Assembly (NCBI GenBank): GCA_016218715.1 | Contig: JACRDG010000088.1 | Location: 1-53,986 of the forward strand | DNA: 53,986 nt | Source of the DNA: Desulfomonile tiedjei | GTDB taxonomy: Bacteria > Desulfobacterota > Desulfomonilia > Desulfomonilales > Desulfomonilaceae | Direction: 5' to 3' | In this document: positions 1 through 53,986 of the stretch, piece after piece | How positions within the stretch are numbered: the stretch's first letter is position 1 | Layout: the number at the start of each line of letters is the position of its first letter | Notes under the pieces: model-generated | The model's input: only the letters and a program-made list of their open reading frames with translations | Databases searched by the model: none | What the model was told of the DNA's origin: nothing | Translations under genes and position numbers: made by a program

Positions 1-631
1 GAGTGGAAGGATGCTGAGGCCCCATGTTGAGGAACATCAGATCGCTCTCCTCGCTGTCGCTCTTCATCCCCCATTCTTCAGGCCGGAATTGCGCCGCGAG
101 TTCCTCTTCTTGGGCTTTTTCTTCGGGCAGCTCGAATATCCCCATCTCGGTCGCGCGCGCGGGGTGCTCTTTCCGAAGCGGGTGACCCTGCCAGGTCGGC
201 GGCATGAGAAGACGCCTGAGATTCGGATGCCCCACAAAGGTGACTCCGAACATGTCCCAGATCTCTCGTTCGTACCAGTTCGCAGCAGGCCAGATGTCCG
301 TGATGCTTTGCGTAGAGGGGAGTTCGCCGTTCAAGGCGACTTTGAGCCTCAAGTCTTCGTTGCGGTCAAATGAGAGGAGATGGTACACCAGGGAAAAAGA
401 GGCGTCAGGTTGGCCGGTTCGGTTATTTCGGACCCTTTCGTCGATCGCGGTCAGGTCGTACAGCATCCGATACGGTCCGGAAATCTCGGATTTCAGAAAG
501 CGGAGAACTGCTGGTAACTTGGCCTCCGGCACCCACAGAGTCGGCACATCGTCACGGGTCGGCTGAGACGTGAACGAGTCTTCACCGAACCGATCCGCCA
601 ATTCCTGTAGGGCGCTCCCCGAAAAATCCAT
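1..631 (-). CDS. nuoCD: NADH-quinone oxidoreductase subunit C/D fusion (partial)
   Basis: Fused complex I subunit that forms part of the peripheral arm near the quinone site. The start is the ATG at 631, preceded by GAGG seven bases upstream. The translation begins [18 protein letters not shown], then follows the NuoC (30 kDa) pattern, with [14 protein letters not shown] and [11 protein letters not shown] around residues 110-140. It passes without a stop through a Glu-rich linker into [10 protein letters not shown], the classic start of NuoD (49 kDa). The gene leaves the window at base 1, so only the NuoC half and the first residues of NuoD are visible. It is the third gene of a leftward nuoA-nuoB-nuoCD operon. 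The 165-base gap from nuoB holds a palindromic repeat. The C-D fusion is known in enterobacteria and in many other bacteria. Identity is certain; the full length is not known. Confidence 0.93.
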
Positions 632-638
632 CACCGCG

Positions 639-717
639 GCCTCACTGGCTGTATTGGTGGGGCAGACATCTTGCCTGTCATTTTCTTGATGGACAGGCGA
701 GACGCCTGTCCCACCAA
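639..717. repeat. Dispersed palindromic repeat, family A, copy 1
   Basis: The 64-base core at 654-717 is a large imperfect inverted repeat. The left arm TTGGTGGGGCAGACATCTTG and the right arm ending in GACGCCTGTCCCACCAA can fold on each other over about 25 bases. The same core, plus about 12 conserved bases to its left (CYGGCTGTA), recurs at 35767-35838. Half-copies occur near 33321 and 33518. It lies between nuoB and nuoCD, so it would be transcribed as a stem-loop inside the nuo mRNA. Confidence 0.8.
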
Positions 718-796
718 ATCGCCCGCCATCGGACACCGCACTTGCGGAAAGAAGCATCAGGTTCACGGCACACGCGAGGCGTGCGAACAGCAAAAT

Positions 797-1432
797 CTAC
801 ACTTCATCCGGGGACCGGAGCACGTCGACCTTCTGTCGCCACCCCCTCTTCTGGTCGCGCAGGGAAGGACGGGGAGGCCTCGCCACCTCACGTCGGCCCA
901 CAAAGCGGCTCAGAGGACGCCTCTCGCGGCCGACCGCCTCCCGGAGGAGGAGAAGACCTTCCATGAAAGTGTCGGGCCTGGGCGGGCAACCCGGGACGTA
1001 TACGTCAACGGGCATGAACGTGTCCACTCCCTGAACCACGCTATAAATGTCGTACATACCGCCGGAGTTGGCACAGGAACCCATGGAAATCACCCAGCGC
1101 GGCTCCATCATCTGCTGGTAAAGGCGCCTGATGATGGGGGCCATCTTGATGAATACGGTCCCCGCAATCACCATAAGGTCGGCTTCTCGCGGAGTTCCTC
1201 GGATCACCTCCATGCCGAATCGCGCGACGTCGTATTTGCTGGTAAAGGCCGCGGCCATTTCCACGTAGCAACACGAGAGGCCAAAGTTGAAGGGCCAAAT
1301 CGAATTCTTTCTGCCCCACGCAAGGAGATCCTCCAACCGCGAGAGAATGACACTCTGTCGAACGGTGTCGGCAGTGTTGTCCGCGGCTGAAGCTGAAGCG
1401 ATAGTACCTCCTGACCAGATCATCGTTGGCAT
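797..1432 (-). CDS. nuoB: NADH-quinone oxidoreductase subunit B
   Basis: The 211-residue complex I subunit that carries iron-sulfur cluster N2, the last electron carrier before quinone. Visible signatures are SCCYVEM (the adjacent cysteine pair), [12 protein letters not shown] and [16 protein letters not shown], which together supply the four cluster ligands. The C-terminal 45 residues are basic and longer than in a minimal NuoB. The ATG at 1432 has AGGGGG very close upstream; the ATG at 1423 is an alternative. The gene lies 99 bases downstream of nuoA and 165 bases upstream of nuoCD in the same leftward operon. Family assignment is certain; the exact start is less so. Confidence 0.95.
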
Positions 1433-1531
1433 TATCCCCCTGTCTTCTCAGCGCATGAACGCCAGCCGAACAAGCCCGCGCGCATCGATCGAGACGTGCG
1501 AACAGTCTTGCCTGATTCGGCCTGAGCGCTG

Positions 1532-1933
1532 CTATCGCGGATCATTGCTGTTCTTGACTTGACGTGCAGGCTCGGCGCCCCGCAGATCCAGCGCTCCGAT
1601 TCGCCACAGGTACGCCAACGCTGCAAGAAGAACGCCGATAAAGATGAGCACCTCGAGGTAACCACTCCAACCGACTTCCCGAAAGGCGCCCGCCCACGCC
1701 ACAACAAACAATGCCTCCAGGTCGAAGATAACGAAAAAAACCGCTATCAGATAGAACTTTACGTCAACCCGTATCCGGGCGGAGTGTGTCAGGGACATTC
1801 CCGATTCGTAAGGCTCGCCGGTTGTTCGTTCCCGGTGTGCCTCGCCCAGCACGTAGGAGATGCCCAAAATCACTCCGAGGAGTGCAACCACCATCACAAA
1901 GTAGAGTGCCAGCGGCCACAACACAGGGTCCAT
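1532..1933 (-). CDS. nuoA: NADH-quinone oxidoreductase subunit A
   Basis: Small membrane subunit of complex I (133 residues) that lies over the quinone chamber. Three hydrophobic helices are visible at about residues 5-28, 62-85 and 90-112. The family motifs are GEPYESGM, RIRVDVKFYLIAVFFVIFDLEALF and the Trp-Ala pair that follows. The ATG at 1933 has GAGG eight bases upstream. This is the first nuo gene of the leftward operon and is followed by nuoB. The 257 bases upstream hold no gene I can support; the operon promoter should lie there, but no clear -35/-10 pair is visible. Confidence 0.95.
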   Translation of the reverse strand: MDPVLWPLALYFVMVVALLGVILGISYVLGEAHRERTTGEPYESGMSLTHSARIRVDVKFYLIAVFFVIFDLEALFVVAWAGAFREVGWSGYLEVLIFIGVLLAALAYLWRIGALDLRGAEPARQVKNSNDPR

Positions 1934-2190
1934 CGGCTCATCCTCGATCCCGCTCGTCCTGCTCTCCGAAGCAGATGCTCACGATGCAAACCCGCTCCAG
2001 GAATCTGTGAGATAAATCTCCGATCCGGTACGGGACGAGTCACTCCGCTTTCCGGGCAGCAAGAGCTGCGGTTCGGTTAGAATACCGTCTCGGCGGCCCT
2101 TTGTAAAGAGCGGAGAAGCCAGAGCCGGCGGTAACGCATCGCGGGGGCATTCTCCCCTCGTCCCCGCCGTTACCGTCACGTTCATCACCG

Positions 2191-2928
2191 TTACTGCTGG
2201 GAAACGCGGCGGGCCTGAGGGGAGCTTTCCGCGAGCCTGGTTGCCAGACCGAGGGCAGCGGACAGCAGGGTGGGCAACCTGTCGGGACTACTATCGTTCC
2301 ATACGAGCACCAGTTCCTGTGGTCGTATCATCAGGGAATTGATGCCGCGATGATGCTTCACGCAAAAAAGCCGCAGATCGGGGTTGAACACCCAGGGGGG
2401 AGACTCCCGCCTGCCGAACAGGGTGAACAGCAGCGAAAAGGCCCGGTCAGCCGGGAAGTCATATGTGCGCAGGGAGCGATTCGACGCGAACCCGCGAAAC
2501 AACGTGCTCGAAGACCTGACCAGATGTGCCTCCGCTGGGAACTCAATCCCCTCGCCAGTGACAATGCAAACGGTCGACCGGAAGACCAGGGGGCCTCGGA
2601 CAAGGTAGTCCCATACCAGAAAATCCGTGATGACGACGTTAAATCCCTGGACCGTACCTCGCAGGGTCTTCAAAATCTCGCCGTAACAGAATGGCGACTC
2701 TTTCGTGCCGGGAAAGATCACCTTGGGAAGAAGGAGTTCCGACAGGGCTGGAGACCTCTCTCTGGTGCCGTCGAATACGAGTCCCATCTTCTCCCCGACC
2801 GCGCGCCATTTCTTCTTCCACCTCGCTTCTATAAAGGCTCCGGCGATATCGCCGGCAAGAAAGGTTGTGATGAAAATAAGGCCGCACGCGGCGGCGACGA
2901 GGAGATGTACCAATTGATCCGTATCCAT
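2191..2928 (-). CDS. Membrane-anchored protein of unknown function
   Basis: A 245-residue protein, starting at the ATG at 2928 with GAGGG about eight bases upstream. The reading frame is open much further back, to 3165, but that part looks non-coding (low-complexity Gly/Pro/Arg). One hydrophobic helix lies at about residues 6-28, followed by a basic cytoplasmic stretch (ARWKKKWRAVGEKMGLVF). The soluble domain has the pattern LRGTVQGFNVVITDF...LVFRSTVCIVTG...IEFPAEAHL..., ending in LFCVKHHRG and IRPQELVLVW. That resembles uncharacterised bacterial proteins of the type 'membrane anchor plus GxYxGRxVxxFDY...QTVVLFRS', recalled from memory and not checked. No catalytic motif is seen. It stands alone behind the nuo operon and diverges from glgX. 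Function unknown. Confidence 0.65.
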   Translation of the reverse strand: MDTDQLVHLLVAAACGLIFITTFLAGDIAGAFIEARWKKKWRAVGEKMGLVFDGTRERSPALSELLLPKVIFPGTKESPFCYGEILKTLRGTVQGFNVVITDFLVWDYLVRGPLVFRSTVCIVTGEGIEFPAEAHLVRSSSTLFRGFASNRSLRTYDFPADRAFSLLFTLFGRRESPPWVFNPDLRLFCVKHHRGINSLMIRPQELVLVWNDSSPDRLPTLLSAALGLATRLAESSPQARRVSQQ

Positions 2929-3464
2929 CTGCGCACCCTCGCCTCGGGGCCCGATCGGTAAATCCGTAATTCCAAGAAGAGCACCAGCAATCTTGTCACG
3001 CCCCGTTCCAGCGGAGGTCCCCCGCGGTCCCCCTGTTGTCTCCTTCAGGCCCGGCAAGACCGGGCTGATTCCTGGGCCGTTCGCTGCTTCTCCGTCAGCG
3101 CAGGCCCTCGTTCCCGCGGCACGAACACTTGTGGAAACTGCGGGATCCGTGCGGCAATGTATCAACTTAATTATAACAACTCGAACTCGGGAGCGTTATA
3201 AGAAAAAGGGACCCGTCCGGCGGGCCCAGACCGGTGGCAGGAATCACGAGGAGGCTGGGAGCCGCTGGTCTTGACTCGTCCATCAGTGGTGAGATACTGT
3301 GGTAACAGCCACGCAGGTTGCTTCACACTGCGATCGTCTTCTGTCGGCAGCCTACGCCGGGGCATTAGACCACCGGGTCACTTTCGGTCGAATCCCGTGC
3401 AAAGCCCGACGCGCTGCCTCCCGTCTTCTGAGAAAGCTCATGAGCGAGAAACGAGGAAGAGACT
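2929..3464. other. Intergenic region between the unknown gene and glgX
   Basis: Divergent 536-base gap. Bases 3166-3210 are AT-rich, with TATAAT on the minus strand near 3172 and TTATAAG on the plus strand near 3195, but neither has a convincing -35 element. GTGG-TAACAG-CCAC near 3300 can form a small hairpin in the glgX leader. No gene or repeat is recognised here. Confidence 0.4.
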
Positions 3465-5564
3465 ATGAATGGGAGCATCGGGCAGGGTAAGAGCTATCCG
3501 CTCGGCGCAACGGTTTACCCCGATGGCGTCAATTTCAGTGTGTTCTCCAAGCACGCTGAGGTCGTGGAGTTGCTGCTCTTCGACCGCGTCGATGAGCCGA
3601 AACCCGCCCGAGTCATTCGTCTCGACCCGGCAAAGAACAAAACGTACCACTACTGGCACGTGTTCGTGCCGGATATCGCAGCGGGTCAGCTCTACGGCTA
3701 TCGTGCCATCGGACCCTTCGAGCCGCGGAGAGGTCTTCGTTTCGATCGCGACAAGGTCCTGCTCGACCCGTACAGCCGAGCGGTTGTGGTGCCGGAGAAT
3801 TTCAGCCGACCCGCGGCAAGCGAGCCCGGAGATAACGCTGCGACCGCGATGAAGAGCGTGGTCGCCGACCCTCGAATGTACGACTGGGAAGGTGATACTC
3901 AGCTCAGAACCCCCTTTGCGAGAACCGTGATCTACGAGATGCACGTGGCGGGATTCACGCGGCATCCCAATTCGGGGCTCTCCTCGGAGAAACGGGGCAC
4001 GTACGCGGGTTTGATCGAGAAGATTCCCTATCTGCAGAATCTTGGCATCACCGCGGTGGAATTGCTCCCGGTCTTTCAGTTTGACGAGCATGACGCTCCT
4101 CTCGGCCTTACCAACTACTGGGGGTACTCCCCGGTATCGTTCTTCGCACCTCATCACGGGTACAGTTCCCGGAAAGACCCGCTCGGTCCGCTGGACGAAT
4201 TCCGAGACATGGTCAAGGCGCTCCATCGGGCAGGCATCGAAGTGATCCTGGATGTGGTCTACAACCACACGGCGGAAGGTGATCACGTGGGTCCGACCAT
4301 CTGCTTCCGAGGCCTTGCAAACAGCGTGTACTACATTCTGGAGAGCGATCGGGAGGATTACGCCAACTACACGGGGTGCGGCAACACCCTCAACGCGAAT
4401 CAGCCCATCGTGCGCCGGTTGATCATTGACAGTCTCCATTACTGGGTCGACGAAATGCACGTAGACGGTTTCAGATTCGACCTGGCTTCAATCCTTTCCC
4501 GTGACGAATCCGGCAAGCCCATGGACAACCCGCCCGTGCTGTGGGACATCGAATCCGATCCTGCGCTGGCGGGGATCAAGCTGATCGCCGAAGCGTGGGA
4601 TGCCGCCGGCCTTTATCAGGTCGGGGGGTTCGTCGGCGATAGCTGGAAAGAATGGAACGGTAAATTCCGGGATGACGTGCGGAGCTTCTTTCGGGAAGAC
4701 AACGGCATGGTCTCCCGAATGGCTTCCCGGTTGCTGGCCAGTCCCGACATCTACGGGTACGAAGAGCGTGAGCCTGAGCAAAGCGTCAACTTCATTACGT
4801 GCCACGACGGCTTCACCCTCAACGATCTCGTCTCGTTCAATGTCAAGCATAACGAAGCCAATGGGGAAGAGAACCGCGACGGCTCGGACGCGAACCTGAG
4901 CTGGAACTGCGGGGTGGAAGGACCGTCAGACGATCCCGAGAACGAGGAACTGCGCAATCGGCAGGTGAAAAACTTCCTCATCGTCACGATCGTCTCGTTG
5001 GGCACGCCCATGATTCTCATGGGTGACGAGGTGCGACGTACGCAGCGAGGAAATAACAACGCCTACTGTCAAGACAATGAAATCAGTTGGTTCGACTGGT
5101 CGCTCTTCGAGAAGCATGGTGACGTTCATAGGCTGGTCAAGCAGCTCATATCCTATCGCCAGCATCGCGGGGCCGCGCTGATGGAGTACAACCTGAGTCT
5201 CAACCGGCTCCTGCGGCACGCGCCCATCCAGTGGCACGGAGTGCGGCTGAACGAGCCCGATTGGGGCTACGAGTCACACAGCCTGGCTTTTACTGCAGGG
5301 ACTCTGACGGGGAGGTTGCTGTTTCACTGGATGATGAACGCTTACCGGAAGCCCCTCGAATTCGAGCTGCCGCGCATCGACGGGTCACCGTCCGGGTGGT
5401 GCCGGTGGATCGACACGTCGCTGGAATCACCCCATGACATTTGTGCCTGGTCGGAAGCTCTCCCGGTGCAGGAGCAGACGTATGTGGTCGCGCCGCGGTC
5501 CGTGGTCATGCTCTTCGCGCGAGTTTCTCCCAGTACATCGACCTCTGTCCTTCCCATGACATGA
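3465..5564 (+). CDS. glgX: Glycogen debranching enzyme GlgX (isoamylase type)
   Basis: A 699-residue cytoplasmic enzyme that hydrolyses alpha-1,6 branches of glycogen or limit dextrin. It has an N-terminal CBM48-like domain (residues about 10-120, GATVYPDGVNFSVFSKHA) and then a GH13_11 alpha-amylase barrel. The catalytic residues are visible: Asp339 in VDGFRFDLAS (nucleophile), Glu376 in LIAEAWD (acid/base) and Asp448 in TCHDGFT. Further family motifs are TNYWGYSPVSFFAPH and VVYNHTAEG. The length matches GlgX/TreX. The ATG has GAGGA seven bases upstream. It stands alone, with no other glycogen gene in the window, and converges on the phosphate-transport pair. The long antisense frame across its first kilobase is a GC-composition shadow. 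Confidence 0.94.
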   Translation: MNGSIGQGKSYPLGATVYPDGVNFSVFSKHAEVVELLLFDRVDEPKPARVIRLDPAKNKTYHYWHVFVPDIAAGQLYGYRAIGPFEPRRGLRFDRDKVLLDPYSRAVVVPENFSRPAASEPGDNAATAMKSVVADPRMYDWEGDTQLRTPFARTVIYEMHVAGFTRHPNSGLSSEKRGTYAGLIEKIPYLQNLGITAVELLPVFQFDEHDAPLGLTNYWGYSPVSFFAPHHGYSSRKDPLGPLDEFRDMVKALHRAGIEVILDVVYNHTAEGDHVGPTICFRGLANSVYYILESDREDYANYTGCGNTLNANQPIVRRLIIDSLHYWVDEMHVDGFRFDLASILSRDESGKPMDNPPVLWDIESDPALAGIKLIAEAWDAAGLYQVGGFVGDSWKEWNGKFRDDVRSFFREDNGMVSRMASRLLASPDIYGYEEREPEQSVNFITCHDGFTLNDLVSFNVKHNEANGEENRDGSDANLSWNCGVEGPSDDPENEELRNRQVKNFLIVTIVSLGTPMILMGDEVRRTQRGNNNAYCQDNEISWFDWSLFEKHGDVHRLVKQLISYRQHRGAALMEYNLSLNRLLRHAPIQWHGVRLNEPDWGYESHSLAFTAGTLTGRLLFHWMMNAYRKPLEFELPRIDGSPSGWCRWIDTSLESPHDICAWSEALPVQEQTYVVAPRSVVMLFARVSPSTSTSVLPMT

Positions 5565-5592
5565 ATTTCGGGACTACACGGCCGATCCGCGC

Positions 5593-6261
5593 CTATCGCG
5601 CAATCATGATCCGGACCTGGTCCGCCGAATTCTCCAGGTGATCGGCAATGTCTCCGGTAGTCTCCACGAGTCTTACCATCAAGAAGAACGCCTTCGGATC
5701 CAGATCGTCGTCTGCGAAGAGGCGGATCAGCATAGTCTTTTCCAGATCGTCCGATTCTTTTTCCCGGAATCGGATCTCTCTGATGATGTCTTTGACTGCC
5801 TGGCGGTCCGCTTCGGTACGGCTTCTGAAGTACGTATGGGCCCGCAGAACCATTTCCGGGAGAAATCCCAGGTAATCCCCAACCTCTTTGACCAACAACG
5901 TGTATTCGCGCTCGATATCCCGCGGCAGAACGAGGTGGTAGTACGACATCCAATAGAGCGCGTTCTTGACACAATCCACGACCTTGTCCGCTTCTCTGAG
6001 AAACGCGAAAAAGACCGACTTCTCAACTGGCATGAGGAGCGAGGCCGGGAGGTGTGCCCGGATATTTCGCTTGATCCTGTCGGCTTCGGCTTCAATGTCT
6101 CGGATCTCTTCCTTCAAGAACAGGAACTGGTCCCTGTCGTCTTTGAAGTAGCATTCCACGGCCTTGACGAACAGCGGCCCACACTGGGCCACTTTCACCG
6201 CGTGGTTGAACGTTTTCTCAAAAGGCGAGCGAGCTAGTAAACCGAGAAAAGGGTTTCGCAT
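5593..6261 (-). CDS. DUF47 family PhoU-like protein (TIGR00153)
   Basis: A 222-residue all-helical protein of the DUF47/TIGR00153 family, related to PhoU. It starts RNPFLGLLARSPFEKTFNHAVKV. It contains the paired-helix pattern EIRDIEAEADRIKRNIRAHLPASLLMPVEKSVFFAFLREADKVVDCVKNA and a second, similar half ending ETTGDIADHLENSADQVR. Acidic and His residues in these helices bind metal in PhoU homologues. The start has GGGAGGT, overlapping the end region of the upstream pit gene; only three bases separate the two genes, so they are almost surely translationally coupled. The pairing with a PiT transporter is the usual genomic arrangement and points to regulation of phosphate import. Family certain, biochemical role inferred. 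Confidence 0.9.
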   Translation of the reverse strand: MRNPFLGLLARSPFEKTFNHAVKVAQCGPLFVKAVECYFKDDRDQFLFLKEEIRDIEAEADRIKRNIRAHLPASLLMPVEKSVFFAFLREADKVVDCVKNALYWMSYYHLVLPRDIEREYTLLVKEVGDYLGFLPEMVLRAHTYFRSRTEADRQAVKDIIREIRFREKESDDLEKTMLIRLFADDDLDPKAFFLMVRLVETTGDIADHLENSADQVRIMIAR

Positions 6262-6264
6262 AGG

Positions 6265-7500
6265 TCACCTCCCTGCAAAGACGGCCATAAGGATAACATA
6301 GATCACTGCCGACGTTGCCGCTGCTACCGGAACCGTGATCATCCAGTAGAGCATGATCTTCCAGAGTATTCGCAAGTCGAGCGCATCCATTCCTCTTGCC
6401 AGACCTACTCCCACAAACGCGCCGACCGCCGCATGAGTCGTCGAAACCGGAAGCCCCATCATGGAGGCAACAAGAATCACGGAAGCCGCGGAGAATTCCA
6501 CAGTGAATCCGCGGACGCTCGTCAATTCGGTGATCTTCGACCCCATCGTCTCAATGACCCGGTATCCCCAGGTGCAAATTCCCACACAGATCATTGCCCC
6601 ACCGAAGGCCAGCAACCAGATTGGAACCGGGGCCTTTTCCGCCACCGACCCCGTCGAGAAAATGTAGTAAATCCCAGCCAGGGGACCCATGGCATTGGCC
6701 ACGTCGTTGGCTCCGTTCCCGAAAGCCACGTAGCTGGAGGTCATCACCTGGAGATACCGGAAGATCTCTTCCGCAACCGCAATATTCCACCGACGAAGCG
6801 CAAATCTGAAAGCCGCGGCGCACAGGAGGTAACTAACAGCCGCGACCATTCCGGGAACGACTGCCACCCAGACCCCCTCGATGCCGAGCTTTTGGCCCAT
6901 CGGCGTATCGAGAAAGAGCGAAAGCGTCATGATGAACATCGTTGCCGCGACCAGCAGAGGACCGGTCCTGGCAGCGCCCCCTGCGGTGTCCATGCGCGAG
7001 AGTATCGTCCTGTCAATGAACTTGAAGATCAGGAAGGCCGCCACGCCGCTCAGGATCGGCGACAGCACCCACGACGTCACGATGAAGGCCACCTTGCCCC
7101 AATACACGATCGAAGGCCCTCCGGAGACAAGGCCGACCCCGATCATGGCCCCGACGATGGAATGCGTTGTAGAGACCGGCAGGTTCCTGTACGTGGAGAG
7201 ACAGACCCACAGTGAGGCAGCGAGAAGGGCCGCGAGGAGAGCAAGGGCGATCTCTTTGGGATTGCCCAGGGCGCTGGTGTCGACGATCCCCTTACGAATC
7301 GTCTGAGCCACGTGCGATCCCACGAAAGTGGCGCCGAGGAACGTCAGGACAGTGGCTATAACAAGGGCCTGCCGTAACGTGATGACCTTTGCGCCCACAG
7401 CGGAAGCCATCGCGTTCGCGCAATCATTGGCCCCTATGTTCCAGGCCATGTACGCGCCCGCAAAAACGCTCAAAACAAGCAGGCTAGTTTCTAAGTTCAT
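6265..7500 (-). CDS. pit: PiT family inorganic phosphate transporter
   Basis: A 411-residue inner-membrane transporter (PF01384) for inorganic phosphate, moved with H+ or Na+ as a metal-phosphate complex. The duplicated family signature is clear: NIGANDCANAMASAVG at about residues 21-36 and GNGANDVANAMGPLAG in the second half. Each repeat also carries the LPVSTTHAxxGA motif (LPVSTTHSIVGAMIGVG and LPVSTTHAAVGAFVGVG). About ten transmembrane helices are apparent. The ATG at 7500 has AGAGGA about 14 bases upstream, a long spacing. It is the first gene of a two-gene operon with the DUF47 partner. Confidence 0.94.
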   Translation of the reverse strand: MNLETSLLVLSVFAGAYMAWNIGANDCANAMASAVGAKVITLRQALVIATVLTFLGATFVGSHVAQTIRKGIVDTSALGNPKEIALALLAALLAASLWVCLSTYRNLPVSTTHSIVGAMIGVGLVSGGPSIVYWGKVAFIVTSWVLSPILSGVAAFLIFKFIDRTILSRMDTAGGAARTGPLLVAATMFIMTLSLFLDTPMGQKLGIEGVWVAVVPGMVAAVSYLLCAAAFRFALRRWNIAVAEEIFRYLQVMTSSYVAFGNGANDVANAMGPLAGIYYIFSTGSVAEKAPVPIWLLAFGGAMICVGICTWGYRVIETMGSKITELTSVRGFTVEFSAASVILVASMMGLPVSTTHAAVGAFVGVGLARGMDALDLRILWKIMLYWMITVPVAAATSAVIYVILMAVFAGR

Positions 7501-8037
7501 GTACGGGAGCTTTTCCTCTTTGGATCACCACCGAGGCACTCGTCCTCGTCTTCCCGGCAAACCGGAGAAATGAGTTTGCCAGTTTACCAGATCGACCGCA
7601 CAGGTCAAACCTAATCCTAACGGATAGCTAACCGTTGTCTTACACAGGGCACTTGTGCGCTCAACCTGGACCACTGAAGAGGAACGTTTCTTCTCCCTCA
7701 TTCCGCAGGAGGCCGAAATCCAGGAAAAAGAAGCCGGCTCCCGAGTTCCGTCGCGACGACGTGAGACCACGGGATTGATCCAGAGTCAACAGCGTGGATG
7801 AGTAGCTCTGGGAAACTGAATGGGTACACGGACAGCTCGCTGCAAAGGCGCCGCGTCGGATACCTGGCGGGGGCCGCGGTACCGCGCGTCGGTCATCGAC
7901 AGAAGGCTTGAAAGCCGTTGCTGAATATGATTGAATTAACAAAAGGTCGCGGATGATCGCGTGATCCCGGGATTGCCGTGATCCACGATTTCTGTGAGTC
8001 CTCCTGGGACAAGCCCACAGGTTCGCGGTGCAGCACC
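7501..8037. other. Intergenic region upstream of pit and the MoaD-like gene
   Basis: Divergent gap of 537 bases. Bases 7639-7722 carry a degenerate copy of repeat family B, listed separately. The rest has no open frame with protein-like composition. Around 7945-7985 there are short overlapping palindromes built on GATC (GATCCCGGGATT, GTGATCCACG) of unknown meaning. No clear promoter is seen for either neighbour. Confidence 0.4.
7639..7722. repeat. Dispersed repeat, family B, degenerate copy 1
   Basis: CTTACACAGGGCAC at 7639-7652 is identical to 49719-49732. The alignment continues through a poorly conserved spacer into CTCATTCCGCAGGAGGCCGA (7697-7716), which matches GTCATTCCGGCGGAGGCCGG in the copy at 49776. 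The arm that would complete the palindrome is eroded here, so this looks like an old copy. Confidence 0.6.
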
Positions 8038-8277
8038 ATGAAGCTCCACATCCATCTCTACGCCTCTCTCGCGTCTCACCTCCCGGAAAAGTCCGACCGG
8101 AATTCGTGCTTCCTTGAAGTCGCCGACGGAATGACCATCCGGCAACTCCTCGAGCAGTTGGGAATCCCCGAGAATGCACCGAAGATTCTCTTCCGGAACG
8201 GCGTCCACGCGGAACTCGACGAAATCATGAAGGACGGGGATCGCGTCGCAGTCTTTCCGCCGATCGCCGGCGGCTGA
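8038..8277 (+). CDS. MoaD/ThiS-family sulfur carrier protein
   Basis: A 79-residue beta-grasp protein ending in PPIAGG, the C-terminal diglycine that is adenylated and thiocarboxylated in MoaD and ThiS. The fold pattern is clear: MKLHIHLYASLASHLP, then the helix MTIRQLLEQLGIP, the strand ILFRNGVHAELDEIMKDGDRVAVFPPIAGG. MoaD donates sulfur for pyranopterin dithiolene formation, and AOR-family enzymes need two such pterins per tungsten. An AOR gene lies 2.7 kb downstream on the same strand, separated by a chemoreceptor gene on the other strand. An earlier GTG at 7978 keeps the frame open, but the family's usual N-terminus begins at 8038; neither start has a strong ribosome site. Which enzyme it serves is inference. 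Confidence 0.88.
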   Translation: MKLHIHLYASLASHLPEKSDRNSCFLEVADGMTIRQLLEQLGIPENAPKILFRNGVHAELDEIMKDGDRVAVFPPIAGG

Positions 8278-8298
8278 TTTCATTTGGCCTTGGGGAAC

Positions 8299-8460
8299 CA
8301 AGTCTTGATGCAAGCTGGGGATGATAGTGACGGGGGCAGGGCTGGGCATTGCATCGGGACACCCCACATTCGTGCTGAACGACCCGCTGCCCGCAAAACG
8401 ACTCGGAATCACGTACGTCGGTTCCCCGGAGGATGCGCAAATTCAAACGCAAGATCCAGG
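8299..8460. repeat. Direct repeat C, left copy (flanks the chemoreceptor gene)
   Basis: This segment aligns in the same orientation with 10450-10594, at roughly three quarters identity by eye and with a few small gaps. The best block is CGTCGGTTCCCCGGAGGATG, identical over 20 bases at 8416-8435 and 10551-10570. A second block is CCCCACATTC. The two copies bracket the methyl-accepting chemotaxis gene. No protein family is recognised in any frame of the repeat. Confidence 0.75.
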
Positions 8461-8483
8461 TATTGTATGGGAATGCCAGGGGT

Positions 8484-10115
8484 TCAAACCCTATATTGGT
8501 GCACCAACTCCTTTAGGTTTCCTCCCAAATCGGTCAAGCGCTGCGCGGCAGATTCCAATTGGCCTGTAGAATCTGTTGCCTGACGCATCGCGGCATCGAT
8601 ATTTGCCATGGCGCCGGAGACCTGATCCATTCCAACTGCCTGTTGTTCGCTCGATGTCTGGATTACCAGGGCCGACTGAGCTGACGCGGCGACGCTGCTC
8701 GAAAGCCTGGAAATGGCGTTGCCGGCCTCCTGCGATTGGTCGACTCCCGCCTGGACCGCCTTACTGCCCTGCTCGGTCGCCATAACTACCGCACTGACCC
8801 ATTTTCTGGTACCCTCGAGAATGACTCGGATTTGCTCGGTGGCATCTCGGGACTGATCGGCCAGCGACTTGATCTCCTGGGCGACCACAGCGAATCCCTT
8901 TCCCTGGTCGCCTGCCCTTGCCGCCTCAATCGAGGCATTGACCGCAAGCAGGTTCGATTGGTCGGCAAGATCCTGCACCGTCGCGATGATGCCTTCGATG
9001 GCCTGACTCTGTTCGCTCAGTGTTACCACCGCTTCGCCGATTGACCCCATCTGTTCCCTGATCAGGGTTATCTTGTCGATGGTCCCTTCGGTTGCTTGCT
9101 TGCCGGCTTCAGAAACCTGAACCGCCTCTTTGGAGCTTTCGGCAACCCCTTTCGCTTTTTCATTGGCCAGTCTCGCAGCTTGCTTAACCTGTTCGACTGT
9201 AGTGCTCGTTTCAGCGACTGCCGCGGATGTCGAGGAACCACTCGTGGCGAGCTGAGTGGCGGTGGCAGCCACCTCGGCAGCCGAGGAAGTGAGAACATTA
9301 ACGGCTTCAAGTATCCTGCGAATCTGCTCCTTGAGGTTGCTGACCATGGCATTAAGTGATGCGCCAAGTCGGCCGACTTCGTCGCTGCTCCTGGCATCAA
9401 GGGTCCTCGCCAAGTCTCCCTCGCTGATGGACTCGGAGAAGGTCACAGCATCCATCAGACGGCGAGTTATCCCTGAAGCCAGGAAATAACTTATGGCCAG
9501 GGCGAGCAGTGTACTTACAGTCAGTCCGTATACGACAAGGTCCGTCATAAAGTTCGCTGCACGCACTCCGTAACCGATCTGCTGGGCAATCAGGCCATCC
9601 GTTTTTTTCTTGAACGTTGTCATTATGTTCCTGAGATTATCCAAGCTCTTTTCCACTCGAAGCGAAGACACAAGTTCATTCACCTCGCGTATGGCTTGAG
9701 AATCCGACATGCCCTTGCGTCGTTCGAACAAGGGTTGGGCAAATTCCGCTTGCCATCTGCCGACCGACTTTGCTGCGTCATCGATTGCTCTTATTGCCTC
9801 TTGGTCGCTGCCCAGCGCACCTTTCATGGCAGTCAGATCCCCTGACAAAGTTGCCCGTGCGGTGTTGTACCGCTCTAAAGCCTTGTTGCTACCGCTCAAC
9901 AAGTACTCGTGTACCCCGCTTTCCACTTCCGCGGCACTTCTCTCAACCTCCAGGATATGTCTTCCCAACTGCACGCCCCGGTCTGTCGATAAAAGAATGT
10001 TCGTCAGGATGTGAAGCGTCCAAATGCCTGCTATGCCGATAAGAATGCATACGAGCACCGGCAGAATAGATCCCGACATGATTTTAGGCTTGAGCCCCAG
10101 GTTTATGAACTTCAT
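8484..10115 (-). CDS. Methyl-accepting chemotaxis protein
   Basis: A 543-residue chemoreceptor. The ATG at 10115 is chosen because AAGGAG lies six bases upstream; the frame is open to 10229. Layout: transmembrane helix at about 13-37; a periplasmic four-helix sensor of about 150 residues (CHASE3/4HB type); a second transmembrane helix at about 191-213; HAMP at about 214-268 (ending in [15 protein letters not shown]); and a long cytoplasmic signalling coiled coil. The highly conserved hairpin tip reads [19 protein letters not shown] followed by [20 protein letters not shown]. It ends LVHQYRV, with no CheR-tethering pentapeptide. It lies antisense between the MoaD-like and AOR genes, with no che genes nearby. 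The ligand is unknown. Confidence 0.95.
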
Positions 10116-10265
10116 GGTAATCTCCTTCCACCTGAATGCGGTGTTTGCCACGAAAAGGGCTTCCGCAGTAACAACAGAGGGCTTCTCGATGGCGCGAGAT
10201 TCTGGCACGTTCCGATCGCCTCCCGACACAAAACGACCAGAATCGAGAGGGATTTCAAAAATATG

Positions 10266-10293
10266 AGTATAGAGGAAGAGAGGGCTACGTCAA
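10266..10293 (-). promoter_or_regulatory. Sigma-70-type promoter for the chemoreceptor gene
   Basis: On the minus strand, TTGACG (10293-10288), 16 bases, then TATACT (10271-10266); five of six consensus bases match in each box. Transcription would start near 10259, giving a leader of about 145 bases before the ATG at 10115. Confidence 0.6.
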
Positions 10294-10449
10294 GAAGCAA
10301 AAATCATCGTTCACGGAAGTCGATTTAAGGAACAACGTGTGACCGGCCATGCCGGTTCGATCATGATGACTCGCTTTACGAGAAGAACCGGGCGGGCACG
10401 AGTTATCGACGGATCGGCACTCATGAAGCGGGCAACCAGGGCTCGATAC

Positions 10450-10594
10450 AAGTCGAGGATGATTGCGATGGAGCAGCTCTGCGCATTGTCTCGGGATGCC
10501 CCACATTCATGCCGAAGATCTGCTGTCCGCAAACGACTCAAGATCAAGCGCGTCGGTTCCCCGGAGGATGTGCGAATTCCAAGGAAACCTCCAG
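10450..10594. repeat. Direct repeat C, right copy (flanks the chemoreceptor gene)
   Basis: Partner of the copy at 8299-8460, in the same orientation and sharing the exact 20-base block at 10551-10570. It lies between the chemoreceptor promoter and the AOR operator. With its partner it frames a segment of about 2 kb that holds the complete chemoreceptor gene and its promoter. Confidence 0.75.
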
Positions 10595-10760
10595 GGCCTT
10601 TTCCAAATGAATCTTCCTCCGGTTAGCTCCTCGCAAGCAAGCCTCTCCGAGTTGGTTTCACTGGCTCCACCTTTGGTTGTTTTATCCTACCTTACCACCT
10701 TCTGGGAGCGCCGAAGATATCCCCCCATCGGTGACGGGCGCGTGTCGCGGAAAGGGTCCC

Positions 10761-10782
10761 GTTATGTCATGAGTGACATAAC
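10761..10782. promoter_or_regulatory. Perfect 9-bp palindrome (operator) before AOR
   Basis: Half-sites GTTATGTCA (10761-10769) and TGACATAAC (10774-10782) are perfect inverted copies around a TGAG spacer. The shape, a 22-base dyad with a TGTCA/TGACA core and a 4-base centre, resembles CRP/FNR-family operators but matches none I know exactly. It ends eight bases before TATAAT, so it covers the -35 region of that promoter. Confidence 0.6.
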
Positions 10783-10789
10783 TACACCA

Positions 10790-10795
10790 TATAAT
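10790..10795 (+). promoter_or_regulatory. Probable -10 element of the AOR promoter
   Basis: A perfect TATAAT. At the proper distance upstream there is no good TTGACA; that place is taken by the 22-base dyad, as expected for a promoter that depends on an activator or is shut off by a repressor. Transcription would start near 10802, leaving about 155 bases of leader before the GTG start. Confidence 0.5.
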
Positions 10796-10957
10796 TAGAC
10801 TTTTTCCCACTTTTCCCTTGACGGGGCCCCGCACGACAGTTACCCTGAAGTCGATGCGATGAATCCTTCACGCCGTACCCGGGGAGACGTTGTCCCAGGT
10901 TCGGCACAGCGGTCCGACCCACAATTTCCAGCCATAACCAGGAGAAGGGAGCGACCC

Positions 10958-12694
10958 GTGGACAAAATACTCAGGATTGATATGGGTGCGGCAGGCGGCC
11001 CCAAGGCCAGTGAGACTCCAGTCGGCCAGTACGCCGGAGCGGCGGGCCGGGCGTTGACGTCGGCCATCGTCGCCAATGAAGTTGATCCGCTCTGTCACCC
11101 GCTCGGCGCAGACAACAAGCTTGTCATAGCTCCCGGCATGCTCGGCGGCACGATAGCCGCGATGTCCGGAAGGATTTCCGTCGGATGCAAGAGCCCGTTG
11201 ACGGGCGGAATCAAAGAAGCCAACGCCGGCGGCCAGGCCGCGCAGGTCATGGCGAGACTGGGTTACGCGGCCATCGTTCTGGAAGGCAAGCCCAAGGACG
11301 ATAGCCTGTACAAAGTGGTCCTCAACAAGGACGGAGTGACGATTTCTCAGGACAACAGCCTGAAAATGCTGGGTAACTACGACCTCGTGGACAAGATGAA
11401 ATCCCAGCACGGCGACAAGATTGCCTGCATCTCCATCGGCCCCGCCGGTGAAATGAAGATGTGCGCGGCCTCCGTAGCATTCACCGACATGGAACTCAGA
11501 CCCACGCGGCATGCCGGTCGCGGGGGCGTGGGCGCAGTCATGGGGGCCAAAGGGGTCAAAGTGATCGTCCTCGACGACACCGGCATGTCCATGCGGCCGG
11601 CCAAAGATCCGGAGAAGTTCCGGGATGCCAACAAGGCATGGGTCGATGGCCTCAAGAAGCATCCTGTCACCGGAGAAGGCCTCCCCGCGTACGGAACCAA
11701 CGTGCTGACCAACGTGCTCAACGAAGCCGGCGCTTACCCCACGAAGAATTTCATGTTCGGCCGTTTTGACGGGTGTGCCAAGATCAGCGGCGAAACCCAG
11801 GCGGCCACCGAGGTGGAACGAGGCGGCAGCGCCACCCACGGCTGCCACCGGGGCTGCGTGATCCAGTGCTCGGGCATATACCTGAACAAGGACGGGCACT
11901 ATCTGACGAAGCAGCCGGAGTATGAGACCGTCTGGGCTCACGGCGGGAACTGCGGCATCGATGACCTCGATGCCATAGCTATGCTCGACCGACTTGACGA
12001 CGACTACGGTGTGGATACCATCGAAATGGGCGCAACCATAGCAGTCGCCATGGAGGCGGGTGTGGCGAAGTTCGGCGATGCCCAGGCAGCCATCAACCTG
12101 GTGCATGAGGTCGGCAAAGGGACCCCGCTCGGACGTATCCTGGGGAACGGTGCGGGAATGACCGGCAAGGCGTTCGGTATCGAGCGTGTACCTGTGGTGA
12201 AGAACCAAGCCATGCCCGCGTACGATCCTCGGGGCGTTCAGGGTATCGGTGTGACCTACGCCACCACCCCCATGGGAGCGGATCATACCGCGGGGTATGC
12301 GGTTGCGGCCAACATCCTCAAAGTAGGCGGTTTCGTCGATCCCCTCGCGTCGGAAGGGCAAATCGAACTTTCGAGAAACCTCCAGATCGCGACAGCGGCT
12401 GTCGATTCTACCGGCATGTGCCTGTTCGTTGCCTTCGCAGTTCTCGATCAGCCGGAAACGTTCCAGGCACTCATCGACATGATCAACGCGTTCTACGGAT
12501 TGAGCCTGACTGCTGACGATGTGGTGGCACTGGGCAAGTCGGTCCTGAAGAACGAACGTGAATTCAACAAGAAAGCCGGATTCACCGCGGCGGACGACCG
12601 GTTGCCGGCCTATTTCAGGAAAGAATTGCTTCCGCCGCATAATGTCGTCTTCACGGTGACCGACGAGCAACTGGATTCGCTTTTCAACTGGTAG
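10958..12694 (+). CDS. aor: Aldehyde:ferredoxin oxidoreductase (tungsten-pterin family)
   Basis: A 578-residue oxidoreductase of the W-bis-pyranopterin AOR family, which interconverts aldehydes and acids using ferredoxin. The GTG at 10958 is chosen because AAGGGAG ends six bases before it. Family marks: GGTIAAMSGRISVGCKSP near the N-terminus; [4Fe-4S] ligands Cys296, Cys300 and Cys304 in GCHRGCVIQCS; and Cys488 in DSTGMCLF. The pterin-binding pattern D-x-x-G-L/M/V-D/C appears twice, as DDYGVDTIEMG and DSTGMC. The first three cysteines are spaced C-X3-C-X3-C, whereas Pyrococcus AOR has C-X2-C-X3-C. A MoaD-like gene lies upstream and a beta-grasp protein follows. The substrate cannot be told from sequence. 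A 620-residue antisense open frame is a GC shadow. Confidence 0.93.
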   Translation: MDKILRIDMGAAGGPKASETPVGQYAGAAGRALTSAIVANEVDPLCHPLGADNKLVIAPGMLGGTIAAMSGRISVGCKSPLTGGIKEANAGGQAAQVMARLGYAAIVLEGKPKDDSLYKVVLNKDGVTISQDNSLKMLGNYDLVDKMKSQHGDKIACISIGPAGEMKMCAASVAFTDMELRPTRHAGRGGVGAVMGAKGVKVIVLDDTGMSMRPAKDPEKFRDANKAWVDGLKKHPVTGEGLPAYGTNVLTNVLNEAGAYPTKNFMFGRFDGCAKISGETQAATEVERGGSATHGCHRGCVIQCSGIYLNKDGHYLTKQPEYETVWAHGGNCGIDDLDAIAMLDRLDDDYGVDTIEMGATIAVAMEAGVAKFGDAQAAINLVHEVGKGTPLGRILGNGAGMTGKAFGIERVPVVKNQAMPAYDPRGVQGIGVTYATTPMGADHTAGYAVAANILKVGGFVDPLASEGQIELSRNLQIATAAVDSTGMCLFVAFAVLDQPETFQALIDMINAFYGLSLTADDVVALGKSVLKNEREFNKKAGFTAADDRLPAYFRKELLPPHNVVFTVTDEQLDSLFNW

Positions 12695-12717
12695 ATTCGT
12701 TTTCAGGCCAGTGTTAT

Positions 12718-12758
12718 AAACGGGAGACAACCCAGGCGGGTGCTCCCGTTTGTTCTTT
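12718..12758 (+). terminator. Rho-independent terminator after AOR
   Basis: AAACGGGAG (12718-12726) pairs perfectly with CTCCCGTTT (12743-12751), and TGTTCTTT follows. It lies 24 bases past the AOR stop, so most AOR transcripts should end before the next gene at 12944. Confidence 0.8.
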
Positions 12759-12943
12759 AGCAGTTACCAAGAATAGCGTTCGAGTGAATGCCCGACGGTT
12801 TCGGGGCACCCCCGGTACGAACACTCAGAGCCGTTACCCCTTCGTTCGGGAGTCCTCCAGACCGTCTTAGGAAATCGGTCAGAGAATTGGGAACTGCCAT
12901 AATGACCACATCCAATAGGCTGAACCCAGAATGAGGCAATGAT

Positions 12944-13606
12944 ATGGACACACAGAACCTGGGAGATCGAGCCCAAGTGAAGCTCGATCTCACCTGCGAT
13001 GCGCAAATTCTTCCCCCCTTCTTTCTCCTCCTGCAGCAGGGAGTTCGTTTCGAGGCCCGCGTGGGAGCGACCGTCGAGGAATTCTTGTGCACGCAACTGG
13101 GGATCGAGCGGCGGTATCTGAAAGAGAGAATTAACACGATCTTTCTCGACGGCAAGCCTGTGGACGACGCGGAGACCGCAGTGATAAGGGATGGATCGAC
13201 CTTGGCCCTTTCCGCCGCCCTGCCGGGACTGGTAGGCGCTGCGTTCCGGAAAGGCGGATTCTACGCCCGTCTGCGCGAAGGCATTTCCCATGCCGATGAG
13301 GAATCGAAAGGAGCTGCCGGTCGCGGTCTCGTCACAGTGAAACTGTACAACCTCGTAGCCAAGGAGTTGGGTCCTCAACTGCTCGGCACCGGAGTTCTGG
13401 TAGAGACCGACGATTTGGAACAGTTCTTCGCCGGGAGGCCCGACGGTTTCTGGAGCCGCTGCCGGCACGCGGCCGTCGATGACCGCGTCTCTTCGGTCAG
13501 CGATCTCCGGCAAGGGGTGTGGTGGCAAAGACCCGCCCTGGTGAGGCTCACCGTATCGACGGTTCCTGCGGGTGAAGGCCCTAGCGCAAAGCCGGAGTCG
13601 CCATAA
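12944..13606 (+). CDS. Protein with internal MoaD/ThiS-like domain, next to AOR
   Basis: A 220-residue cytoplasmic protein, starting at the ATG at 12944 with GAGG seven bases upstream. Residues about 35-100 align with the MoaD-like protein at 8038: FEARVGATVEEFLCTQLGI, then INTIFLDGKPVDDAETAVIRDGSTLALSAALPGLVGA. This places DGSTLAL...PGLVG where the carrier has DGDRVAVFPPIAGG. The terminal diglycine is missing and the chain continues for about 115 residues (YARLREGISH, VTVKLYNLVAKELG, LVETDDLEQFFAG), which I do not recognise. The reading on this strand is favoured over the longer antisense frame by its ribosome site and by the fold match. The position after AOR suggests a role in tungsten-pterin enzyme maturation or regulation; that is inference. 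Confidence 0.75.
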   Translation: MDTQNLGDRAQVKLDLTCDAQILPPFFLLLQQGVRFEARVGATVEEFLCTQLGIERRYLKERINTIFLDGKPVDDAETAVIRDGSTLALSAALPGLVGAAFRKGGFYARLREGISHADEESKGAAGRGLVTVKLYNLVAKELGPQLLGTGVLVETDDLEQFFAGRPDGFWSRCRHAAVDDRVSSVSDLRQGVWWQRPALVRLTVSTVPAGEGPSAKPESP

Positions 13607-14136
13607 GCAGGGCCTTTCGGAGAATGGTTCAAGAGCCCCTTTTCCGCACAAGAGAAGGATTCCCCTGTCTCCGAGAGCAGTTGCCAACAGCCCCGTCTTT
13701 TTCGATTTGCTATTAGTCGTCTGTCGATCATGGTCTGGGTGCCACTGCCGGCTTGCCCAGCAGTGGTATCCAGTACGAGGATATTCATTGACTTTTTGGC
13801 CAAGCGAGACCCACCTCCTGGCGGTTCCTTCAGCTCAATCGTTCCCAGATCTCGGCAACCTCCAGTCCACGTTATCCCCGACACTCCGATTGCGACACCC
13901 GCCCCGTTGGCACCGAGCCCAGAACACCCCGTCCAAAACGGAGATCGTCTTGAAATCATTATTTGCGAATGCTATATAAGGCTGCAAAGAGACTGGCCCT
14001 TGTCAATGCTCGGGGGACACTTCACGGCCGCGGGCCCGGCGCGCGGACCACCGCGGGCGCAGGGGCACCCGCGTTAGCTCTCACGGGGGGATCGTCGCGG
14101 CGAGGACTTCTCATAAGGTCTCGGGGAGGGAAATGA
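13607..14136. other. Intergenic region before the corrinoid methyltransferase
   Basis: Gap of 530 bases. It holds one good sigma-70-type promoter at 13950-13978, followed by a very GC-rich leader (about 14015-14080, rich in GGGC/CGCG) that could fold strongly. The open frames here on both strands are short, Arg/Ser/Pro-rich and unlike proteins. I looked for a cobalamin riboswitch because of the downstream gene and saw no B12 box. Confidence 0.45.
13950..13978 (+). promoter_or_regulatory. Sigma-70-type promoter for the methyltransferase gene
   Basis: TTGAAA (13950-13955), 17 bases, TATATA (13973-13978). Spacing is ideal, with five of six matches at -10 and at least four at -35. Start of transcription is expected near 13985, giving a leader of about 150 bases to the ATG at 14137. 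Confidence 0.55.
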
Positions 14137-14934
14137 ATGATCATCGTCGGAGAAAAAATCAACACGGGGAGACCCCGGATTACGGAAGCGATGGCAAAGC
14201 GCCATGCCTCTTCTATTCTCGCGGTGGCCCGCGAACAGGCACAAGCAGGGGCGGACTTTATCGACGTCAATGCGGGGACGTTTCTGGAACACGAGGCCGA
14301 TTACTTGTCGTGGCTGGTGGAGACGATCCAGGGCGAAGTGGACTTACCGCTGTGTCTGAGCACATCTAATGCGTCGGCCCTGTCTGAGGCCATGAAACGC
14401 CACCGCGGGGAGCCGATGGTCAATGCGATCTCGCTGGCAAAAGAGCGACTTCGATCGTTTCTCCCGGTCATTACCAGCCGGCCGTGTCGCGTCATCGCCC
14501 TGAGCGCGGCCGAAGGCAGCACTCCCGTACCCCTTGATGAGAGGATCAGAGCTAGCTCCGAACTCATCTCCATACTCACCGGTGAAGGGATACCGCCGGA
14601 AAAAATTTACATCGATCCCGCGGTTCAACCGATGGTCAAGGATTCCGGCACGGGGCTGGCTACAATCGGCACGATCCGGCAGATGGTCGCCGATTTCCCC
14701 GAAGTCAACACGATCTGCGGGATTTCCAACGTGTCGTTCGGGCTCCCCGCACGACCGTTCATCAATCGTCAGTTTCTGGCGTTGCTCATGACCGCAGGGC
14801 TCTCAGCGGCGATCCTGGACCCTACAGACAAGCACCTCATGGCAACGCTCCTCGCGGTGGATGCGCTCCTCGGCCGCGATGCATCCTGTAAGTCCTTCAT
14901 CGACGCATACACAAACGGCCGCATCGCCGTATGA
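14137..14934 (+). CDS. Methyltetrahydrofolate:corrinoid methyltransferase (pterin-binding)
   Basis: A 265-residue TIM-barrel enzyme of the pterin-binding family (PF00809), which contains AcsE/MeTr and the corresponding domain of MetH. It starts MIIVGEKINTGRP and has the family pattern ADFIDVNAGTFLEHEADYLSWLVETIQ, LCLSTSNASALSEAMKRH, VNAISLAKER, IYIDPAVQPMVKDSGTG and GISNVSFGLPARPFINRQFLALLMTAGLSAAILDP. The Asn of ISNVSFG hydrogen-bonds to the pterin in MeTr. No cobalamin domain is attached, so it should act on a separate corrinoid protein, as in the Wood-Ljungdahl pathway. No corrinoid protein or acs gene lies in this window. GGGAGGG lies six bases before the ATG. Family certain, partner unknown. 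Confidence 0.88.
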   Translation: MIIVGEKINTGRPRITEAMAKRHASSILAVAREQAQAGADFIDVNAGTFLEHEADYLSWLVETIQGEVDLPLCLSTSNASALSEAMKRHRGEPMVNAISLAKERLRSFLPVITSRPCRVIALSAAEGSTPVPLDERIRASSELISILTGEGIPPEKIYIDPAVQPMVKDSGTGLATIGTIRQMVADFPEVNTICGISNVSFGLPARPFINRQFLALLMTAGLSAAILDPTDKHLMATLLAVDALLGRDASCKSFIDAYTNGRIAV

Positions 14935-14959
14935 TAGGCTTGCTTCACTCTTCCGGCCC

Positions 14960-15679
14960 TTACGAGATCGGGATGACCTTTTTCCTCCCCACCTCGATAT
15001 CGTGCAGGGGAATGACGATGTCGGCCTCTTCGCGTATGCGTTTCATGCTCTCGTATGCCTGAATGAGGTTCAGGTGTACGCCCGGAGCGATCACTCCGCC
15101 GCTGGACGTGAAATTCTCCCCGTTGCAACACAGACCTGTGATGATGGCCATTCCCGCGGACGTCTCCACTGCCACCGATTGGCCGCCGGGGGTGTGGCCA
15201 GGTGGGAGGATCACGCGAATCCCCTCCACGATGGTGGCATCCCCTTCGATGGCAAGCACATTCACGTCGTCGAGGATGTCGGGATAGTACCGGTGATCGA
15301 CGGGATGCGGATTGCGAAGGAAATCCAGTTCTGCCTTCTGGACGTAGACCTCGGCGCTGGTGCAGAGGGTGTCGTTTTCACAATGGTCGTTGTGGAGGTG
15401 AGTATGGATGACGATATCGACCTCTTCGGGAGCCCATCCAATGGTTTCGAGCGCGTCCTCGAAATGCATGACCGGAAATCCGAGTCGCTCCTCCAAATCT
15501 GGCGGTGTGATGAAATCTTCGAGACCTGTGTCCACGATGATCTTGCGGTCCGCTCCCTGGATCGCGAAAACGTAGATCGGCAATAGGATCCGCTTTCCGT
15601 ATGAATGAAGGTAGGTCATGACCCCCTGATCGGTTTCGTTGAAGCCAACGGCGAGCGGGATAATGGTGTAATGCTTCAT
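14960..15679 (-). CDS. Metallo-beta-lactamase-fold hydrolase (AHL-lactonase-like)
   Basis: A 239-residue hydrolase with the binuclear zinc motif HTHLHNDHC (H-x-H-x-D-H) at about residues 92-100. Further metal ligands are likely His in PPGHTPG, Asp/Cys in ITGLCCNGENF, and His in IPLHDIEVGRK. The order and spacing are those of the N-acyl-homoserine-lactonase-like branch. It starts at the ATG at 15679, with GGAGG five bases upstream; an in-frame GTG at 15691 is less likely. It converges on the methyltransferase with 25 bases between stops. There are no quorum-sensing genes nearby, so lactonase activity is only one option. No signal peptide is seen, so it should be cytoplasmic. Confidence 0.85.
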   Translation of the reverse strand: MKHYTIIPLAVGFNETDQGVMTYLHSYGKRILLPIYVFAIQGADRKIIVDTGLEDFITPPDLEERLGFPVMHFEDALETIGWAPEEVDIVIHTHLHNDHCENDTLCTSAEVYVQKAELDFLRNPHPVDHRYYPDILDDVNVLAIEGDATIVEGIRVILPPGHTPGGQSVAVETSAGMAIITGLCCNGENFTSSGGVIAPGVHLNLIQAYESMKRIREEADIVIPLHDIEVGRKKVIPIS

Positions 15680-15767
15680 GGTTACCTCCACCCTATCTGT
15701 CCTGGGACAGCAAAGCCATCAGTCTCTGGCTTGGCTCGTTCGCAGAGATCCGACGTTTGCGCCTGTT

Positions 15768-16538
15768 TCAGGAGGCCTTGTTTGGCTGCGCTCCCGCATT
15801 CAGCAGGATCTCGGCCACCTCTGTTTGGTCTCGGGCAAGGGCATGTGCGAGGGCTGTCTTTCCGTGCTTATCCACTGCATGAACGTTCGCGCCCCGTTCC
15901 AGCAGGATTCTGAGCGTCTCGACATTGCCGTAGATGCCGGCCCACATCAGGGCCGATCTTCGCAACTGGCCGTCCAGAGCGTTCACGTCGAGCCCGTCGT
16001 CCAGAAGCCGTTCAACTGCATTGGAATCCTCCCTGATCGCGTCGAGGACGCCAATTGGAAAAACAGGTGCCTCAGCCGGCTCGACGGCTTCTTCAGGCGT
16101 TCCTTCAAGTTCCGATGAGGCCGAGCCGGCTTGTTCGTGCTCTTCCCGCGCTGTCCTCGATTCGGTTGGGACAGGTTCGGGGAGCCGTCCTTCGTCCGCA
16201 ACAACCCTCCGCTCGCGCAGGAGGGACACATCCAGAGCCCCGACCTCGATGAGTTTATCCAGCACTGACTGCAAGTTCTGTTCGGTCAACCCGTACTTGT
16301 CCATGAGATCGCCGTCCGGTGCTCCGGCGCGAAGGTCACCGACGAATTGCGCAGCGTCAACGGTAAGCGTCGGGCGCTGCGGCTCCCTGAGAAATCCCCC
16401 CGCCTGGAGTCTTCGTACCGCGGCCCTGAGCTGCAAGCGAGACAGTTGGTACTTCTTCATCAATTCGAGTTCGTCGAGCCCAACCCTCACATCAGCCACT
16501 AACTCTTTTGCGTCGATTTCGTGAATAAACCGGGGCAT
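15768..16538 (-). CDS. Ankyrin-repeat protein with two N-terminal HTH-like units
   Basis: A 256-residue protein in three parts. Residues about 8-50 and 61-104 are two copies of one unit: AKELVADVRVGLDELELMKKYQLSRLQLRAAVRRL and AAQFVGDLRAGAPDGDLMDKYGLTEQNLQSVLDKL. The LMxKYxLSxxxLxxxxxxL core looks like a small helix-turn-helix. Residues about 105-160 are an acidic, Glu/Ala/Pro-rich linker. Residues about 161-252 hold about three ankyrin repeats, one canonical (LRRSALMWAGIYGNVETLRILLERGANVHAVDKHGKTALAHAL). There is no transmembrane segment or signal peptide, so it is probably cytoplasmic. The ribosome site before 16538 is weak. A binding role through ankyrin repeats is likely; DNA binding is a guess. 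Confidence 0.82.
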   Translation of the reverse strand: MPRFIHEIDAKELVADVRVGLDELELMKKYQLSRLQLRAAVRRLQAGGFLREPQRPTLTVDAAQFVGDLRAGAPDGDLMDKYGLTEQNLQSVLDKLIEVGALDVSLLRERRVVADEGRLPEPVPTESRTAREEHEQAGSASSELEGTPEEAVEPAEAPVFPIGVLDAIREDSNAVERLLDDGLDVNALDGQLRRSALMWAGIYGNVETLRILLERGANVHAVDKHGKTALAHALARDQTEVAEILLNAGAQPNKAS

Positions 16539-16782
16539 GACCGATTCACTCGTGCCACAATGTTGCCCGGAGCCGGGACGAATGCCGGGCTTCTAGGGAG
16601 TGTAGCACATTGCCGGTGTTTCGGTAAGCATTGTGCGACCGAGAAAGAGCCGTCCGGAGACAGCTTCCTGCGAAGAAAGGTTTACTCCTTGAACCAAGCC
16701 TTGTGTGCCCCCTATCGAGAGGGTAGAATCGAAACAGCCGGTCGGCTGATCCCTCGTACCGTGGAAAGGAGACTTCCCTATC

Positions 16783-17034
16783 ATGGGCCGCGATGATGAC
16801 AAAACCATTAAAGAACTCGACAAGAATTTCGAGCTGCTCCTTACCAACGCCTCTGGCGCCGCGAATCTCCAACGGATGAAGCAGGACGACAGGATATGGA
16901 GAGTGAAAGATCCGATCGGGTACAAGAAAGACATGGAAGATATGTGTAGAGCGATGTTCGGCGAAGCGTGGCTCGTTGAATACGAGGCCTTGCTGCGGGA
17001 TGAGTTTCCTGAGGAATTCGAGAAATCCGATTGA
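16783..17034 (+). CDS. Small hypothetical protein
   Basis: An 83-residue, charged, helical protein (MGRDDDKTIKELDKNFELL...DPIGYKKDMEDMCRAMFGEAWLVEYEALLRDEFPEEFEKSD). AAGGAG lies 11 bases upstream of the ATG, a long spacing. Composition is protein-like (balanced Lys/Glu/Asp, one Trp pair, few Arg/Pro), unlike the antisense frame over the same bases. No family is recognised. It converges on dnaJ; the 115-base gap between them holds an imperfect inverted repeat (AGGGGTGGT near 17077 and ACCACCCT near 17107) that might end transcription. Confidence 0.55.
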   Translation: MGRDDDKTIKELDKNFELLLTNASGAANLQRMKQDDRIWRVKDPIGYKKDMEDMCRAMFGEAWLVEYEALLRDEFPEEFEKSD

Positions 17035-17149
17035 AATCGGATCATCCTGAAACGACTAATACCAATGCGCGATCGAAGGGGTGGTACGGCAATGCGGACG
17101 CGACGACCACCCTCGCGGCTTGATGGTCCGTCAAAGTGCCGGACTCGTG

Positions 17150-18250
17150 CTATTTTCCCCGTCTCGCGAAGAAACTCCGTTTGCCAGGGGTCACCTTGGC
17201 CCCTTCCAACTCGGCAAGCTGGCGGAGAAGATCTTCCACCTGCTTATCGACTTTTTTGGGCGTCTCGATGTAAACCACCACGATCAGGTCTCCTCGGCCG
17301 CGTCCCCGCAGGTGAGGGATTCCTCTGCCACTGATGCGAAAGTCCTGCCCTGACTGGGTTCCCGCCGGCACCTCCATCTTGTCCTGGCCTTCCAGGGTGG
17401 GGATCTCGACTTCGCCGCCCAGCACCGCGACGCTGTACGAAATCGGAAGCCCCACAATCACGTCATCGTCCTGCCGCCGAAACACCTCGTGCGGGGCCTG
17501 GTGAATGACCACGTACAGATCTCCCGGAGCCGCGCCGGGTTCGCCGGGTTCACCTTCCCCGTTGAGCCTGAGCCGAGATCCGGTCTCAACCCCGGCCGGC
17601 ACCTTCAGGCTGAGTTTCCTTTTTTTCAGGAAGCGTCCCAATCCCCGGCACGATCGACACGGGTCGGTGATGACGGTACCGCTCCCCTGACACGTGGGGC
17701 AGGTCGTGCTTATGGAGAAAAAACCCTGAGAGCGAGTCACCTGGCCGCGGCCGTTGCACATCTGGCAGACCCCGGGTTCGGCTCCACCGCTCGATCCCGT
17801 GCCGTGGCACTCCTCGCACACTTCATGCCGCGGGACTTCGATCTCGGTCTCCTTGCCGAAGACTGCGTCCATGAAACCGATGGTAAGATCGTACCGCAGG
17901 TCTGCTCCGCGTCTTGGGCCCCGACGCTGACCACCCCTCGATCCGAAACCGAAAAACTCCTCGAAGATGTCGCCGAACGAGGAGAAGATATCCTGAAAAT
18001 CCCGGAAACCGGTAAATCCCGTCTGTTGCAATCCTGCGTGGCCGAACCGGTCGTAGAGTTGGCGCTTTTCCGTGTCACTCAAGACCTCATAGGCTTCAGC
18101 CGCTTCCTTGAACTTCTCTTCGGCTTCTTTGTCACCAGGGTTGCGGTCAGGGTGGTACTTCAAGGCAAGCTTTCGATAGGCCTTCTTGATTTCTTCGGGA
18201 CTCGCGGTCTTCGGTACCTGAAGAATTTCATAATAGTCGGTCTTGGTCAT
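17150..18250 (-). CDS. dnaJ: Chaperone protein DnaJ
   Basis: A 366-residue co-chaperone of DnaK (type I Hsp40). The J domain covers residues 1-70, with the HPD triad in [10 protein letters not shown] Gly/Phe-rich linker follows ([25 protein letters not shown]), then four zinc-binding C-x-x-C-x-G-x-G repeats at about 140-210: [24 protein letters not shown] and CRSCRGLG. The C-terminal substrate-binding domains contain [22 protein letters not shown] and [20 protein letters not shown]. The start [10 protein letters not shown] at 18250 is the family's usual N-terminus, although no good ribosome site precedes it. grpE and dnaK are not in the window; rpoH lies 16 kb away. Confidence 0.96.
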
Positions 18251-18312
18251 TCGCACGAACCCATAGGGGAGGATTATGGACGCGGCGAGAACAATCGTCG
18301 CGCCAAGATATC

Positions 18313-18341
18313 TATATAAGCACTCTCGTCCATCTTGTCAT
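18313..18341 (-). promoter_or_regulatory. Sigma-70-type promoter for dnaJ
   Basis: On the minus strand, ATGACA (18341-18336), 17 bases, TATATA (18318-18313). Transcription would begin near 18306, about 55 bases before the ATG. It does not look like the sigma-32 pattern (CTTGAA...CCCCAT) and no CIRCE element is present. Confidence 0.5.
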
Positions 18342-18370
18342 CCCGGCGGCGGATATTTTTCTCTAAAAAG

Positions 18371-18604
18371 CTATGCCTGGGTTCCTTCGGGAAGATGGCT
18401 CGGGGTTTCTGTACAGCTTCCTTTGTCCTCAGTCCCGGGAAGCTCCCCTTCTTTCGTCAATAGATCGATGACGCAGGCGGTTCGGAACTGACAATAGATC
18501 CGCGGACTGTGGCAACGGGCGCACCTGCGGCACATGTACTTTGCATCTTTTTGGCAATAGAAAGGAGCTTCCCTTTCCGGATGTCGATAGCAGCTTGACG
18601 TCAT
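18371..18604 (-). CDS. Small Cys-rich zinc-binding protein
   Basis: A 77-residue protein. The ATG at 18604 has GAGGA seven bases upstream; the open frame extends to 18802 but overlaps the neighbouring gene. Cys and His residues are concentrated in the first 45 residues: C-x2-H near residue 5, YCQKDAKYMCRRCARCHSPRIYC, then FRTACVI. This B-box-like pattern would bind one or two metal ions, probably zinc. I recall similar proteins with a CKFRxACPI ending in other deltaproteobacteria, without a known function. The C-terminal 30 residues look disordered. It follows the peptide-binding protein gene by 134 bases and lies 120 bases before dnaJ, on the same strand. Confidence 0.7.
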   Translation of the reverse strand: MTSSCYRHPEREAPFYCQKDAKYMCRRCARCHSPRIYCQFRTACVIDLLTKEGELPGTEDKGSCTETPSHLPEGTQA

Positions 18605-18738
18605 CGGCGGTTCCTCAACACGTCGATCGAGCGCGACTCGCTTCTCGCGGCTCATATCAATTGTTCTCGGCCAGTCGCTCCATGCACTGCACGCGGTGCT
18701 CTCGCGCCCGCGGCCTGCGGCGAAAGGAAAAAGGCGCC

Positions 18739-20655
18739 TTATTTCACCGGTTTGTAAAAAAACTGTTCCGGGTGGACCGGGCCGGGATTGGGATAGATCC
18801 AACTGTCAAAATCCTCTTTGGGGACGTTGAACATGCGCGGGTTGACCACGTAGTAGTCAGGAGGATTCTGAACCAGGCCGATTACCCAGAGATACTTCTC
18901 GTTTGCCGCCATGATCCTGGAACAAAGCTCCTTCTGCTTTTCCTCCGTGACCGTGGTGAGAATCCGGTCGTAAGTCTGCATGACTTCCTTGATCTCTGCG
19001 GGCGGCTCCTCTCCTTTCGTTCCCTCGCTCTGGTACCACTGACCGTAGAGCGGAGCATTAAGGCTTTCCGTACTGTACGGGAAGTACCAACGCGGGTCAA
19101 GGAGGCATTCCAGGCCACCGTCACCGGGCCAAAGGGCTATGTCGTGCGACGCCGTTTGGGTCCTTTGGCGGAAGAGTTCCCTGGTCTCGGATTTCACTTC
19201 TGTCTCGATTCCCACTGCCTTGAGGTTGGAGGCGATGATTTCAGCCGTATCCACCCAGGTGGGGATCGAAACCATCACGTCCAGTGCTAAGTTCAGTGGC
19301 GCGCCGTCAGGCCGTATCCGTTTCCCGTTCGCACCTTTCTTTAGTCCCATTTCGTCCAAGAGAGCGCCCGCCTTGCCCGGATCGTAATCAGTGTACGCCT
19401 TCTCATAAGACGCGCTGTAGAAGGCAGAATCTTTGAGAGGCGCGGCCTGTCGGGGCGTTCCCTGACCTCGACAGACGATCTTGTTGATCTCTTGCCGGTT
19501 TACTGCATGAGACAGGGCCTTCCTGAACCTCGCATCGGAAAGGATCTGTCTGGTAACCGGATCCCTGTGGTTCAGGTTGGGCGCAATGAGCATGCCCACG
19601 GACGCGGTGGAATGCTTTGGCACGAGCTTGTACTGCCCCTTCTTGACACTTGCAAGAAGCAGGACGCTGTTTTGCATGCCGCCCAGGCGGCGGCCTTGCA
19701 TGTCTATCTCGCCGGCCAATGCCTTGAGAACGATAGTCTGTGCTTCGGCCTGGAGATCGTGGATGACCGTGTCGATGTACGGGAGCTGATTACCCGCAGG
19801 ATCGACTTTCCAGTAGTACGGGTTCCGTTCCATGACGAACCGTTTCGCCGGTGCAGGAACTCTGGTAACCCATGCGCAGAGCGAGGGCATGTCCTTGTCG
19901 GTAAAGAGGGTGGTCTTGAGGTCCGAAACATCATGGAACAGCTTCACCCAACTGGATGCATTCCTCTCTTTGAGCAAAGCCTCCAACTCTTCGGGCTTGG
20001 CGTATTTCTTGTGGAATTGCTTCAGGTAATGTTTGGGTTTGGTCACCAGTGCCATTCCATCGGGACACGCGAGGCGTTCGATGAACAGCCCGTATGGTTT
20101 GTCAAACTCGATGCGAAAGGCGTAATCGTCGATCTTCGTCACTTTGGGAGCTGTCCCGGTGGGGGCCAACCATCGGGGAATAGATGAGGTCACCTCTTTG
20201 TTCATCAGGATGTCTTCAAAATAGAACATGATGTCGTCGGTGGTAAACGGCGTTCCATCGGACCACCGAATCCCCTTGACCAGGTGAAACGTGAAAACGC
20301 GGCCGTCGTTCTCGACTTCCCATTTTGCCGCAATGTTGGGAACGATCCTGTAAGAAGGGCTCCACCGAACGAGCGGTTCGTAGAGCACGCGCCGCGCGCC
20401 CACGAGATCCGCGATCCCCATGTATGCCCGTCTCCAGGTTCCGCCATAAAGGCCGGTTTCGTCGATTGGTTGAACGACAGCCGGACTCGCCGGCAGCCGC
20501 TGGTCCACGGGAGGCAAGTTACCCGATTTCACCAGGCTCGATAGCACCGGAGCTTCCTGGTAGGCCTCGGCCACTCGGTAATCGATCATGGTCGTCAGCG
20601 AAAGAAGCGCGGCCAAAGCCGCTATCGGTACGGTCAAACGAAGCCTCTTCCCCAT
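18739..20655 (-). CDS. Peptide/nickel-type ABC transporter substrate-binding protein
   Basis: A 638-residue extracytoplasmic solute-binding protein of family 5 (DppA/OppA type). An N-terminal signal sequence is visible (MGKRLRLTVPIAALAALLSL, then a cleavable region near residue 30). Family signatures: YEPLVRWSPSYRIVPNIAAKWEVENDGRVFTFHLVKGIRWSDGTPFTTDDIMFYFEDIL at about 92-150, and DARFRKALSHAVNRQEINKIV followed by GQGTPRQAAPL in the second half. It is about 100 residues longer than DppA, which is common in the family members that bind larger peptides or unknown ligands. AAGGAG lies five bases before the ATG. No permease or ATPase gene is near, so it is an orphan receptor or works with a transporter elsewhere. 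Confidence 0.92.
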   Translation of the reverse strand: MGKRLRLTVPIAALAALLSLTTMIDYRVAEAYQEAPVLSSLVKSGNLPPVDQRLPASPAVVQPIDETGLYGGTWRRAYMGIADLVGARRVLYEPLVRWSPSYRIVPNIAAKWEVENDGRVFTFHLVKGIRWSDGTPFTTDDIMFYFEDILMNKEVTSSIPRWLAPTGTAPKVTKIDDYAFRIEFDKPYGLFIERLACPDGMALVTKPKHYLKQFHKKYAKPEELEALLKERNASSWVKLFHDVSDLKTTLFTDKDMPSLCAWVTRVPAPAKRFVMERNPYYWKVDPAGNQLPYIDTVIHDLQAEAQTIVLKALAGEIDMQGRRLGGMQNSVLLLASVKKGQYKLVPKHSTASVGMLIAPNLNHRDPVTRQILSDARFRKALSHAVNRQEINKIVCRGQGTPRQAAPLKDSAFYSASYEKAYTDYDPGKAGALLDEMGLKKGANGKRIRPDGAPLNLALDVMVSIPTWVDTAEIIASNLKAVGIETEVKSETRELFRQRTQTASHDIALWPGDGGLECLLDPRWYFPYSTESLNAPLYGQWYQSEGTKGEEPPAEIKEVMQTYDRILTTVTEEKQKELCSRIMAANEKYLWVIGLVQNPPDYYVVNPRMFNVPKEDFDSWIYPNPGPVHPEQFFYKPVK

Positions 20656-20771
20656 GGCGTCTCCTTATGGATTCAGACGTGGCGTCCGTGCGGACAGGGC
20701 GCTCGACGAGGGTTCATGTGTGGGTCCAGGACGAACGGAGAAGTCCTCGTCGCGACTCTCTTAGCACTGCA

Positions 20772-21248
20772 TCAGAAAGGAATATCATCTTCCGGAGGGG
20801 GTGGAGCATTCCGGCTGTCGTCACCCCGTCGCGGTCCTGAGTCAGCGGGTCGAGACTTGGGGGGGGCCTGAGACCGGGGTCTCTCTTCGGTTTCCCGACC
20901 CTGGGAGCCTCCGGATCCGCCAAGCATAATCATGTCGTTGGCGATGATCTCCACCGTGGTGCGCCTGTTGCCATCCTGATCTTCCCAGTCACGGGTCTGG
21001 ATGCGCCCCTCGATAAATACCTGTTTCCCTTTACTGAGATACTCGCCGCAGACTTCGCCCAGTCGGCCCCAGGCTACGACTCGGTGCCACTCTGTTCGTT
21101 CCTGGTCGTTTCCGTCCTGGTCACGCCACTTGGAGGACGTGGCCAGCGTGAAGGTCGCCACCGCCTTCCCGGATGCGGTGTATCTCACCTCCGGGTCCCT
21201 GCCCAGATTGCCGAGCAGCAGAACCTTATTCAAAGACCTCTGGGCCAT
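20772..21248 (-). CDS. ssb: Single-stranded DNA-binding protein
   Basis: A 158-residue SSB. The OB fold spans residues 1-108 ([82 protein letters not shown]). A Gly/Pro/Arg-rich disordered tail follows, and it ends in the acidic tip EDDIPF that recruits replication and repair proteins. AGGAGG lies five bases before the ATG. It stands alone, diverging from the HTH/Zn-ribbon gene, rather than beside rpsF/rpsR as in many bacteria. Confidence 0.97.
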
Positions 21249-21389
21249 GAACGCCTCCTAACATTCTGTCGGAGCTGTTTGGGAAAATCGTTGCCGCACT
21301 TACACTTAAAAGGTTATCCTCCCCGAAAAGGTCGCGCGTTGTCAAGACCGAAAGGTCTCGGAAAGGTTGCAAATCCTCGGGAGGGCCGC

Positions 21390-21707
21390 CTGACCATTCG
21401 CCGAAGAATAGCCGAAATGTTGCGAGAGACGGAGTTGACGGCCCGGGACATCTCCCGCATTCTAGGCATAAGAGAAAAGGAGGTGTACGAGCACCTCCCC
21501 CATATCGAGCGTTCCGAGGGACCCGGAACCCAATTGATTGCAGAACCGGCCCGCTGCCTGAGATGCGGATTCGTGTTCAAGAAACGTACGCGCTTCACCG
21601 CGCCCGGCCGGTGTCCCGTTTGCCGGTCCGAATCGATCTCCGAGCCGGTGTACGGCATCAGGACGCACGAAAAAAAGAGGACCTCGATTCCGGAGGAAGA
21701 ACCGTGA
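21390..21707 (+). CDS. HTH/zinc-ribbon transcriptional regulator (COG3357-like)
   Basis: A 105-residue protein. The N-terminal winged-helix part is IRRRIAEMLRETELTARDISRILGIREKEVYEHLPHIERS; a zinc ribbon follows with CLRCGFVF (two Cys) and CPVCRSES (two Cys). This matches the small 'HTH fused to Zn-ribbon' regulators found in archaea and many anaerobes. Choice of start: GGGAGG at 21379-21384 sits exactly five bases before a CTG codon at 21390, and the family's N-terminus (x-TIRxxI) begins just there. The next ATG, at 21417, would cut off the first helix. I therefore favour CTG as initiator. An upstream in-frame TTG is possible but has no ribosome site. It precedes the serine acetyltransferase gene on the same strand. 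Target genes unknown. Confidence 0.75.
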   Translation: MTIRRRIAEMLRETELTARDISRILGIREKEVYEHLPHIERSEGPGTQLIAEPARCLRCGFVFKKRTRFTAPGRCPVCRSESISEPVYGIRTHEKKRTSIPEEEP

Positions 21708-21727
21708 TCCTCGTTGCAACAGAGAAT

Positions 21728-21755
21728 AGAGCCTCTTGAAATCTTGTGAGGCTCT
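21728..21755 (+). promoter_or_regulatory. Inverted repeat overlapping a ribosome site before cysE
   Basis: AGAGCCTC (21728-21735) and GAGGCTCT (21748-21755) pair perfectly around a 12-base loop. The right arm contains GAGG, the likely Shine-Dalgarno sequence for the ATG at 21762, so the hairpin would mask it. CAACAGAG (21717-21724) could alternatively pair with CTCTGTTG (21752-21759). No T-run follows. Confidence 0.5.
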
Positions 21756-21761
21756 GTTGGA

Positions 21762-22820
21762 ATGGTCTTCGCGGCAGAGAGCCGCACAGAACAGAGGAAT
21801 GGTGCTGACATGAACGACACGAAACAGGAGCATGAGGTGGAAGAACTGGAGAGGATTTGCGAATTCAAGGAAGACACCTGCCTCCCCATGGAAGACGAAC
21901 GTCTCCGCGCGGTGGTCGCGGCAATGGTACAATCGTGCGAGAATGAAAGCACCGTGGACCACGTAGGCGCGGCCCTCATTCCGTCGAAGGACGAAATCAT
22001 CCGCATCCTGGCCGTGCTGCAGGATATTCTGTTCCCGGGCTACTTCGGCCGACAGGAGTTGACCCATTCCACCCTGGAGTACCACCTCGGCAACGAGATG
22101 ATGCGGCTTTTCGACATGCTCTCGACGCAGATATCGAGGAGTATCCGTCATGAGTGCCGCCGGATGGACAGTATTTGCGTGCAGTGCGTGCAGAAGGGGC
22201 GGGAAGAGGCGCTCGCTTTCATGGAAAAGCTCACGTCGCTTCGGCACATGCTGGCGATGGACGTGAGGGCCCACTATGACGGCGATCCTGCCTCAAAGAG
22301 CCTCGACGAGATCGTTTTCTGCTATCCCGGCCTGTATGCAATCTTCGTGTATCGGGTGGCCCACGAGCTGTTCGCACAGAAGATCCCGCTCATGCCGCGG
22401 ATCATGACGGAGCATGCACACTCCCTGACCGGGATAGACATTCACCCCGGAGCGACCATCGGTACCGATTTCTTCATCGACCACGGCACCGGGGTCGTCG
22501 TCGGAGAAACGACCGAAATCGGGAATCGCGTGCGGATCTATCAGGGTGTCACGCTCGGGGCGCTGTCCGTGCCGAGAGGGTCTGAAGGTGGGAACTACCT
22601 GCGAGGGCGCAAAAGGCACCCCACAATCGAGGATGATGTCACGATTTACGCTCAGGCGACCATTCTGGGCGGTGACACCGTGATCGGCGCCCGATGCGTC
22701 ATCGGCGGTAACGTCTGGATGACCGAGTCGGTCCCGGCGGATACCACGGTGGTGATCGAGACCCCGCGGCATGTGTTCAAAGAGGAGCGGCCGAAGAATT
22801 TGCGGCAGCAAGCCGAATGA
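21762..22820 (+). CDS. cysE: Serine O-acetyltransferase
   Basis: A 352-residue enzyme that makes O-acetylserine from serine and acetyl-CoA, the first step of cysteine synthesis. The helical N-terminal half is longer than in E. coli CysE. The catalytic left-handed beta-helix occupies about residues 215-330: DIHPGATIGTDFFIDHGTGVVVGETTEIGNRVRIYQGVTLGA, with the catalytic His in FIDHGTG and the EGGNYLRGRKRHPTIEDDVTIYAQATILGG hexapeptide turns. It belongs to the EpsC/SatA-like branch. Two starts are possible: the ATG at 21762 (GAGG ten bases upstream) and the ATG at 21810 (AGAGGA about eleven bases upstream). No cysK is present. Function certain, start uncertain. Confidence 0.92.
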   Translation: MVFAAESRTEQRNGADMNDTKQEHEVEELERICEFKEDTCLPMEDERLRAVVAAMVQSCENESTVDHVGAALIPSKDEIIRILAVLQDILFPGYFGRQELTHSTLEYHLGNEMMRLFDMLSTQISRSIRHECRRMDSICVQCVQKGREEALAFMEKLTSLRHMLAMDVRAHYDGDPASKSLDEIVFCYPGLYAIFVYRVAHELFAQKIPLMPRIMTEHAHSLTGIDIHPGATIGTDFFIDHGTGVVVGETTEIGNRVRIYQGVTLGALSVPRGSEGGNYLRGRKRHPTIEDDVTIYAQATILGGDTVIGARCVIGGNVWMTESVPADTTVVIETPRHVFKEERPKNLRQQAE

Positions 22821-22978
22821 GGCCCTGTCGGGCCGCCGAGTGTGGGAGCGTGAGAAGCCCGAGGCCCTGAGTGCTCTCAGGTAAACATACAGTCACGCAT
22901 TCGTATGCTTCCGATCGCAATCGGGGGATCGCCTTGGGTAGCGGCCGGCAACAGGGCGACATCACTGAACGACCCAGG

Positions 22979-23021
22979 AGAGAGACGCTGCGTAAGACGC
23001 CGTATTTGCGAAACCGAGCAC
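22979..23021. repeat. Short repeat D, copy 1
   Basis: AGACGCCGTATTTGCGAAACCGAGCAC at 22995-23021 closely matches AGACGCCGTATTGCGACTAAGCAC at 33372-33395; weaker similarity extends about 15 bases to the left of both. Both copies are intergenic. Confidence 0.45.
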
Positions 23022-23085
23022 TAGGGGTCGGCTTTCCAAGCCGCGGCGAGAGGCGGAGAAAAAACTCTGCCTGCCGATTTCAGGG

Positions 23086-23114
23086 TTGAAGGCACTTGCC
23101 CTTTCTGGTAGAAT
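23086..23114 (+). promoter_or_regulatory. Sigma-70-type promoter for ilvC
   Basis: TTGAAG (23086-23091), 17 bases, TAGAAT (23109-23114), with five of six matches at -10. Expected start near 23121, leaving a 44-base leader to the TTG initiator. Confidence 0.6.
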
Positions 23115-23164
23115 GCCCAGTGCATTATTGTGGGGTAAAATTCCTAAACATCGGAGAGCAGACT

Positions 23165-24172
23165 TTGGTACAAATATTCTATGACCGGGAGGCGGATCCC
23201 GCATTCCTGGCCGATAAAACTGTTGCTGTTATCGGGTATGGGAGCCAGGGGCATGCCCATGCGTTGAACCTCAAGGATTCAGGAGTCAAAGTCGTTGTAG
23301 GGCTCAAGCGATCGAGCCGCCGCTGGGGCAAGGTGACCGAAGACGGCCTGCAAGTCATGGAAGTGACTCAGGCAGCCGCCGCTGCCAATGTGGTAATGAT
23401 TCTTGTTCCGGACGAGCTTCAGGCAGGGCTGTACCGATCCGAGATCGAACCAGCGATGGGGAAGGGGAAAGCCCTGGCTTTCGCCCACGGATTCAATATA
23501 CACTTCGGCGGCATAGAACCATCCGAGGACATCGACGTTTTCATGGTTGCTCCCAAAGGCCCCGGCCATCTCGTACGGCGCATGTACAAGCAGGGAGTCG
23601 GCGTTCCCGGGCTGCTGGCGATCCACCAGGACTCGAGCGGACAGTGCCGCCAGATAGGCCTCGCCTACGCGCAAGGCATCGGATGCACCAGGGCCGGCCT
23701 CATCGAAACGACCTTCGCTGAAGAAACCGAGACCGATCTCTTTGGTGAACAAGCGGTTCTTTGCGGAGGAGTGACCGCTCTGATCACTGCCGGGTTCGAG
23801 ACCCTGGTCGAGGCAGGGTATCAGCCTGAAATCGCGTACTTCGAGTGTCTCCACGAACTCAAGCTGATCGTCGACCTCATCTACGAAGGCGGCATCGGGC
23901 GCATGCGCTATTCGGTGAGCAACACCGCCCAGTATGGCGACATGACCCGAGGCCCTCGGATCGTCGATGATCGCACCAAGGCTGAGATGAAAAAAATTCT
24001 GGCCGAAATCCGCAGCGGCGAGTTCGCCCGCGATTGGATCCTTGAAAATTCGGCGGGCCGACCGGTATTCAAGGCGCTGGAGAGAATGGGCGCCGCTCAT
24101 CCCATAGAGACGGTGGGTGAACAGCTCCGGTCGATGATGACCTGGATTTCGAAGTCTCTTGACGAGAAGTGA
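23165..24172 (+). CDS. ilvC: Ketol-acid reductoisomerase
   Basis: A 335-residue enzyme of valine, isoleucine and leucine synthesis (acetohydroxyacid isomeroreductase, NADPH- and Mg-dependent, short class I). The start is the TTG at 23165: GGAG lies eight bases upstream, and [35 protein letters not shown] is the normal N-terminus. The in-frame ATG at 23096 would add 23 unrelated residues. The Rossmann motif is [10 protein letters not shown] and the coenzyme loop LKRSSRRW suggests NADPH. Metal-binding residues are in [16 protein letters not shown] and the [14 protein letters not shown] helix; SNTAQYGD is the active-site Ser region. ilvBN are not adjacent, so the gene stands alone behind its own promoter. 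Confidence 0.96.
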
Positions 24173-24491
24173 ATTAGTCCGGCCCACATGGCGCAGTCGA
24201 ACCGCACAACGAGCGGTGCCGACAGCGGGAGGCTACTGTTTCTACCACGAATGCATGGCTCACTGCCACGCGGAAGCGGTACGGCGGACCCGGGTGAAGA
24301 CCGTTTAAGCAGGCTTGCGTGAGCTGTCCCGCGACGGAAGAGCCTCCGCCCGCGTTCCCGCGCCTGAGGTCAGTCGGGACTTCTCTTCCTGATAGGGCGG
24401 GTGTTGACGGACATTTGCTCCTGCATGAAGTTGATATGGGCTTTTTGTTGCCTGGACAGGCACTGGAAATTAGGAAAGGACAAGGCGGGAG
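24173..24491. other. Intergenic region before the AAA ATPase gene
   Basis: A 319-base gap. TTGACG occurs near 24402, but no -10 stands at a proper distance. No repeat, hairpin with T-run, or credible open frame was found. Confidence 0.4.
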
Positions 24492-25715
24492 ATGATCAAA
24501 AGTATTCGCATCAAGAATTTCAAGAACTTCCGTGATACCGAATTTGACGTCCGGCCCTTGAACATCTTCATCGGCCCGAACGGAACGGGAAAATCCAACC
24601 TGGGGAATTTCCTTCTGATGCTTAGCTTCCTCTCCTCGGGCCCCTTTAGCAGCGCATTTGGACCGGGGCCGTTCACGTTCCGCCAGACGCTCAGTCGCAG
24701 AGAAAAAGGAGATCCGAACCCCCAGGATCTGGACCTCCATTTTGAAGCGACCCTCGAGGTCGACGGCGTCAACTATGATTACACCCTCGTCTTCACTGAA
24801 CTCCGCCGCAACGAGTACCTGATCCGAGAAGAAACGCTTCAAGAGGTCCAGGGGGAGATCCTCTTCACCATAGGAGACGTCAAGGCCAAAGAGTCCAAGA
24901 TGGCCCAGATGAAGAAAGGCCACGCGTGGAACGAGGCGGAGCGGCGCATCCGATCAGTCGCCCAATACCTGTCAAAGATCAAGCGGTACCGCTTCGTACC
25001 CGATCTCATCAAGAAGCCCACGAATGTCCAAGACTCGTACCTCCTCGATCACACGGGGGAGAATCTGGCAGCGGTGCTATCTTTTCTCGAGAAGAACCAC
25101 CCGGAGAATTTCCAGAAGATCGTGCAGGAAGTGCGACGGACCGTCCCCGGGATCAGGAGGATCTTCACCCCGCATCTCAGCGACCCACACCAGGTTGGTA
25201 TCGGAGTCGAAGAAGAGCACAAATCGGGCTACTTTGTCGGCCCTCAGCTTTCAGACGGCTTTCTCGTCTTCCTCGCTCTGTGTACGCTCTTCAATCTCCC
25301 CGATCAGCCGCGAATCTTTTTCATCGAAGAACCGGAAACCTACCTGAACCCCAACAGACTGCGAGTCCTCTACGGCATGATGCACCGGTTCTGCGCCGCC
25401 AATATGGCTAAACAGGTCCTTATGAGTTCCCATTCGCCCTATTTCATCGATTGGTCCGACGAGAGGCCGGAAGAGCTTACCCTCATGAACGAGCGCAACG
25501 GGTGGGTGGAGTTTCAGAACCTCAAGGCCGTGGGCGAACTCCGGTACTTCCTGGAAGAGGACCCGTGGGGGCAGGACTGGGTGGCGAAATTCTTCAGGGC
25601 CGATCACGCTGACGAACCGCTCCCTGAATTCAAGGAAGAGTCGAAAGACTCCGACGAATACACCTACTCCCCGTGGGAAAGAGAAGGGGACGAGCAGCAA
25701 CCCAGCGACTACTGA
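24492..25715 (+). CDS. AAA family ATPase (RecF/OLD-like, AAA_21 type)
   Basis: A 407-residue ABC-type ATPase domain protein. Walker A GPNGTGKS is at residues 28-35 after the typical SIRIKNFKNFRDTEFDVRPLNIFI start. The ABC signature LSDG is at about 252-255, Walker B FFIEEPE at about 276-282, and the switch His in SSHSPYFIDW at about 311-315. The insert between Walker A and the signature is helical and charged. The last 40 residues are acidic and look disordered. No TOPRIM nuclease is fused, so it is not an OLD nuclease. Such solitary AAA_21 proteins are sometimes parts of defence or toxin systems, but no partner gene lies next to it. It converges on the por operon. Confidence 0.88.
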   Translation: MIKSIRIKNFKNFRDTEFDVRPLNIFIGPNGTGKSNLGNFLLMLSFLSSGPFSSAFGPGPFTFRQTLSRREKGDPNPQDLDLHFEATLEVDGVNYDYTLVFTELRRNEYLIREETLQEVQGEILFTIGDVKAKESKMAQMKKGHAWNEAERRIRSVAQYLSKIKRYRFVPDLIKKPTNVQDSYLLDHTGENLAAVLSFLEKNHPENFQKIVQEVRRTVPGIRRIFTPHLSDPHQVGIGVEEEHKSGYFVGPQLSDGFLVFLALCTLFNLPDQPRIFFIEEPETYLNPNRLRVLYGMMHRFCAANMAKQVLMSSHSPYFIDWSDERPEELTLMNERNGWVEFQNLKAVGELRYFLEEDPWGQDWVAKFFRADHADEPLPEFKEESKDSDEYTYSPWEREGDEQQPSDY

Positions 25716-25761
25716 GCCGTCTCGCTCCTTCTGATACCAAGCCGCATTCAAGAAAGTAGTC

Positions 25762-25797
25762 TGGGGAGAACACCTTTGCACAAAGAAGTTCCCCCCA
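25762..25797. terminator. Bidirectional terminator hairpin between AAA ATPase and por operon
   Basis: TGGGGAGAAC (25762-25771) pairs with GTTCCCCCCA (25788-25797) with one G-T pair; inside, CTTTG and CAAAG add an inner stem. On the minus strand the hairpin is followed by GACTACTTTCTTG, a weak T-rich tail. It separates the convergent AAA ATPase and porB genes. Confidence 0.65.
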
Positions 25798-25824
25798 AAG
25801 TTACTCTGTGGGATGGACCTGTTA

Positions 25825-26787
25825 TCAGGCCTGGTCCTCGGTTTGCAGTTCGACGCCGCAGAGCTTCAGGAGTCGCTCCCAGCGCTCGTTCACTTTTTCT
25901 TGAATGAACGCGGTGAGTTTCTCATCAAGGTGCCGGTATCGTCCCTGCCCTTTGAAGTAGTCGGTCACCGGTTTCAGCGCTTTCGCCTTTCTGCTGAGCT
26001 TCCAGACGCCGTTTTCTACCTCGTAGAGCGGAAAGACGCCCGTATCCACAGCCAGTTGTCCATACTGGATGGCTTTTTCCGGGGGGATCCTCCAGCCGGT
26101 GGGACAGACCGAAAGAATGTGCAGGTACGCCGGACCATTGGCCTCTTTGGCCTTCTGGACCTTCTTGATCAGATCGGTGTAAAAGCTCGGGCACGCGGTG
26201 GCGGTATACGGGATACCGTGCGCGGCCGCTATAGCGGTCATGTCTTTTTTCCAGGTCATCTGACCCGCGGGATGGACCTTTCCTGCGGGGGACGTCGTGG
26301 TTGAGGCTCCGAAGGGGGTGGAAGAGGATCGCTGTATACCGGTGTTCATGTACGCTTCGTTGTCCACGCAGACGTAGATAACCTTCTGGCCGCGCTCCAT
26401 CATTCCCGACAGTGCCTGGAAGCCGATGTCCGTGGTACCGCCGTCCCCGCCCATTGCCAGCACGGTAATTTCTTTATCGGGGATTCTCCCTTTTCGTCTC
26501 AGCGCCTTCAAGCCGGATTCCACGCCCGAGGCGACGGCCGCGGCATTCTCGAAGGCCACGTGTATCCACGGGACGTTCCACGAGGTCAGCGGGTATGGTG
26601 ACGAGATAATTTCCATGCATCCGGTGGCCATCGCCAGAATCATGTCCGGGCCGATGGCTTTGAGCACATGTCGGACCGCCAGCACTTCTGCACACCCCTG
26701 GCACGCGCGGTGTCCCGAGTTGATGTACTCTTCCATAGGAAAGTTCTTGAGTGGTTTCAAAATCTTTTTTTCGCTTGCTCCAGCCAT
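25825..26787 (-). CDS. porB: Pyruvate:ferredoxin oxidoreductase, beta subunit
   Basis: A 320-residue TPP-binding subunit of the four-subunit pyruvate:ferredoxin oxidoreductase (pyruvate + CoA to acetyl-CoA + CO2 + reduced ferredoxin, reversible). The TPP/Mg motif is GGDGGTTDIGFQALSGMMERGQKVIYVCVDNEAYMNTGIQRSSSTPFGASTTTSPAGK. The Cys ligands of the proximal cluster include those of HRACQGCAE, with further Cys in ATGCMEI and SVCPTGW. The STPFGAxTTTSPAGK segment is typical of pyruvate enzymes rather than 2-oxoglutarate enzymes. AGGGAG lies five bases before the ATG. It is the last gene of the leftward operon, 26 bases after porA. Confidence 0.94.
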   Translation of the reverse strand: MAGASEKKILKPLKNFPMEEYINSGHRACQGCAEVLAVRHVLKAIGPDMILAMATGCMEIISSPYPLTSWNVPWIHVAFENAAAVASGVESGLKALRRKGRIPDKEITVLAMGGDGGTTDIGFQALSGMMERGQKVIYVCVDNEAYMNTGIQRSSSTPFGASTTTSPAGKVHPAGQMTWKKDMTAIAAAHGIPYTATACPSFYTDLIKKVQKAKEANGPAYLHILSVCPTGWRIPPEKAIQYGQLAVDTGVFPLYEVENGVWKLSRKAKALKPVTDYFKGQGRYRHLDEKLTAFIQEKVNERWERLLKLCGVELQTEDQA

Positions 26788-26813
26788 GGTTTCTCCCTGT
26801 TCGTCCCCGTCTG

Positions 26814-27977
26814 CTAACCACGGACGCCGTAGATATGATAGTCTTTTATGGATTGAGAGAGCGCCATGTCCACCATCGCGCAGACATCGTCCGGGGTGAC
26901 GTCCCTCTGGCCGATCCCGGCGATCATGCAGTGAATTCTCGGTCGCTCAGGCTCGGTGTACATGATGGCGCGAATCTCCGACGTGACCGGAGCGTTCCCG
27001 CCTCCCGGGCAAATGGCCCTGTCGAGCACCACGACATCCTTCGCCTTGGCGAGGACGCGCCTGAGATCGTCGGAGGGGAGCGGTCTCCAGAGTCGCAACT
27101 TCACGAGTCCGACCTTTTTCCCTTCAGCTCTCATCTTGTCCACAGCCAGTGACGAGGTCGAACAGATCGTCCCCATGCCGAGGATGATGGTTTCCGCGTC
27201 ATCAACCTTGTAGGTTTCGACGGCCGAGTACTTTCGTCCGGTCAGTTCTGCCAGTTCGGTCCATCCCTTTTCGATGATCGGCCTGGAATTGAGCAGCGCG
27301 ACGTTGTGCGCCATCTTCTGCTCGAGATATATCTCCGGCATGCCGAAGGCTCCCATGCTGACGGGCTTCTCCGGAGTGAGCCGGCTCACGGGCTGGAACG
27401 GCGGGAGGTATTTCTGGACCATCTCTTTGGTCCAGTACTCGATCGGCTCGATAACGTGCGTCAGGACAAAGCCGTCGACATTGACCATCACCGGCAGCGA
27501 AACCTGCGGGTCCTCGCCCACACGGAACGCGTGAATGATCGCGTCGAAGACTTCCTGGCCGTCTTCGCAGAAGACCTGTATCCACCCGCAATCACGAACC
27601 ATCATCGCGTCCGAATGATCGTTCCATATGGAGAGCGGTCCGCTTAGTGCACGGTTGGACAAGAACATCACCAAAGGCAGCCTCATGGAGCCGGCGATGT
27701 ACACGATTTCAGCCATGAGGGCCAGCCCCTGCGCTGCGGTTGCCGTGAAGGTCCGCGCTCCAACCGCCACCGAGCCGCAGCAGACACTCATGGCAGAGTG
27801 CTCGGACTCGACCGGTACGAACTCCGCATCCAGATGACCGCTGGCAACGAGTTCCGCGAGGTGTTCCACCACGTGAGTCTGCGGCGTGATCGGGTACGCG
27901 GCCACGACGTCTACATCGCACAACGCGGCAGCATCCGCGGCGGCGATGGAAACCTCTATTCCGACTTTCCGGCCCAT
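26814..27977 (-). CDS. porA: Pyruvate:ferredoxin oxidoreductase, alpha subunit
   Basis: A 387-residue subunit carrying the pyrimidine-binding half of the TPP site. Signatures: AAYPITPQTHVVEHLAELVASG near the N-terminus (the PITPST-like loop), EFVPVESEHSAMSVCCGSVAVGARTFTATAAQGLALMAEIVYIAGSMRLP, and the C-terminal transketolase domain with VGLVKLRLWRPLP. The ATG at 27977 overlaps the porD stop as TGATG, with AGAGGAGGGGG upstream, so translation is coupled; a GTG one codon earlier is the alternative. The length matches archaeal and deltaproteobacterial PorA. Confidence 0.94.
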   Translation of the reverse strand: MGRKVGIEVSIAAADAAALCDVDVVAAYPITPQTHVVEHLAELVASGHLDAEFVPVESEHSAMSVCCGSVAVGARTFTATAAQGLALMAEIVYIAGSMRLPLVMFLSNRALSGPLSIWNDHSDAMMVRDCGWIQVFCEDGQEVFDAIIHAFRVGEDPQVSLPVMVNVDGFVLTHVIEPIEYWTKEMVQKYLPPFQPVSRLTPEKPVSMGAFGMPEIYLEQKMAHNVALLNSRPIIEKGWTELAELTGRKYSAVETYKVDDAETIILGMGTICSTSSLAVDKMRAEGKKVGLVKLRLWRPLPSDDLRRVLAKAKDVVVLDRAICPGGGNAPVTSEIRAIMYTEPERPRIHCMIAGIGQRDVTPDDVCAMVDMALSQSIKDYHIYGVRG

Positions 27978-28273
27978 CACTCCCCCTCCTCTTGCATCTC
28001 GATGGCATCAACGGGGCACTCGAACGCGCAGATCCCGCAGCCTTTGCAGTAATCGAAGTTCCAGACCATTCGGTTGTTCTCGTAATCCGGGGAGATGGCC
28101 GCGTCAGGGCACATGATGAAGCATCTCCAGCATCGGATACATTTGTCCACGTCATAGACGGGTCGTTGGGATCGCCAGGTCCCGGTGTGATAGCTCGACG
28201 CGTTTCCCGGCTCGCTGATCACCCCTCCGGGCTCTATTTCTTGCCACGTGATGTGGTCCATGGGCTTGGTCAC
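27977..28273 (-). CDS. porD: Pyruvate:ferredoxin oxidoreductase, delta subunit (ferredoxin-like)
   Basis: A 98-residue subunit with two [4Fe-4S] clusters. The GTG at 28273 is preferred because GGAGGAG lies four bases upstream; the longer frame, from 28309, lacks a ribosome site. The ligands are in CIRCWRCFIMCPD and CKGCGICAFECPV (C-x2-C-x2-C-x3-C, twice). It shuttles electrons from the TPP centre to external ferredoxin. The N-terminal 35 residues (ITWQEIEPGGVISEPGNAS) are the usual PorD extension. It lies 52 bases after porG and overlaps porA. Confidence 0.94.
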   Translation of the reverse strand: MTKPMDHITWQEIEPGGVISEPGNASSYHTGTWRSQRPVYDVDKCIRCWRCFIMCPDAAISPDYENNRMVWNFDYCKGCGICAFECPVDAIEMQEEGE

Positions 28274-28325
28274 GATACTCCTCCGATTTCTGAAAAGGTT
28301 GTGATTCACTGGGAATAAGGGCTCC

Positions 28326-28874
28326 TCAGTGGTTCACGTTGGTCTCTGCATACGCCCGCTTCATGGCTTCGATGTTCCTGGCCGCGATCTTGCCGAACCG
28401 GTCCTGAAACGGCCCGATGAGCGCCTCCACCGTGAGCAGGCTCGTACCCTTTACCAGTGCGCCCACCATGGTGGTGTTGGTAATGGGCAGGCCGATGACT
28501 TCCTTTGCGATGCGAGATGCATCCACTACCGCGATTTTCCCCTTGTACCCAAGCCGCTTCCTGATGGCTTCCACGTCGTGGGACGAATTGATGATGAGGA
28601 GGCCGTCCTCACGCAGCCCTTCGGTGGGATTGGCGATGTCCAGCAGCGAAGGGTCCAGGACGATCACCACGTCCGGGTTGTAGATCTTGGACCGCAACCG
28701 GATGGGCTGATCGTCCACCCGTGCGAACGCCACCACGGGGGCCCCGCGGCGCTCCGGTCCGAAACTGGGGAATGCGGTTGCATACTTGCCTGAGTCGATG
28801 GCAGCCCTGGCGACCAGTTCGGCTGATGTGACCGCGCCTTGTCCCCCTCTGCCGTGAAATCTCATTTCTAACAT
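28326..28874 (-). CDS. porG: Pyruvate:ferredoxin oxidoreductase, gamma subunit
   Basis: A 182-residue subunit of the POR/IOR/VOR gamma family. It starts MLEMRFHGRGGQGAVTSAELVARAAI (the GxGGQG motif contacts CoA in related enzymes) and contains FPSFGPERRGAPVVAFARV and NTTMVGALVKGTSLLTVEAL. GAGGAG lies five bases before the ATG. It is the first enzyme gene of the operon (order G-D-A-B), 21 bases after the putative DNA-binding protein. Confidence 0.95.
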   Translation of the reverse strand: MLEMRFHGRGGQGAVTSAELVARAAIDSGKYATAFPSFGPERRGAPVVAFARVDDQPIRLRSKIYNPDVVIVLDPSLLDIANPTEGLREDGLLIINSSHDVEAIRKRLGYKGKIAVVDASRIAKEVIGLPITNTTMVGALVKGTSLLTVEALIGPFQDRFGKIAARNIEAMKRAYAETNVNH

Positions 28875-28895
28875 GGCTGCTCCTCTGCGAAATAC

Positions 28896-29303
28896 TCAAT
28901 CGAGGTCGTCTTCGCGGTCGTCAAACCCATCTGCGAAGGGATACCTCAGCTGATCGTTAATCATGGTAACGCAGTTTATAATGTGGTACTTAGCTTCCGC
29001 CAGTTCGAGGATCTCGGACGGCAGCAGCTCTTTCTTATGAAGGTATGAGTCGATCCGCTCATTGAGCAGACCGATGTGACGGAGGTCCGCCGAGAAGAGG
29101 TCTTCATCGGGCAGGACCGGGATCGCGGGCTCCGGGTCGCTCATCACCTTGACGAGCTTGTAGTCCCAGTCGTCAAGTTTCTTCCACCGTGCCACCGTTG
29201 CAGGGTGGACACCAAGCTGTTGAGCCAGTTCCTTGTTCGTGATGCGCCCGCGGTCGGTCAGGTACGTATCCTCCGCGAGTTTCCGGTGGTCATTCTTTCT
29301 CAT
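28896..29303 (-). CDS. Putative HTH DNA-binding protein at the head of the por operon
   Basis: A 135-residue acidic protein with GAGG seven bases before the ATG. Residues about 21-45, ITNKELAQQLGVHPATVARWKKLDDW, form a clear helix-turn-helix of the kind found in phage terminase small subunits and homeodomain-like repressors. The remainder is helical and ends in a run of Asp/Glu (DDREDDLD). No terminase large subunit or other phage gene is near. It lies only 21 bases before porG on the same strand, so it is very likely co-transcribed, which makes it a candidate regulator of pyruvate:ferredoxin oxidoreductase. The DNA-binding reading rests on the motif; the regulatory role is inferred from position. 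Confidence 0.75.
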   Translation of the reverse strand: MRKNDHRKLAEDTYLTDRGRITNKELAQQLGVHPATVARWKKLDDWDYKLVKVMSDPEPAIPVLPDEDLFSADLRHIGLLNERIDSYLHKKELLPSEILELAEAKYHIINCVTMINDQLRYPFADGFDDREDDLD

Positions 29304-29338
29304 ATGATGTCCTCATACGCGCGTTGCGCGGCAGACGG

Positions 29339-29367
29339 TTGACAAGCGACACGGTCGTAAATATTCA
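29339..29367 (+). promoter_or_regulatory. Possible sigma-70-type promoter for uvrC
   Basis: A perfect TTGACA (29339-29344), 17 bases, then a weak TATTCA (29362-29367). The ATG of uvrC is 90 bases downstream. Confidence 0.4.
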
Positions 29368-29456
29368 TTCATAGCAGATCGCACTCCTCGCGATCAAGAA
29401 TTCTTGCACACGCACACAGCGTTCGATCTGCCAACAAGCGCTCGCGTGAAGAGATC

Positions 29457-31304
29457 ATGCCGATTTCAGAAGACTTTCTCAAGACCCTACCCACCAGTCC
29501 CGGCGTGTACCTGATGGCCGACCGCAAAGGACAGGTACTCTACGTCGGTAAGGCCGGGAACCTCCGAAACCGGGTCCGGAGCTATTTCGTCAAGGGAGGC
29601 GACGACCGCCCCAAGATAAAATACCTCATGGAACGGGTGGATGCGATTCGCACCATCCTCACCGATACCGAGAAGGAGGCCCTGATCCTTGAAAACAATC
29701 TCATCAAGGAGCACAGGCCGCCGTACAACGTCACTTTGCGGGACGACAAGTCGTTCTTTTCTCTTCGTTTAAATGTCTCTCACCCCTTTCCGCGGCTCAC
29801 CCTCGTGCGCACACAGCGCATCAAGCCCGATGGAGAACGCTATTTCGGGCCGTATGCTTCCGCACGGGATGCCCGCATCACCTTGAAATTCATCCAGAAA
29901 CTCTTCCCCCTGCGTCAATGCACCGAACGGCACCTGGCCACGTGCAAACGGCCGTGCCTCAACTGTCAGATGGGGCGCTGTGTGTGCCCGTGTTCCGGAA
30001 AACTGGACCCCCGGGAGTACGCCGCCATGGTCGAGGGGGTAACACTCCTGCTGCAAGGGAGGAGCGAAGACCTCGTGAGAAACCTGAAGCACGATATGGC
30101 TCAAGCTGCTCAGGACCTCCGGTTTGAAGAGGCTGCCCGTCTTAGGGATCGGCTCGCGGCAGTGGTAAGAACTCTCGAGGCACAGAACGTCTCCTTCTTC
30201 CACCTCAAAGATCAGGACGTCGTCGCGCTCGCCTCGAACGGGGCCGACCTCTTCGCGGTGGAAGTTCTCTCCTTCCGAAAGGGCAATCTGCTCTCGGGCG
30301 AGTCCTTCCTCGTGCGCAATGCAGCGCTGGACGAGGACGAAGTGCTCGCTTCATCCATAAAGCAGTACTATGGTTCGGGTGCCTTTGTGCCGAGAGAAAT
30401 TCTTATCTCACGGCCCATCGATCAGCCCGAACTCATAGAGGCCTGGCTGTCTGAACTGCGGGGAAGCAAGGTCTCTGTGAAGGTCCCCGTACGGGGCCAG
30501 GGAACGCGGCAGGTCCGGCTCGGACTCAAGAACGCCGCCGACGCACTCACCAGAGAGACGCTCCGTGACTCAACCGAGAGCGCGCTGGGAAAGGTGGCGT
30601 TCAGGCTTCATCTGGCCGGAATACCAAAGGTCATCGAAGGTTACGACATCTCCAACATCGCCGGCAGCGAACCGGTCGGAGTGAAAGTGTGTTTCCGGGA
30701 CGGCAAGCCGGACAAATCCTCTTACCGCTCTTACAAGATGCAAGGCTTCGCGGACCAGGACGATCCGGGAATGATCCTGCAAACCATCGCTCGACGTCTC
30801 GGGCACCGGGAAGAGGAGCCGCTCCCCGATCTGTTTCTCATCGACGGCGGCAAGTCACAACTGAATGCCGCGCTGCTGGCCATGAAGGACGCATTGGGGG
30901 AACAACTCCCCGCGACCGTCGCGATCGCCAAAGCCCGCACCGATGATGACGCTGAACGCTTCTACCTCCCCAACAGAAAGAACCCGGTCATCTTCCCGAG
31001 CGGAGACCCCGGCCTCATGCTCCTCATGCGCGTCCGCGACGAGGCGCACCGGTTCGTCCACGCATTCCACACCAAGAGCCGAAAAAAAGCGGTTATCCAC
31101 TCGGCCCTTGACGACGTGCCGGGCATTGGGCCACGCAAACGCACCGTACTCCTGCGTGCGTTCGGCAGTGTCCAAAACCTCTTGGCCGCGTCCGACGAGG
31201 AACTAGCTACGGTCACCGGAATCAGCCTCCGCGATGTGGAAGCGATTCGCGACCACTTCAAGAAATCCGAGATCGGATTTTCCTACGACGTCTCAGAGCA
31301 ATGA
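29457..31304 (+). CDS. uvrC: Excinuclease ABC subunit C
   Basis: A 615-residue dual-incision nuclease of nucleotide excision repair. Order of domains: GIY-YIG nuclease (residues about 11-95, SPGVYLMADRKGQVLYVGKAGNLRNRVRSYF); a Cys cluster at about 155-180 (CTERHLATCKRPCLNCQMGRCVCPC) that may hold an Fe-S cluster; a UVR motif (RNLKHDMAQAAQDLRFEEAARLRDRL) for UvrB contact; an RNase H-like 5' nuclease (EGYDISNIAGSEPVGVKVCF, FLIDGGKSQL, DEAHRFVHAFHTKSR); and C-terminal helix-hairpin-helix motifs (VPGIGPRKRTVLLRAFGSVQNL). Length is normal. A short GAAGAG precedes the ATG. Confidence 0.97.
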   Translation: MPISEDFLKTLPTSPGVYLMADRKGQVLYVGKAGNLRNRVRSYFVKGGDDRPKIKYLMERVDAIRTILTDTEKEALILENNLIKEHRPPYNVTLRDDKSFFSLRLNVSHPFPRLTLVRTQRIKPDGERYFGPYASARDARITLKFIQKLFPLRQCTERHLATCKRPCLNCQMGRCVCPCSGKLDPREYAAMVEGVTLLLQGRSEDLVRNLKHDMAQAAQDLRFEEAARLRDRLAAVVRTLEAQNVSFFHLKDQDVVALASNGADLFAVEVLSFRKGNLLSGESFLVRNAALDEDEVLASSIKQYYGSGAFVPREILISRPIDQPELIEAWLSELRGSKVSVKVPVRGQGTRQVRLGLKNAADALTRETLRDSTESALGKVAFRLHLAGIPKVIEGYDISNIAGSEPVGVKVCFRDGKPDKSSYRSYKMQGFADQDDPGMILQTIARRLGHREEEPLPDLFLIDGGKSQLNAALLAMKDALGEQLPATVAIAKARTDDDAERFYLPNRKNPVIFPSGDPGLMLLMRVRDEAHRFVHAFHTKSRKKAVIHSALDDVPGIGPRKRTVLLRAFGSVQNLLAASDEELATVTGISLRDVEAIRDHFKKSEIGFSYDVSEQ

Positions 31305-31350
31305 GATCCGTGTGGCGCGCTAGGCTGCACCGTCAGTCCTGAACGGAAAG

Positions 31351-31608
31351 CTAGGGCGCGACTTTGTGCGCTGCCGGCGGAACTGTCGCTCGACTGGTCG
31401 GTTTGGGGTCGATGACCCCGTCGATAACCCGCACGGGCACCATGAGAATCAGGTACGGGATGTAGAGCAGACTCGCCGTAATGGAGTTTTCCTGGTGCAC
31501 GAGGTTCGACCAGTATGAAGAGGAGTCACCGGCGTGGCAGAGCGTCACGGTCAAAGGCGCCAGGAGCGTCACCACGCAGAGACATGCGATCAAACGGTTC
31601 AATCTCAT
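31351..31608 (-). CDS. Small exported or membrane protein
   Basis: An 85-residue protein, starting at the ATG at 31608 with GAGGG four bases upstream. It has a signal-like hydrophobic segment (LIACLCVVTLLAPLTVTLCHA) and a second hydrophobic stretch (ASLLYIPYLILMVPVRVIDGVI), then a short polar tail. No family is recognised. It follows the DUF1615-like gene by 88 bases on the same strand and may be co-transcribed; a shared envelope role is only a guess. It converges on uvrC. Confidence 0.6.
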   Translation of the reverse strand: MRLNRLIACLCVVTLLAPLTVTLCHAGDSSSYWSNLVHQENSITASLLYIPYLILMVPVRVIDGVIDPKPTSRATVPPAAHKVAP

Positions 31609-31696
31609 CGGTCCCTCGCTGTTGGATCGACCGTCATTTGACACGAAAATCCGTCAATTGTCAACTTGCAAAATCCCCCGCGGCCCTGGCCCCGGC

Positions 31697-33175
31697 CTAC
31701 TGATCCCACGGAACGGAGTTGAGGTAGCGGCGGAGCTTGTTGAGATACGCGTGCGTCTTCCACGTGATACCGTGCTTGAGTTGGGCATCTTTCCCGACCA
31801 CGAGGTCGCCGATGGCAGCGAAGGGGGTTTCTCCGAAGCGTTCGAGGTGAGCGGCTACGATCCTGCCGTGAAGCTCTGTGTACGCGTACTGCTGATCTTT
31901 TTCCATGAGAAACGCGGAGAGGATCTCCCAGCGGGAGAGAGACGGGAAAATCGCCGCCGCGGCGTGCAGCGTGTCCGACTCGTGGTTGAGCGGGAGGCCC
32001 TGCTCGTCATAGTGCAAGAAATCGCCATCCAGTGTGAGCGGGAGGCCGGAGAGGTCGCGTATGCGGATCTGCTCCATCATGTTGCGACTGGAAAAGGGGC
32101 CGTAGTGGTAGTCCATGCCCACAAAGAACAGCCAGGAAAGCTCTCCCGGCGTCGCGTAACAGGCTGCGTACTGGACGAACATCGGCCGGAGCGCAGCGAT
32201 TCCACAGTCCACACCGCCGGGTACGGTGTACATATAATCGGTCAACTCCTGATCTGTGAACTGCTCCCCTCGTTCCTTCATCACCTGCCGGGCCCGCGGA
32301 AAGTTGAGTTGCATTGAGCCCTTGGTCCGGACCAGATTGAAGAGCTTGTCGAGTTCTTTTTCGACGACCTTTCCCACGAACTGCGGTAATTTTCCGGCGT
32401 CCCGCTTTAATTCCGCAGCGATGCGTCGCGCCACCAGCTCCACCTGTCCTTCCGTGCGGCACGCGAGCAACTGGGGGAAATATCGTTCCTTATACGCGGC
32501 GTACAACTGGGGCACAGGCGGTATGTGCATGATGGCGCCGTGTTTTTCGAACAGTTGTTTGTCAGCCCGATCGAGGAGGCGGCGCATGTCTTCCCCCCTG
32601 GAGGGGTCGACTGCCAGAGGGTCCGCTCGAAAGCCGGATTCTATGGAGATGATGCAGGCCACGAGCCCCACCGTCTCTTTGCAGATGGGGAGTCGGTTCT
32701 TCTCCATTCCATCGAGTATGGCTTCGATCCATTGCCGCTGCTTCTGAAGGGGACAGTGCCACGGGCCTGTAGAGAGAAAGGAGGACAACCACTCGGCCGC
32801 GCTTCCACGGTCCAGGGGTTGAACCACGGCGAGCATGCGGTTTTCCTCTTCCTCCATGGCCTCTGCGAATGCGCAGGCTTGCGAAGCCCGTTGCTTTGCC
32901 AGGGCGAGCGATCCTGTACGCTTGTCCCGATCGCGAGGAGTTTTGGCTTCAGGATTGATCGAAGAGGGCGGAATTTCGGGACCGGAGGGCTCTCGGGGCT
33001 CGGCAATTCCCGGATCCGGCTGGTCTGTCGATTCGTCCGGCACCACGACCATGGTGCCCGCTGCGGCCGGTCCGGGGAGGAGCGATATGCTCACGGCAAG
33101 ACATATCGCGAACGCAGCACAGGCCTTGATTCGCTGCAAGCTCTGATTAGCGGGCTGGTTCGTGCTGGGACTCAT
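31697..33175 (-). CDS. DUF1615-like exported protein (lysozyme-like fold suspected)
   Basis: A 492-residue protein. It starts at the ATG at 33175; a GTG at 33202 is an alternative, and the nearest GGAGG is 16 bases away. A signal peptide is visible (ACAAFAICLAVSISLLPGPAAAG), followed by a Pro-rich disordered stretch to about residue 85. The main domain has the DUF1615 pattern as I recall it: VACIISIESGFRADPLAVDP, then RTKGSMQLNFPRARQVM, DYMYTVPGGVDCGIAALRPMF, MDYHYGPFSSRNMMEQIRIRDLSGLPLTLDGDFLHYD. The Glu in IESGF lies where lytic transglycosylases have their catalytic Glu, and GSMQLNF resembles their GxMQ motif. It is therefore probably a periplasmic cell-wall-active enzyme; activity is inferred. 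Confidence 0.75.
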   Translation of the reverse strand: MSPSTNQPANQSLQRIKACAAFAICLAVSISLLPGPAAAGTMVVVPDESTDQPDPGIAEPREPSGPEIPPSSINPEAKTPRDRDKRTGSLALAKQRASQACAFAEAMEEEENRMLAVVQPLDRGSAAEWLSSFLSTGPWHCPLQKQRQWIEAILDGMEKNRLPICKETVGLVACIISIESGFRADPLAVDPSRGEDMRRLLDRADKQLFEKHGAIMHIPPVPQLYAAYKERYFPQLLACRTEGQVELVARRIAAELKRDAGKLPQFVGKVVEKELDKLFNLVRTKGSMQLNFPRARQVMKERGEQFTDQELTDYMYTVPGGVDCGIAALRPMFVQYAACYATPGELSWLFFVGMDYHYGPFSSRNMMEQIRIRDLSGLPLTLDGDFLHYDEQGLPLNHESDTLHAAAAIFPSLSRWEILSAFLMEKDQQYAYTELHGRIVAAHLERFGETPFAAIGDLVVGKDAQLKHGITWKTHAYLNKLRRYLNSVPWDQ

Positions 33176-33320
33176 CGCGCGACCGTGATAACCTCCCGGC
33201 ACGCTTCTGTCAATGCTCTCGGTGTGGGATTGACCCGAGACATCGCGGATTCGGGGGGGCCAGCCAGCCTAGCAGGCATGAATCACCGTGCCTGCGAAAT
33301 GCCGCTGGTCCGGAAGGGTG

Positions 33321-33342
33321 ACCGGCAAGATGCCGGCCCCAC
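33321..33342. repeat. Family A repeat, half-copy
   Basis: ACCGGCAAGATGCCGGCCCC, continuing to CAC at 33342, corresponds to one arm of the family A palindrome (inverted relative to 35787-35806). The other arm is missing. Confidence 0.45.
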
Positions 33343-33351
33343 TGAACTGCC

Positions 33352-33395
33352 AAGAGCAGGGACGCCAACGGAGACGCCGTATTGCGACTAAGCAC
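33352..33395. repeat. Short repeat D, copy 2
   Basis: Partner of 22979-23021. AGACGCCGTATTGCGACTAAGCAC at 33372-33395 is its best-matching part. Confidence 0.45.
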
Positions 33396-33428
33396 AGGAT
33401 TTCATAAATACGGTCGCAGATTCTCTTC

Positions 33429-33489
33429 CGTCACCCCGGCGAGGGCCGGGGTCCAGAAATCCTGGATTCCGGCCTCCGCCGGAATGACG
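33429..33489. repeat. Dispersed palindromic repeat, family B, complete copy
   Basis: The arms CGTCACCCCGGCGAGGGCCG (from 33429) and the inverse ending CCGCCGGAATGACG (33489) pair over about 28 bases around a 5-base centre. This is the widespread proteobacterial 'GTCATTCCGGCG...CCGGAATCCAG' type. It lies between the ends of the rpoH and DUF1615-like transcription units. Confidence 0.7.
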
Positions 33490-33517
33490 AAGGATGATTC
33501 CGACGAGCAGCGCATGC

Positions 33518-33538
33518 GTGACGCCTGCCCCGCCAATA
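33518..33538. repeat. Family A repeat, half-copy
   Basis: GTGACGCCTGCCCCGCCAAT at 33518 matches the right arm of family A copy 1 (GAGACGCCTGTCCCACCAA, 699-717). The left arm is absent. Confidence 0.5.
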
Positions 33539-33591
33539 GAGTACTGAAATGATGCGCTCGTAATCTGAGCGCGCGACTCGACCGGTCGCGC

Positions 33592-34449
33592 TTATGCGGG
33601 CGACGGACTTCCCAGCAATTCCGGGGAGAACTCGCTCCTGAGCTTGTTCAGGGCACGTTTCTCGATCTGCCGGATCCGTTCCCGACTCGTGCCGTAGTGG
33701 TCTCCCAGCGCCTGGAGGGTCCAGGGTGTGTCTTCCATGTACCGCTTCGTCACAATGAAACGCTCGCGGGAATCGAGTTTGGCCAGGGCCTTCGTAGCGG
33801 ACTTCGAGAGTTCCGTTTCCGTCTCTTTTTCAATCAGGAGCCTCTCTTGATTGGGGGTCTCGTCTTCAAGCAAGTCGAGCCCGGTCACATCCTTGTCATC
33901 GCCCATCACCTGGTTGAGGGACCATTCTCTGGCCTTGACCCGAGCTTCCATCTCGATGACATCGTCCGGCTTGACGTTCAGTTCGGCAGCAAGTTCGTCA
34001 ATGTGAGCCTGCCGGGACTCCTCGTCCGGGTGCTCGCCAATCTCGCGGACGCGGAAGAAGAGCTTTCTCTGGGCCTGGGTCGTTCCAAGCTTTACCATAT
34101 TCCAGGACCGCAGGATGAAGTTCTTGATGTAGGCCTTTATCCACCACACCGCAAAGGAGACCAGGCGATACCCCTTGTACGGATCGAATCGCTGGACCGC
34201 TTTCATAAGCCCGATCGCGCCTTCCTGAATCAGGTCCTGAACGGGAATCGTATAGTGCCGGTACTGGAAGGCCATCTTGACCACAAACGGCAGATGAGAC
34301 ACCACGAGAGCGTGAGCCGCTTCCTTGTCACCGGTCTCCCGATAGCGCACGGCGTAGTCGTACTCCTGTTCGGGGGTGAGGGGCTTTATGGCCCTCACCT
34401 GGGTCAGAAAGCTGTTCAGTTGGTTGTTGGCTGGTACGGGATAGTTCAT
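33592..34449 (-). CDS. rpoH: RNA polymerase sigma-32 factor
   Basis: A 285-residue heat-shock sigma factor. The start MNYPVPANNQ at 34449 has GGAG six bases upstream. Sigma region 2 is clear: LVVSHLPFVVKMAFQYRHYTIPVQDLIQEGAIGLMKAVQRFDPYKGYRLVSFAVWWIKAYI. The RpoH box QAQRKLFFRVR follows, with the stretch RSWNMVKLGTTQ. Region 4 has an HTH in TLQALGDHYGTSRERIRQIEKRALNKL. It should direct chaperone and protease genes. It diverges from bioB, and the two promoters overlap. Confidence 0.95.
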   Translation of the reverse strand: MNYPVPANNQLNSFLTQVRAIKPLTPEQEYDYAVRYRETGDKEAAHALVVSHLPFVVKMAFQYRHYTIPVQDLIQEGAIGLMKAVQRFDPYKGYRLVSFAVWWIKAYIKNFILRSWNMVKLGTTQAQRKLFFRVREIGEHPDEESRQAHIDELAAELNVKPDDVIEMEARVKAREWSLNQVMGDDKDVTGLDLLEDETPNQERLLIEKETETELSKSATKALAKLDSRERFIVTKRYMEDTPWTLQALGDHYGTSRERIRQIEKRALNKLRSEFSPELLGSPSPA

Positions 34450-34526
34450 TGAGCGCTCCATACCTTGGATTTGATCAATGGCACGGGTTGTCCGCAACTT
34501 AGCGGTATTCGGCCCATGCATAAAAG

Positions 34527-34555
34527 CGGATAATCATCGCCCCGGCGATTGTCAA
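34527..34555 (-). promoter_or_regulatory. Probable promoter of rpoH
   Basis: On the minus strand, a perfect TTGACA (34555-34550), 17 bases, then TATCCG (34532-34527). The -10 is weak (three of six). The -35 element ends three bases from the sigma-54-type site of the divergent bioB promoter. Confidence 0.45.
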
Positions 34556-34558
34556 CCC

Positions 34559-34575
34559 CTGGCACGAATCTTGCC
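34559..34575 (+). promoter_or_regulatory. Sigma-54-type promoter for bioB
   Basis: CTGGCACG-AATC-TTGCC matches the -24/-12 consensus YTGGCACG-N4-TTGCW, with the invariant GG (34561-34562) and GC (34573-34574) exactly twelve bases apart. Transcription would start near 34586, about 110 bases before bioB. No enhancer-binding protein gene is in the window. Confidence 0.65.
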
Positions 34576-34696
34576 TACCCGGAGCGACGCATTATTATTC
34601 GACACCCCACCCGCAGGAATGATCCGGCCGCGCGTTCTCAAGACTGGATTTCCGCCTGACTCGGATGTATAAGTAAGGGTCCATTGGAGGGTCGCA

Positions 34697-35689
34697 ATGA
34701 AGAGAGAAACCACGTCTTATCCCAAACTTATCGATGCGGTGGAAGAAAAGGCGCTTGCAGACGAGCAGATTTCACGGGCTGAGGCCGAGGCCCTGCTCGA
34801 TACCCCCGACGAGCACTGGCTGCGGCTCCTGGCTGCGGCGGACCGGGTCAGAATCCATTTCAAGGGCTCTCATTTTGACTCGTGCTCACTTATAAACGCA
34901 CGATCGGGCCGGTGCGGGGAAGACTGCGCCTTCTGCGCTCAGTCGGTTCGCTATAACACCGACTGCGAAACGTATCCCTTGCGCTCGGATGACGATATCC
35001 TCGACGCGGCCAGGGCTGCCAAGGCCGCGGGCGCGGCACGGTTCTGTACGGTCACCAGTGGAGGAGCGCTGTCGCCGCAGGAGTTCGACCGGCTCCTGCA
35101 ATCCCTGGAAAAAGTGCACGCAGAGGTCGACATCGCCCTGGACGCGTCCCTGGGCTTCCTTGACGCAAAACGAGCCGAGAAACTGCGAGCCGCGGGGGTC
35201 ACGCGGTACAACCACAACATCGAGACCTCTCCCGACTACTACGCGCAGATCGTCACCACGCACCGTTTCGAGCAACGAGTCTCCACGATTCGGACCGTCC
35301 TGAACTCAGGACTCTCAGCGTGCTGCGGCGGAATCATTGGGATGGGAGAGGCGCCCGCACAGCGCCTGGACTTCGCGTTCGTTCTCGCGGATCTGCAGGT
35401 GGACTGCGTGCCGATCAACATCCTGAACCCGAGGCCCGGGACTCCTCTGGAACATGCGCCCCAACTGGAGCCGCGGGAGATCTTGAAAACCGTCGCGATC
35501 TTCCGGCTCATTCTCCCGCACGCGACCATAAAGATCGCCGGCGGTCGCGAAAGGAACCTGGGTGATTTTCAAGGCATGGCCCTGCGAGCAGGGGCCAATG
35601 GCATGATCATTGGCGGGTACCTCACCACCGCGGGACGCAGCGTCGAGGATGACCTGCGCATGGTACGGGAAGCGGGCTTCGCAATCTAG
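34697..35689 (+). CDS. bioB: Biotin synthase
   Basis: A 330-residue radical SAM enzyme that inserts sulfur into dethiobiotin. The SAM cluster motif is C-x3-C-x2-C in GRCGEDCAFCAQSVRYNTDCETYPL (residues about 73-80), and the downstream pattern is NHNIETSPDYYAQIVTTHRFEQRV, CCGGIIGMGE, VPINILNPRPGTPLE and the Arg of KIAGGRE, which helps hold the auxiliary [2Fe-2S] cluster. GGAGG lies six bases before the ATG. No other bio genes are near. The upstream region contains TTGTCAACC (34549), half of a BirA-like site, without its partner. Confidence 0.97.
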   Translation: MKRETTSYPKLIDAVEEKALADEQISRAEAEALLDTPDEHWLRLLAAADRVRIHFKGSHFDSCSLINARSGRCGEDCAFCAQSVRYNTDCETYPLRSDDDILDAARAAKAAGAARFCTVTSGGALSPQEFDRLLQSLEKVHAEVDIALDASLGFLDAKRAEKLRAAGVTRYNHNIETSPDYYAQIVTTHRFEQRVSTIRTVLNSGLSACCGGIIGMGEAPAQRLDFAFVLADLQVDCVPINILNPRPGTPLEHAPQLEPREILKTVAIFRLILPHATIKIAGGRERNLGDFQGMALRAGANGMIIGGYLTTAGRSVEDDLRMVREAGFAI

Positions 35690-35766
35690 CGCGTATTCCC
35701 GAGTTCACCATTTTATAGATACGATCACGCATTCCTGAGGGAAGCGTATTCTGTCAATCACCGCAG

Positions 35767-35838
35767 CATCACCGGCTGTATTGGTGGGACGGGCATCTTG
35801 TCCGTTATTCATGGACGGGCGAGACGCTTGTCCTACCA
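35767..35838. repeat. Dispersed palindromic repeat, family A, copy 2
   Basis: The core 35781-35838 is an imperfect palindrome: TTGGTGGGACGGGCATCTTG on the left, GGGCGAGACGCTTGTCCTAC near the right end. It matches copy 1 at 639-717, including the CGGCTGTA flank. It lies between bioB and the convergent HAD hydrolase gene. Confidence 0.8.
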
Positions 35839-35958
35839 GTCCATAATCGGCTGTTCTGCGTCTCCGGATATGGGCTTCCCCCAAGAATTCCGACAACTGC
35901 CAGCCAGCAAACCGTCACCGGCGCGTTGCCGGAGGTCCGGCAGGCGGCGTCTGAACCC

Positions 35959-36612
35959 TCACTCCAGAACGCCGTACCCCTTGAGGTCCTGGAGCAACGA
36001 GTCCGGGTCTCGGTAAAGGATGGTCCGCAATCCCTGCGACTGAGCCCGCTCTACGTTCCCCGGGTTATCGTCGATGAAGAGCATCGCAGACGGGGCAACT
36101 TCCAGCCTCCGCGCGACATCGGCGAAAACCGTCGGATCCTGCTTCCCCTTCCCCAGATGGTAAGAATTAAATACGTCGTCGAAATATTGGAAGAAATCGT
36201 CCCTGCGGTCGAGTTGATCGAGCCAGTCGGTCTGGTCGCTGAGCATGGCGACCCAGTACCCGCGCGCTCGCAGATCCAGAATCAGGTCTAACACCCACTG
36301 TCTCAGGGTGAAGCGCTCGAAGATCTCTTTCCGGAGCTCCTCGTCCGGATAGGTTATGCCGGACCTTGCCCGCACCAGGTTCCAGTAATCAGCCTCGTGC
36401 GCGCGGCCCACCAGGTATCCTGAATCATAGACTGCCCTCGCTGCCAGCTCGAAAAAGGAGTCAGGTTCCAGACCGGCACGTCGGGCACTTGCTTTGAGAC
36501 CCTCCCGGAATCCTTCTTCCGCGACCACCCCTCCGTAATCGAACAGGAGGACGCGGATCACTTCAGGGCGAGACATGGGCAAGGGTTGACTTTCAGGGTG
36601 TTTGGGGTTCAT
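35959..36612 (-). CDS. HAD-superfamily hydrolase (subfamily IA)
   Basis: A 217-residue haloacid-dehalogenase-like phosphatase. It starts at the ATG at 36612 with GGAG five bases upstream; the ATG at 36576 is a second choice. Motif I is VLLFDYGGVV, with the nucleophile Asp but Gly where most phosphatases have the second Asp; this DxGG variant is typical of the YihX/epoxide-hydrolase-like branch. Motif II Ser is in VAMLSDQT, motif III Lys in LGKGKQDPTVFADVARRL, and motif IV acidic residues are in MLFIDDNPGNVERAQSQG. Substrate unknown. It diverges from the TPR gene. Confidence 0.88.
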   Translation of the reverse strand: MNPKHPESQPLPMSRPEVIRVLLFDYGGVVAEEGFREGLKASARRAGLEPDSFFELAARAVYDSGYLVGRAHEADYWNLVRARSGITYPDEELRKEIFERFTLRQWVLDLILDLRARGYWVAMLSDQTDWLDQLDRRDDFFQYFDDVFNSYHLGKGKQDPTVFADVARRLEVAPSAMLFIDDNPGNVERAQSQGLRTILYRDPDSLLQDLKGYGVLE

Positions 36613-36649
36613 GATGACTCCAGGCGCCGCAACCATTGAAACATATCGA

Positions 36650-36677
36650 TTGATTTCCGGCGTCGGGGGAGTATAAT
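36650..36677 (+). promoter_or_regulatory. Sigma-70-type promoter for the TPR protein gene
   Basis: TTGATT (36650-36655), 16 bases, perfect TATAAT (36672-36677). Expected start near 36684, leaving about 180 bases of leader. Confidence 0.55.
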
Positions 36678-36864
36678 TGGCGATTTGATCCGGTGAGTCA
36701 ACAGGTCGGAGATTCCCAACCACCGGCAAAGGAACAAAAACGCGAGATACCGGGTCCTGTCCTATATGGGCTACCGCAGAGTTCAGAAAGCATCAGGAGC
36801 GCCAGCCGCTCGTCGTGCGCATCCGTTTCAACGGGATGCTCATTAAGCCGCAAGGGGTGTTCAA

Positions 36865-37863
36865 ATGAGGAATGGCGAAGAAGTGAGTGCCCGAATGGGT
36901 ACCGTTAACCAGAGAGGGTCTTCTACCTATACCTTCCTGGGGCTTGCAATTATCGTGGTCGTCGTGATCGCAACCCTGTCCTTGTTCATGCGGGGGGACT
37001 TCATGCAGAAAGGACCCCACCCGGACATGGTCGCGGCCGAACAAGCCATGGCGAAACACCAGTGGAAACAGGCGATCGCCAAATACGACAAGTCGTTGAA
37101 GGCCAACCCGGGCAATGCTGAAGCGTACATTGGTCGTTCCCGGGCCTACGTGCAGCTTGGCGACATGAATCAGGCGCTGAAAGACGCAGTCACCGCGGTC
37201 GAGAAGAAGCCGAGTCTCGCCCTGGCCTACGGGCAGAGAGGTATCGTTCTCAAACTCCAGCAGAAGCCGGATGAAGCCATGAAGGATTTCGCCGCGGCGG
37301 TGAGGCTCGACCCCAGATATGCCTGGGCCTACGCTCAGCGGGCCGACCTCTTTTCTCGGAAGAACGAGCAGGAGAAGGCGCTTGCCGACGTCAACAAAGC
37401 TGTGGCGTCAGACCCCAAGTTCGTTAGCGCTCTTCGGCTCAGAGCCTGGGTCCTCAACCGCATGGGCAAGTGCAAAGAGGCTTCCGAGGACTTCCAGAAA
37501 GTGGAACAACTGAGCCCCGAGGATGCCTGGACCTTGCAGGACAAAGCATGGTTCCTGATGACCTGTCCCGACGAGCAGGTCCAGAACCCGACAAAGGCTA
37601 TGGAGTTGGCTCAAAAGGCTCTCAAGGTTGCGAGCGCCCAGGATGGGCTGATTTACGAAACCCTCGCCGAGGCCTACTTCAAGCAGGGCGATCCGCTCAA
37701 GGCCGTGGAAGTGCAGAAGAAGGCCATAGAAATGGGTTCCAAGAAATGTCCGGACGGTTCGTGCATTAAGGAAATGAAGGACAGGCTGCAGAAGTACGAA
37801 ATGACAGCCCGCCAGGAAGTCCGAACCGGTTACGAAATCCTTCCTTTTGACAGCGCCAAGTAA
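36865..37863 (+). CDS. Membrane-anchored TPR-repeat protein
   Basis: A 332-residue protein with a short cytoplasmic start and one transmembrane helix (about residues 24-42, FLGLAIIVVVVIATLSLFM). About seven tetratricopeptide repeats fill the rest, for example AEAYIGRSRAYVQLGDMNQALKDAVTAVEKKP, LAYGQRGIVLKLQQKPDEAMKDFAAAVRLDP and AWAYAQRADLFSRKNEQEKALADVNKAVASDP. The repeats would face the periplasm or outside. An alternative ATG lies at 36895. It probably scaffolds protein contacts; partners unknown. A strong terminator follows. Confidence 0.85.
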   Translation: MRNGEEVSARMGTVNQRGSSTYTFLGLAIIVVVVIATLSLFMRGDFMQKGPHPDMVAAEQAMAKHQWKQAIAKYDKSLKANPGNAEAYIGRSRAYVQLGDMNQALKDAVTAVEKKPSLALAYGQRGIVLKLQQKPDEAMKDFAAAVRLDPRYAWAYAQRADLFSRKNEQEKALADVNKAVASDPKFVSALRLRAWVLNRMGKCKEASEDFQKVEQLSPEDAWTLQDKAWFLMTCPDEQVQNPTKAMELAQKALKVASAQDGLIYETLAEAYFKQGDPLKAVEVQKKAIEMGSKKCPDGSCIKEMKDRLQKYEMTARQEVRTGYEILPFDSAK

Positions 37864-37907
37864 TTTCCTGCAAGACCAGACCGACCAATTCCGTTCCCCA
37901 GGGGACT

Positions 37908-37952
37908 AAAATCAGGGGGGCTCGTCAGATCGAGTCCCCCTGATTTGTTTCT
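37908..37952. terminator. Bidirectional Rho-independent terminator
   Basis: AAATCAGGGGGGCTCG (37908-37923) region pairs with CGAGTCCCCCTGATTT (37931-37946) around a 6-base loop, a stem of about 15 bases with small irregularities. GTTTCT follows on the plus strand and TTTTAGTCC on the minus strand, so it serves both the TPR gene and the convergent sensor kinase gene. Confidence 0.85.
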
Positions 37953-37979
37953 GACGTTAATGCAATATCAAGCTCGGGT

Positions 37980-39044
37980 TCATAGAGGGAGGAAGAACCA
38001 GATACGCGTTTCGTTTCCGCTGATCTCCGCGCCGACGCGGCCATCGTGCGCTTCGACGAGTTCCTTGACAATGGCGAGCCCAATGCCTGCCCCGCCGTGC
38101 TCGCGCGAGCGGGATTTCTCGCCACGATAGAAACGCTCGAAGATGAAAGGCAGATCTTTTTCGCTGATCGTGACCCCTTCGTTGGAAAAGACGGCGGTTA
38201 TGCCTGCGGTTTCTCGTGTAAGAGCGATACGGAACACGCCTCCCGACGGAGAATATCGGACAGCGTTGGCGGCGAGATTGCTCACCACGCGCACGATCTT
38301 CTCAGAATCGAGTCTGACCGGCTCGTCCGGCTCGGGGAAGTCGGTTTGCACAGAAAGCCGCTTCGCTTCGAATTGAGGGCGAAAAGAAGTCAGGACCTGG
38401 TCTATCAAACCAGCGAGGCTGGCCTCCGATTTCCGCAACTCCCATCTTGCCGCGTCGGCCTGCGCCAGATGGAGTATATCTTCCACGAGCACTGCCAATC
38501 GCATGGTCTCTTCGTGCAGCAGTTCGTAGGCTTCCTTGGATGGAGGCACGACGCCATCCATAAGTCCCTCGAGATATCCTCGGATGTTGGTTATGGGGGT
38601 TCTCAGCTCGTGGGCCACGTCGATCATCATCCGCTTCCTCAACTCTTCCTGGAACCGTAGCCCCTCGGCCATGCTGTTAAAGGCGCCTGCCAAACGTCCC
38701 ACTTCGTCGCGGGACGTGATGGGAACTTGCCCCGAATAGTCCCCGGCTGCGATGTTCTGGGCAATCTTCGTCATCTTGGTCAGAGGCCCCAACAAGCGAC
38801 GCATCACCAGGAAACTGAGCGCCAGCGCCACCAGGAGTGCCGCAAGACTGGCCCAGATGAGGTTCCGGTGCACGGAATCCACGAACATTTGGTGGCTCGA
38901 CACGGGAGAGATGTTGTACTTTGCCATGAGCGCGGCAAAGTACCCCGCGGCCAGGTAGTCGATGGAGACCCAAACGAGGACGATCACGAAGCCGATGATC
39001 AGGACATTGACCCCAACGAGTTTCCAGAGAAGACTTCTTGTCAC
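37980..39044 (-). CDS. Sensor histidine kinase (BaeS-like)
   Basis: A 354-residue membrane kinase. The GTG at 39044 is preferred: GGAG lies seven bases upstream, whereas the TTG at 39077 has no ribosome site. Two transmembrane helices (LLWKLVGVNVLIIGFVIVLVW and LIWASLAALLVALALSFLVM) enclose a very short periplasmic loop of about 35 residues. HAMP follows, then the H-box MIDVAHELRTPITNIRGYLEGL with the phosphorylated His, the N-box SNLAANAVRYSPSG and the G-box HGGAGIGLAIVKELVEAH. The small sensor loop suggests that it reads membrane or envelope stress. It is transcribed after the response regulator gene, 117 bases downstream. Confidence 0.94.
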   Translation of the reverse strand: MTRSLLWKLVGVNVLIIGFVIVLVWVSIDYLAAGYFAALMAKYNISPVSSHQMFVDSVHRNLIWASLAALLVALALSFLVMRRLLGPLTKMTKIAQNIAAGDYSGQVPITSRDEVGRLAGAFNSMAEGLRFQEELRKRMMIDVAHELRTPITNIRGYLEGLMDGVVPPSKEAYELLHEETMRLAVLVEDILHLAQADAARWELRKSEASLAGLIDQVLTSFRPQFEAKRLSVQTDFPEPDEPVRLDSEKIVRVVSNLAANAVRYSPSGGVFRIALTRETAGITAVFSNEGVTISEKDLPFIFERFYRGEKSRSREHGGAGIGLAIVKELVEAHDGRVGAEISGNETRIWFFLPL

Positions 39045-39161
39045 CGCGAGACTCCGTGCCCGTGGAAGGTCAATCAAACGGGAAAGAACAGCGGCGCGCG
39101 GTACCTGTCCGGCACGATCCGCAGCATCCTCGGCAAATGGCTGCCGCCGAGAATTGAGTTG

Positions 39162-39872
39162 TCAACGAGCAGCTTCGGCAAATTGGTAACCGACACCTCG
39201 CACCGTCATGATACGCGTCGGCTGGGAAGGATCCTCTTCGATCTTCTGCCGAAGCTTGCCAATGTGCACATCCACCACGCGATCGATCACTGTGGCTTCA
39301 CCCAGCGGATAAAGCCGGCGGAGCAGCTCGTCTCGGGTGAAAACCTTTCCAGGCGCTGCCATAAGCGTTTTGAGCAGCGTGAATTCGTGGGGGGTCAGGG
39401 GAACCTGCCGTCCGTGCAGAGTGACCCTCCTTTTCTCCGGATCGAGGACGAGGCCCTGGTGCGAGAGGATCGCCTTCCGGCTGTCGGGTCCTGTGCGTCC
39501 TCTCCGAAGTATCGCCTTCACCCGTGCCACCAGTTCACGGGGGCTGAAAGGTTTGACCACGTAGTCGTCCGCACCCAGGGTCAGGCCTGCGACCCGGTCT
39601 ATTTCTTCCTCTTTGGCTGACAGGATGAGTATGGGGACGTCGGAGGATCGCCTGAGCTGCCTGCACACTTCCCAGCCGTCCAGGACAGGCAACATCAGGT
39701 CGAGGATGACGAAGATGGGGTTGTGTCTCTCGGCCATCTCCACGGCAGTAAGACCGTCCCGAGCGGCGATGGTCGAAAACCCCTCCCTTTCCAGATACAT
39801 CCTCACGAGCGCAGCGGTCTTGTCGTCGTCCTCCACCACGAGAATCGGTCCTGAGATCTGAAGGTTGTTCAT
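39162..39872 (-). CDS. OmpR-family response regulator
   Basis: A 236-residue two-component regulator. In the receiver domain the acidic pair is EDDDK (residues 14-18), the phosphorylated Asp58 sits in FVILDLMLPVLDGWEV, and Lys107 in DDYVVKPFSPREL. In the C-terminal winged helix, VPLTPHEFTLLKTLMAAPGKVFTRDELLRRL and RVVDVHIGKLRQKIEEDP mark the DNA-binding domain. It is the first gene of the pair with the sensor kinase. The ribosome site is weak. Confidence 0.95.
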   Translation of the reverse strand: MNNLQISGPILVVEDDDKTAALVRMYLEREGFSTIAARDGLTAVEMAERHNPIFVILDLMLPVLDGWEVCRQLRRSSDVPILILSAKEEEIDRVAGLTLGADDYVVKPFSPRELVARVKAILRRGRTGPDSRKAILSHQGLVLDPEKRRVTLHGRQVPLTPHEFTLLKTLMAAPGKVFTRDELLRRLYPLGEATVIDRVVDVHIGKLRQKIEEDPSQPTRIMTVRGVGYQFAEAAR

Positions 39873-40334
39873 GCCGCTCTCGCGCTCTGTCTCGGAGGAT
39901 CGATGCCGGGTTCCCTCATCGACATCCGCGCATCAGTCCCCGTTAGCATATTGCACCAGTTGCCAGGATTTCTGATCGGTTCATCCCCCACGTCGCCGAT
40001 CATCCAATCGGACGCTACTTTTTGGCAACCGTTATAACGAAAATGACAGGAATCCACCACTCAAAAAGAGCGCGGCCCACGATTGCCGTTGACCGGCAGG
40101 AAGGGATGAAGTATGTTCACCCCCCAGAACGAGCGGAGAGATATGGGCTGCCGAGGCCTGTGACAAGCCTTGTCAGACGTTCGGAGGGGATAAAGCGATC
40201 GTGTCGGGTGCGCTACCGACGAACCGATTACCGCATGTAAAATCCTCCCGATGGTACGAGCGAGCGCATTCCGGCATGCGTGACCAACTCTGAGGCAGCC
40301 GGCAACTACGCAGCCTTCGAGGGAGGCAATGGCG
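39873..40334. other. Divergent intergenic region with palindromes
   Basis: A 462-base gap between the response regulator and radical SAM genes. It contains the perfect palindrome at 40161-40175 (listed separately), a second small palindrome CGTTATAACG near 40030, and GTCGG...CCGAC near 40205. No convincing sigma-70 promoter pair and no gene were found. Confidence 0.45.
40161..40175. promoter_or_regulatory. Palindrome between response regulator and radical SAM genes
   Basis: TGACAAG-C-CTTGTCA, a perfect 7+1+7 dyad. It lies about 160 bases before the radical SAM start and about 290 before the response regulator start. It could be an operator or a small hairpin; no T-run follows. Confidence 0.4.
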
Positions 40335-41852
40335 ATGGCTGGATCACGATCCGCCGTGCTCATTTCATTGATCGATACGACGGACAATCTTGGACTGAAA
40401 TACGTTCATTCCTCACTGCTCAACACGGGCAACGATTCGCAGATCGTGTTCTACACGACAGGTGATGACTCGTCTTTTGACCCAGTGGCCCACTTCGTGA
40501 AAGACCGTTCCCCCGATTTGGTGGGGATAAGTCTCATGAGCCGATTCTTTCCCGGGGCAGTCGGTCTGACCAAGGCTATCAGGCGGACCTGCGACGACAG
40601 TATACCGATACTCTGGGGCGGAATACACCCGACCATCGACCCCGAGAGCTGCAAGCAGCATGCAGATTACGTGTGCGTGGGTGAAGGGGAGCACTCGCTC
40701 GTCGAGTTCCTCCGGCACCTCGACGGAGGTCGCGTGACGACGGAAGTGCCCGGCATAGTGGCTGCGGCCGCGCCGGGCCGTACGGTGAGCCCTCCGCTGC
40801 AGGATCTGGACTCACTCCCCTTCCCGGAAGCTCGTCCCCGAAATTCGTGGGTCACCGACGGCGGAACGGTGAAGCCATTGACCCCTTCGCTGTTCAAGAA
40901 GCATACGGGGCACAAGGGCTCGTATCTGGGAGTGATGACGTCCCGCGGGTGTCCGTTCGCGTGCACCTATTGCTGCAACAACCTGCTGCACAAGGTATAC
41001 GGCAAGAAAATACGGAGCCGCAGCCCCGAGAACGTGGTGGCCGAGATCGAAAAGAACCTCTCAGAAACCGGGATCCCCTTCCACTACGTATCCATAAACG
41101 ACGACTGCTTCACGGCTCACTCCACGACCTGGCTGGAGACGTTCGTCAAGCACTATAAAGGGATTCGTATACCTATCGTTTTCAGAGCCATCCCGCAATT
41201 CGTCACCAAGGAAAAAATCGCCATTCTCAAAGAGGCCCCATGCGGATTTGCCTTGATAGGCCTCCAGAGCGGGAGTGAGCGCACTCTTGCCGAGGTGTAC
41301 AAGCGCCGTCACTCCACAGAGGCCTTTGTGCAGTGCACAAGGCTGCTCCATGAACATGACATCCCGGCCGTGTACGACGTCATCGTGGACAACCCCTATG
41401 AAACTGTCGAGGATGTCGAGCGAACCGTGGAGGTCACGGCACAATTGCCCAAGAGTTCTTATGTCTCTCTGTTTTCCCTCACCTTCTACAAGTATACGGA
41501 GCTGTACGACAGGGCCAAAAGTGACGGATACCCTGTGGACGCTCACTTGACGAAGAGCCAGGACGCATGGGCCAAATCCAGTAGAGAAGCGCGAGCCATC
41601 AGGATTGCGGCCCTCCTGAACAAATCGACAGCCCTGGCTATTCTCCACCATTCGGAAGGGTGGAAGGGAATCGCTCTGTCCGCGGTCTCGTTCGCGGCAC
41701 TAAGAATCCTGGAGCCCTTGCGGCACCTGAAAATCACCTACCTCTCGCACGGCAGAAACACCCTCGCTTGTTTCAAAGCCTTGCTCCCCCACGTTCGGGA
41801 CTATTGCAGGCGGTACTTCTCGTTTTCCGCGGTCAACAAAGTAGATCATTGA
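40335..41852 (+). CDS. B12-binding-domain radical SAM protein
   Basis: A 505-residue radical SAM protein. The ATG at 40335 is preferred over that at 40329 because GGGAGG (40321-40326) is eight bases from it but only two from the other. The N-terminal 150 residues form a B12-binding-like Rossmann domain (DLVGISLMSRFFPGAVGLTKAIRR, ILWGGIHPTIDPE, YVCVGEGEHSLVEFL), but the cobalamin-ligand motif D-x-H-x-x-G is replaced by DTTDNLG with no His. The radical SAM motif is SRGCPFACTYCCNN (C-x3-C-x2-C). A C-terminal helical region of about 130 residues is unassigned. The class is that of enzymes that methylate or rearrange unreactive carbons; the product is unknown. A SAM methyltransferase gene follows. 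Confidence 0.88.
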   Translation: MAGSRSAVLISLIDTTDNLGLKYVHSSLLNTGNDSQIVFYTTGDDSSFDPVAHFVKDRSPDLVGISLMSRFFPGAVGLTKAIRRTCDDSIPILWGGIHPTIDPESCKQHADYVCVGEGEHSLVEFLRHLDGGRVTTEVPGIVAAAAPGRTVSPPLQDLDSLPFPEARPRNSWVTDGGTVKPLTPSLFKKHTGHKGSYLGVMTSRGCPFACTYCCNNLLHKVYGKKIRSRSPENVVAEIEKNLSETGIPFHYVSINDDCFTAHSTTWLETFVKHYKGIRIPIVFRAIPQFVTKEKIAILKEAPCGFALIGLQSGSERTLAEVYKRRHSTEAFVQCTRLLHEHDIPAVYDVIVDNPYETVEDVERTVEVTAQLPKSSYVSLFSLTFYKYTELYDRAKSDGYPVDAHLTKSQDAWAKSSREARAIRIAALLNKSTALAILHHSEGWKGIALSAVSFAALRILEPLRHLKITYLSHGRNTLACFKALLPHVRDYCRRYFSFSAVNKVDH

Positions 41853-41941
41853 TCGCAGGCCCTCCGCCCTCGTGATGCGCGTGTATTCACTGTTACGAAG
41901 GAGCGGTAACGCTGAAAGACATCCGGGCACCGCGAAATACC

Positions 41942-41971
41942 TTGTCTGGAGCCCCCTGTTTGCGCTACAAT
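41942..41971 (+). promoter_or_regulatory. Possible promoter for the methyltransferase gene
   Basis: TTGTCT (41942-41947), 18 bases, TACAAT (41966-41971). It suggests that the methyltransferase gene can be expressed apart from the radical SAM gene upstream. Confidence 0.45.
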
Positions 41972-42007
41972 AATACGGTCGATCAAAATACTTAGAGGGA
42001 GCACCAT

Positions 42008-42841
42008 ATGGCTCAGTTTGGTGCAGCCGAGATAGTTCGAAGCCAACAGACGTCTGATAGAATATGGCCGGCAGGTGAACGAGCAACCGGGGACCTTGCG
42101 GAACCTTCCATTGGGGCAGATACCGGCGCTCGTGGTCTGCACGAGGTCACAGGGAATTTCGACGCGAAATCGATTCGCCATCATCGACACCTCTGCCTGA
42201 AAGTTCTGAGGCACCTCGCCCTTACTGCACCCGCTCGGGCGTTCGACGAACACGCCCTACCGTCGTACTTGCATCCGAATCATCTTGCTCGGTGGTTGTT
42301 TTGGCAGAGGGTAACTTCGTGCGCCCGATTCTTATCCCGGACTACGGGAGGAGCCTGCCTTGATTTTGGCTGTGGGAGCGGGGTTATGTTGCCCTTCCTC
42401 GCGCGTGCCTTTTCCCGTGTCTATGCAGTCGATCCATCTTTGGCCGCGGTCACGGGATTCATAGACTTGTGGGAGAAATCAGCAGGCGGGTCATTGCAGG
42501 CGGTCCGCTTGTCTCACGATCTCCCCTCTGCCACCATCCCACACCACTCACTTCAACTCATTCTCGCACTCGATGTGCTCGAACACGTTGAGGACCTGCA
42601 GAAGACCCTTGCCGACCTGGCCCTTTTATTGGCTCCAGGCGGCATCCTCCTCGTGTCGGGTCCGACGGAGAACCGGCTCTACCGCCTGGGGCGGCGAATC
42701 GCCGGATTCTCCGGCCACTATCATCTGCGAAATATCCATGATATCATGGACGAATTGCAGCAATTGTTTTCCGTGAAAATCGTCAGACGCCTTGTATATC
42801 CTCTGACATTCTTCTGCATACTCGAAGCGCGAAAGAGATAG
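42008..42841 (+). CDS. Class I SAM-dependent methyltransferase
   Basis: A 277-residue enzyme with GAGGGAG six bases before the ATG. Motif I is CLDFGCGSGVMLPFLAR (residues about 117-133), the acidic motif is YAVDPS, and motif IV is LILALDVLEHVEDLQKTLADLALLLAPGGILLVSGPTE, the pattern of the UbiE/Methyltransf_11 family. The first 60 residues look weakly structured; the conserved part begins near LCLKVLRHLALTAPARAFDEHALPSYLHPN. It may modify the same product as the radical SAM protein upstream; that is an inference from adjacency. Substrate unknown. Confidence 0.85.
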   Translation: MAQFGAAEIVRSQQTSDRIWPAGERATGDLAEPSIGADTGARGLHEVTGNFDAKSIRHHRHLCLKVLRHLALTAPARAFDEHALPSYLHPNHLARWLFWQRVTSCARFLSRTTGGACLDFGCGSGVMLPFLARAFSRVYAVDPSLAAVTGFIDLWEKSAGGSLQAVRLSHDLPSATIPHHSLQLILALDVLEHVEDLQKTLADLALLLAPGGILLVSGPTENRLYRLGRRIAGFSGHYHLRNIHDIMDELQQLFSVKIVRRLVYPLTFFCILEARKR

Positions 42842-42866
42842 CAAAGGGGAACATACCGCCGGACTC

Positions 42867-43829
42867 CTACGGGATCAGAACGATCTTTCCGAACGCATGA
42901 GGCTCCATGACGGTCCTGTGGGCGCGCGGGGCTTCCTCCAGGGGGATCTCCTCACCGATGATCGGCTGGAGCGACCTGTTTTCCAGCCCCGCGACCAGGG
43001 CCGAATGAATGCCGGCCAAGTCGCGCTCCGTGGCATTGAAGAGCACCACGCCCAGTATGGAAGCGTCCCGCGTCATGGCATCTCGTGGATCGATCTCGAT
43101 CGTGCCGCGACTCCCGATCACCACGACACGCCCGCCGTGGTCAAGGACTTTCAGGTCCGCGGCGAGGTTGACATGCGCCGCGACTTCCACCACAACGTCG
43201 ACCCCACGGCCTCCGGTCAGAGTGCGCACCTGTTCCAGATGATCCGGGTCCCGGTGATTGACCGCGTGGTGCGCACCCTGCTGCACGGCTATGCCTAAAC
43301 CCTTTGCAGTGCCGCCGGATGCAATGACCTTCATGCCGGCGGCCCGCGCCAACTGAACCGCGGCCATCCCTACTCCTCCGGTGGCGCCGTGAATCAGAAC
43401 GGTCTCACCTGCCCGGGCTTGAGCGCGATGGAACAAGGCGCGATACGCGACCCCGTACGGGACGCCCATGGCCGCACCCTGCTGGAAGGACACGTGTTGC
43501 GGGAGCGGATGCACCTGCGATTCCGTGCAGAGGGCCTGTTCAGCGTAGGTGCCGCTGATGCCGAAGGCCACGTACACGCGATCGCCGACCGCAATCTTCG
43601 TGACCCCCGCACCGACGCCATCCACTACTCCGGCCCCATCCATTCCCGGTGTATAGGGGAGCTCAGGCTTCTTGGCGTACTGCCCGGATCTAATGTACGC
43701 GTCCACGGGATTGACCCCCGCGGCCTTGATCGCGACGAGTACCTGGCCGGGACCGGGGCGCAGTCCCGAGACGTCCTCCGGCTTCATCACATCAGGATCT
43801 CCGAAATCATGAACTCGTATGGCTTTCAT
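42867..43829 (-). CDS. NADPH:quinone reductase, zinc-free MDR family
   Basis: A 320-residue medium-chain dehydrogenase/reductase of the quinone oxidoreductase branch. The N-terminal GroES-like part is MKAIRVHDFGDPDVMKPEDV...AAGVNPVDAYIRSGQY; the coenzyme site is VLIHGATGGVGMAAVQLARAAGMKVIASGGTAKG (AxxGxxG, where the small residues allow NADPH). Zinc-binding Cys residues are absent, as expected for QOR. It ends FGKIVLIP. A possible operator palindrome lies just upstream. It converges on the methyltransferase gene. The true substrate may be a quinone or an enone. Confidence 0.93.
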   Translation of the reverse strand: MKAIRVHDFGDPDVMKPEDVSGLRPGPGQVLVAIKAAGVNPVDAYIRSGQYAKKPELPYTPGMDGAGVVDGVGAGVTKIAVGDRVYVAFGISGTYAEQALCTESQVHPLPQHVSFQQGAAMGVPYGVAYRALFHRAQARAGETVLIHGATGGVGMAAVQLARAAGMKVIASGGTAKGLGIAVQQGAHHAVNHRDPDHLEQVRTLTGGRGVDVVVEVAAHVNLAADLKVLDHGGRVVVIGSRGTIEIDPRDAMTRDASILGVVLFNATERDLAGIHSALVAGLENRSLQPIIGEEIPLEEAPRAHRTVMEPHAFGKIVLIP

Positions 43830-43857
43830 GGGAACCTTCTCCTTGCTCCACGCTGAA

Positions 43858-43874
43858 CGCCATTGAGAATGGCG
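43858..43874. promoter_or_regulatory. Palindrome upstream of the quinone reductase gene
   Basis: CGCCATT-GAG-AATGGCG, a perfect 7+3+7 dyad 29 bases before the start codon. A related, degenerate sequence with the shared GAGAATGG core lies at about 43954-43990. This is the position expected for a repressor such as a MarR/TetR-type regulator; none is nearby. Confidence 0.45.
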
Positions 43875-44091
43875 CTAGCAGCGGGGCACCGTCCGCATGG
43901 CTTTCTCAGACAACGTCGAGACATGCCCGCAGGTTTTGGTCGACTCATACTGAAGCGCTATCGAGAATGGGGTCCAGTCTCAATGCGCTCCAATATAACT
44001 TTGATGCCTTCCGGACCAAATCGGTGCGTCTGATATCGTCTCGCTCATCCTCCCGCAACCGGCTACTTGAGAAAAATTGTCAGGAACCTTC

Positions 44092-44120
44092 TTGACAGAA
44101 TTTGTCGTGAATTATATCCT
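44092..44120 (+). promoter_or_regulatory. Sigma-70-type promoter of the electron-transfer operon
   Basis: A perfect TTGACA (44092-44097), 17 bases, TATCCT (44115-44120). Expected start near 44127, leaving a leader of about 130 bases before the ATG at 44260. Confidence 0.55.
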
Positions 44121-44259
44121 GGAGATCAAGGTGAGGCTGCCATTCAGTCCAAGGCGCATCAATATAAGGCCGGGGCCGAGATGGCGATCAGGTTGAAGAG
44201 TTGAAACTGTCCTGTAGTCCATGGATGCCTCATGGAACAAATCAAAGGAGTAGCGCGTT

Positions 44260-44934
44260 ATGAAAGGTGAGGTGAGTTATGCCCTGTACGTCCTACAGGA
44301 GCCGGTCCAGTACGTGTGCCTTGGTTTTATGGCACTCATGTACGCGATGAAGATTCGCCAACTGCTCAAGAAGCCGGCTCCGCCGGAAAAGGCCGAACTC
44401 AAGGGGGACCGATTTGCCGGCGCGGTGCATTCTTTGGCCAACGTCCTGAGGCCGTGGGGCATGGAGAGCACGCGGAACCATGGCTATTTCTATGCGGAAT
44501 TCGTGCTGTTTCACATAGCCGTCGTGTTGACGATCGGGTCCACCTTTTTCATACCGCTGATGCCTTGGGTCATGACCCCGTTTGTCTCCAAAGTCATTAT
44601 GGCTTTTATGGGGATTGCGTTCCTGATAGGTCTCCGCAGAATCTACCGGCGATTCACCACACCTGAGATTCGCGTTATCAGCAGTCCGGATGACTACTTC
44701 GCGGTGATCCTTATGACGGTTTTCTTCGCGGTGGGCTTTGTCACCCTCGGGTTGTGGATCGAGGGGCGGGCTGAAACCGGATGGATGTGGCTGTTCTTCT
44801 TGATGACCACCTTCTTCCTTCTCTATGTCCCGTTCAGCAAGATTTCGCACTACGTGCTGTACCCCTTCGGCCGCGTGATGTTCGGTCAGATCTTCGGCGG
44901 GCGAGGTGTGTTGAACAGGCACCAGAAGGCGTAA
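44260..44934 (+). CDS. Membrane subunit of an electron-transfer complex (DsrM/TmcC/NarI-like)
   Basis: A 224-residue membrane protein with AAAGGAG nine bases before the ATG. Five hydrophobic helices are apparent (about residues 11-29, 72-95, 102-125, 140-165 and 175-195). His residues in helix-end positions (NHGYFYAEFVLFHIAVV and KISHYVLYPFGRVMFG) could bind heme b, as in NarI/DsrM-type subunits; the length matches the NarI-like family. The DsrK-like iron-sulfur protein gene follows after 46 bases. It should exchange electrons with the menaquinone pool. The heme ligands are guessed from position. Confidence 0.8.
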   Translation: MKGEVSYALYVLQEPVQYVCLGFMALMYAMKIRQLLKKPAPPEKAELKGDRFAGAVHSLANVLRPWGMESTRNHGYFYAEFVLFHIAVVLTIGSTFFIPLMPWVMTPFVSKVIMAFMGIAFLIGLRRIYRRFTTPEIRVISSPDDYFAVILMTVFFAVGFVTLGLWIEGRAETGWMWLFFLMTTFFLLYVPFSKISHYVLYPFGRVMFGQIFGGRGVLNRHQKA

Positions 44935-44980
44935 CTCTTTTCACAGGACAGCGACATACCGGGGAATACGGAGGATAACC

Positions 44981-46390
44981 ATGGCCGAAGTGGCAGAAGA
45001 AAAAGGTCAGGCGGCACCGGAGAAGGTGGCGGCGGCAAAGAAGAAAGAAGCAGAGAAACTGGGGACTCAGGCGGGGAGAAAGTGGCCCCTGAAAGACGAG
45101 TTCACGCCTGAAATGCTCCAACGGATGGAGGAGATCCTTCCGGCCAAGCTCAGTCGGGTGGTTGCTGCTTCGTTGGCAGGATGCATCCATTGTGGGATGT
45201 GCTCGGACGCGTGCCATTACAGTGTGTCCATCCCGGAAGACAAGACGTTGCTCCCCGCGTACAAGGCGGACCGGTTCCGGAAATGGTACAAAGGCAGATT
45301 CGACTGGATGGGAAAGGTTTTCCCGTGGTTTGTCGGTGCGAGGAAGCTCGACAAGGACCTGGCCGACGAGATGTACGACAAGCTCTGGGGCGGATGCACC
45401 ATGTGCCGTCGCTGCACCTTCAACTGCCCCATGGGTGTTGACTACGGCATGCTGACCCGCGCGGCCCGCGCTATCATGTGCGAAGTCGGACGGGTCCCCA
45501 AGCACCTGCAAGATACGGTGGACACTCACTACAACCACGGGAACAACATGGCCGTCCCGAGGCAGGAGTTCATCGAGACCATCGAATGGGTCGAGGAAGA
45601 GCTCCAGTCCGAGGAAGGGTGCGAAAACTTCAAGATCCCGCTGGACAAGAAGGGTGCTCGGTATATGCTCACCCTTAACCCTCGGGAACCCAAGTACTAC
45701 CCTCTGACCATCCAGGCGACGGCCAAAGTCCTGAACGCGGCGGGGATCGATTTCACCATCTCGTCGCGCTACTGGGACCTGACCAACTACGCGATGTTCA
45801 ACGGCATCGATTCCGACGCCAAGCTGTTCGCTTCCTGGCTATTCGACGAGATGAAGCGGCTCGAGGTGGAATACCTCCTATCCGGCGAGTGCGGCCACGG
45901 GTATCGGGGGCTTCGCTGGGAAATGGCCAACTGGCTCGGTGGAGTCCCGTACAAGGTCACCAGCGTGATGGAACTGTTTGCCGAGGTGATCGGGCAGGGA
46001 AGGATCAGGCTGGACAAGTCGGTCTGGAAAGATGACGTGTTCACGTACCATGACTCGTGCAACATCGCCAGGTCGGGAGGTATTACCGAGGAGCCCCGCA
46101 CTATCATCCTGGCTGCGGTGGACAATTTCAGGGAGATGGAACACAACCGGGAACACAGCTTTTGCTGCGGTGGTGGTGGGGGCGCCCTCGCAATGCCCGA
46201 GTTCGCCGGGCGACGCATCAAGGCGGGTAAGGTCAAGGCCGACGAAATCCGGGCGACCGGAGCAACGGTGGTTCTCCAGTCGTGCCACAACTGCACCGAC
46301 CAGTTGAAGGAGATCTGCGAACATTTCAAGATCCACGCGAAGGTGATGAATCTCGCGGAACTCCTGAGTGAAGCGCTGGTGCTCGGCTAA
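44981..46390 (+). CDS. DsrK/TmcB/HdrD-like iron-sulfur protein
   Basis: A 469-residue cytoplasmic-side subunit with GGAGG six bases before the ATG. A Lys/Ala/Glu-rich N-terminus (1-35) is followed by two [4Fe-4S] motifs: C68-x2-C71-x2-C74-x3-C78 and C139-x2-C142-x2-C145-x3-C149. The C-terminal CCG domain is complete: Cys360 (HDSCN), Cys395-Cys396 (FCCGGGGGA) and Cys435/Cys438 (SCHNC). It could hold the non-cubane cluster used by heterodisulfide reductases. The other CCG domain keeps only Cys304 (SGECGHGYRG). This layout is that of DsrK/TmcB rather than true HdrD. It likely passes electrons between the membrane partner and a soluble donor or thiol. The partner in the cell is not shown. Confidence 0.88.
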   Translation: MAEVAEEKGQAAPEKVAAAKKKEAEKLGTQAGRKWPLKDEFTPEMLQRMEEILPAKLSRVVAASLAGCIHCGMCSDACHYSVSIPEDKTLLPAYKADRFRKWYKGRFDWMGKVFPWFVGARKLDKDLADEMYDKLWGGCTMCRRCTFNCPMGVDYGMLTRAARAIMCEVGRVPKHLQDTVDTHYNHGNNMAVPRQEFIETIEWVEEELQSEEGCENFKIPLDKKGARYMLTLNPREPKYYPLTIQATAKVLNAAGIDFTISSRYWDLTNYAMFNGIDSDAKLFASWLFDEMKRLEVEYLLSGECGHGYRGLRWEMANWLGGVPYKVTSVMELFAEVIGQGRIRLDKSVWKDDVFTYHDSCNIARSGGITEEPRTIILAAVDNFREMEHNREHSFCCGGGGGALAMPEFAGRRIKAGKVKADEIRATGATVVLQSCHNCTDQLKEICEHFKIHAKVMNLAELLSEALVLG

Positions 46391-46416
46391 CAGACCAGGC
46401 GATCGGCGGGGAAGGC

Positions 46417-46941
46417 ATGCAGGGAATAGGCTTATGCGCAATCTTTTCGCAACAGGGTGACTGGGCGTTCGACTATGCGCTGTGGCTGGCACGCAAACAG
46501 CGGACGAGGCTCTTCATCTTTCATTTCCTCGATTCGCCGTATGCGCTTCGCCGGGATGTAGTTTTCGTTGACGAGCAACGGGAGCAGGTGACTCAGGTAA
46601 CCCCGGACCTTATCGCGGAAAAAGACAAAGAGCTGCGCCTGACCTACGACGATCGCCTGGGAGGCTATGTCGACGTCGGGTTTCGGTTATGCGAAGGGAG
46701 CACGGAAAGGGAACTCAAACGGTGTTTCAGGCGCGGCGAATACGATGTGCTGGTCCTCGCGTACGAGAACCAGGGCGCGCTTTTCGCAGGAAATGCATCC
46801 ATCGAGAAGTTTGCTTCACGGTTCCGCGGTCCCGTGGTTCTCGTGGGACCGGACAGACCGGACCGTTACTTCCTCAACCGAGAGGCACAGGAAATGGTCA
46901 GGCGACTGAATATACCTCCGGACAAATGGGGGCCTGTCTGA
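46417..46941 (+). CDS. UspA-like protein in the electron-transfer operon
   Basis: A 174-residue soluble protein that starts like a universal stress protein (GLCAIFSQQGDWAFDYALWLARKQRTRLFIFHFLDSPY). Its second half has the UspA pattern ELKRCFRRGEYDVLVLAYENQG...IEKFASRFRGPVVLVGPD. The ATP-loop G-x2-G-x9-G-S/T is not evident, so nucleotide binding is doubtful. GGGGAAGG precedes the ATG closely. It lies 26 bases after the DsrK-like gene and so belongs to the same operon. Its role is unknown; it may be a regulatory or assembly subunit in the place of TmcD. Confidence 0.75.
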   Translation: MQGIGLCAIFSQQGDWAFDYALWLARKQRTRLFIFHFLDSPYALRRDVVFVDEQREQVTQVTPDLIAEKDKELRLTYDDRLGGYVDVGFRLCEGSTERELKRCFRRGEYDVLVLAYENQGALFAGNASIEKFASRFRGPVVLVGPDRPDRYFLNREAQEMVRRLNIPPDKWGPV

Positions 46942-47004
46942 CATGCTCCGGCTTGGGTAGTGATACCAATGTGCGATTCAATAAGTAATATTGCTGAAGG
47001 GCGC

Positions 47005-47067
47005 TCCTGGGAGGTCTCCTGAGCGCAGTCAGGCTGTGCCGTTCGTAGCGGAGGAGACCACCCAGGA
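47005..47067. repeat. Long inverted repeat downstream of the electron-transfer operon
   Basis: TCCTGGGAGGTCTCCT (47005-47020) and AGGAGACCACCCAGGA (47052-47067) are inverted copies with a single mismatch over 16 bases and a 31-base loop. There is no T-run, so it is not a typical terminator. It lies between two convergent genes, with about 60 bases on the left and 145 on the right. Confidence 0.65.
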
Positions 47068-47212
47068 ACAGCCCAGAGCAGAGTCCTCGGATGTTACAAA
47101 TTGAACTGCACCTTGGTATGAAGCATGGCCTTCACCTGGCGGCCGAGCACCGGCCATTGAAATCCCCTGGAATCATGACGCTGTTCGGGAGGTTCCCCGC
47201 AGGTGGGATGAA

Positions 47213-49357
47213 TTACCGCCCGTTTCCCGAGGTGCGAGGGACCCGGCGCACTTTGAACGCGTAATTGCCGGCCTCGTCGAGTTGGCCGGAAAATTGTGCT
47301 GACGGAGTCTCTCCAGGCGCGGTCGTGGTTCTGTATGCGAGACGGTTGTTTCCACGAATGATCACCATCCCGTCCCAGTTCGCGCCGTTGGCAGGCACGA
47401 GCGCCACTTTGTCTTCCGGCGCGGGATCGGCAATTAAATCTCTCCCTTGGCAGTTCTTGATCGGCACGCTTTTTCCGGCCAGCGCGTGGAGCAACGTCGG
47501 CAAGACGTCCATGTGCGACGTCGCGGTCGATATCTTGCGTGGCTTGACCCCCGGTCCTACCATGACGAACGGCACCCGCATCTGAATGTCTGACATGCGA
47601 CTGGCGTGGGTGAACACTCCATCTTCGCCCATGGATTCTCCGTGATCGCCCGTAATCAGGATGAGGTTTCGGTCGAGATTGATGGATTGCAGAAACTTCA
47701 TCACTTCATGCTGCAGGAACAGTAACGAATTGGCATAGCGGTTCAGGTGATTCCGCATCTGCTCCCGCGGATTCAGAAACTGCCAGAAGGTCGCTGACTC
47801 CGGGTGCACGTCGAATTCAGGAGGAAAGGGATACCGATAATGGGAAGAGAGGAGATAGAAGAATACGAATTGCGGTTTCTTCTGGGGGGTGTTCAAGATG
47901 CTCCGCACCCGAGCCAGTTTGCGACTATCCGAATCGGGCCAATCTTTCATCCCGTTGAGTCCGAAGGCTCCCTCGAAGATCATATCGTGGCAGTACCGGT
48001 CGTTAATGAACTTGTCCAGCCTCCGAAACCCTTTCGTCTCGCCAGAAGTAACGCACGTGATGTGGTAGCCGGATCGCCGGAGGGATTCAAACATCTGCGG
48101 CGGGATGTTCCGCTGGAGCGTCTGATCGTAGCCGAGAGCCGCCCGGCCGTAAAATAAGGAGAATAGGCCCAGATGGGAGCAGTTCGACCCTGAATAATGA
48201 CGCTCGAGGCGGAGCCCCTCGTTCGACCAGGCGTCCAGTTGGGGCATGAGCTTCGGGCCGATCGCGAAATGGCGGAAGCTTTCGAAAATGATCAACACGA
48301 TGTTGGGCAAGTTCGGCTTCCGAACAAATGCCGCAGGGTCCGCAGGCTTAGGATCCACCGCCTCGCTCGCCACCCTGATCGCGGTCATTTCATCGTCCTG
48401 GTCGGGCATTCCGATCTGATCATCGGAATCTGTCCTCTCCGGGTACTCCGCTTCGGGCCGAATCCCACCTTTCAAGTCGACGTGCTCGCGGATGTCTTTC
48501 ACCGAAGGGACCTGGCGTTCAGCCACTCTGCCGGCCGCGGGATTGCTTATAGTCGACAAGTTCGCAATCATGCCTGTCGTGTCCGCGATGCCGAGTCCTT
48601 CTGCAACCACCTCTGCCACGCCCTGGAAGCGTTCCCCGAAGCTAGTCTGGGGCGGCAGAGCGGCGTACACGCGATCCAAAAGATTCTGGTCTTGAAACAG
48701 CCCCATCGCGGGCACGACGCCAACAATGCCGCAAACCAGGGCTGCGGTCGCCAAGGACTGGGTCCTCTTTGAACCCAGTCGGACGAATCGCGTCACAAGT
48801 TTCCGGGTCACCCATCTGGTCGCGAAGAAGACGGCAGGACCCGCGGCCGCGAACATGAGGAAGAGCATCCCCGCTTCGCCGGAGAATCCGTCACCCGCCC
48901 ATTGCCAGATCTTTTGACCGGGGGATTGCAGGATATCTCGCAAGTGCGGGAACCAATCCAATAGATGATAGCCTGAGAAACTGACCGAAATAATGTCTGT
49001 GGCGAAGAAGTAGAAGATGAGGACAGCAGAGGCGTTCAGGATCACGACCCCCGTACGTTCGAATCCCTGGACAAATAGAACCCCTACCAGCAGGATCACC
49101 GGGATGCACCAGGCCAGGCTTTTCGCGGCCAGGAGCCAGAAGATCAGCCCCTCGTCCATAAGAGCCAGACTTTCGGCCCTCGGACCCATGATGATGTGAT
49201 AGCGATCCCATTCGAACAGGCAGGCAAAGAGGGCGGAGGATGTGGTCAAGAAAAGAAGGACCCCAAGCCAGCGCTTGGCTGGGGTCTCCGATCCCCGTAT
49301 AGCGCCGGAAGTCGGTGTGGTGTCCGCGTCGCTCCGCGTGCGCTTATCGGAGGGCAT
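47213..49357 (-). CDS. Inner-membrane sulfatase-fold protein (YejM/LTA-synthase-like)
   Basis: A 714-residue protein starting at the ATG at 49357, with GGAGG seven bases upstream. The N-terminal 215 residues hold about five transmembrane helices, as in YejM/PbgA (DUF3413) and LtaS. An acidic linker follows, then an alkaline-phosphatase-superfamily domain from about residue 350: the metal ligand Glu in NIVLIIFESFRHF, the presumed nucleophile Ser in SNCSHLGLFSLFYG, and Asp-His in LITGDHGESMGEDGVFTHASR. LtaS uses Thr at the nucleophile position. Periplasmic phosphoethanolamine or glycerol-phosphate transfer, or a YejM-like signalling role in lipopolysaccharide control, are the options. The sequence does not decide between them. 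It stands alone. Confidence 0.9.
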   Translation of the reverse strand: MPSDKRTRSDADTTPTSGAIRGSETPAKRWLGVLLFLTTSSALFACLFEWDRYHIIMGPRAESLALMDEGLIFWLLAAKSLAWCIPVILLVGVLFVQGFERTGVVILNASAVLIFYFFATDIISVSFSGYHLLDWFPHLRDILQSPGQKIWQWAGDGFSGEAGMLFLMFAAAGPAVFFATRWVTRKLVTRFVRLGSKRTQSLATAALVCGIVGVVPAMGLFQDQNLLDRVYAALPPQTSFGERFQGVAEVVAEGLGIADTTGMIANLSTISNPAAGRVAERQVPSVKDIREHVDLKGGIRPEAEYPERTDSDDQIGMPDQDDEMTAIRVASEAVDPKPADPAAFVRKPNLPNIVLIIFESFRHFAIGPKLMPQLDAWSNEGLRLERHYSGSNCSHLGLFSLFYGRAALGYDQTLQRNIPPQMFESLRRSGYHITCVTSGETKGFRRLDKFINDRYCHDMIFEGAFGLNGMKDWPDSDSRKLARVRSILNTPQKKPQFVFFYLLSSHYRYPFPPEFDVHPESATFWQFLNPREQMRNHLNRYANSLLFLQHEVMKFLQSINLDRNLILITGDHGESMGEDGVFTHASRMSDIQMRVPFVMVGPGVKPRKISTATSHMDVLPTLLHALAGKSVPIKNCQGRDLIADPAPEDKVALVPANGANWDGMVIIRGNNRLAYRTTTAPGETPSAQFSGQLDEAGNYAFKVRRVPRTSGNGR

Positions 49358-49718
49358 CAACAGGCCTCCAGCAGAATTTCCGCCGTTCTTCGTTCTCGTG
49401 CGTCCTTGAATCGTATCTCATTACCGCACACTTTACGCAAGTCCCTGCACCCCTCATGCAATTGCGAAGCCAGAATAGGGAATTCGGCAGCGGGGCCCAT
49501 AGGTGCCCCGGGAGCGAACGATCATCCGATAACGCGCGGAGCAAGGGGACCTGTGGACGGTCAGCATCGGCATGACTCGCAGCGACCGCGATGATCCCCT
49601 GGATCTCAGGCGAACGCCTGCGCCGGGATGTCCGGACGCGAGCAACAGTCATGCCGTACAATTATCGCAAATTGCCCACAGATATCAACTCATTTCTGGC
49701 ACTCGGGGTACCCATTCA

Positions 49719-49862
49719 CTTACACAGGGCACGTGAGCGCTTGAACCAGACCATCAAGAAGGGGGGTTAATTATCCGTCATTCCGGCGGAGGCCGGAATC
49801 CAGTCCAGCGCTTCGCTGGGTTCGACATCTCCTGGACCCCGGCCTTCGCCGGGAGTACGACG
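49719..49862. repeat. Dispersed repeat, family B, extended copy
   Basis: Bases 49719-49775 match the degenerate copy at 7639. Bases 49776-49862 form the palindrome: CGTCATTCCGGCGGAGGCCG, an inner small hairpin CCAGCGCTTCGCTGG, then CCTGGACCCCGGCCTTCGCC and GGGAGTACGACG. The arms match those at 33429-33489. Confidence 0.7.
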
Positions 49863-50037
49863 TGGGGCCATCGGCTTGTCGTTGCATCAACAGCGTTGAA
49901 TCCTTGCCCCAAATAACTGAATTGTTACCACTCGGCCGCGAGCGTTCATTTGTGGAGAGGAAAAATTCCCCGCCTCGGCCCTCGTTCACGGGGGGCCAAA
50001 AGAGGCACGGATCTCACCCGTGCGGTGCCGTCCGGCG

Positions 50038-50066
50038 TTGACAGGACTGCAGCGGTCAGCTAAGTT
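50038..50066 (+). promoter_or_regulatory. Possible promoter of the RND efflux operon
   Basis: A perfect TTGACA (50038-50043), 17 bases, then TAAGTT (50061-50066), a weak -10. About 155 bases of leader would precede the ATG at 50227. Confidence 0.4.
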
Positions 50067-50226
50067 CGGTACAGAGAAGGGTTATATGGTGGGAGAGGCA
50101 AAATGCCATCCCTGACATTCTCCCTGATATACGTGACCGGACCTGCGAAAAGAAGCACTCGGCTATCGGAAATGGTATGAAGCATTTCCGCGACCTGCTC
50201 GGAACACCGACTTGAGGAGCTGAATC

Positions 50227-51408
50227 ATGGGGCTCTGTATTCGTCTGCTCTGGCTGTTGATCATGATCCCGTTCGCTGCGGGCGTTTTCGGTTGCGGCCG
50301 GGACGCCGACCGCGTGGTGGAACCACCGCCCCCCGACGTCACCGTGAGCCCGCCTGTCGAGGAAGAGGTGACCGACAACCTCGAATTCACCGGTACCACA
50401 GCGGCTCTCGAATCGGTTGAAATCCGGGCCCGCGTCAAGGGGTTTCTCGACCGCAAGAATTTCGAGCCGGGCTCGAAGGTCAAGGCGGGGGATCTACTGT
50501 TCGTCATCGACAGGCGTCCCTTCAAGGCCAAGGTCGATCAGGCCGCTGCAACCCTCGAGAGCAACAAGGCGAAGCTGGAACTCGCCCGGGTCCGTGCGGA
50601 AAAAACCAAGACCCTCTATGCAACCGCATCGGTCTCGGAACTGCAGCTCCTTGAAGACGAGGCAAAACGGGGTGTGGAACAGGGCCAGGTGGACATGGCA
50701 AAGGCCGACCTCGAGGCCGCCCAGCTTGACCTCGATTTCACCGAGGTCAAGACCCCGCTCAGCGGCCGCGTCGGCGTGAACCAGGTGGATGTGGGAAACC
50801 TGGTCGGCGCAGGCGACTATACCCTCCTGACGAACGTGGTAAACGACGATTCCGTGTACGTGTACTTCAATATCAGTGAACGTGACCTCTTGAAGTACAA
50901 GCGGAAATACCTGGAAAGAAGTGCTCAGGGGCAGGAGGGGAGCCAGGAGGTCAAGGCCTTCCTCGCGCTCGCTGACGAGGCCGGGTTCCCTCACGAGGGG
51001 ATTGTGGACTACCTCGACCCGCGGACCGACCCCGGTACCGGCACCGTCCGTGCAAGGGCCATCTTCGCAAACAAGGACGGCCTCCTGCAGTCGGGGCTCT
51101 TTGCCAGGATTCGGGTTCCGATGGAGACCCGCAAGGCATTTCTCGTCCCGGATCTGGCTGTGGGGATCGACCAGAGAGGCCAGTACGTCCTCGTGGTGAA
51201 TGACCGGAACGTCGTAGATTATCGCCCTGTTGAGGTCGGTCAACTCGTGGACCGCATGAGGGTCATCGAAAAAGGGGTGACTCTCAAGGACCGAATCGCG
51301 GTCAACGGGATTCAGCGGGCCAGACCGGGTATTAAAGTCAACCCGATCGCTGGCCCCTCAACCGCTCCATCGCCGGCGCCCGGCGCATCTCAGCCGGCGA
51401 AGCCGTAG
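50227..51408 (+). CDS. RND efflux periplasmic adaptor (AcrA/MexA-like lipoprotein)
   Basis: A 393-residue membrane-fusion protein. The signal peptide ends in a lipobox-like GVFGC with Cys at about residue 23, so it is probably lipid-anchored. Domain order: beta-barrel/lipoyl parts (DNLEFTGTTAALESVEIRARVKGFLDRKNFEPGSKVKAGDLLFVIDRRPF), an alpha-helical hairpin at about 100-170 (AAATLESNKAKLELARVRAEKTKTLY), the second lipoyl half (DFTEVKTPLSGRVGVNQVDVGNLVGAGD), then a beta-barrel and membrane-proximal domain. It has a Pro/Ala-rich tail. GAGGAG lies seven bases before the ATG. Twelve bases separate it from the pump gene. Substrate range unknown. Confidence 0.94.
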   Translation: MGLCIRLLWLLIMIPFAAGVFGCGRDADRVVEPPPPDVTVSPPVEEEVTDNLEFTGTTAALESVEIRARVKGFLDRKNFEPGSKVKAGDLLFVIDRRPFKAKVDQAAATLESNKAKLELARVRAEKTKTLYATASVSELQLLEDEAKRGVEQGQVDMAKADLEAAQLDLDFTEVKTPLSGRVGVNQVDVGNLVGAGDYTLLTNVVNDDSVYVYFNISERDLLKYKRKYLERSAQGQEGSQEVKAFLALADEAGFPHEGIVDYLDPRTDPGTGTVRARAIFANKDGLLQSGLFARIRVPMETRKAFLVPDLAVGIDQRGQYVLVVNDRNVVDYRPVEVGQLVDRMRVIEKGVTLKDRIAVNGIQRARPGIKVNPIAGPSTAPSPAPGASQPAKP

Positions 51409-51420
51409 CGGAGTCCCCAC

Positions 51421-53986
51421 ATGCTCAGTCGATTCTTTATCGAGCGGCCCATCTTCGCGTTCGTCATTTCCATTCTCATAGTGATCGCAGGAGGGGTGGC
51501 GGTCTTTACCCTTCCGGTCGCTCAGTACCCGGACATAACCCCGCCGGTGGTTCAGGTGACCGCATTCTATCCGGGTGCAAACGCACAGGTCATTGCAGAT
51601 ACGGTTGCTGCACCCATCGAACAGGAAGTGAACGGCGTCGAGAACATGCTCTACATGAGCAGCCAGAGCGCGTCGGACGGTTCGTACACGCTGAAGGTAA
51701 CCTTCGAGCTGGGGACGGACGTCGACATGGCCACGGTACTGACGCAGAATCGGGTCGCTCGGGCCGTGCCGAAACTCGCGCCGGAAGTCCAGCGGCAAGG
51801 GGTGACCACCAAGAAGGTATCGTCCGCGATGGTTACGGTGCTCTGCGTGTACTCGCCTGACGGTCGGTACGATGACCTGTTTATCACCAATTTCGTTGGG
51901 ATCAGGATCAAGGACGAATTGAGCCGCATACGCGGGGTCGGCGATGTGGCTGTGTATCCCTCAAAGGATTACAGCATGCGCATCTGGCTCGATCCCAACA
52001 AGCTCAAAGCGCGGGAGCTCACCACCAACGACGTGGTGGACGCGCTGCGCGCGCAAAACGTGCAGGTCGCTGCCGGGCAGGTGGGGCTTGAACCGGCGCC
52101 GCCGGGCCAGGATTTCCAGCTCAGTGTCGATACACTCGGCAGGCTGACCGATGCGAAACAGTTCGAGGATATCATCCTGAAAACAGGGGAGGGTGGGCGC
52201 ATCACCCAGGTGAAGGACGTGGCGCGGGTCGACCTGGGCGGCAAGGCCTATTCCACGTTTTCCCTGTTCAACGGCACCCCCGCGACGACGATTATCATAT
52301 ATCAGGCCCCTGGTTCCAATCTCCTGGACGTTGCCGACCAGGTCAAAACGACCATGGCCGGGCTAAAGAAAGAATTCCCGCTGGGGCTGGACTACAAGGC
52401 CATCTACGAGATTTCCGATTTCATTCGCGCGTCGGTCCACGAGGTACAGAAGACACTCGTCGAGGCTTTCATCCTGGTCTTTCTCGTGGTCTTCGTCTTT
52501 CTCCAGAACTGGCGGGCGACCCTGATCCCGACCATCACGATCCCTGTCTCGCTGATCGGGACCTTTGCAGTGATGACTCTTTTGGGATTCTCCATCAACA
52601 TGGTGACGCTCTTTGGGCTCGTTTTGGCCATCGGGATTGTCGTGGACGACGCCATAGTCGTGGTGGAAAACGTCGAGCGGAACATGGCCGTGCACGGGCT
52701 CGGCCCCAAGGAAGCGGCGATTCGCGCGATGGAAGAGGTCACCGGCGCGGTGATCGGTATAACGCTCGTTCTCATGGCGGTCTTCATTCCCGCGGCCTTT
52801 CTCGGAGGCATCACCGGGCAGCTTTACCGGCAGTTTTCGCTCACCATTGCGGTGACGACCTTCTTCAGTGCGGTCAATGCGCTCACGTTGAGCCCGACCC
52901 TGTGTGCGCTCCTGTTGCAGCCCCATCACGGGAAGAAGAACGCGTTCTTCAGGGCATTCAATACGGCGTTCGATCGGGTCACTGGGTCGTACTCGACCCT
53001 CGTCTCGCTCTCCGTGCGTAAAATCGGGGTGATGGTCCTGTTGTTCGTGGGGCTGCTCGGCCTCACCGGCCTCGGGTTTGTCCGGTTGCCCACCGGTTTC
53101 GTGCCGCTGGAAGACGACGGCTTGATAATGGTCAACGTCCAGATGCCCGACGCGGCCAGCCTCCAGCGCACCCGCGCCACGATGGAACGAGTGGGAGAAA
53201 TAATTTCCAAGACCAAAGGCGTGGCGAGCTATGGCGCATTGGGGGGGTTCTCGCTCATCGACGGGAACGGGTCCAACTTCGGCCTGATCTTTGTGCCTCT
53301 GGAGCCGTGGGAGAAGAGACTGGAGGAAGGCCGCAGCCGTGAGGCGATCATCGCGGAATTGATGGGTCAGTTTCGCAAGATCCAGGAAGGGATCGTGTTC
53401 GCGTTCACCTTGCCCGCGATCCCCGGGCTGGGCACCGGCGGCGGATTCGAGATGCAGGTGCAGGATCGAACCGGCCTCGGGCTCCCTGCTCTGGAACAGG
53501 CGTCACGAGACTTGGCCATCGCAGCGAACGCGCAGCCGGATCTGACCACGGTCGTATCGACCTTCAAGGCTTCCGTTCCGAAGCTCTTTGCCGATATCGA
53601 CCGGGTGAAGACGCTGACCATGGGCGTTCCGTTGCAAGCGGTATTCGATACGTTGCAGGCGTATCTCGGCTCGACCTACGTCAATGACTTCAACAAATTC
53701 GGCCGCACCTGGCAGGTGAACGTGCAGGCAGACAGCGTGTTTCGCACCGGCGCGGACGACATCGCCAGGCTGGAGGTCCGAAACAACGACGGGAAGATGG
53801 TCCCGCTCGGCACGCTCATGAAAGTGGAAAAGAGCGTGGGGCCCACGCGAGTCGACCGGTACAATCTGTATCCTTCATCGCTGGTCATGGGCGAGCCCAG
53901 GGAAGGGATAAGCTCCGGCGAGGCGCTGAAAACCATGGAGCAGCTTGCCGACAAGAAGCTCCCGCAGGGCATGGGGTACCAGTGGA
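51421..53986 (+). CDS. RND multidrug efflux permease (AcrB/HAE1 type), partial
   Basis: The first 855 residues of an inner-membrane proton-driven pump; the gene continues past the right end (full proteins have about 1,030-1,060 residues). The start MLSRFFIERPIFAFVISILIVIAGGVAVFTLPVAQYPDITPP is the HAE1 family hallmark. The TM4 proton-relay Asp pair is visible in LVLAIGIVVDDAIVVVENVERNM, with FGLVLAIG before it, and GGITGQLYRQFSLTIAVTTFFSAVNALTLSPTLCALLL follows. Porter-domain strands (PLEDDGLIMVNVQMPDAASLQRT) match. CGGAG lies seven bases before the ATG. An outer-membrane TolC-like gene may follow outside the window. Confidence 0.95.
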   Translation, partial: MLSRFFIERPIFAFVISILIVIAGGVAVFTLPVAQYPDITPPVVQVTAFYPGANAQVIADTVAAPIEQEVNGVENMLYMSSQSASDGSYTLKVTFELGTDVDMATVLTQNRVARAVPKLAPEVQRQGVTTKKVSSAMVTVLCVYSPDGRYDDLFITNFVGIRIKDELSRIRGVGDVAVYPSKDYSMRIWLDPNKLKARELTTNDVVDALRAQNVQVAAGQVGLEPAPPGQDFQLSVDTLGRLTDAKQFEDIILKTGEGGRITQVKDVARVDLGGKAYSTFSLFNGTPATTIIIYQAPGSNLLDVADQVKTTMAGLKKEFPLGLDYKAIYEISDFIRASVHEVQKTLVEAFILVFLVVFVFLQNWRATLIPTITIPVSLIGTFAVMTLLGFSINMVTLFGLVLAIGIVVDDAIVVVENVERNMAVHGLGPKEAAIRAMEEVTGAVIGITLVLMAVFIPAAFLGGITGQLYRQFSLTIAVTTFFSAVNALTLSPTLCALLLQPHHGKKNAFFRAFNTAFDRVTGSYSTLVSLSVRKIGVMVLLFVGLLGLTGLGFVRLPTGFVPLEDDGLIMVNVQMPDAASLQRTRATMERVGEIISKTKGVASYGALGGFSLIDGNGSNFGLIFVPLEPWEKRLEEGRSREAIIAELMGQFRKIQEGIVFAFTLPAIPGLGTGGGFEMQVQDRTGLGLPALEQASRDLAIAANAQPDLTTVVSTFKASVPKLFADIDRVKTLTMGVPLQAVFDTLQAYLGSTYVNDFNKFGRTWQVNVQADSVFRTGADDIARLEVRNNDGKMVPLGTLMKVEKSVGPTRVDRYNLYPSSLVMGEPREGISSGEALKTMEQLADKKLPQGMGYQW

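Follow-up and report, generated by a model that had tools for sequence, protein, structure and literature searches.

P220, a two-domain, GG-less beta-grasp-like protein family tied to one clade of predicted tungsten AORs

MoaD-like genes beside genes for tungsten enzymes have been described before. Iyer, Burroughs and Aravind (2006; PMC1779556) place MoaD strictly beside AOR, often together with MoeB, and the linkage returns in the 2026 work on WorX (PMC13328260), a beta-grasp protein that is encoded beside the large subunit and has a predicted role in pterin handling. Two MoaD-like genes in a single aor operon are likewise on record, namely AorD and AorE of Aromatoleum aromaticum (Arndt 2019; PMC6365974).

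Here, we describe a related arrangement in a window of 53,986 nucleotides from Desulfomonile tiedjei (assembly GCA_016218715.1, contig JACRDG010000088.1, positions 1-53,986, forward strand), in which a MoaD, an AOR and a 220-residue protein, hereafter P220, are encoded. As with AorD and AorE, two MoaD-like genes accompany one AOR; compared by description only, however, the Aromatoleum proteins resemble MoaD, whereas P220 has two domains and falls outside the MoaD/ThiS Pfam model (PMC6365974). The window MoaD at 8038, ThiS-like and near a class I WOR, would fit the name WorX. P220 is encoded near a WOR, too, but it has two domains and no GG, and none of 87 family members was ThiS-like by Pfam or NCBIfam. 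It is not named in those parts of the 2006 text that describe the MoaD-AOR neighbourhood (PMC1779556), and our literature search found no description of a two-domain, GG-less family of the P220 type.

The MoaD and AOR of the window

The first-pass annotation of this window had placed a GG-ending MoaD, an AOR and a 220-residue protein on one strand, and the open reading frames agree, as do the Pfam matches of MoaD and AOR. The first of the three (8038..8277, + strand) encodes a MoaD/ThiS-type sulfur carrier of 79 residues, which matches PF02597 (E 1.8e-11) and whose C-terminus reads ...FPPIAGG. The source genome encodes two further PF02597 proteins; its one strong PF00899 (E1-like) gene lies on a different contig. 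The window MoaD is a putative thiocarboxylate carrier that would be charged by an E1-like enzyme. A chemotaxis-receptor gene that the annotation had left unmentioned occupies the opposite strand between MoaD and AOR (8484-10229). No Moco/Tuco riboswitch was among the matches listed for positions 7500-14200.

The AOR gene (10958..12694, + strand) encodes the large subunit of an AOR-family tungstoenzyme, 578 residues long from a GTG start, with AFOR_N (PF02730, E 1.7e-55) and AFOR_C (PF01314, E 2.1e-79) both present, and was aligned to 1aor and 9mqx. The start at 10958 fits the homologues, most tblastn matches beginning at or near residue 34 of a longer ATG reading frame. In the 1aor alignment, T247, E323, Y422 and H443 match Thr243, Glu313, Tyr427 and His448, the residues listed for PfAOR (PMC13328260), and all four are invariant in our alignment A3. 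Four candidate cysteine ligands of a single [4Fe-4S] cluster (C296, C300, C304 and C488) are invariant across all 23 A3 rows, with a CX3CX3C spacing as opposed to CX2CX3C in the aligned stretch of PfAOR. The protein is predicted to be a tungsten enzyme of the AOR/WOR family. In relatives, P220-adjacent AORs are 70-83% identical to it, the value at one locus (L051) being 56%.

Family and predicted fold of P220

P220 (12944..13606, + strand; 220 residues) is a conserved family absent from Pfam and NCBIfam. Homologues were found in 23 of the 99 genomes searched, counting the source genome, while 76 had no detectable P220; homologues occupy at least 223 genome-contig loci. Being conserved across these genomes and loci, P220 is a real gene. 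Two cultured-strain records carry it, those of Desulfonema magnum and Desulfoferrobacter suflitae. None of 87 members matched a Pfam or NCBIfam model at E <= 0.01, the MoaD/ThiS models included, and the window P220 had no convincing PDB sequence match. P220 has no cysteine that is invariant or nearly so. Alignment A2 was made without L122, whose reading frame is too short, and without L095, L101, L112, L120 and L124.

The predicted structure comprises two beta-grasp-like halves, linked by the most conserved stretch of the protein. Domain 1 (residues 11-90; 12974..13213, + strand) was modelled with a pLDDT of 94-97 by block. That this internal domain is akin to MoaD had been claimed beforehand and holds at the profile level: hhalign against MoaD gave a probability of 88 and a score of 35.9, which none of 100 column-shuffled controls reached. 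The model does contain the expected beta-grasp-like domain, although structural scores were weak, with two ThiS structures in the top VIA rows (Z 5.9 for 1zud_2, and 5.6) and MoaD further down at Z 4.5, but RluD also at 4.6. Foldseek returned no match at E <= 0.001, the best being MoaD 6jbz_B (E 0.36). Together, the model weakly indicates a beta-grasp fold, and does so for domain 1 only.

Domain 2 (residues 126-207; 13319..13564, + strand), a second half on which the annotation was silent, is a diverged repeat of domain 1. The two domains align with an hhalign probability of 85 (0/100 shuffles as high) and share a similar order of strands and helices in the model; the profile match of domain 2 to MoaD is weak (probability 10). 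Where MoaD would have its GG tail, P220 carries the conserved segment (residues 91-114; 13214..13285, + strand), with the pattern A-x-P-G-x-x-G-A-x-x-R-x-G-G...R..I and 11 of 27 positions conserved in at least 90% of rows. Folded in P220 alone, it is poorly ordered (pLDDT about 60-68). A C-terminal GG is found in none of the 87 rows, domain 1 continuing into this segment instead, which supports the earlier proposal that P220 is non-conjugating.

Gene order and genome content

Both gene order and genome content link P220 to a single clade of AORs. As had been anticipated, its homologues mostly adjoin AOR: P220 lies directly downstream of AOR on the same strand at 67 of 80 surveyed loci (66 by script, and L129 by inspection), and beside AOR in 16 of 17 cases in a second bacterial order. 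Of the genomes behind the remaining 13 loci, seven were screened for AOR, which all seven contain; it is 71-79% identical in six and present as short pieces only (62-69%) in G104. A candidate natural AOR-P220 fusion (L088) was dismissed, its open frame passing through unknown bases read as X. Within 6 kb of P220 we find a MoaD-like gene at 45 of the 80 loci and a ThiF-like gene at 21. In Desulfonema magnum, P220 is the last gene of a cluster larE-larB-moaD-thiF-larC-P220, whose Lar and ThiF names were confirmed, and the AOR is about 2.2 Mb away. Detached P220 genes stand beside cofactor genes at L030, L069 and L079; at L055, L090, L091 and L096, judged by the 70 N-terminal residues of each neighbouring protein, no recognised cofactor gene adjoins the detached copy.

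Across the first set of 99 genomes, 20 contain both P220 and a clade AOR, two the AOR only, three P220 only and 74 neither (Fisher p 8.9e-16), as counted from the best-scoring AOR matches listed, among which short high-identity pieces could be missing. The corresponding numbers for 67 genomes of the other order are 17, 0, 1 and 49 (p 5e-15), and the two sets share a single genome (G066). The line for a clade AOR, 69-70% identity, was chosen post hoc at a gap in the values (from 70 to 64% in the first set, from 69 to 58% in the second). AORs at 52-64% identity mostly occur in genomes without P220, and P220 was found in none of the 20 second-set genomes that hold sister AORs only, with every scored AOR at 52-57% identity.

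An AOR tree, built without L064 (same as L032) and L088, has 76 rows with P220 adjacent or elsewhere in the genome, 74 of which fall inside one clade of 75 (SH-aLRT 99). There are exceptions on both sides. The AORs of L051 and L149 lie outside the main clade despite P220 in the genome; P220 went undetected in G024, with a 64% AOR inside that clade, and in G002 and G077, which hold clade AOR fragments only. P220 without a clade AOR is seen in G006 (a 59% AOR elsewhere in the genome), G080 (a 58% AOR adjoining on the other strand), G141 (only fragments of 50-55%) and G010, a genome that is 83% complete and has no AOR above 31%.

Might the sister AORs have a P220 of their own? This idea was abandoned, as the P220 profile gave no match at E < 0.01 across 20 AOR loci (L132-L151). 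Thirteen of them (L139-L151) hold AORs 54-64% identical, and at five (L140, L144, L146, L148 and L149) tblastn revealed a GG-less MoaD with a conserved tail, PPE(L/V)(A/S)(F/Y)N..(V/M), where GG would stand. The other eight had no match to either MoaD profile, the one for the tailed form being built from those five sequences. Like P220, the tailed MoaD is a second beta-grasp protein near AOR that lacks GG; unlike P220, it is a single-domain, recognisable MoaD, which the P220 profile leaves unmatched at that threshold.

Possible roles of P220

What, then, could P220 do? We favour, at roughly an even chance of being right, a dedicated maturation factor for one tungsten AOR clade. The local MoaD, charged by an E1-like protein, would provide sulfur for the pyranopterin dithiolene. 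P220 would retain a beta-grasp surface yet be unable to carry sulfur; during loading of the tungsten bis-pterin, its conserved central stretch may keep apo-AOR or the pterin in place, after which P220 would depart. Linkage and co-occurrence strongly suggest that, as the first-pass annotation had put forward, these genes form a local module that makes or inserts the cofactor of AOR, in which P220 may serve as a scaffold or at some other step. Not all data are in line with a maturation factor. In an AF2 model of a read-through chain spanning AOR, spacer and P220 (NCBI table 27, 882 residues, the spacer serving as linker, alignment A4 of 105 rows), P220 residues 89-128 reached a pLDDT of 69-77 versus 60-79 over residues 91-130 alone (pTM 0.71). 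The conserved segment was not convincingly ordered in this chain, and no clear docking was seen. Further points against the maturation reading are the genomes in which P220 and a clade AOR occur one without the other, the two AORs outside the clade despite P220 in the genome, the four detached P220 copies with no recognised cofactor gene adjoining, and the AORs at 52-64% identity, most of which do without P220.

Close adjacency and co-occurrence would fit equally well if P220 were a structural or regulatory AOR subunit, for example one that docks an electron carrier in the manner of RnfH or TmoB. Neither of these beta-grasp proteins is known to end in GG. As Ub-like proteins they are known from oxidoreductase operons (PMC1779556). 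However, P220 sits apart from AOR in several genomes, and then beside cofactor genes in some (the three loci named above); it lacks an invariant or nearly invariant cysteine that could serve electron transfer, and the MoaD-like products of Aromatoleum were absent from the purified enzyme (PMC6365974). As P220 of Desulfonema magnum lies far from AOR, in a lar-moaD-thiF cluster, we favour a maturation factor over a subunit, which we consider a tentative and somewhat unlikely option. Alternatively, a MoaD-like domain without GG, frequently near MoaD and ThiF genes, might act as a pseudo-carrier in pterin synthesis: bound to MoaE or to the E1-like enzyme but carrying no sulfur, it would regulate or replace MoaD and tune the supply for AOR. 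Such a role appears distinctly improbable: P220 tracks one AOR clade and is undetected in 76/99 genomes, whereas the ThiF and MoaE families are general (12 and 11 of 14 control genomes, respectively).

A more elaborate scheme would give this AOR clade a cofactor line of its own, with MoaD/E1 sulfur transfer, P220 and the nickel-pincer genes larE/larB/larC cooperating, and with either an unrecognised modification of the cofactor or a second use of LarB/E/C beyond LarA racemases. Lar genes occur within 10 kb of P220 at 5/80 survey loci and, in six other genomes, sit next to P220 or the clade AOR; we hold this scheme to be a long shot. LarC presence was discarded as a marker, being uninformative with 88 of 99 genomes positive. 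Lastly, the foreign gene between MoaD and AOR in the window tells of a neighbourhood that is not rigid, as might be expected if P220 were a chance or hitch-hiking neighbour unlinked to AOR. Both co-occurrence tests contradict this, with Fisher p near 1e-15 in two genome sets, and the co-occurrence holds where P220 and AOR are not adjacent, leaving mere chance with hardly any credence.

To our knowledge, it is unsettled how AOR-family enzymes receive their tungsten bis-pterin cofactor. The main text of a 2025 review of tungsten enzymes contains neither 'MoaD' nor 'maturation' (PMC12096430). As a maturation factor, P220 would be a concrete candidate for this loading step, with a clean genetic signature, and it might aid the expression of AORs of this clade for acid-to-alcohol chemistry. 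It also offers an annotation handle for a family that Pfam and NCBIfam miss.

Distribution of P220 and its AOR

The three genes described in the first-pass annotation, for a MoaD-like carrier, an aldehyde:ferredoxin oxidoreductase (AOR; 10958-12694, forward strand) and the 220-residue protein P220 (12944-13606, forward strand), were all borne out. The same holds for the proposed GTG start of AOR at 10958, lying at about residue 34 of a longer reading frame, where the alignment of most homologues begins. The MoaD is an ordinary PF02597 carrier ending in GG, and both AFOR domains were found in AOR. The cluster motif of this AOR is CX3CX3C, kept in the aligned clade rows; the aligned stretch of Pyrococcus AOR reads CX2CX3C. 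Between MoaD and AOR, on the opposite (reverse) strand, lies a CHASE3-HAMP-MCP chemotaxis receptor gene (8484-10229).

A scan of genome contigs returned at least 223 P220 relatives, the best 80 of which were kept as survey loci (L-numbers; L053 and L064 are from one genome). By record names, these belong to Desulfobacterota-type bacteria, Nitrospirae, Spirochaetes, one Acidobacterium and one Fermentibacterium, mostly metagenome-assembled. Among these loci, chosen by P220, a same-strand AOR, mostly 70-83% identical to the window AOR, sits directly upstream of P220 in 67 of 80 (66 counted by script, plus L129, where the P220 start had been placed too early for the script and AOR was seen by inspection), with a median spacer of 106 nt (66 loci). 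Within 6 kb of P220, at least 45 of the 80 loci hold a MoaD-like and at least 21 a ThiF-like gene; contigs are often short, which makes both counts minimum values. Next to Nitrospirota AORs, several MoaD-like frames extend ~8-21 residues beyond GG (L062, 10610; L095, 12071; L107, 4931; L119, 10602), and their products could serve as carriers only after trimming.

Does P220 follow AOR in general, or one kind of AOR? When 99 genomes (the window's own included) were searched for both proteins separately, P220 was found in 23 and any AOR in 89. AORs of the window's clade (here ≥70% identity, fragments counted, a line set after the data had been seen, at a gap in the lists) occurred in 22: both proteins were present in 20 genomes, AOR only in two (G002 and G077, with fragmentary AORs), P220 only in three (G006, G010, G080) and neither in 74 (Fisher p 8.9e-16). 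In a second set, 67 genomes from the order of G066, a genome common to both sets, P220 was found in 18, clade AOR (≥69%) in 17 and both in 17; of the 20 genomes with AORs (E ≤ 1e-150) all 52-57% identical, 0 had P220. In 16 of the 17 genomes with both, the two genes stand on a single contig with 64-824 nt between them; in the remaining one, G122, a contig end cuts P220, with MoaD and ThiF following. An extra P220 without adjoining AOR is found in G141, whose AORs are 50-55% fragments only.

Thirteen survey loci lack an adjacent AOR, including L110, where adjacency could not be seen because just 158 nt of contig precede P220. AOR was present in all seven of their genomes searched, at 71-79% identity in six; G104 gave only short pieces (62-69%) plus more distant AORs. 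The genomes of the other six of the thirteen loci, taken as G010, G012, G008, G033, G009 and G019, hold a clade AOR in five cases, not in G010. A quick maximum-likelihood tree took in 90 AORs: 76 whose genome holds P220, adjoining or at another place, 12 with no P220 and two outgroups. In it, 74 of the 76, together with L139 (without P220), form one clade (SH-aLRT 99), L051 and L149 falling outside. The two genome sets are the fairer test, since most tree rows were gathered through P220. Taken together, linkage and co-occurrence tie P220 to this AOR clade. A P220 match in G140 (C23:25257-25805) holds an in-frame TAA and is possibly a decayed or mis-assembled gene.

A two-domain family without terminal GG

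Neither P220 nor any of 86 relatives matched a Pfam or NCBIfam family (E ≤ 0.01), and a PDB sequence search gave no convincing match (best E 0.4 for P220, 0.11 for the family profile). An AlphaFold2 model from 87 aligned members reached a mean pLDDT of 87 and a pTM of 0.82; residues 11-90 and 126-207 are modelled well, with strands and helices in like order in both. By VIA, domain 1 scored Z 5.9 and 5.6 to two ThiS structures and 4.5 to MoaD, values weak by themselves because RluD, no sulfur carrier, reaches 4.6. In profile comparisons, domain 1 matched the local MoaD family with probability 88 and, in a separate comparison, matched domain 2 of P220 with probability 85, levels attained by 0 of 100 column-shuffled controls in each case. 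At the level of sequence profiles, this supports the resemblance of domain 1 to ThiS/MoaD.

A terminal GG is absent from all 87 P220 rows. Segment 91-114 begins at the point where MoaD would end in GG, and it holds 11 of the 27 positions kept in ≥90% of rows (initial Met excluded; Fisher p 1e-5). Its predicted pLDDT is near 60-68 with P220 modelled alone. Conserved yet apparently unordered in isolation, the segment behaves as might be expected of a stretch that orders on a partner.

Maturation factor or subunit?

P220 might serve in maturation of the AOR cofactor or be an AOR subunit. Three points favour maturation: P220 can be encoded far from AOR; detached P220 lies directly behind larC in some genomes (L030, L069, L079); and the two MoaD-like products of the Aromatoleum operon are, according to PMC6365974, absent from the purified enzyme. 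The gene order of Desulfonema magnum runs larE, larB, moaD, thiF, ~1.2 kb without a called gene, larC and, ~17 nt on, P220, the family names of larE, larB, larC and thiF being confirmed by checks. Against maturation, the detached P220 genes of L055, L090, L091 and L096 have no recognised cofactor gene adjoining, neighbours being judged from their first residues. An AOR-P220 read-through chain, when folded in silico, gave no clear predicted docking.

The nickel-pincer cofactor on which LarA depends is the product of LarB, LarE and LarC (PMC7583248). As a raw count, five of 80 survey loci have Lar genes no more than 10 kb from P220: larE, larB and larC in L057, L064, L079 and L130, larC alone in L069. 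Two sets (L032, L079) pass NCBIfam cut-offs for all three proteins; the rest were recognised by tblastn to those of L032. LarC, in G003 also LarE, adjoins clade AOR or P220 in G002, G003, G004, G009, G015 and G087. For these six genomes and G012, LarA on the same contig was not among the matches listed; G004 (99% complete) has LarC, and no LarA among the matches listed at E ≤ 1e-3. LarC is present in 88 of the 99 genomes, and because it is nearly universal here only its position is informative. Over the loci inspected, larC, several times with larE and larB, stands beside clade AOR, its MoaD or P220 in L064 (= L032), L057, L079, L130, L069, L042, L044, L045, L134, L142 and L030; the AOR of L142 belongs to the sister clade and has no P220.

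Thirteen further loci carry AORs 58-64% identical to the window AOR, with no P220 adjoining. Five of them combine a GG MoaD with a second, GG-less MoaD whose conserved tail, PPE(L/V)(A/S)(F/Y)N..(V/M), replaces GG (L140, 6758-6976; L144, 7142-7357; L146, 4147-4365; L148, 3646-3795; L149, 4337-4489); L149 sits in G006, which holds P220 elsewhere. The tailed MoaD was not found in the other eight (L139, L141-L143, L145, L147, L150, L151), and the P220 profile does not match it. Since sister-clade loci pair GG MoaD with this tailed form, the combination of a carrier with a tailed non-carrier seems to recur, through P220 on one route and the tailed MoaD on the other.

Relation to known AOR helpers

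According to Iyer et al. 2006 (PMC1779556), MoaD strictly adjoins AOR, often with MoeB, and a tungsten-cofactor role is proposed; a pair of MoaD-like genes, aorD and aorE, is described by Arndt et al. 2019 (PMC6365974) and listed again in a 2023 AOR structure paper (PMC10413684); and WorX, a ThiS-like protein encoded near WORs, has a predicted role in pterin biosynthesis, its exact function being called unknown there (Putumbaka et al. 2026, PMC13328260). In the largely open-access literature searched, no paper was recognised as dealing with relatives of P220 or with a connection between Lar genes and AOR. P220 is neither ordinary nor an artefact; it is a real, uncatalogued, clade-specific partner of AOR. 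Its kind, the AOR-linked MoaD-like helper, is already known; the two-domain, GG-less form and the close pairing with one AOR clade look new.
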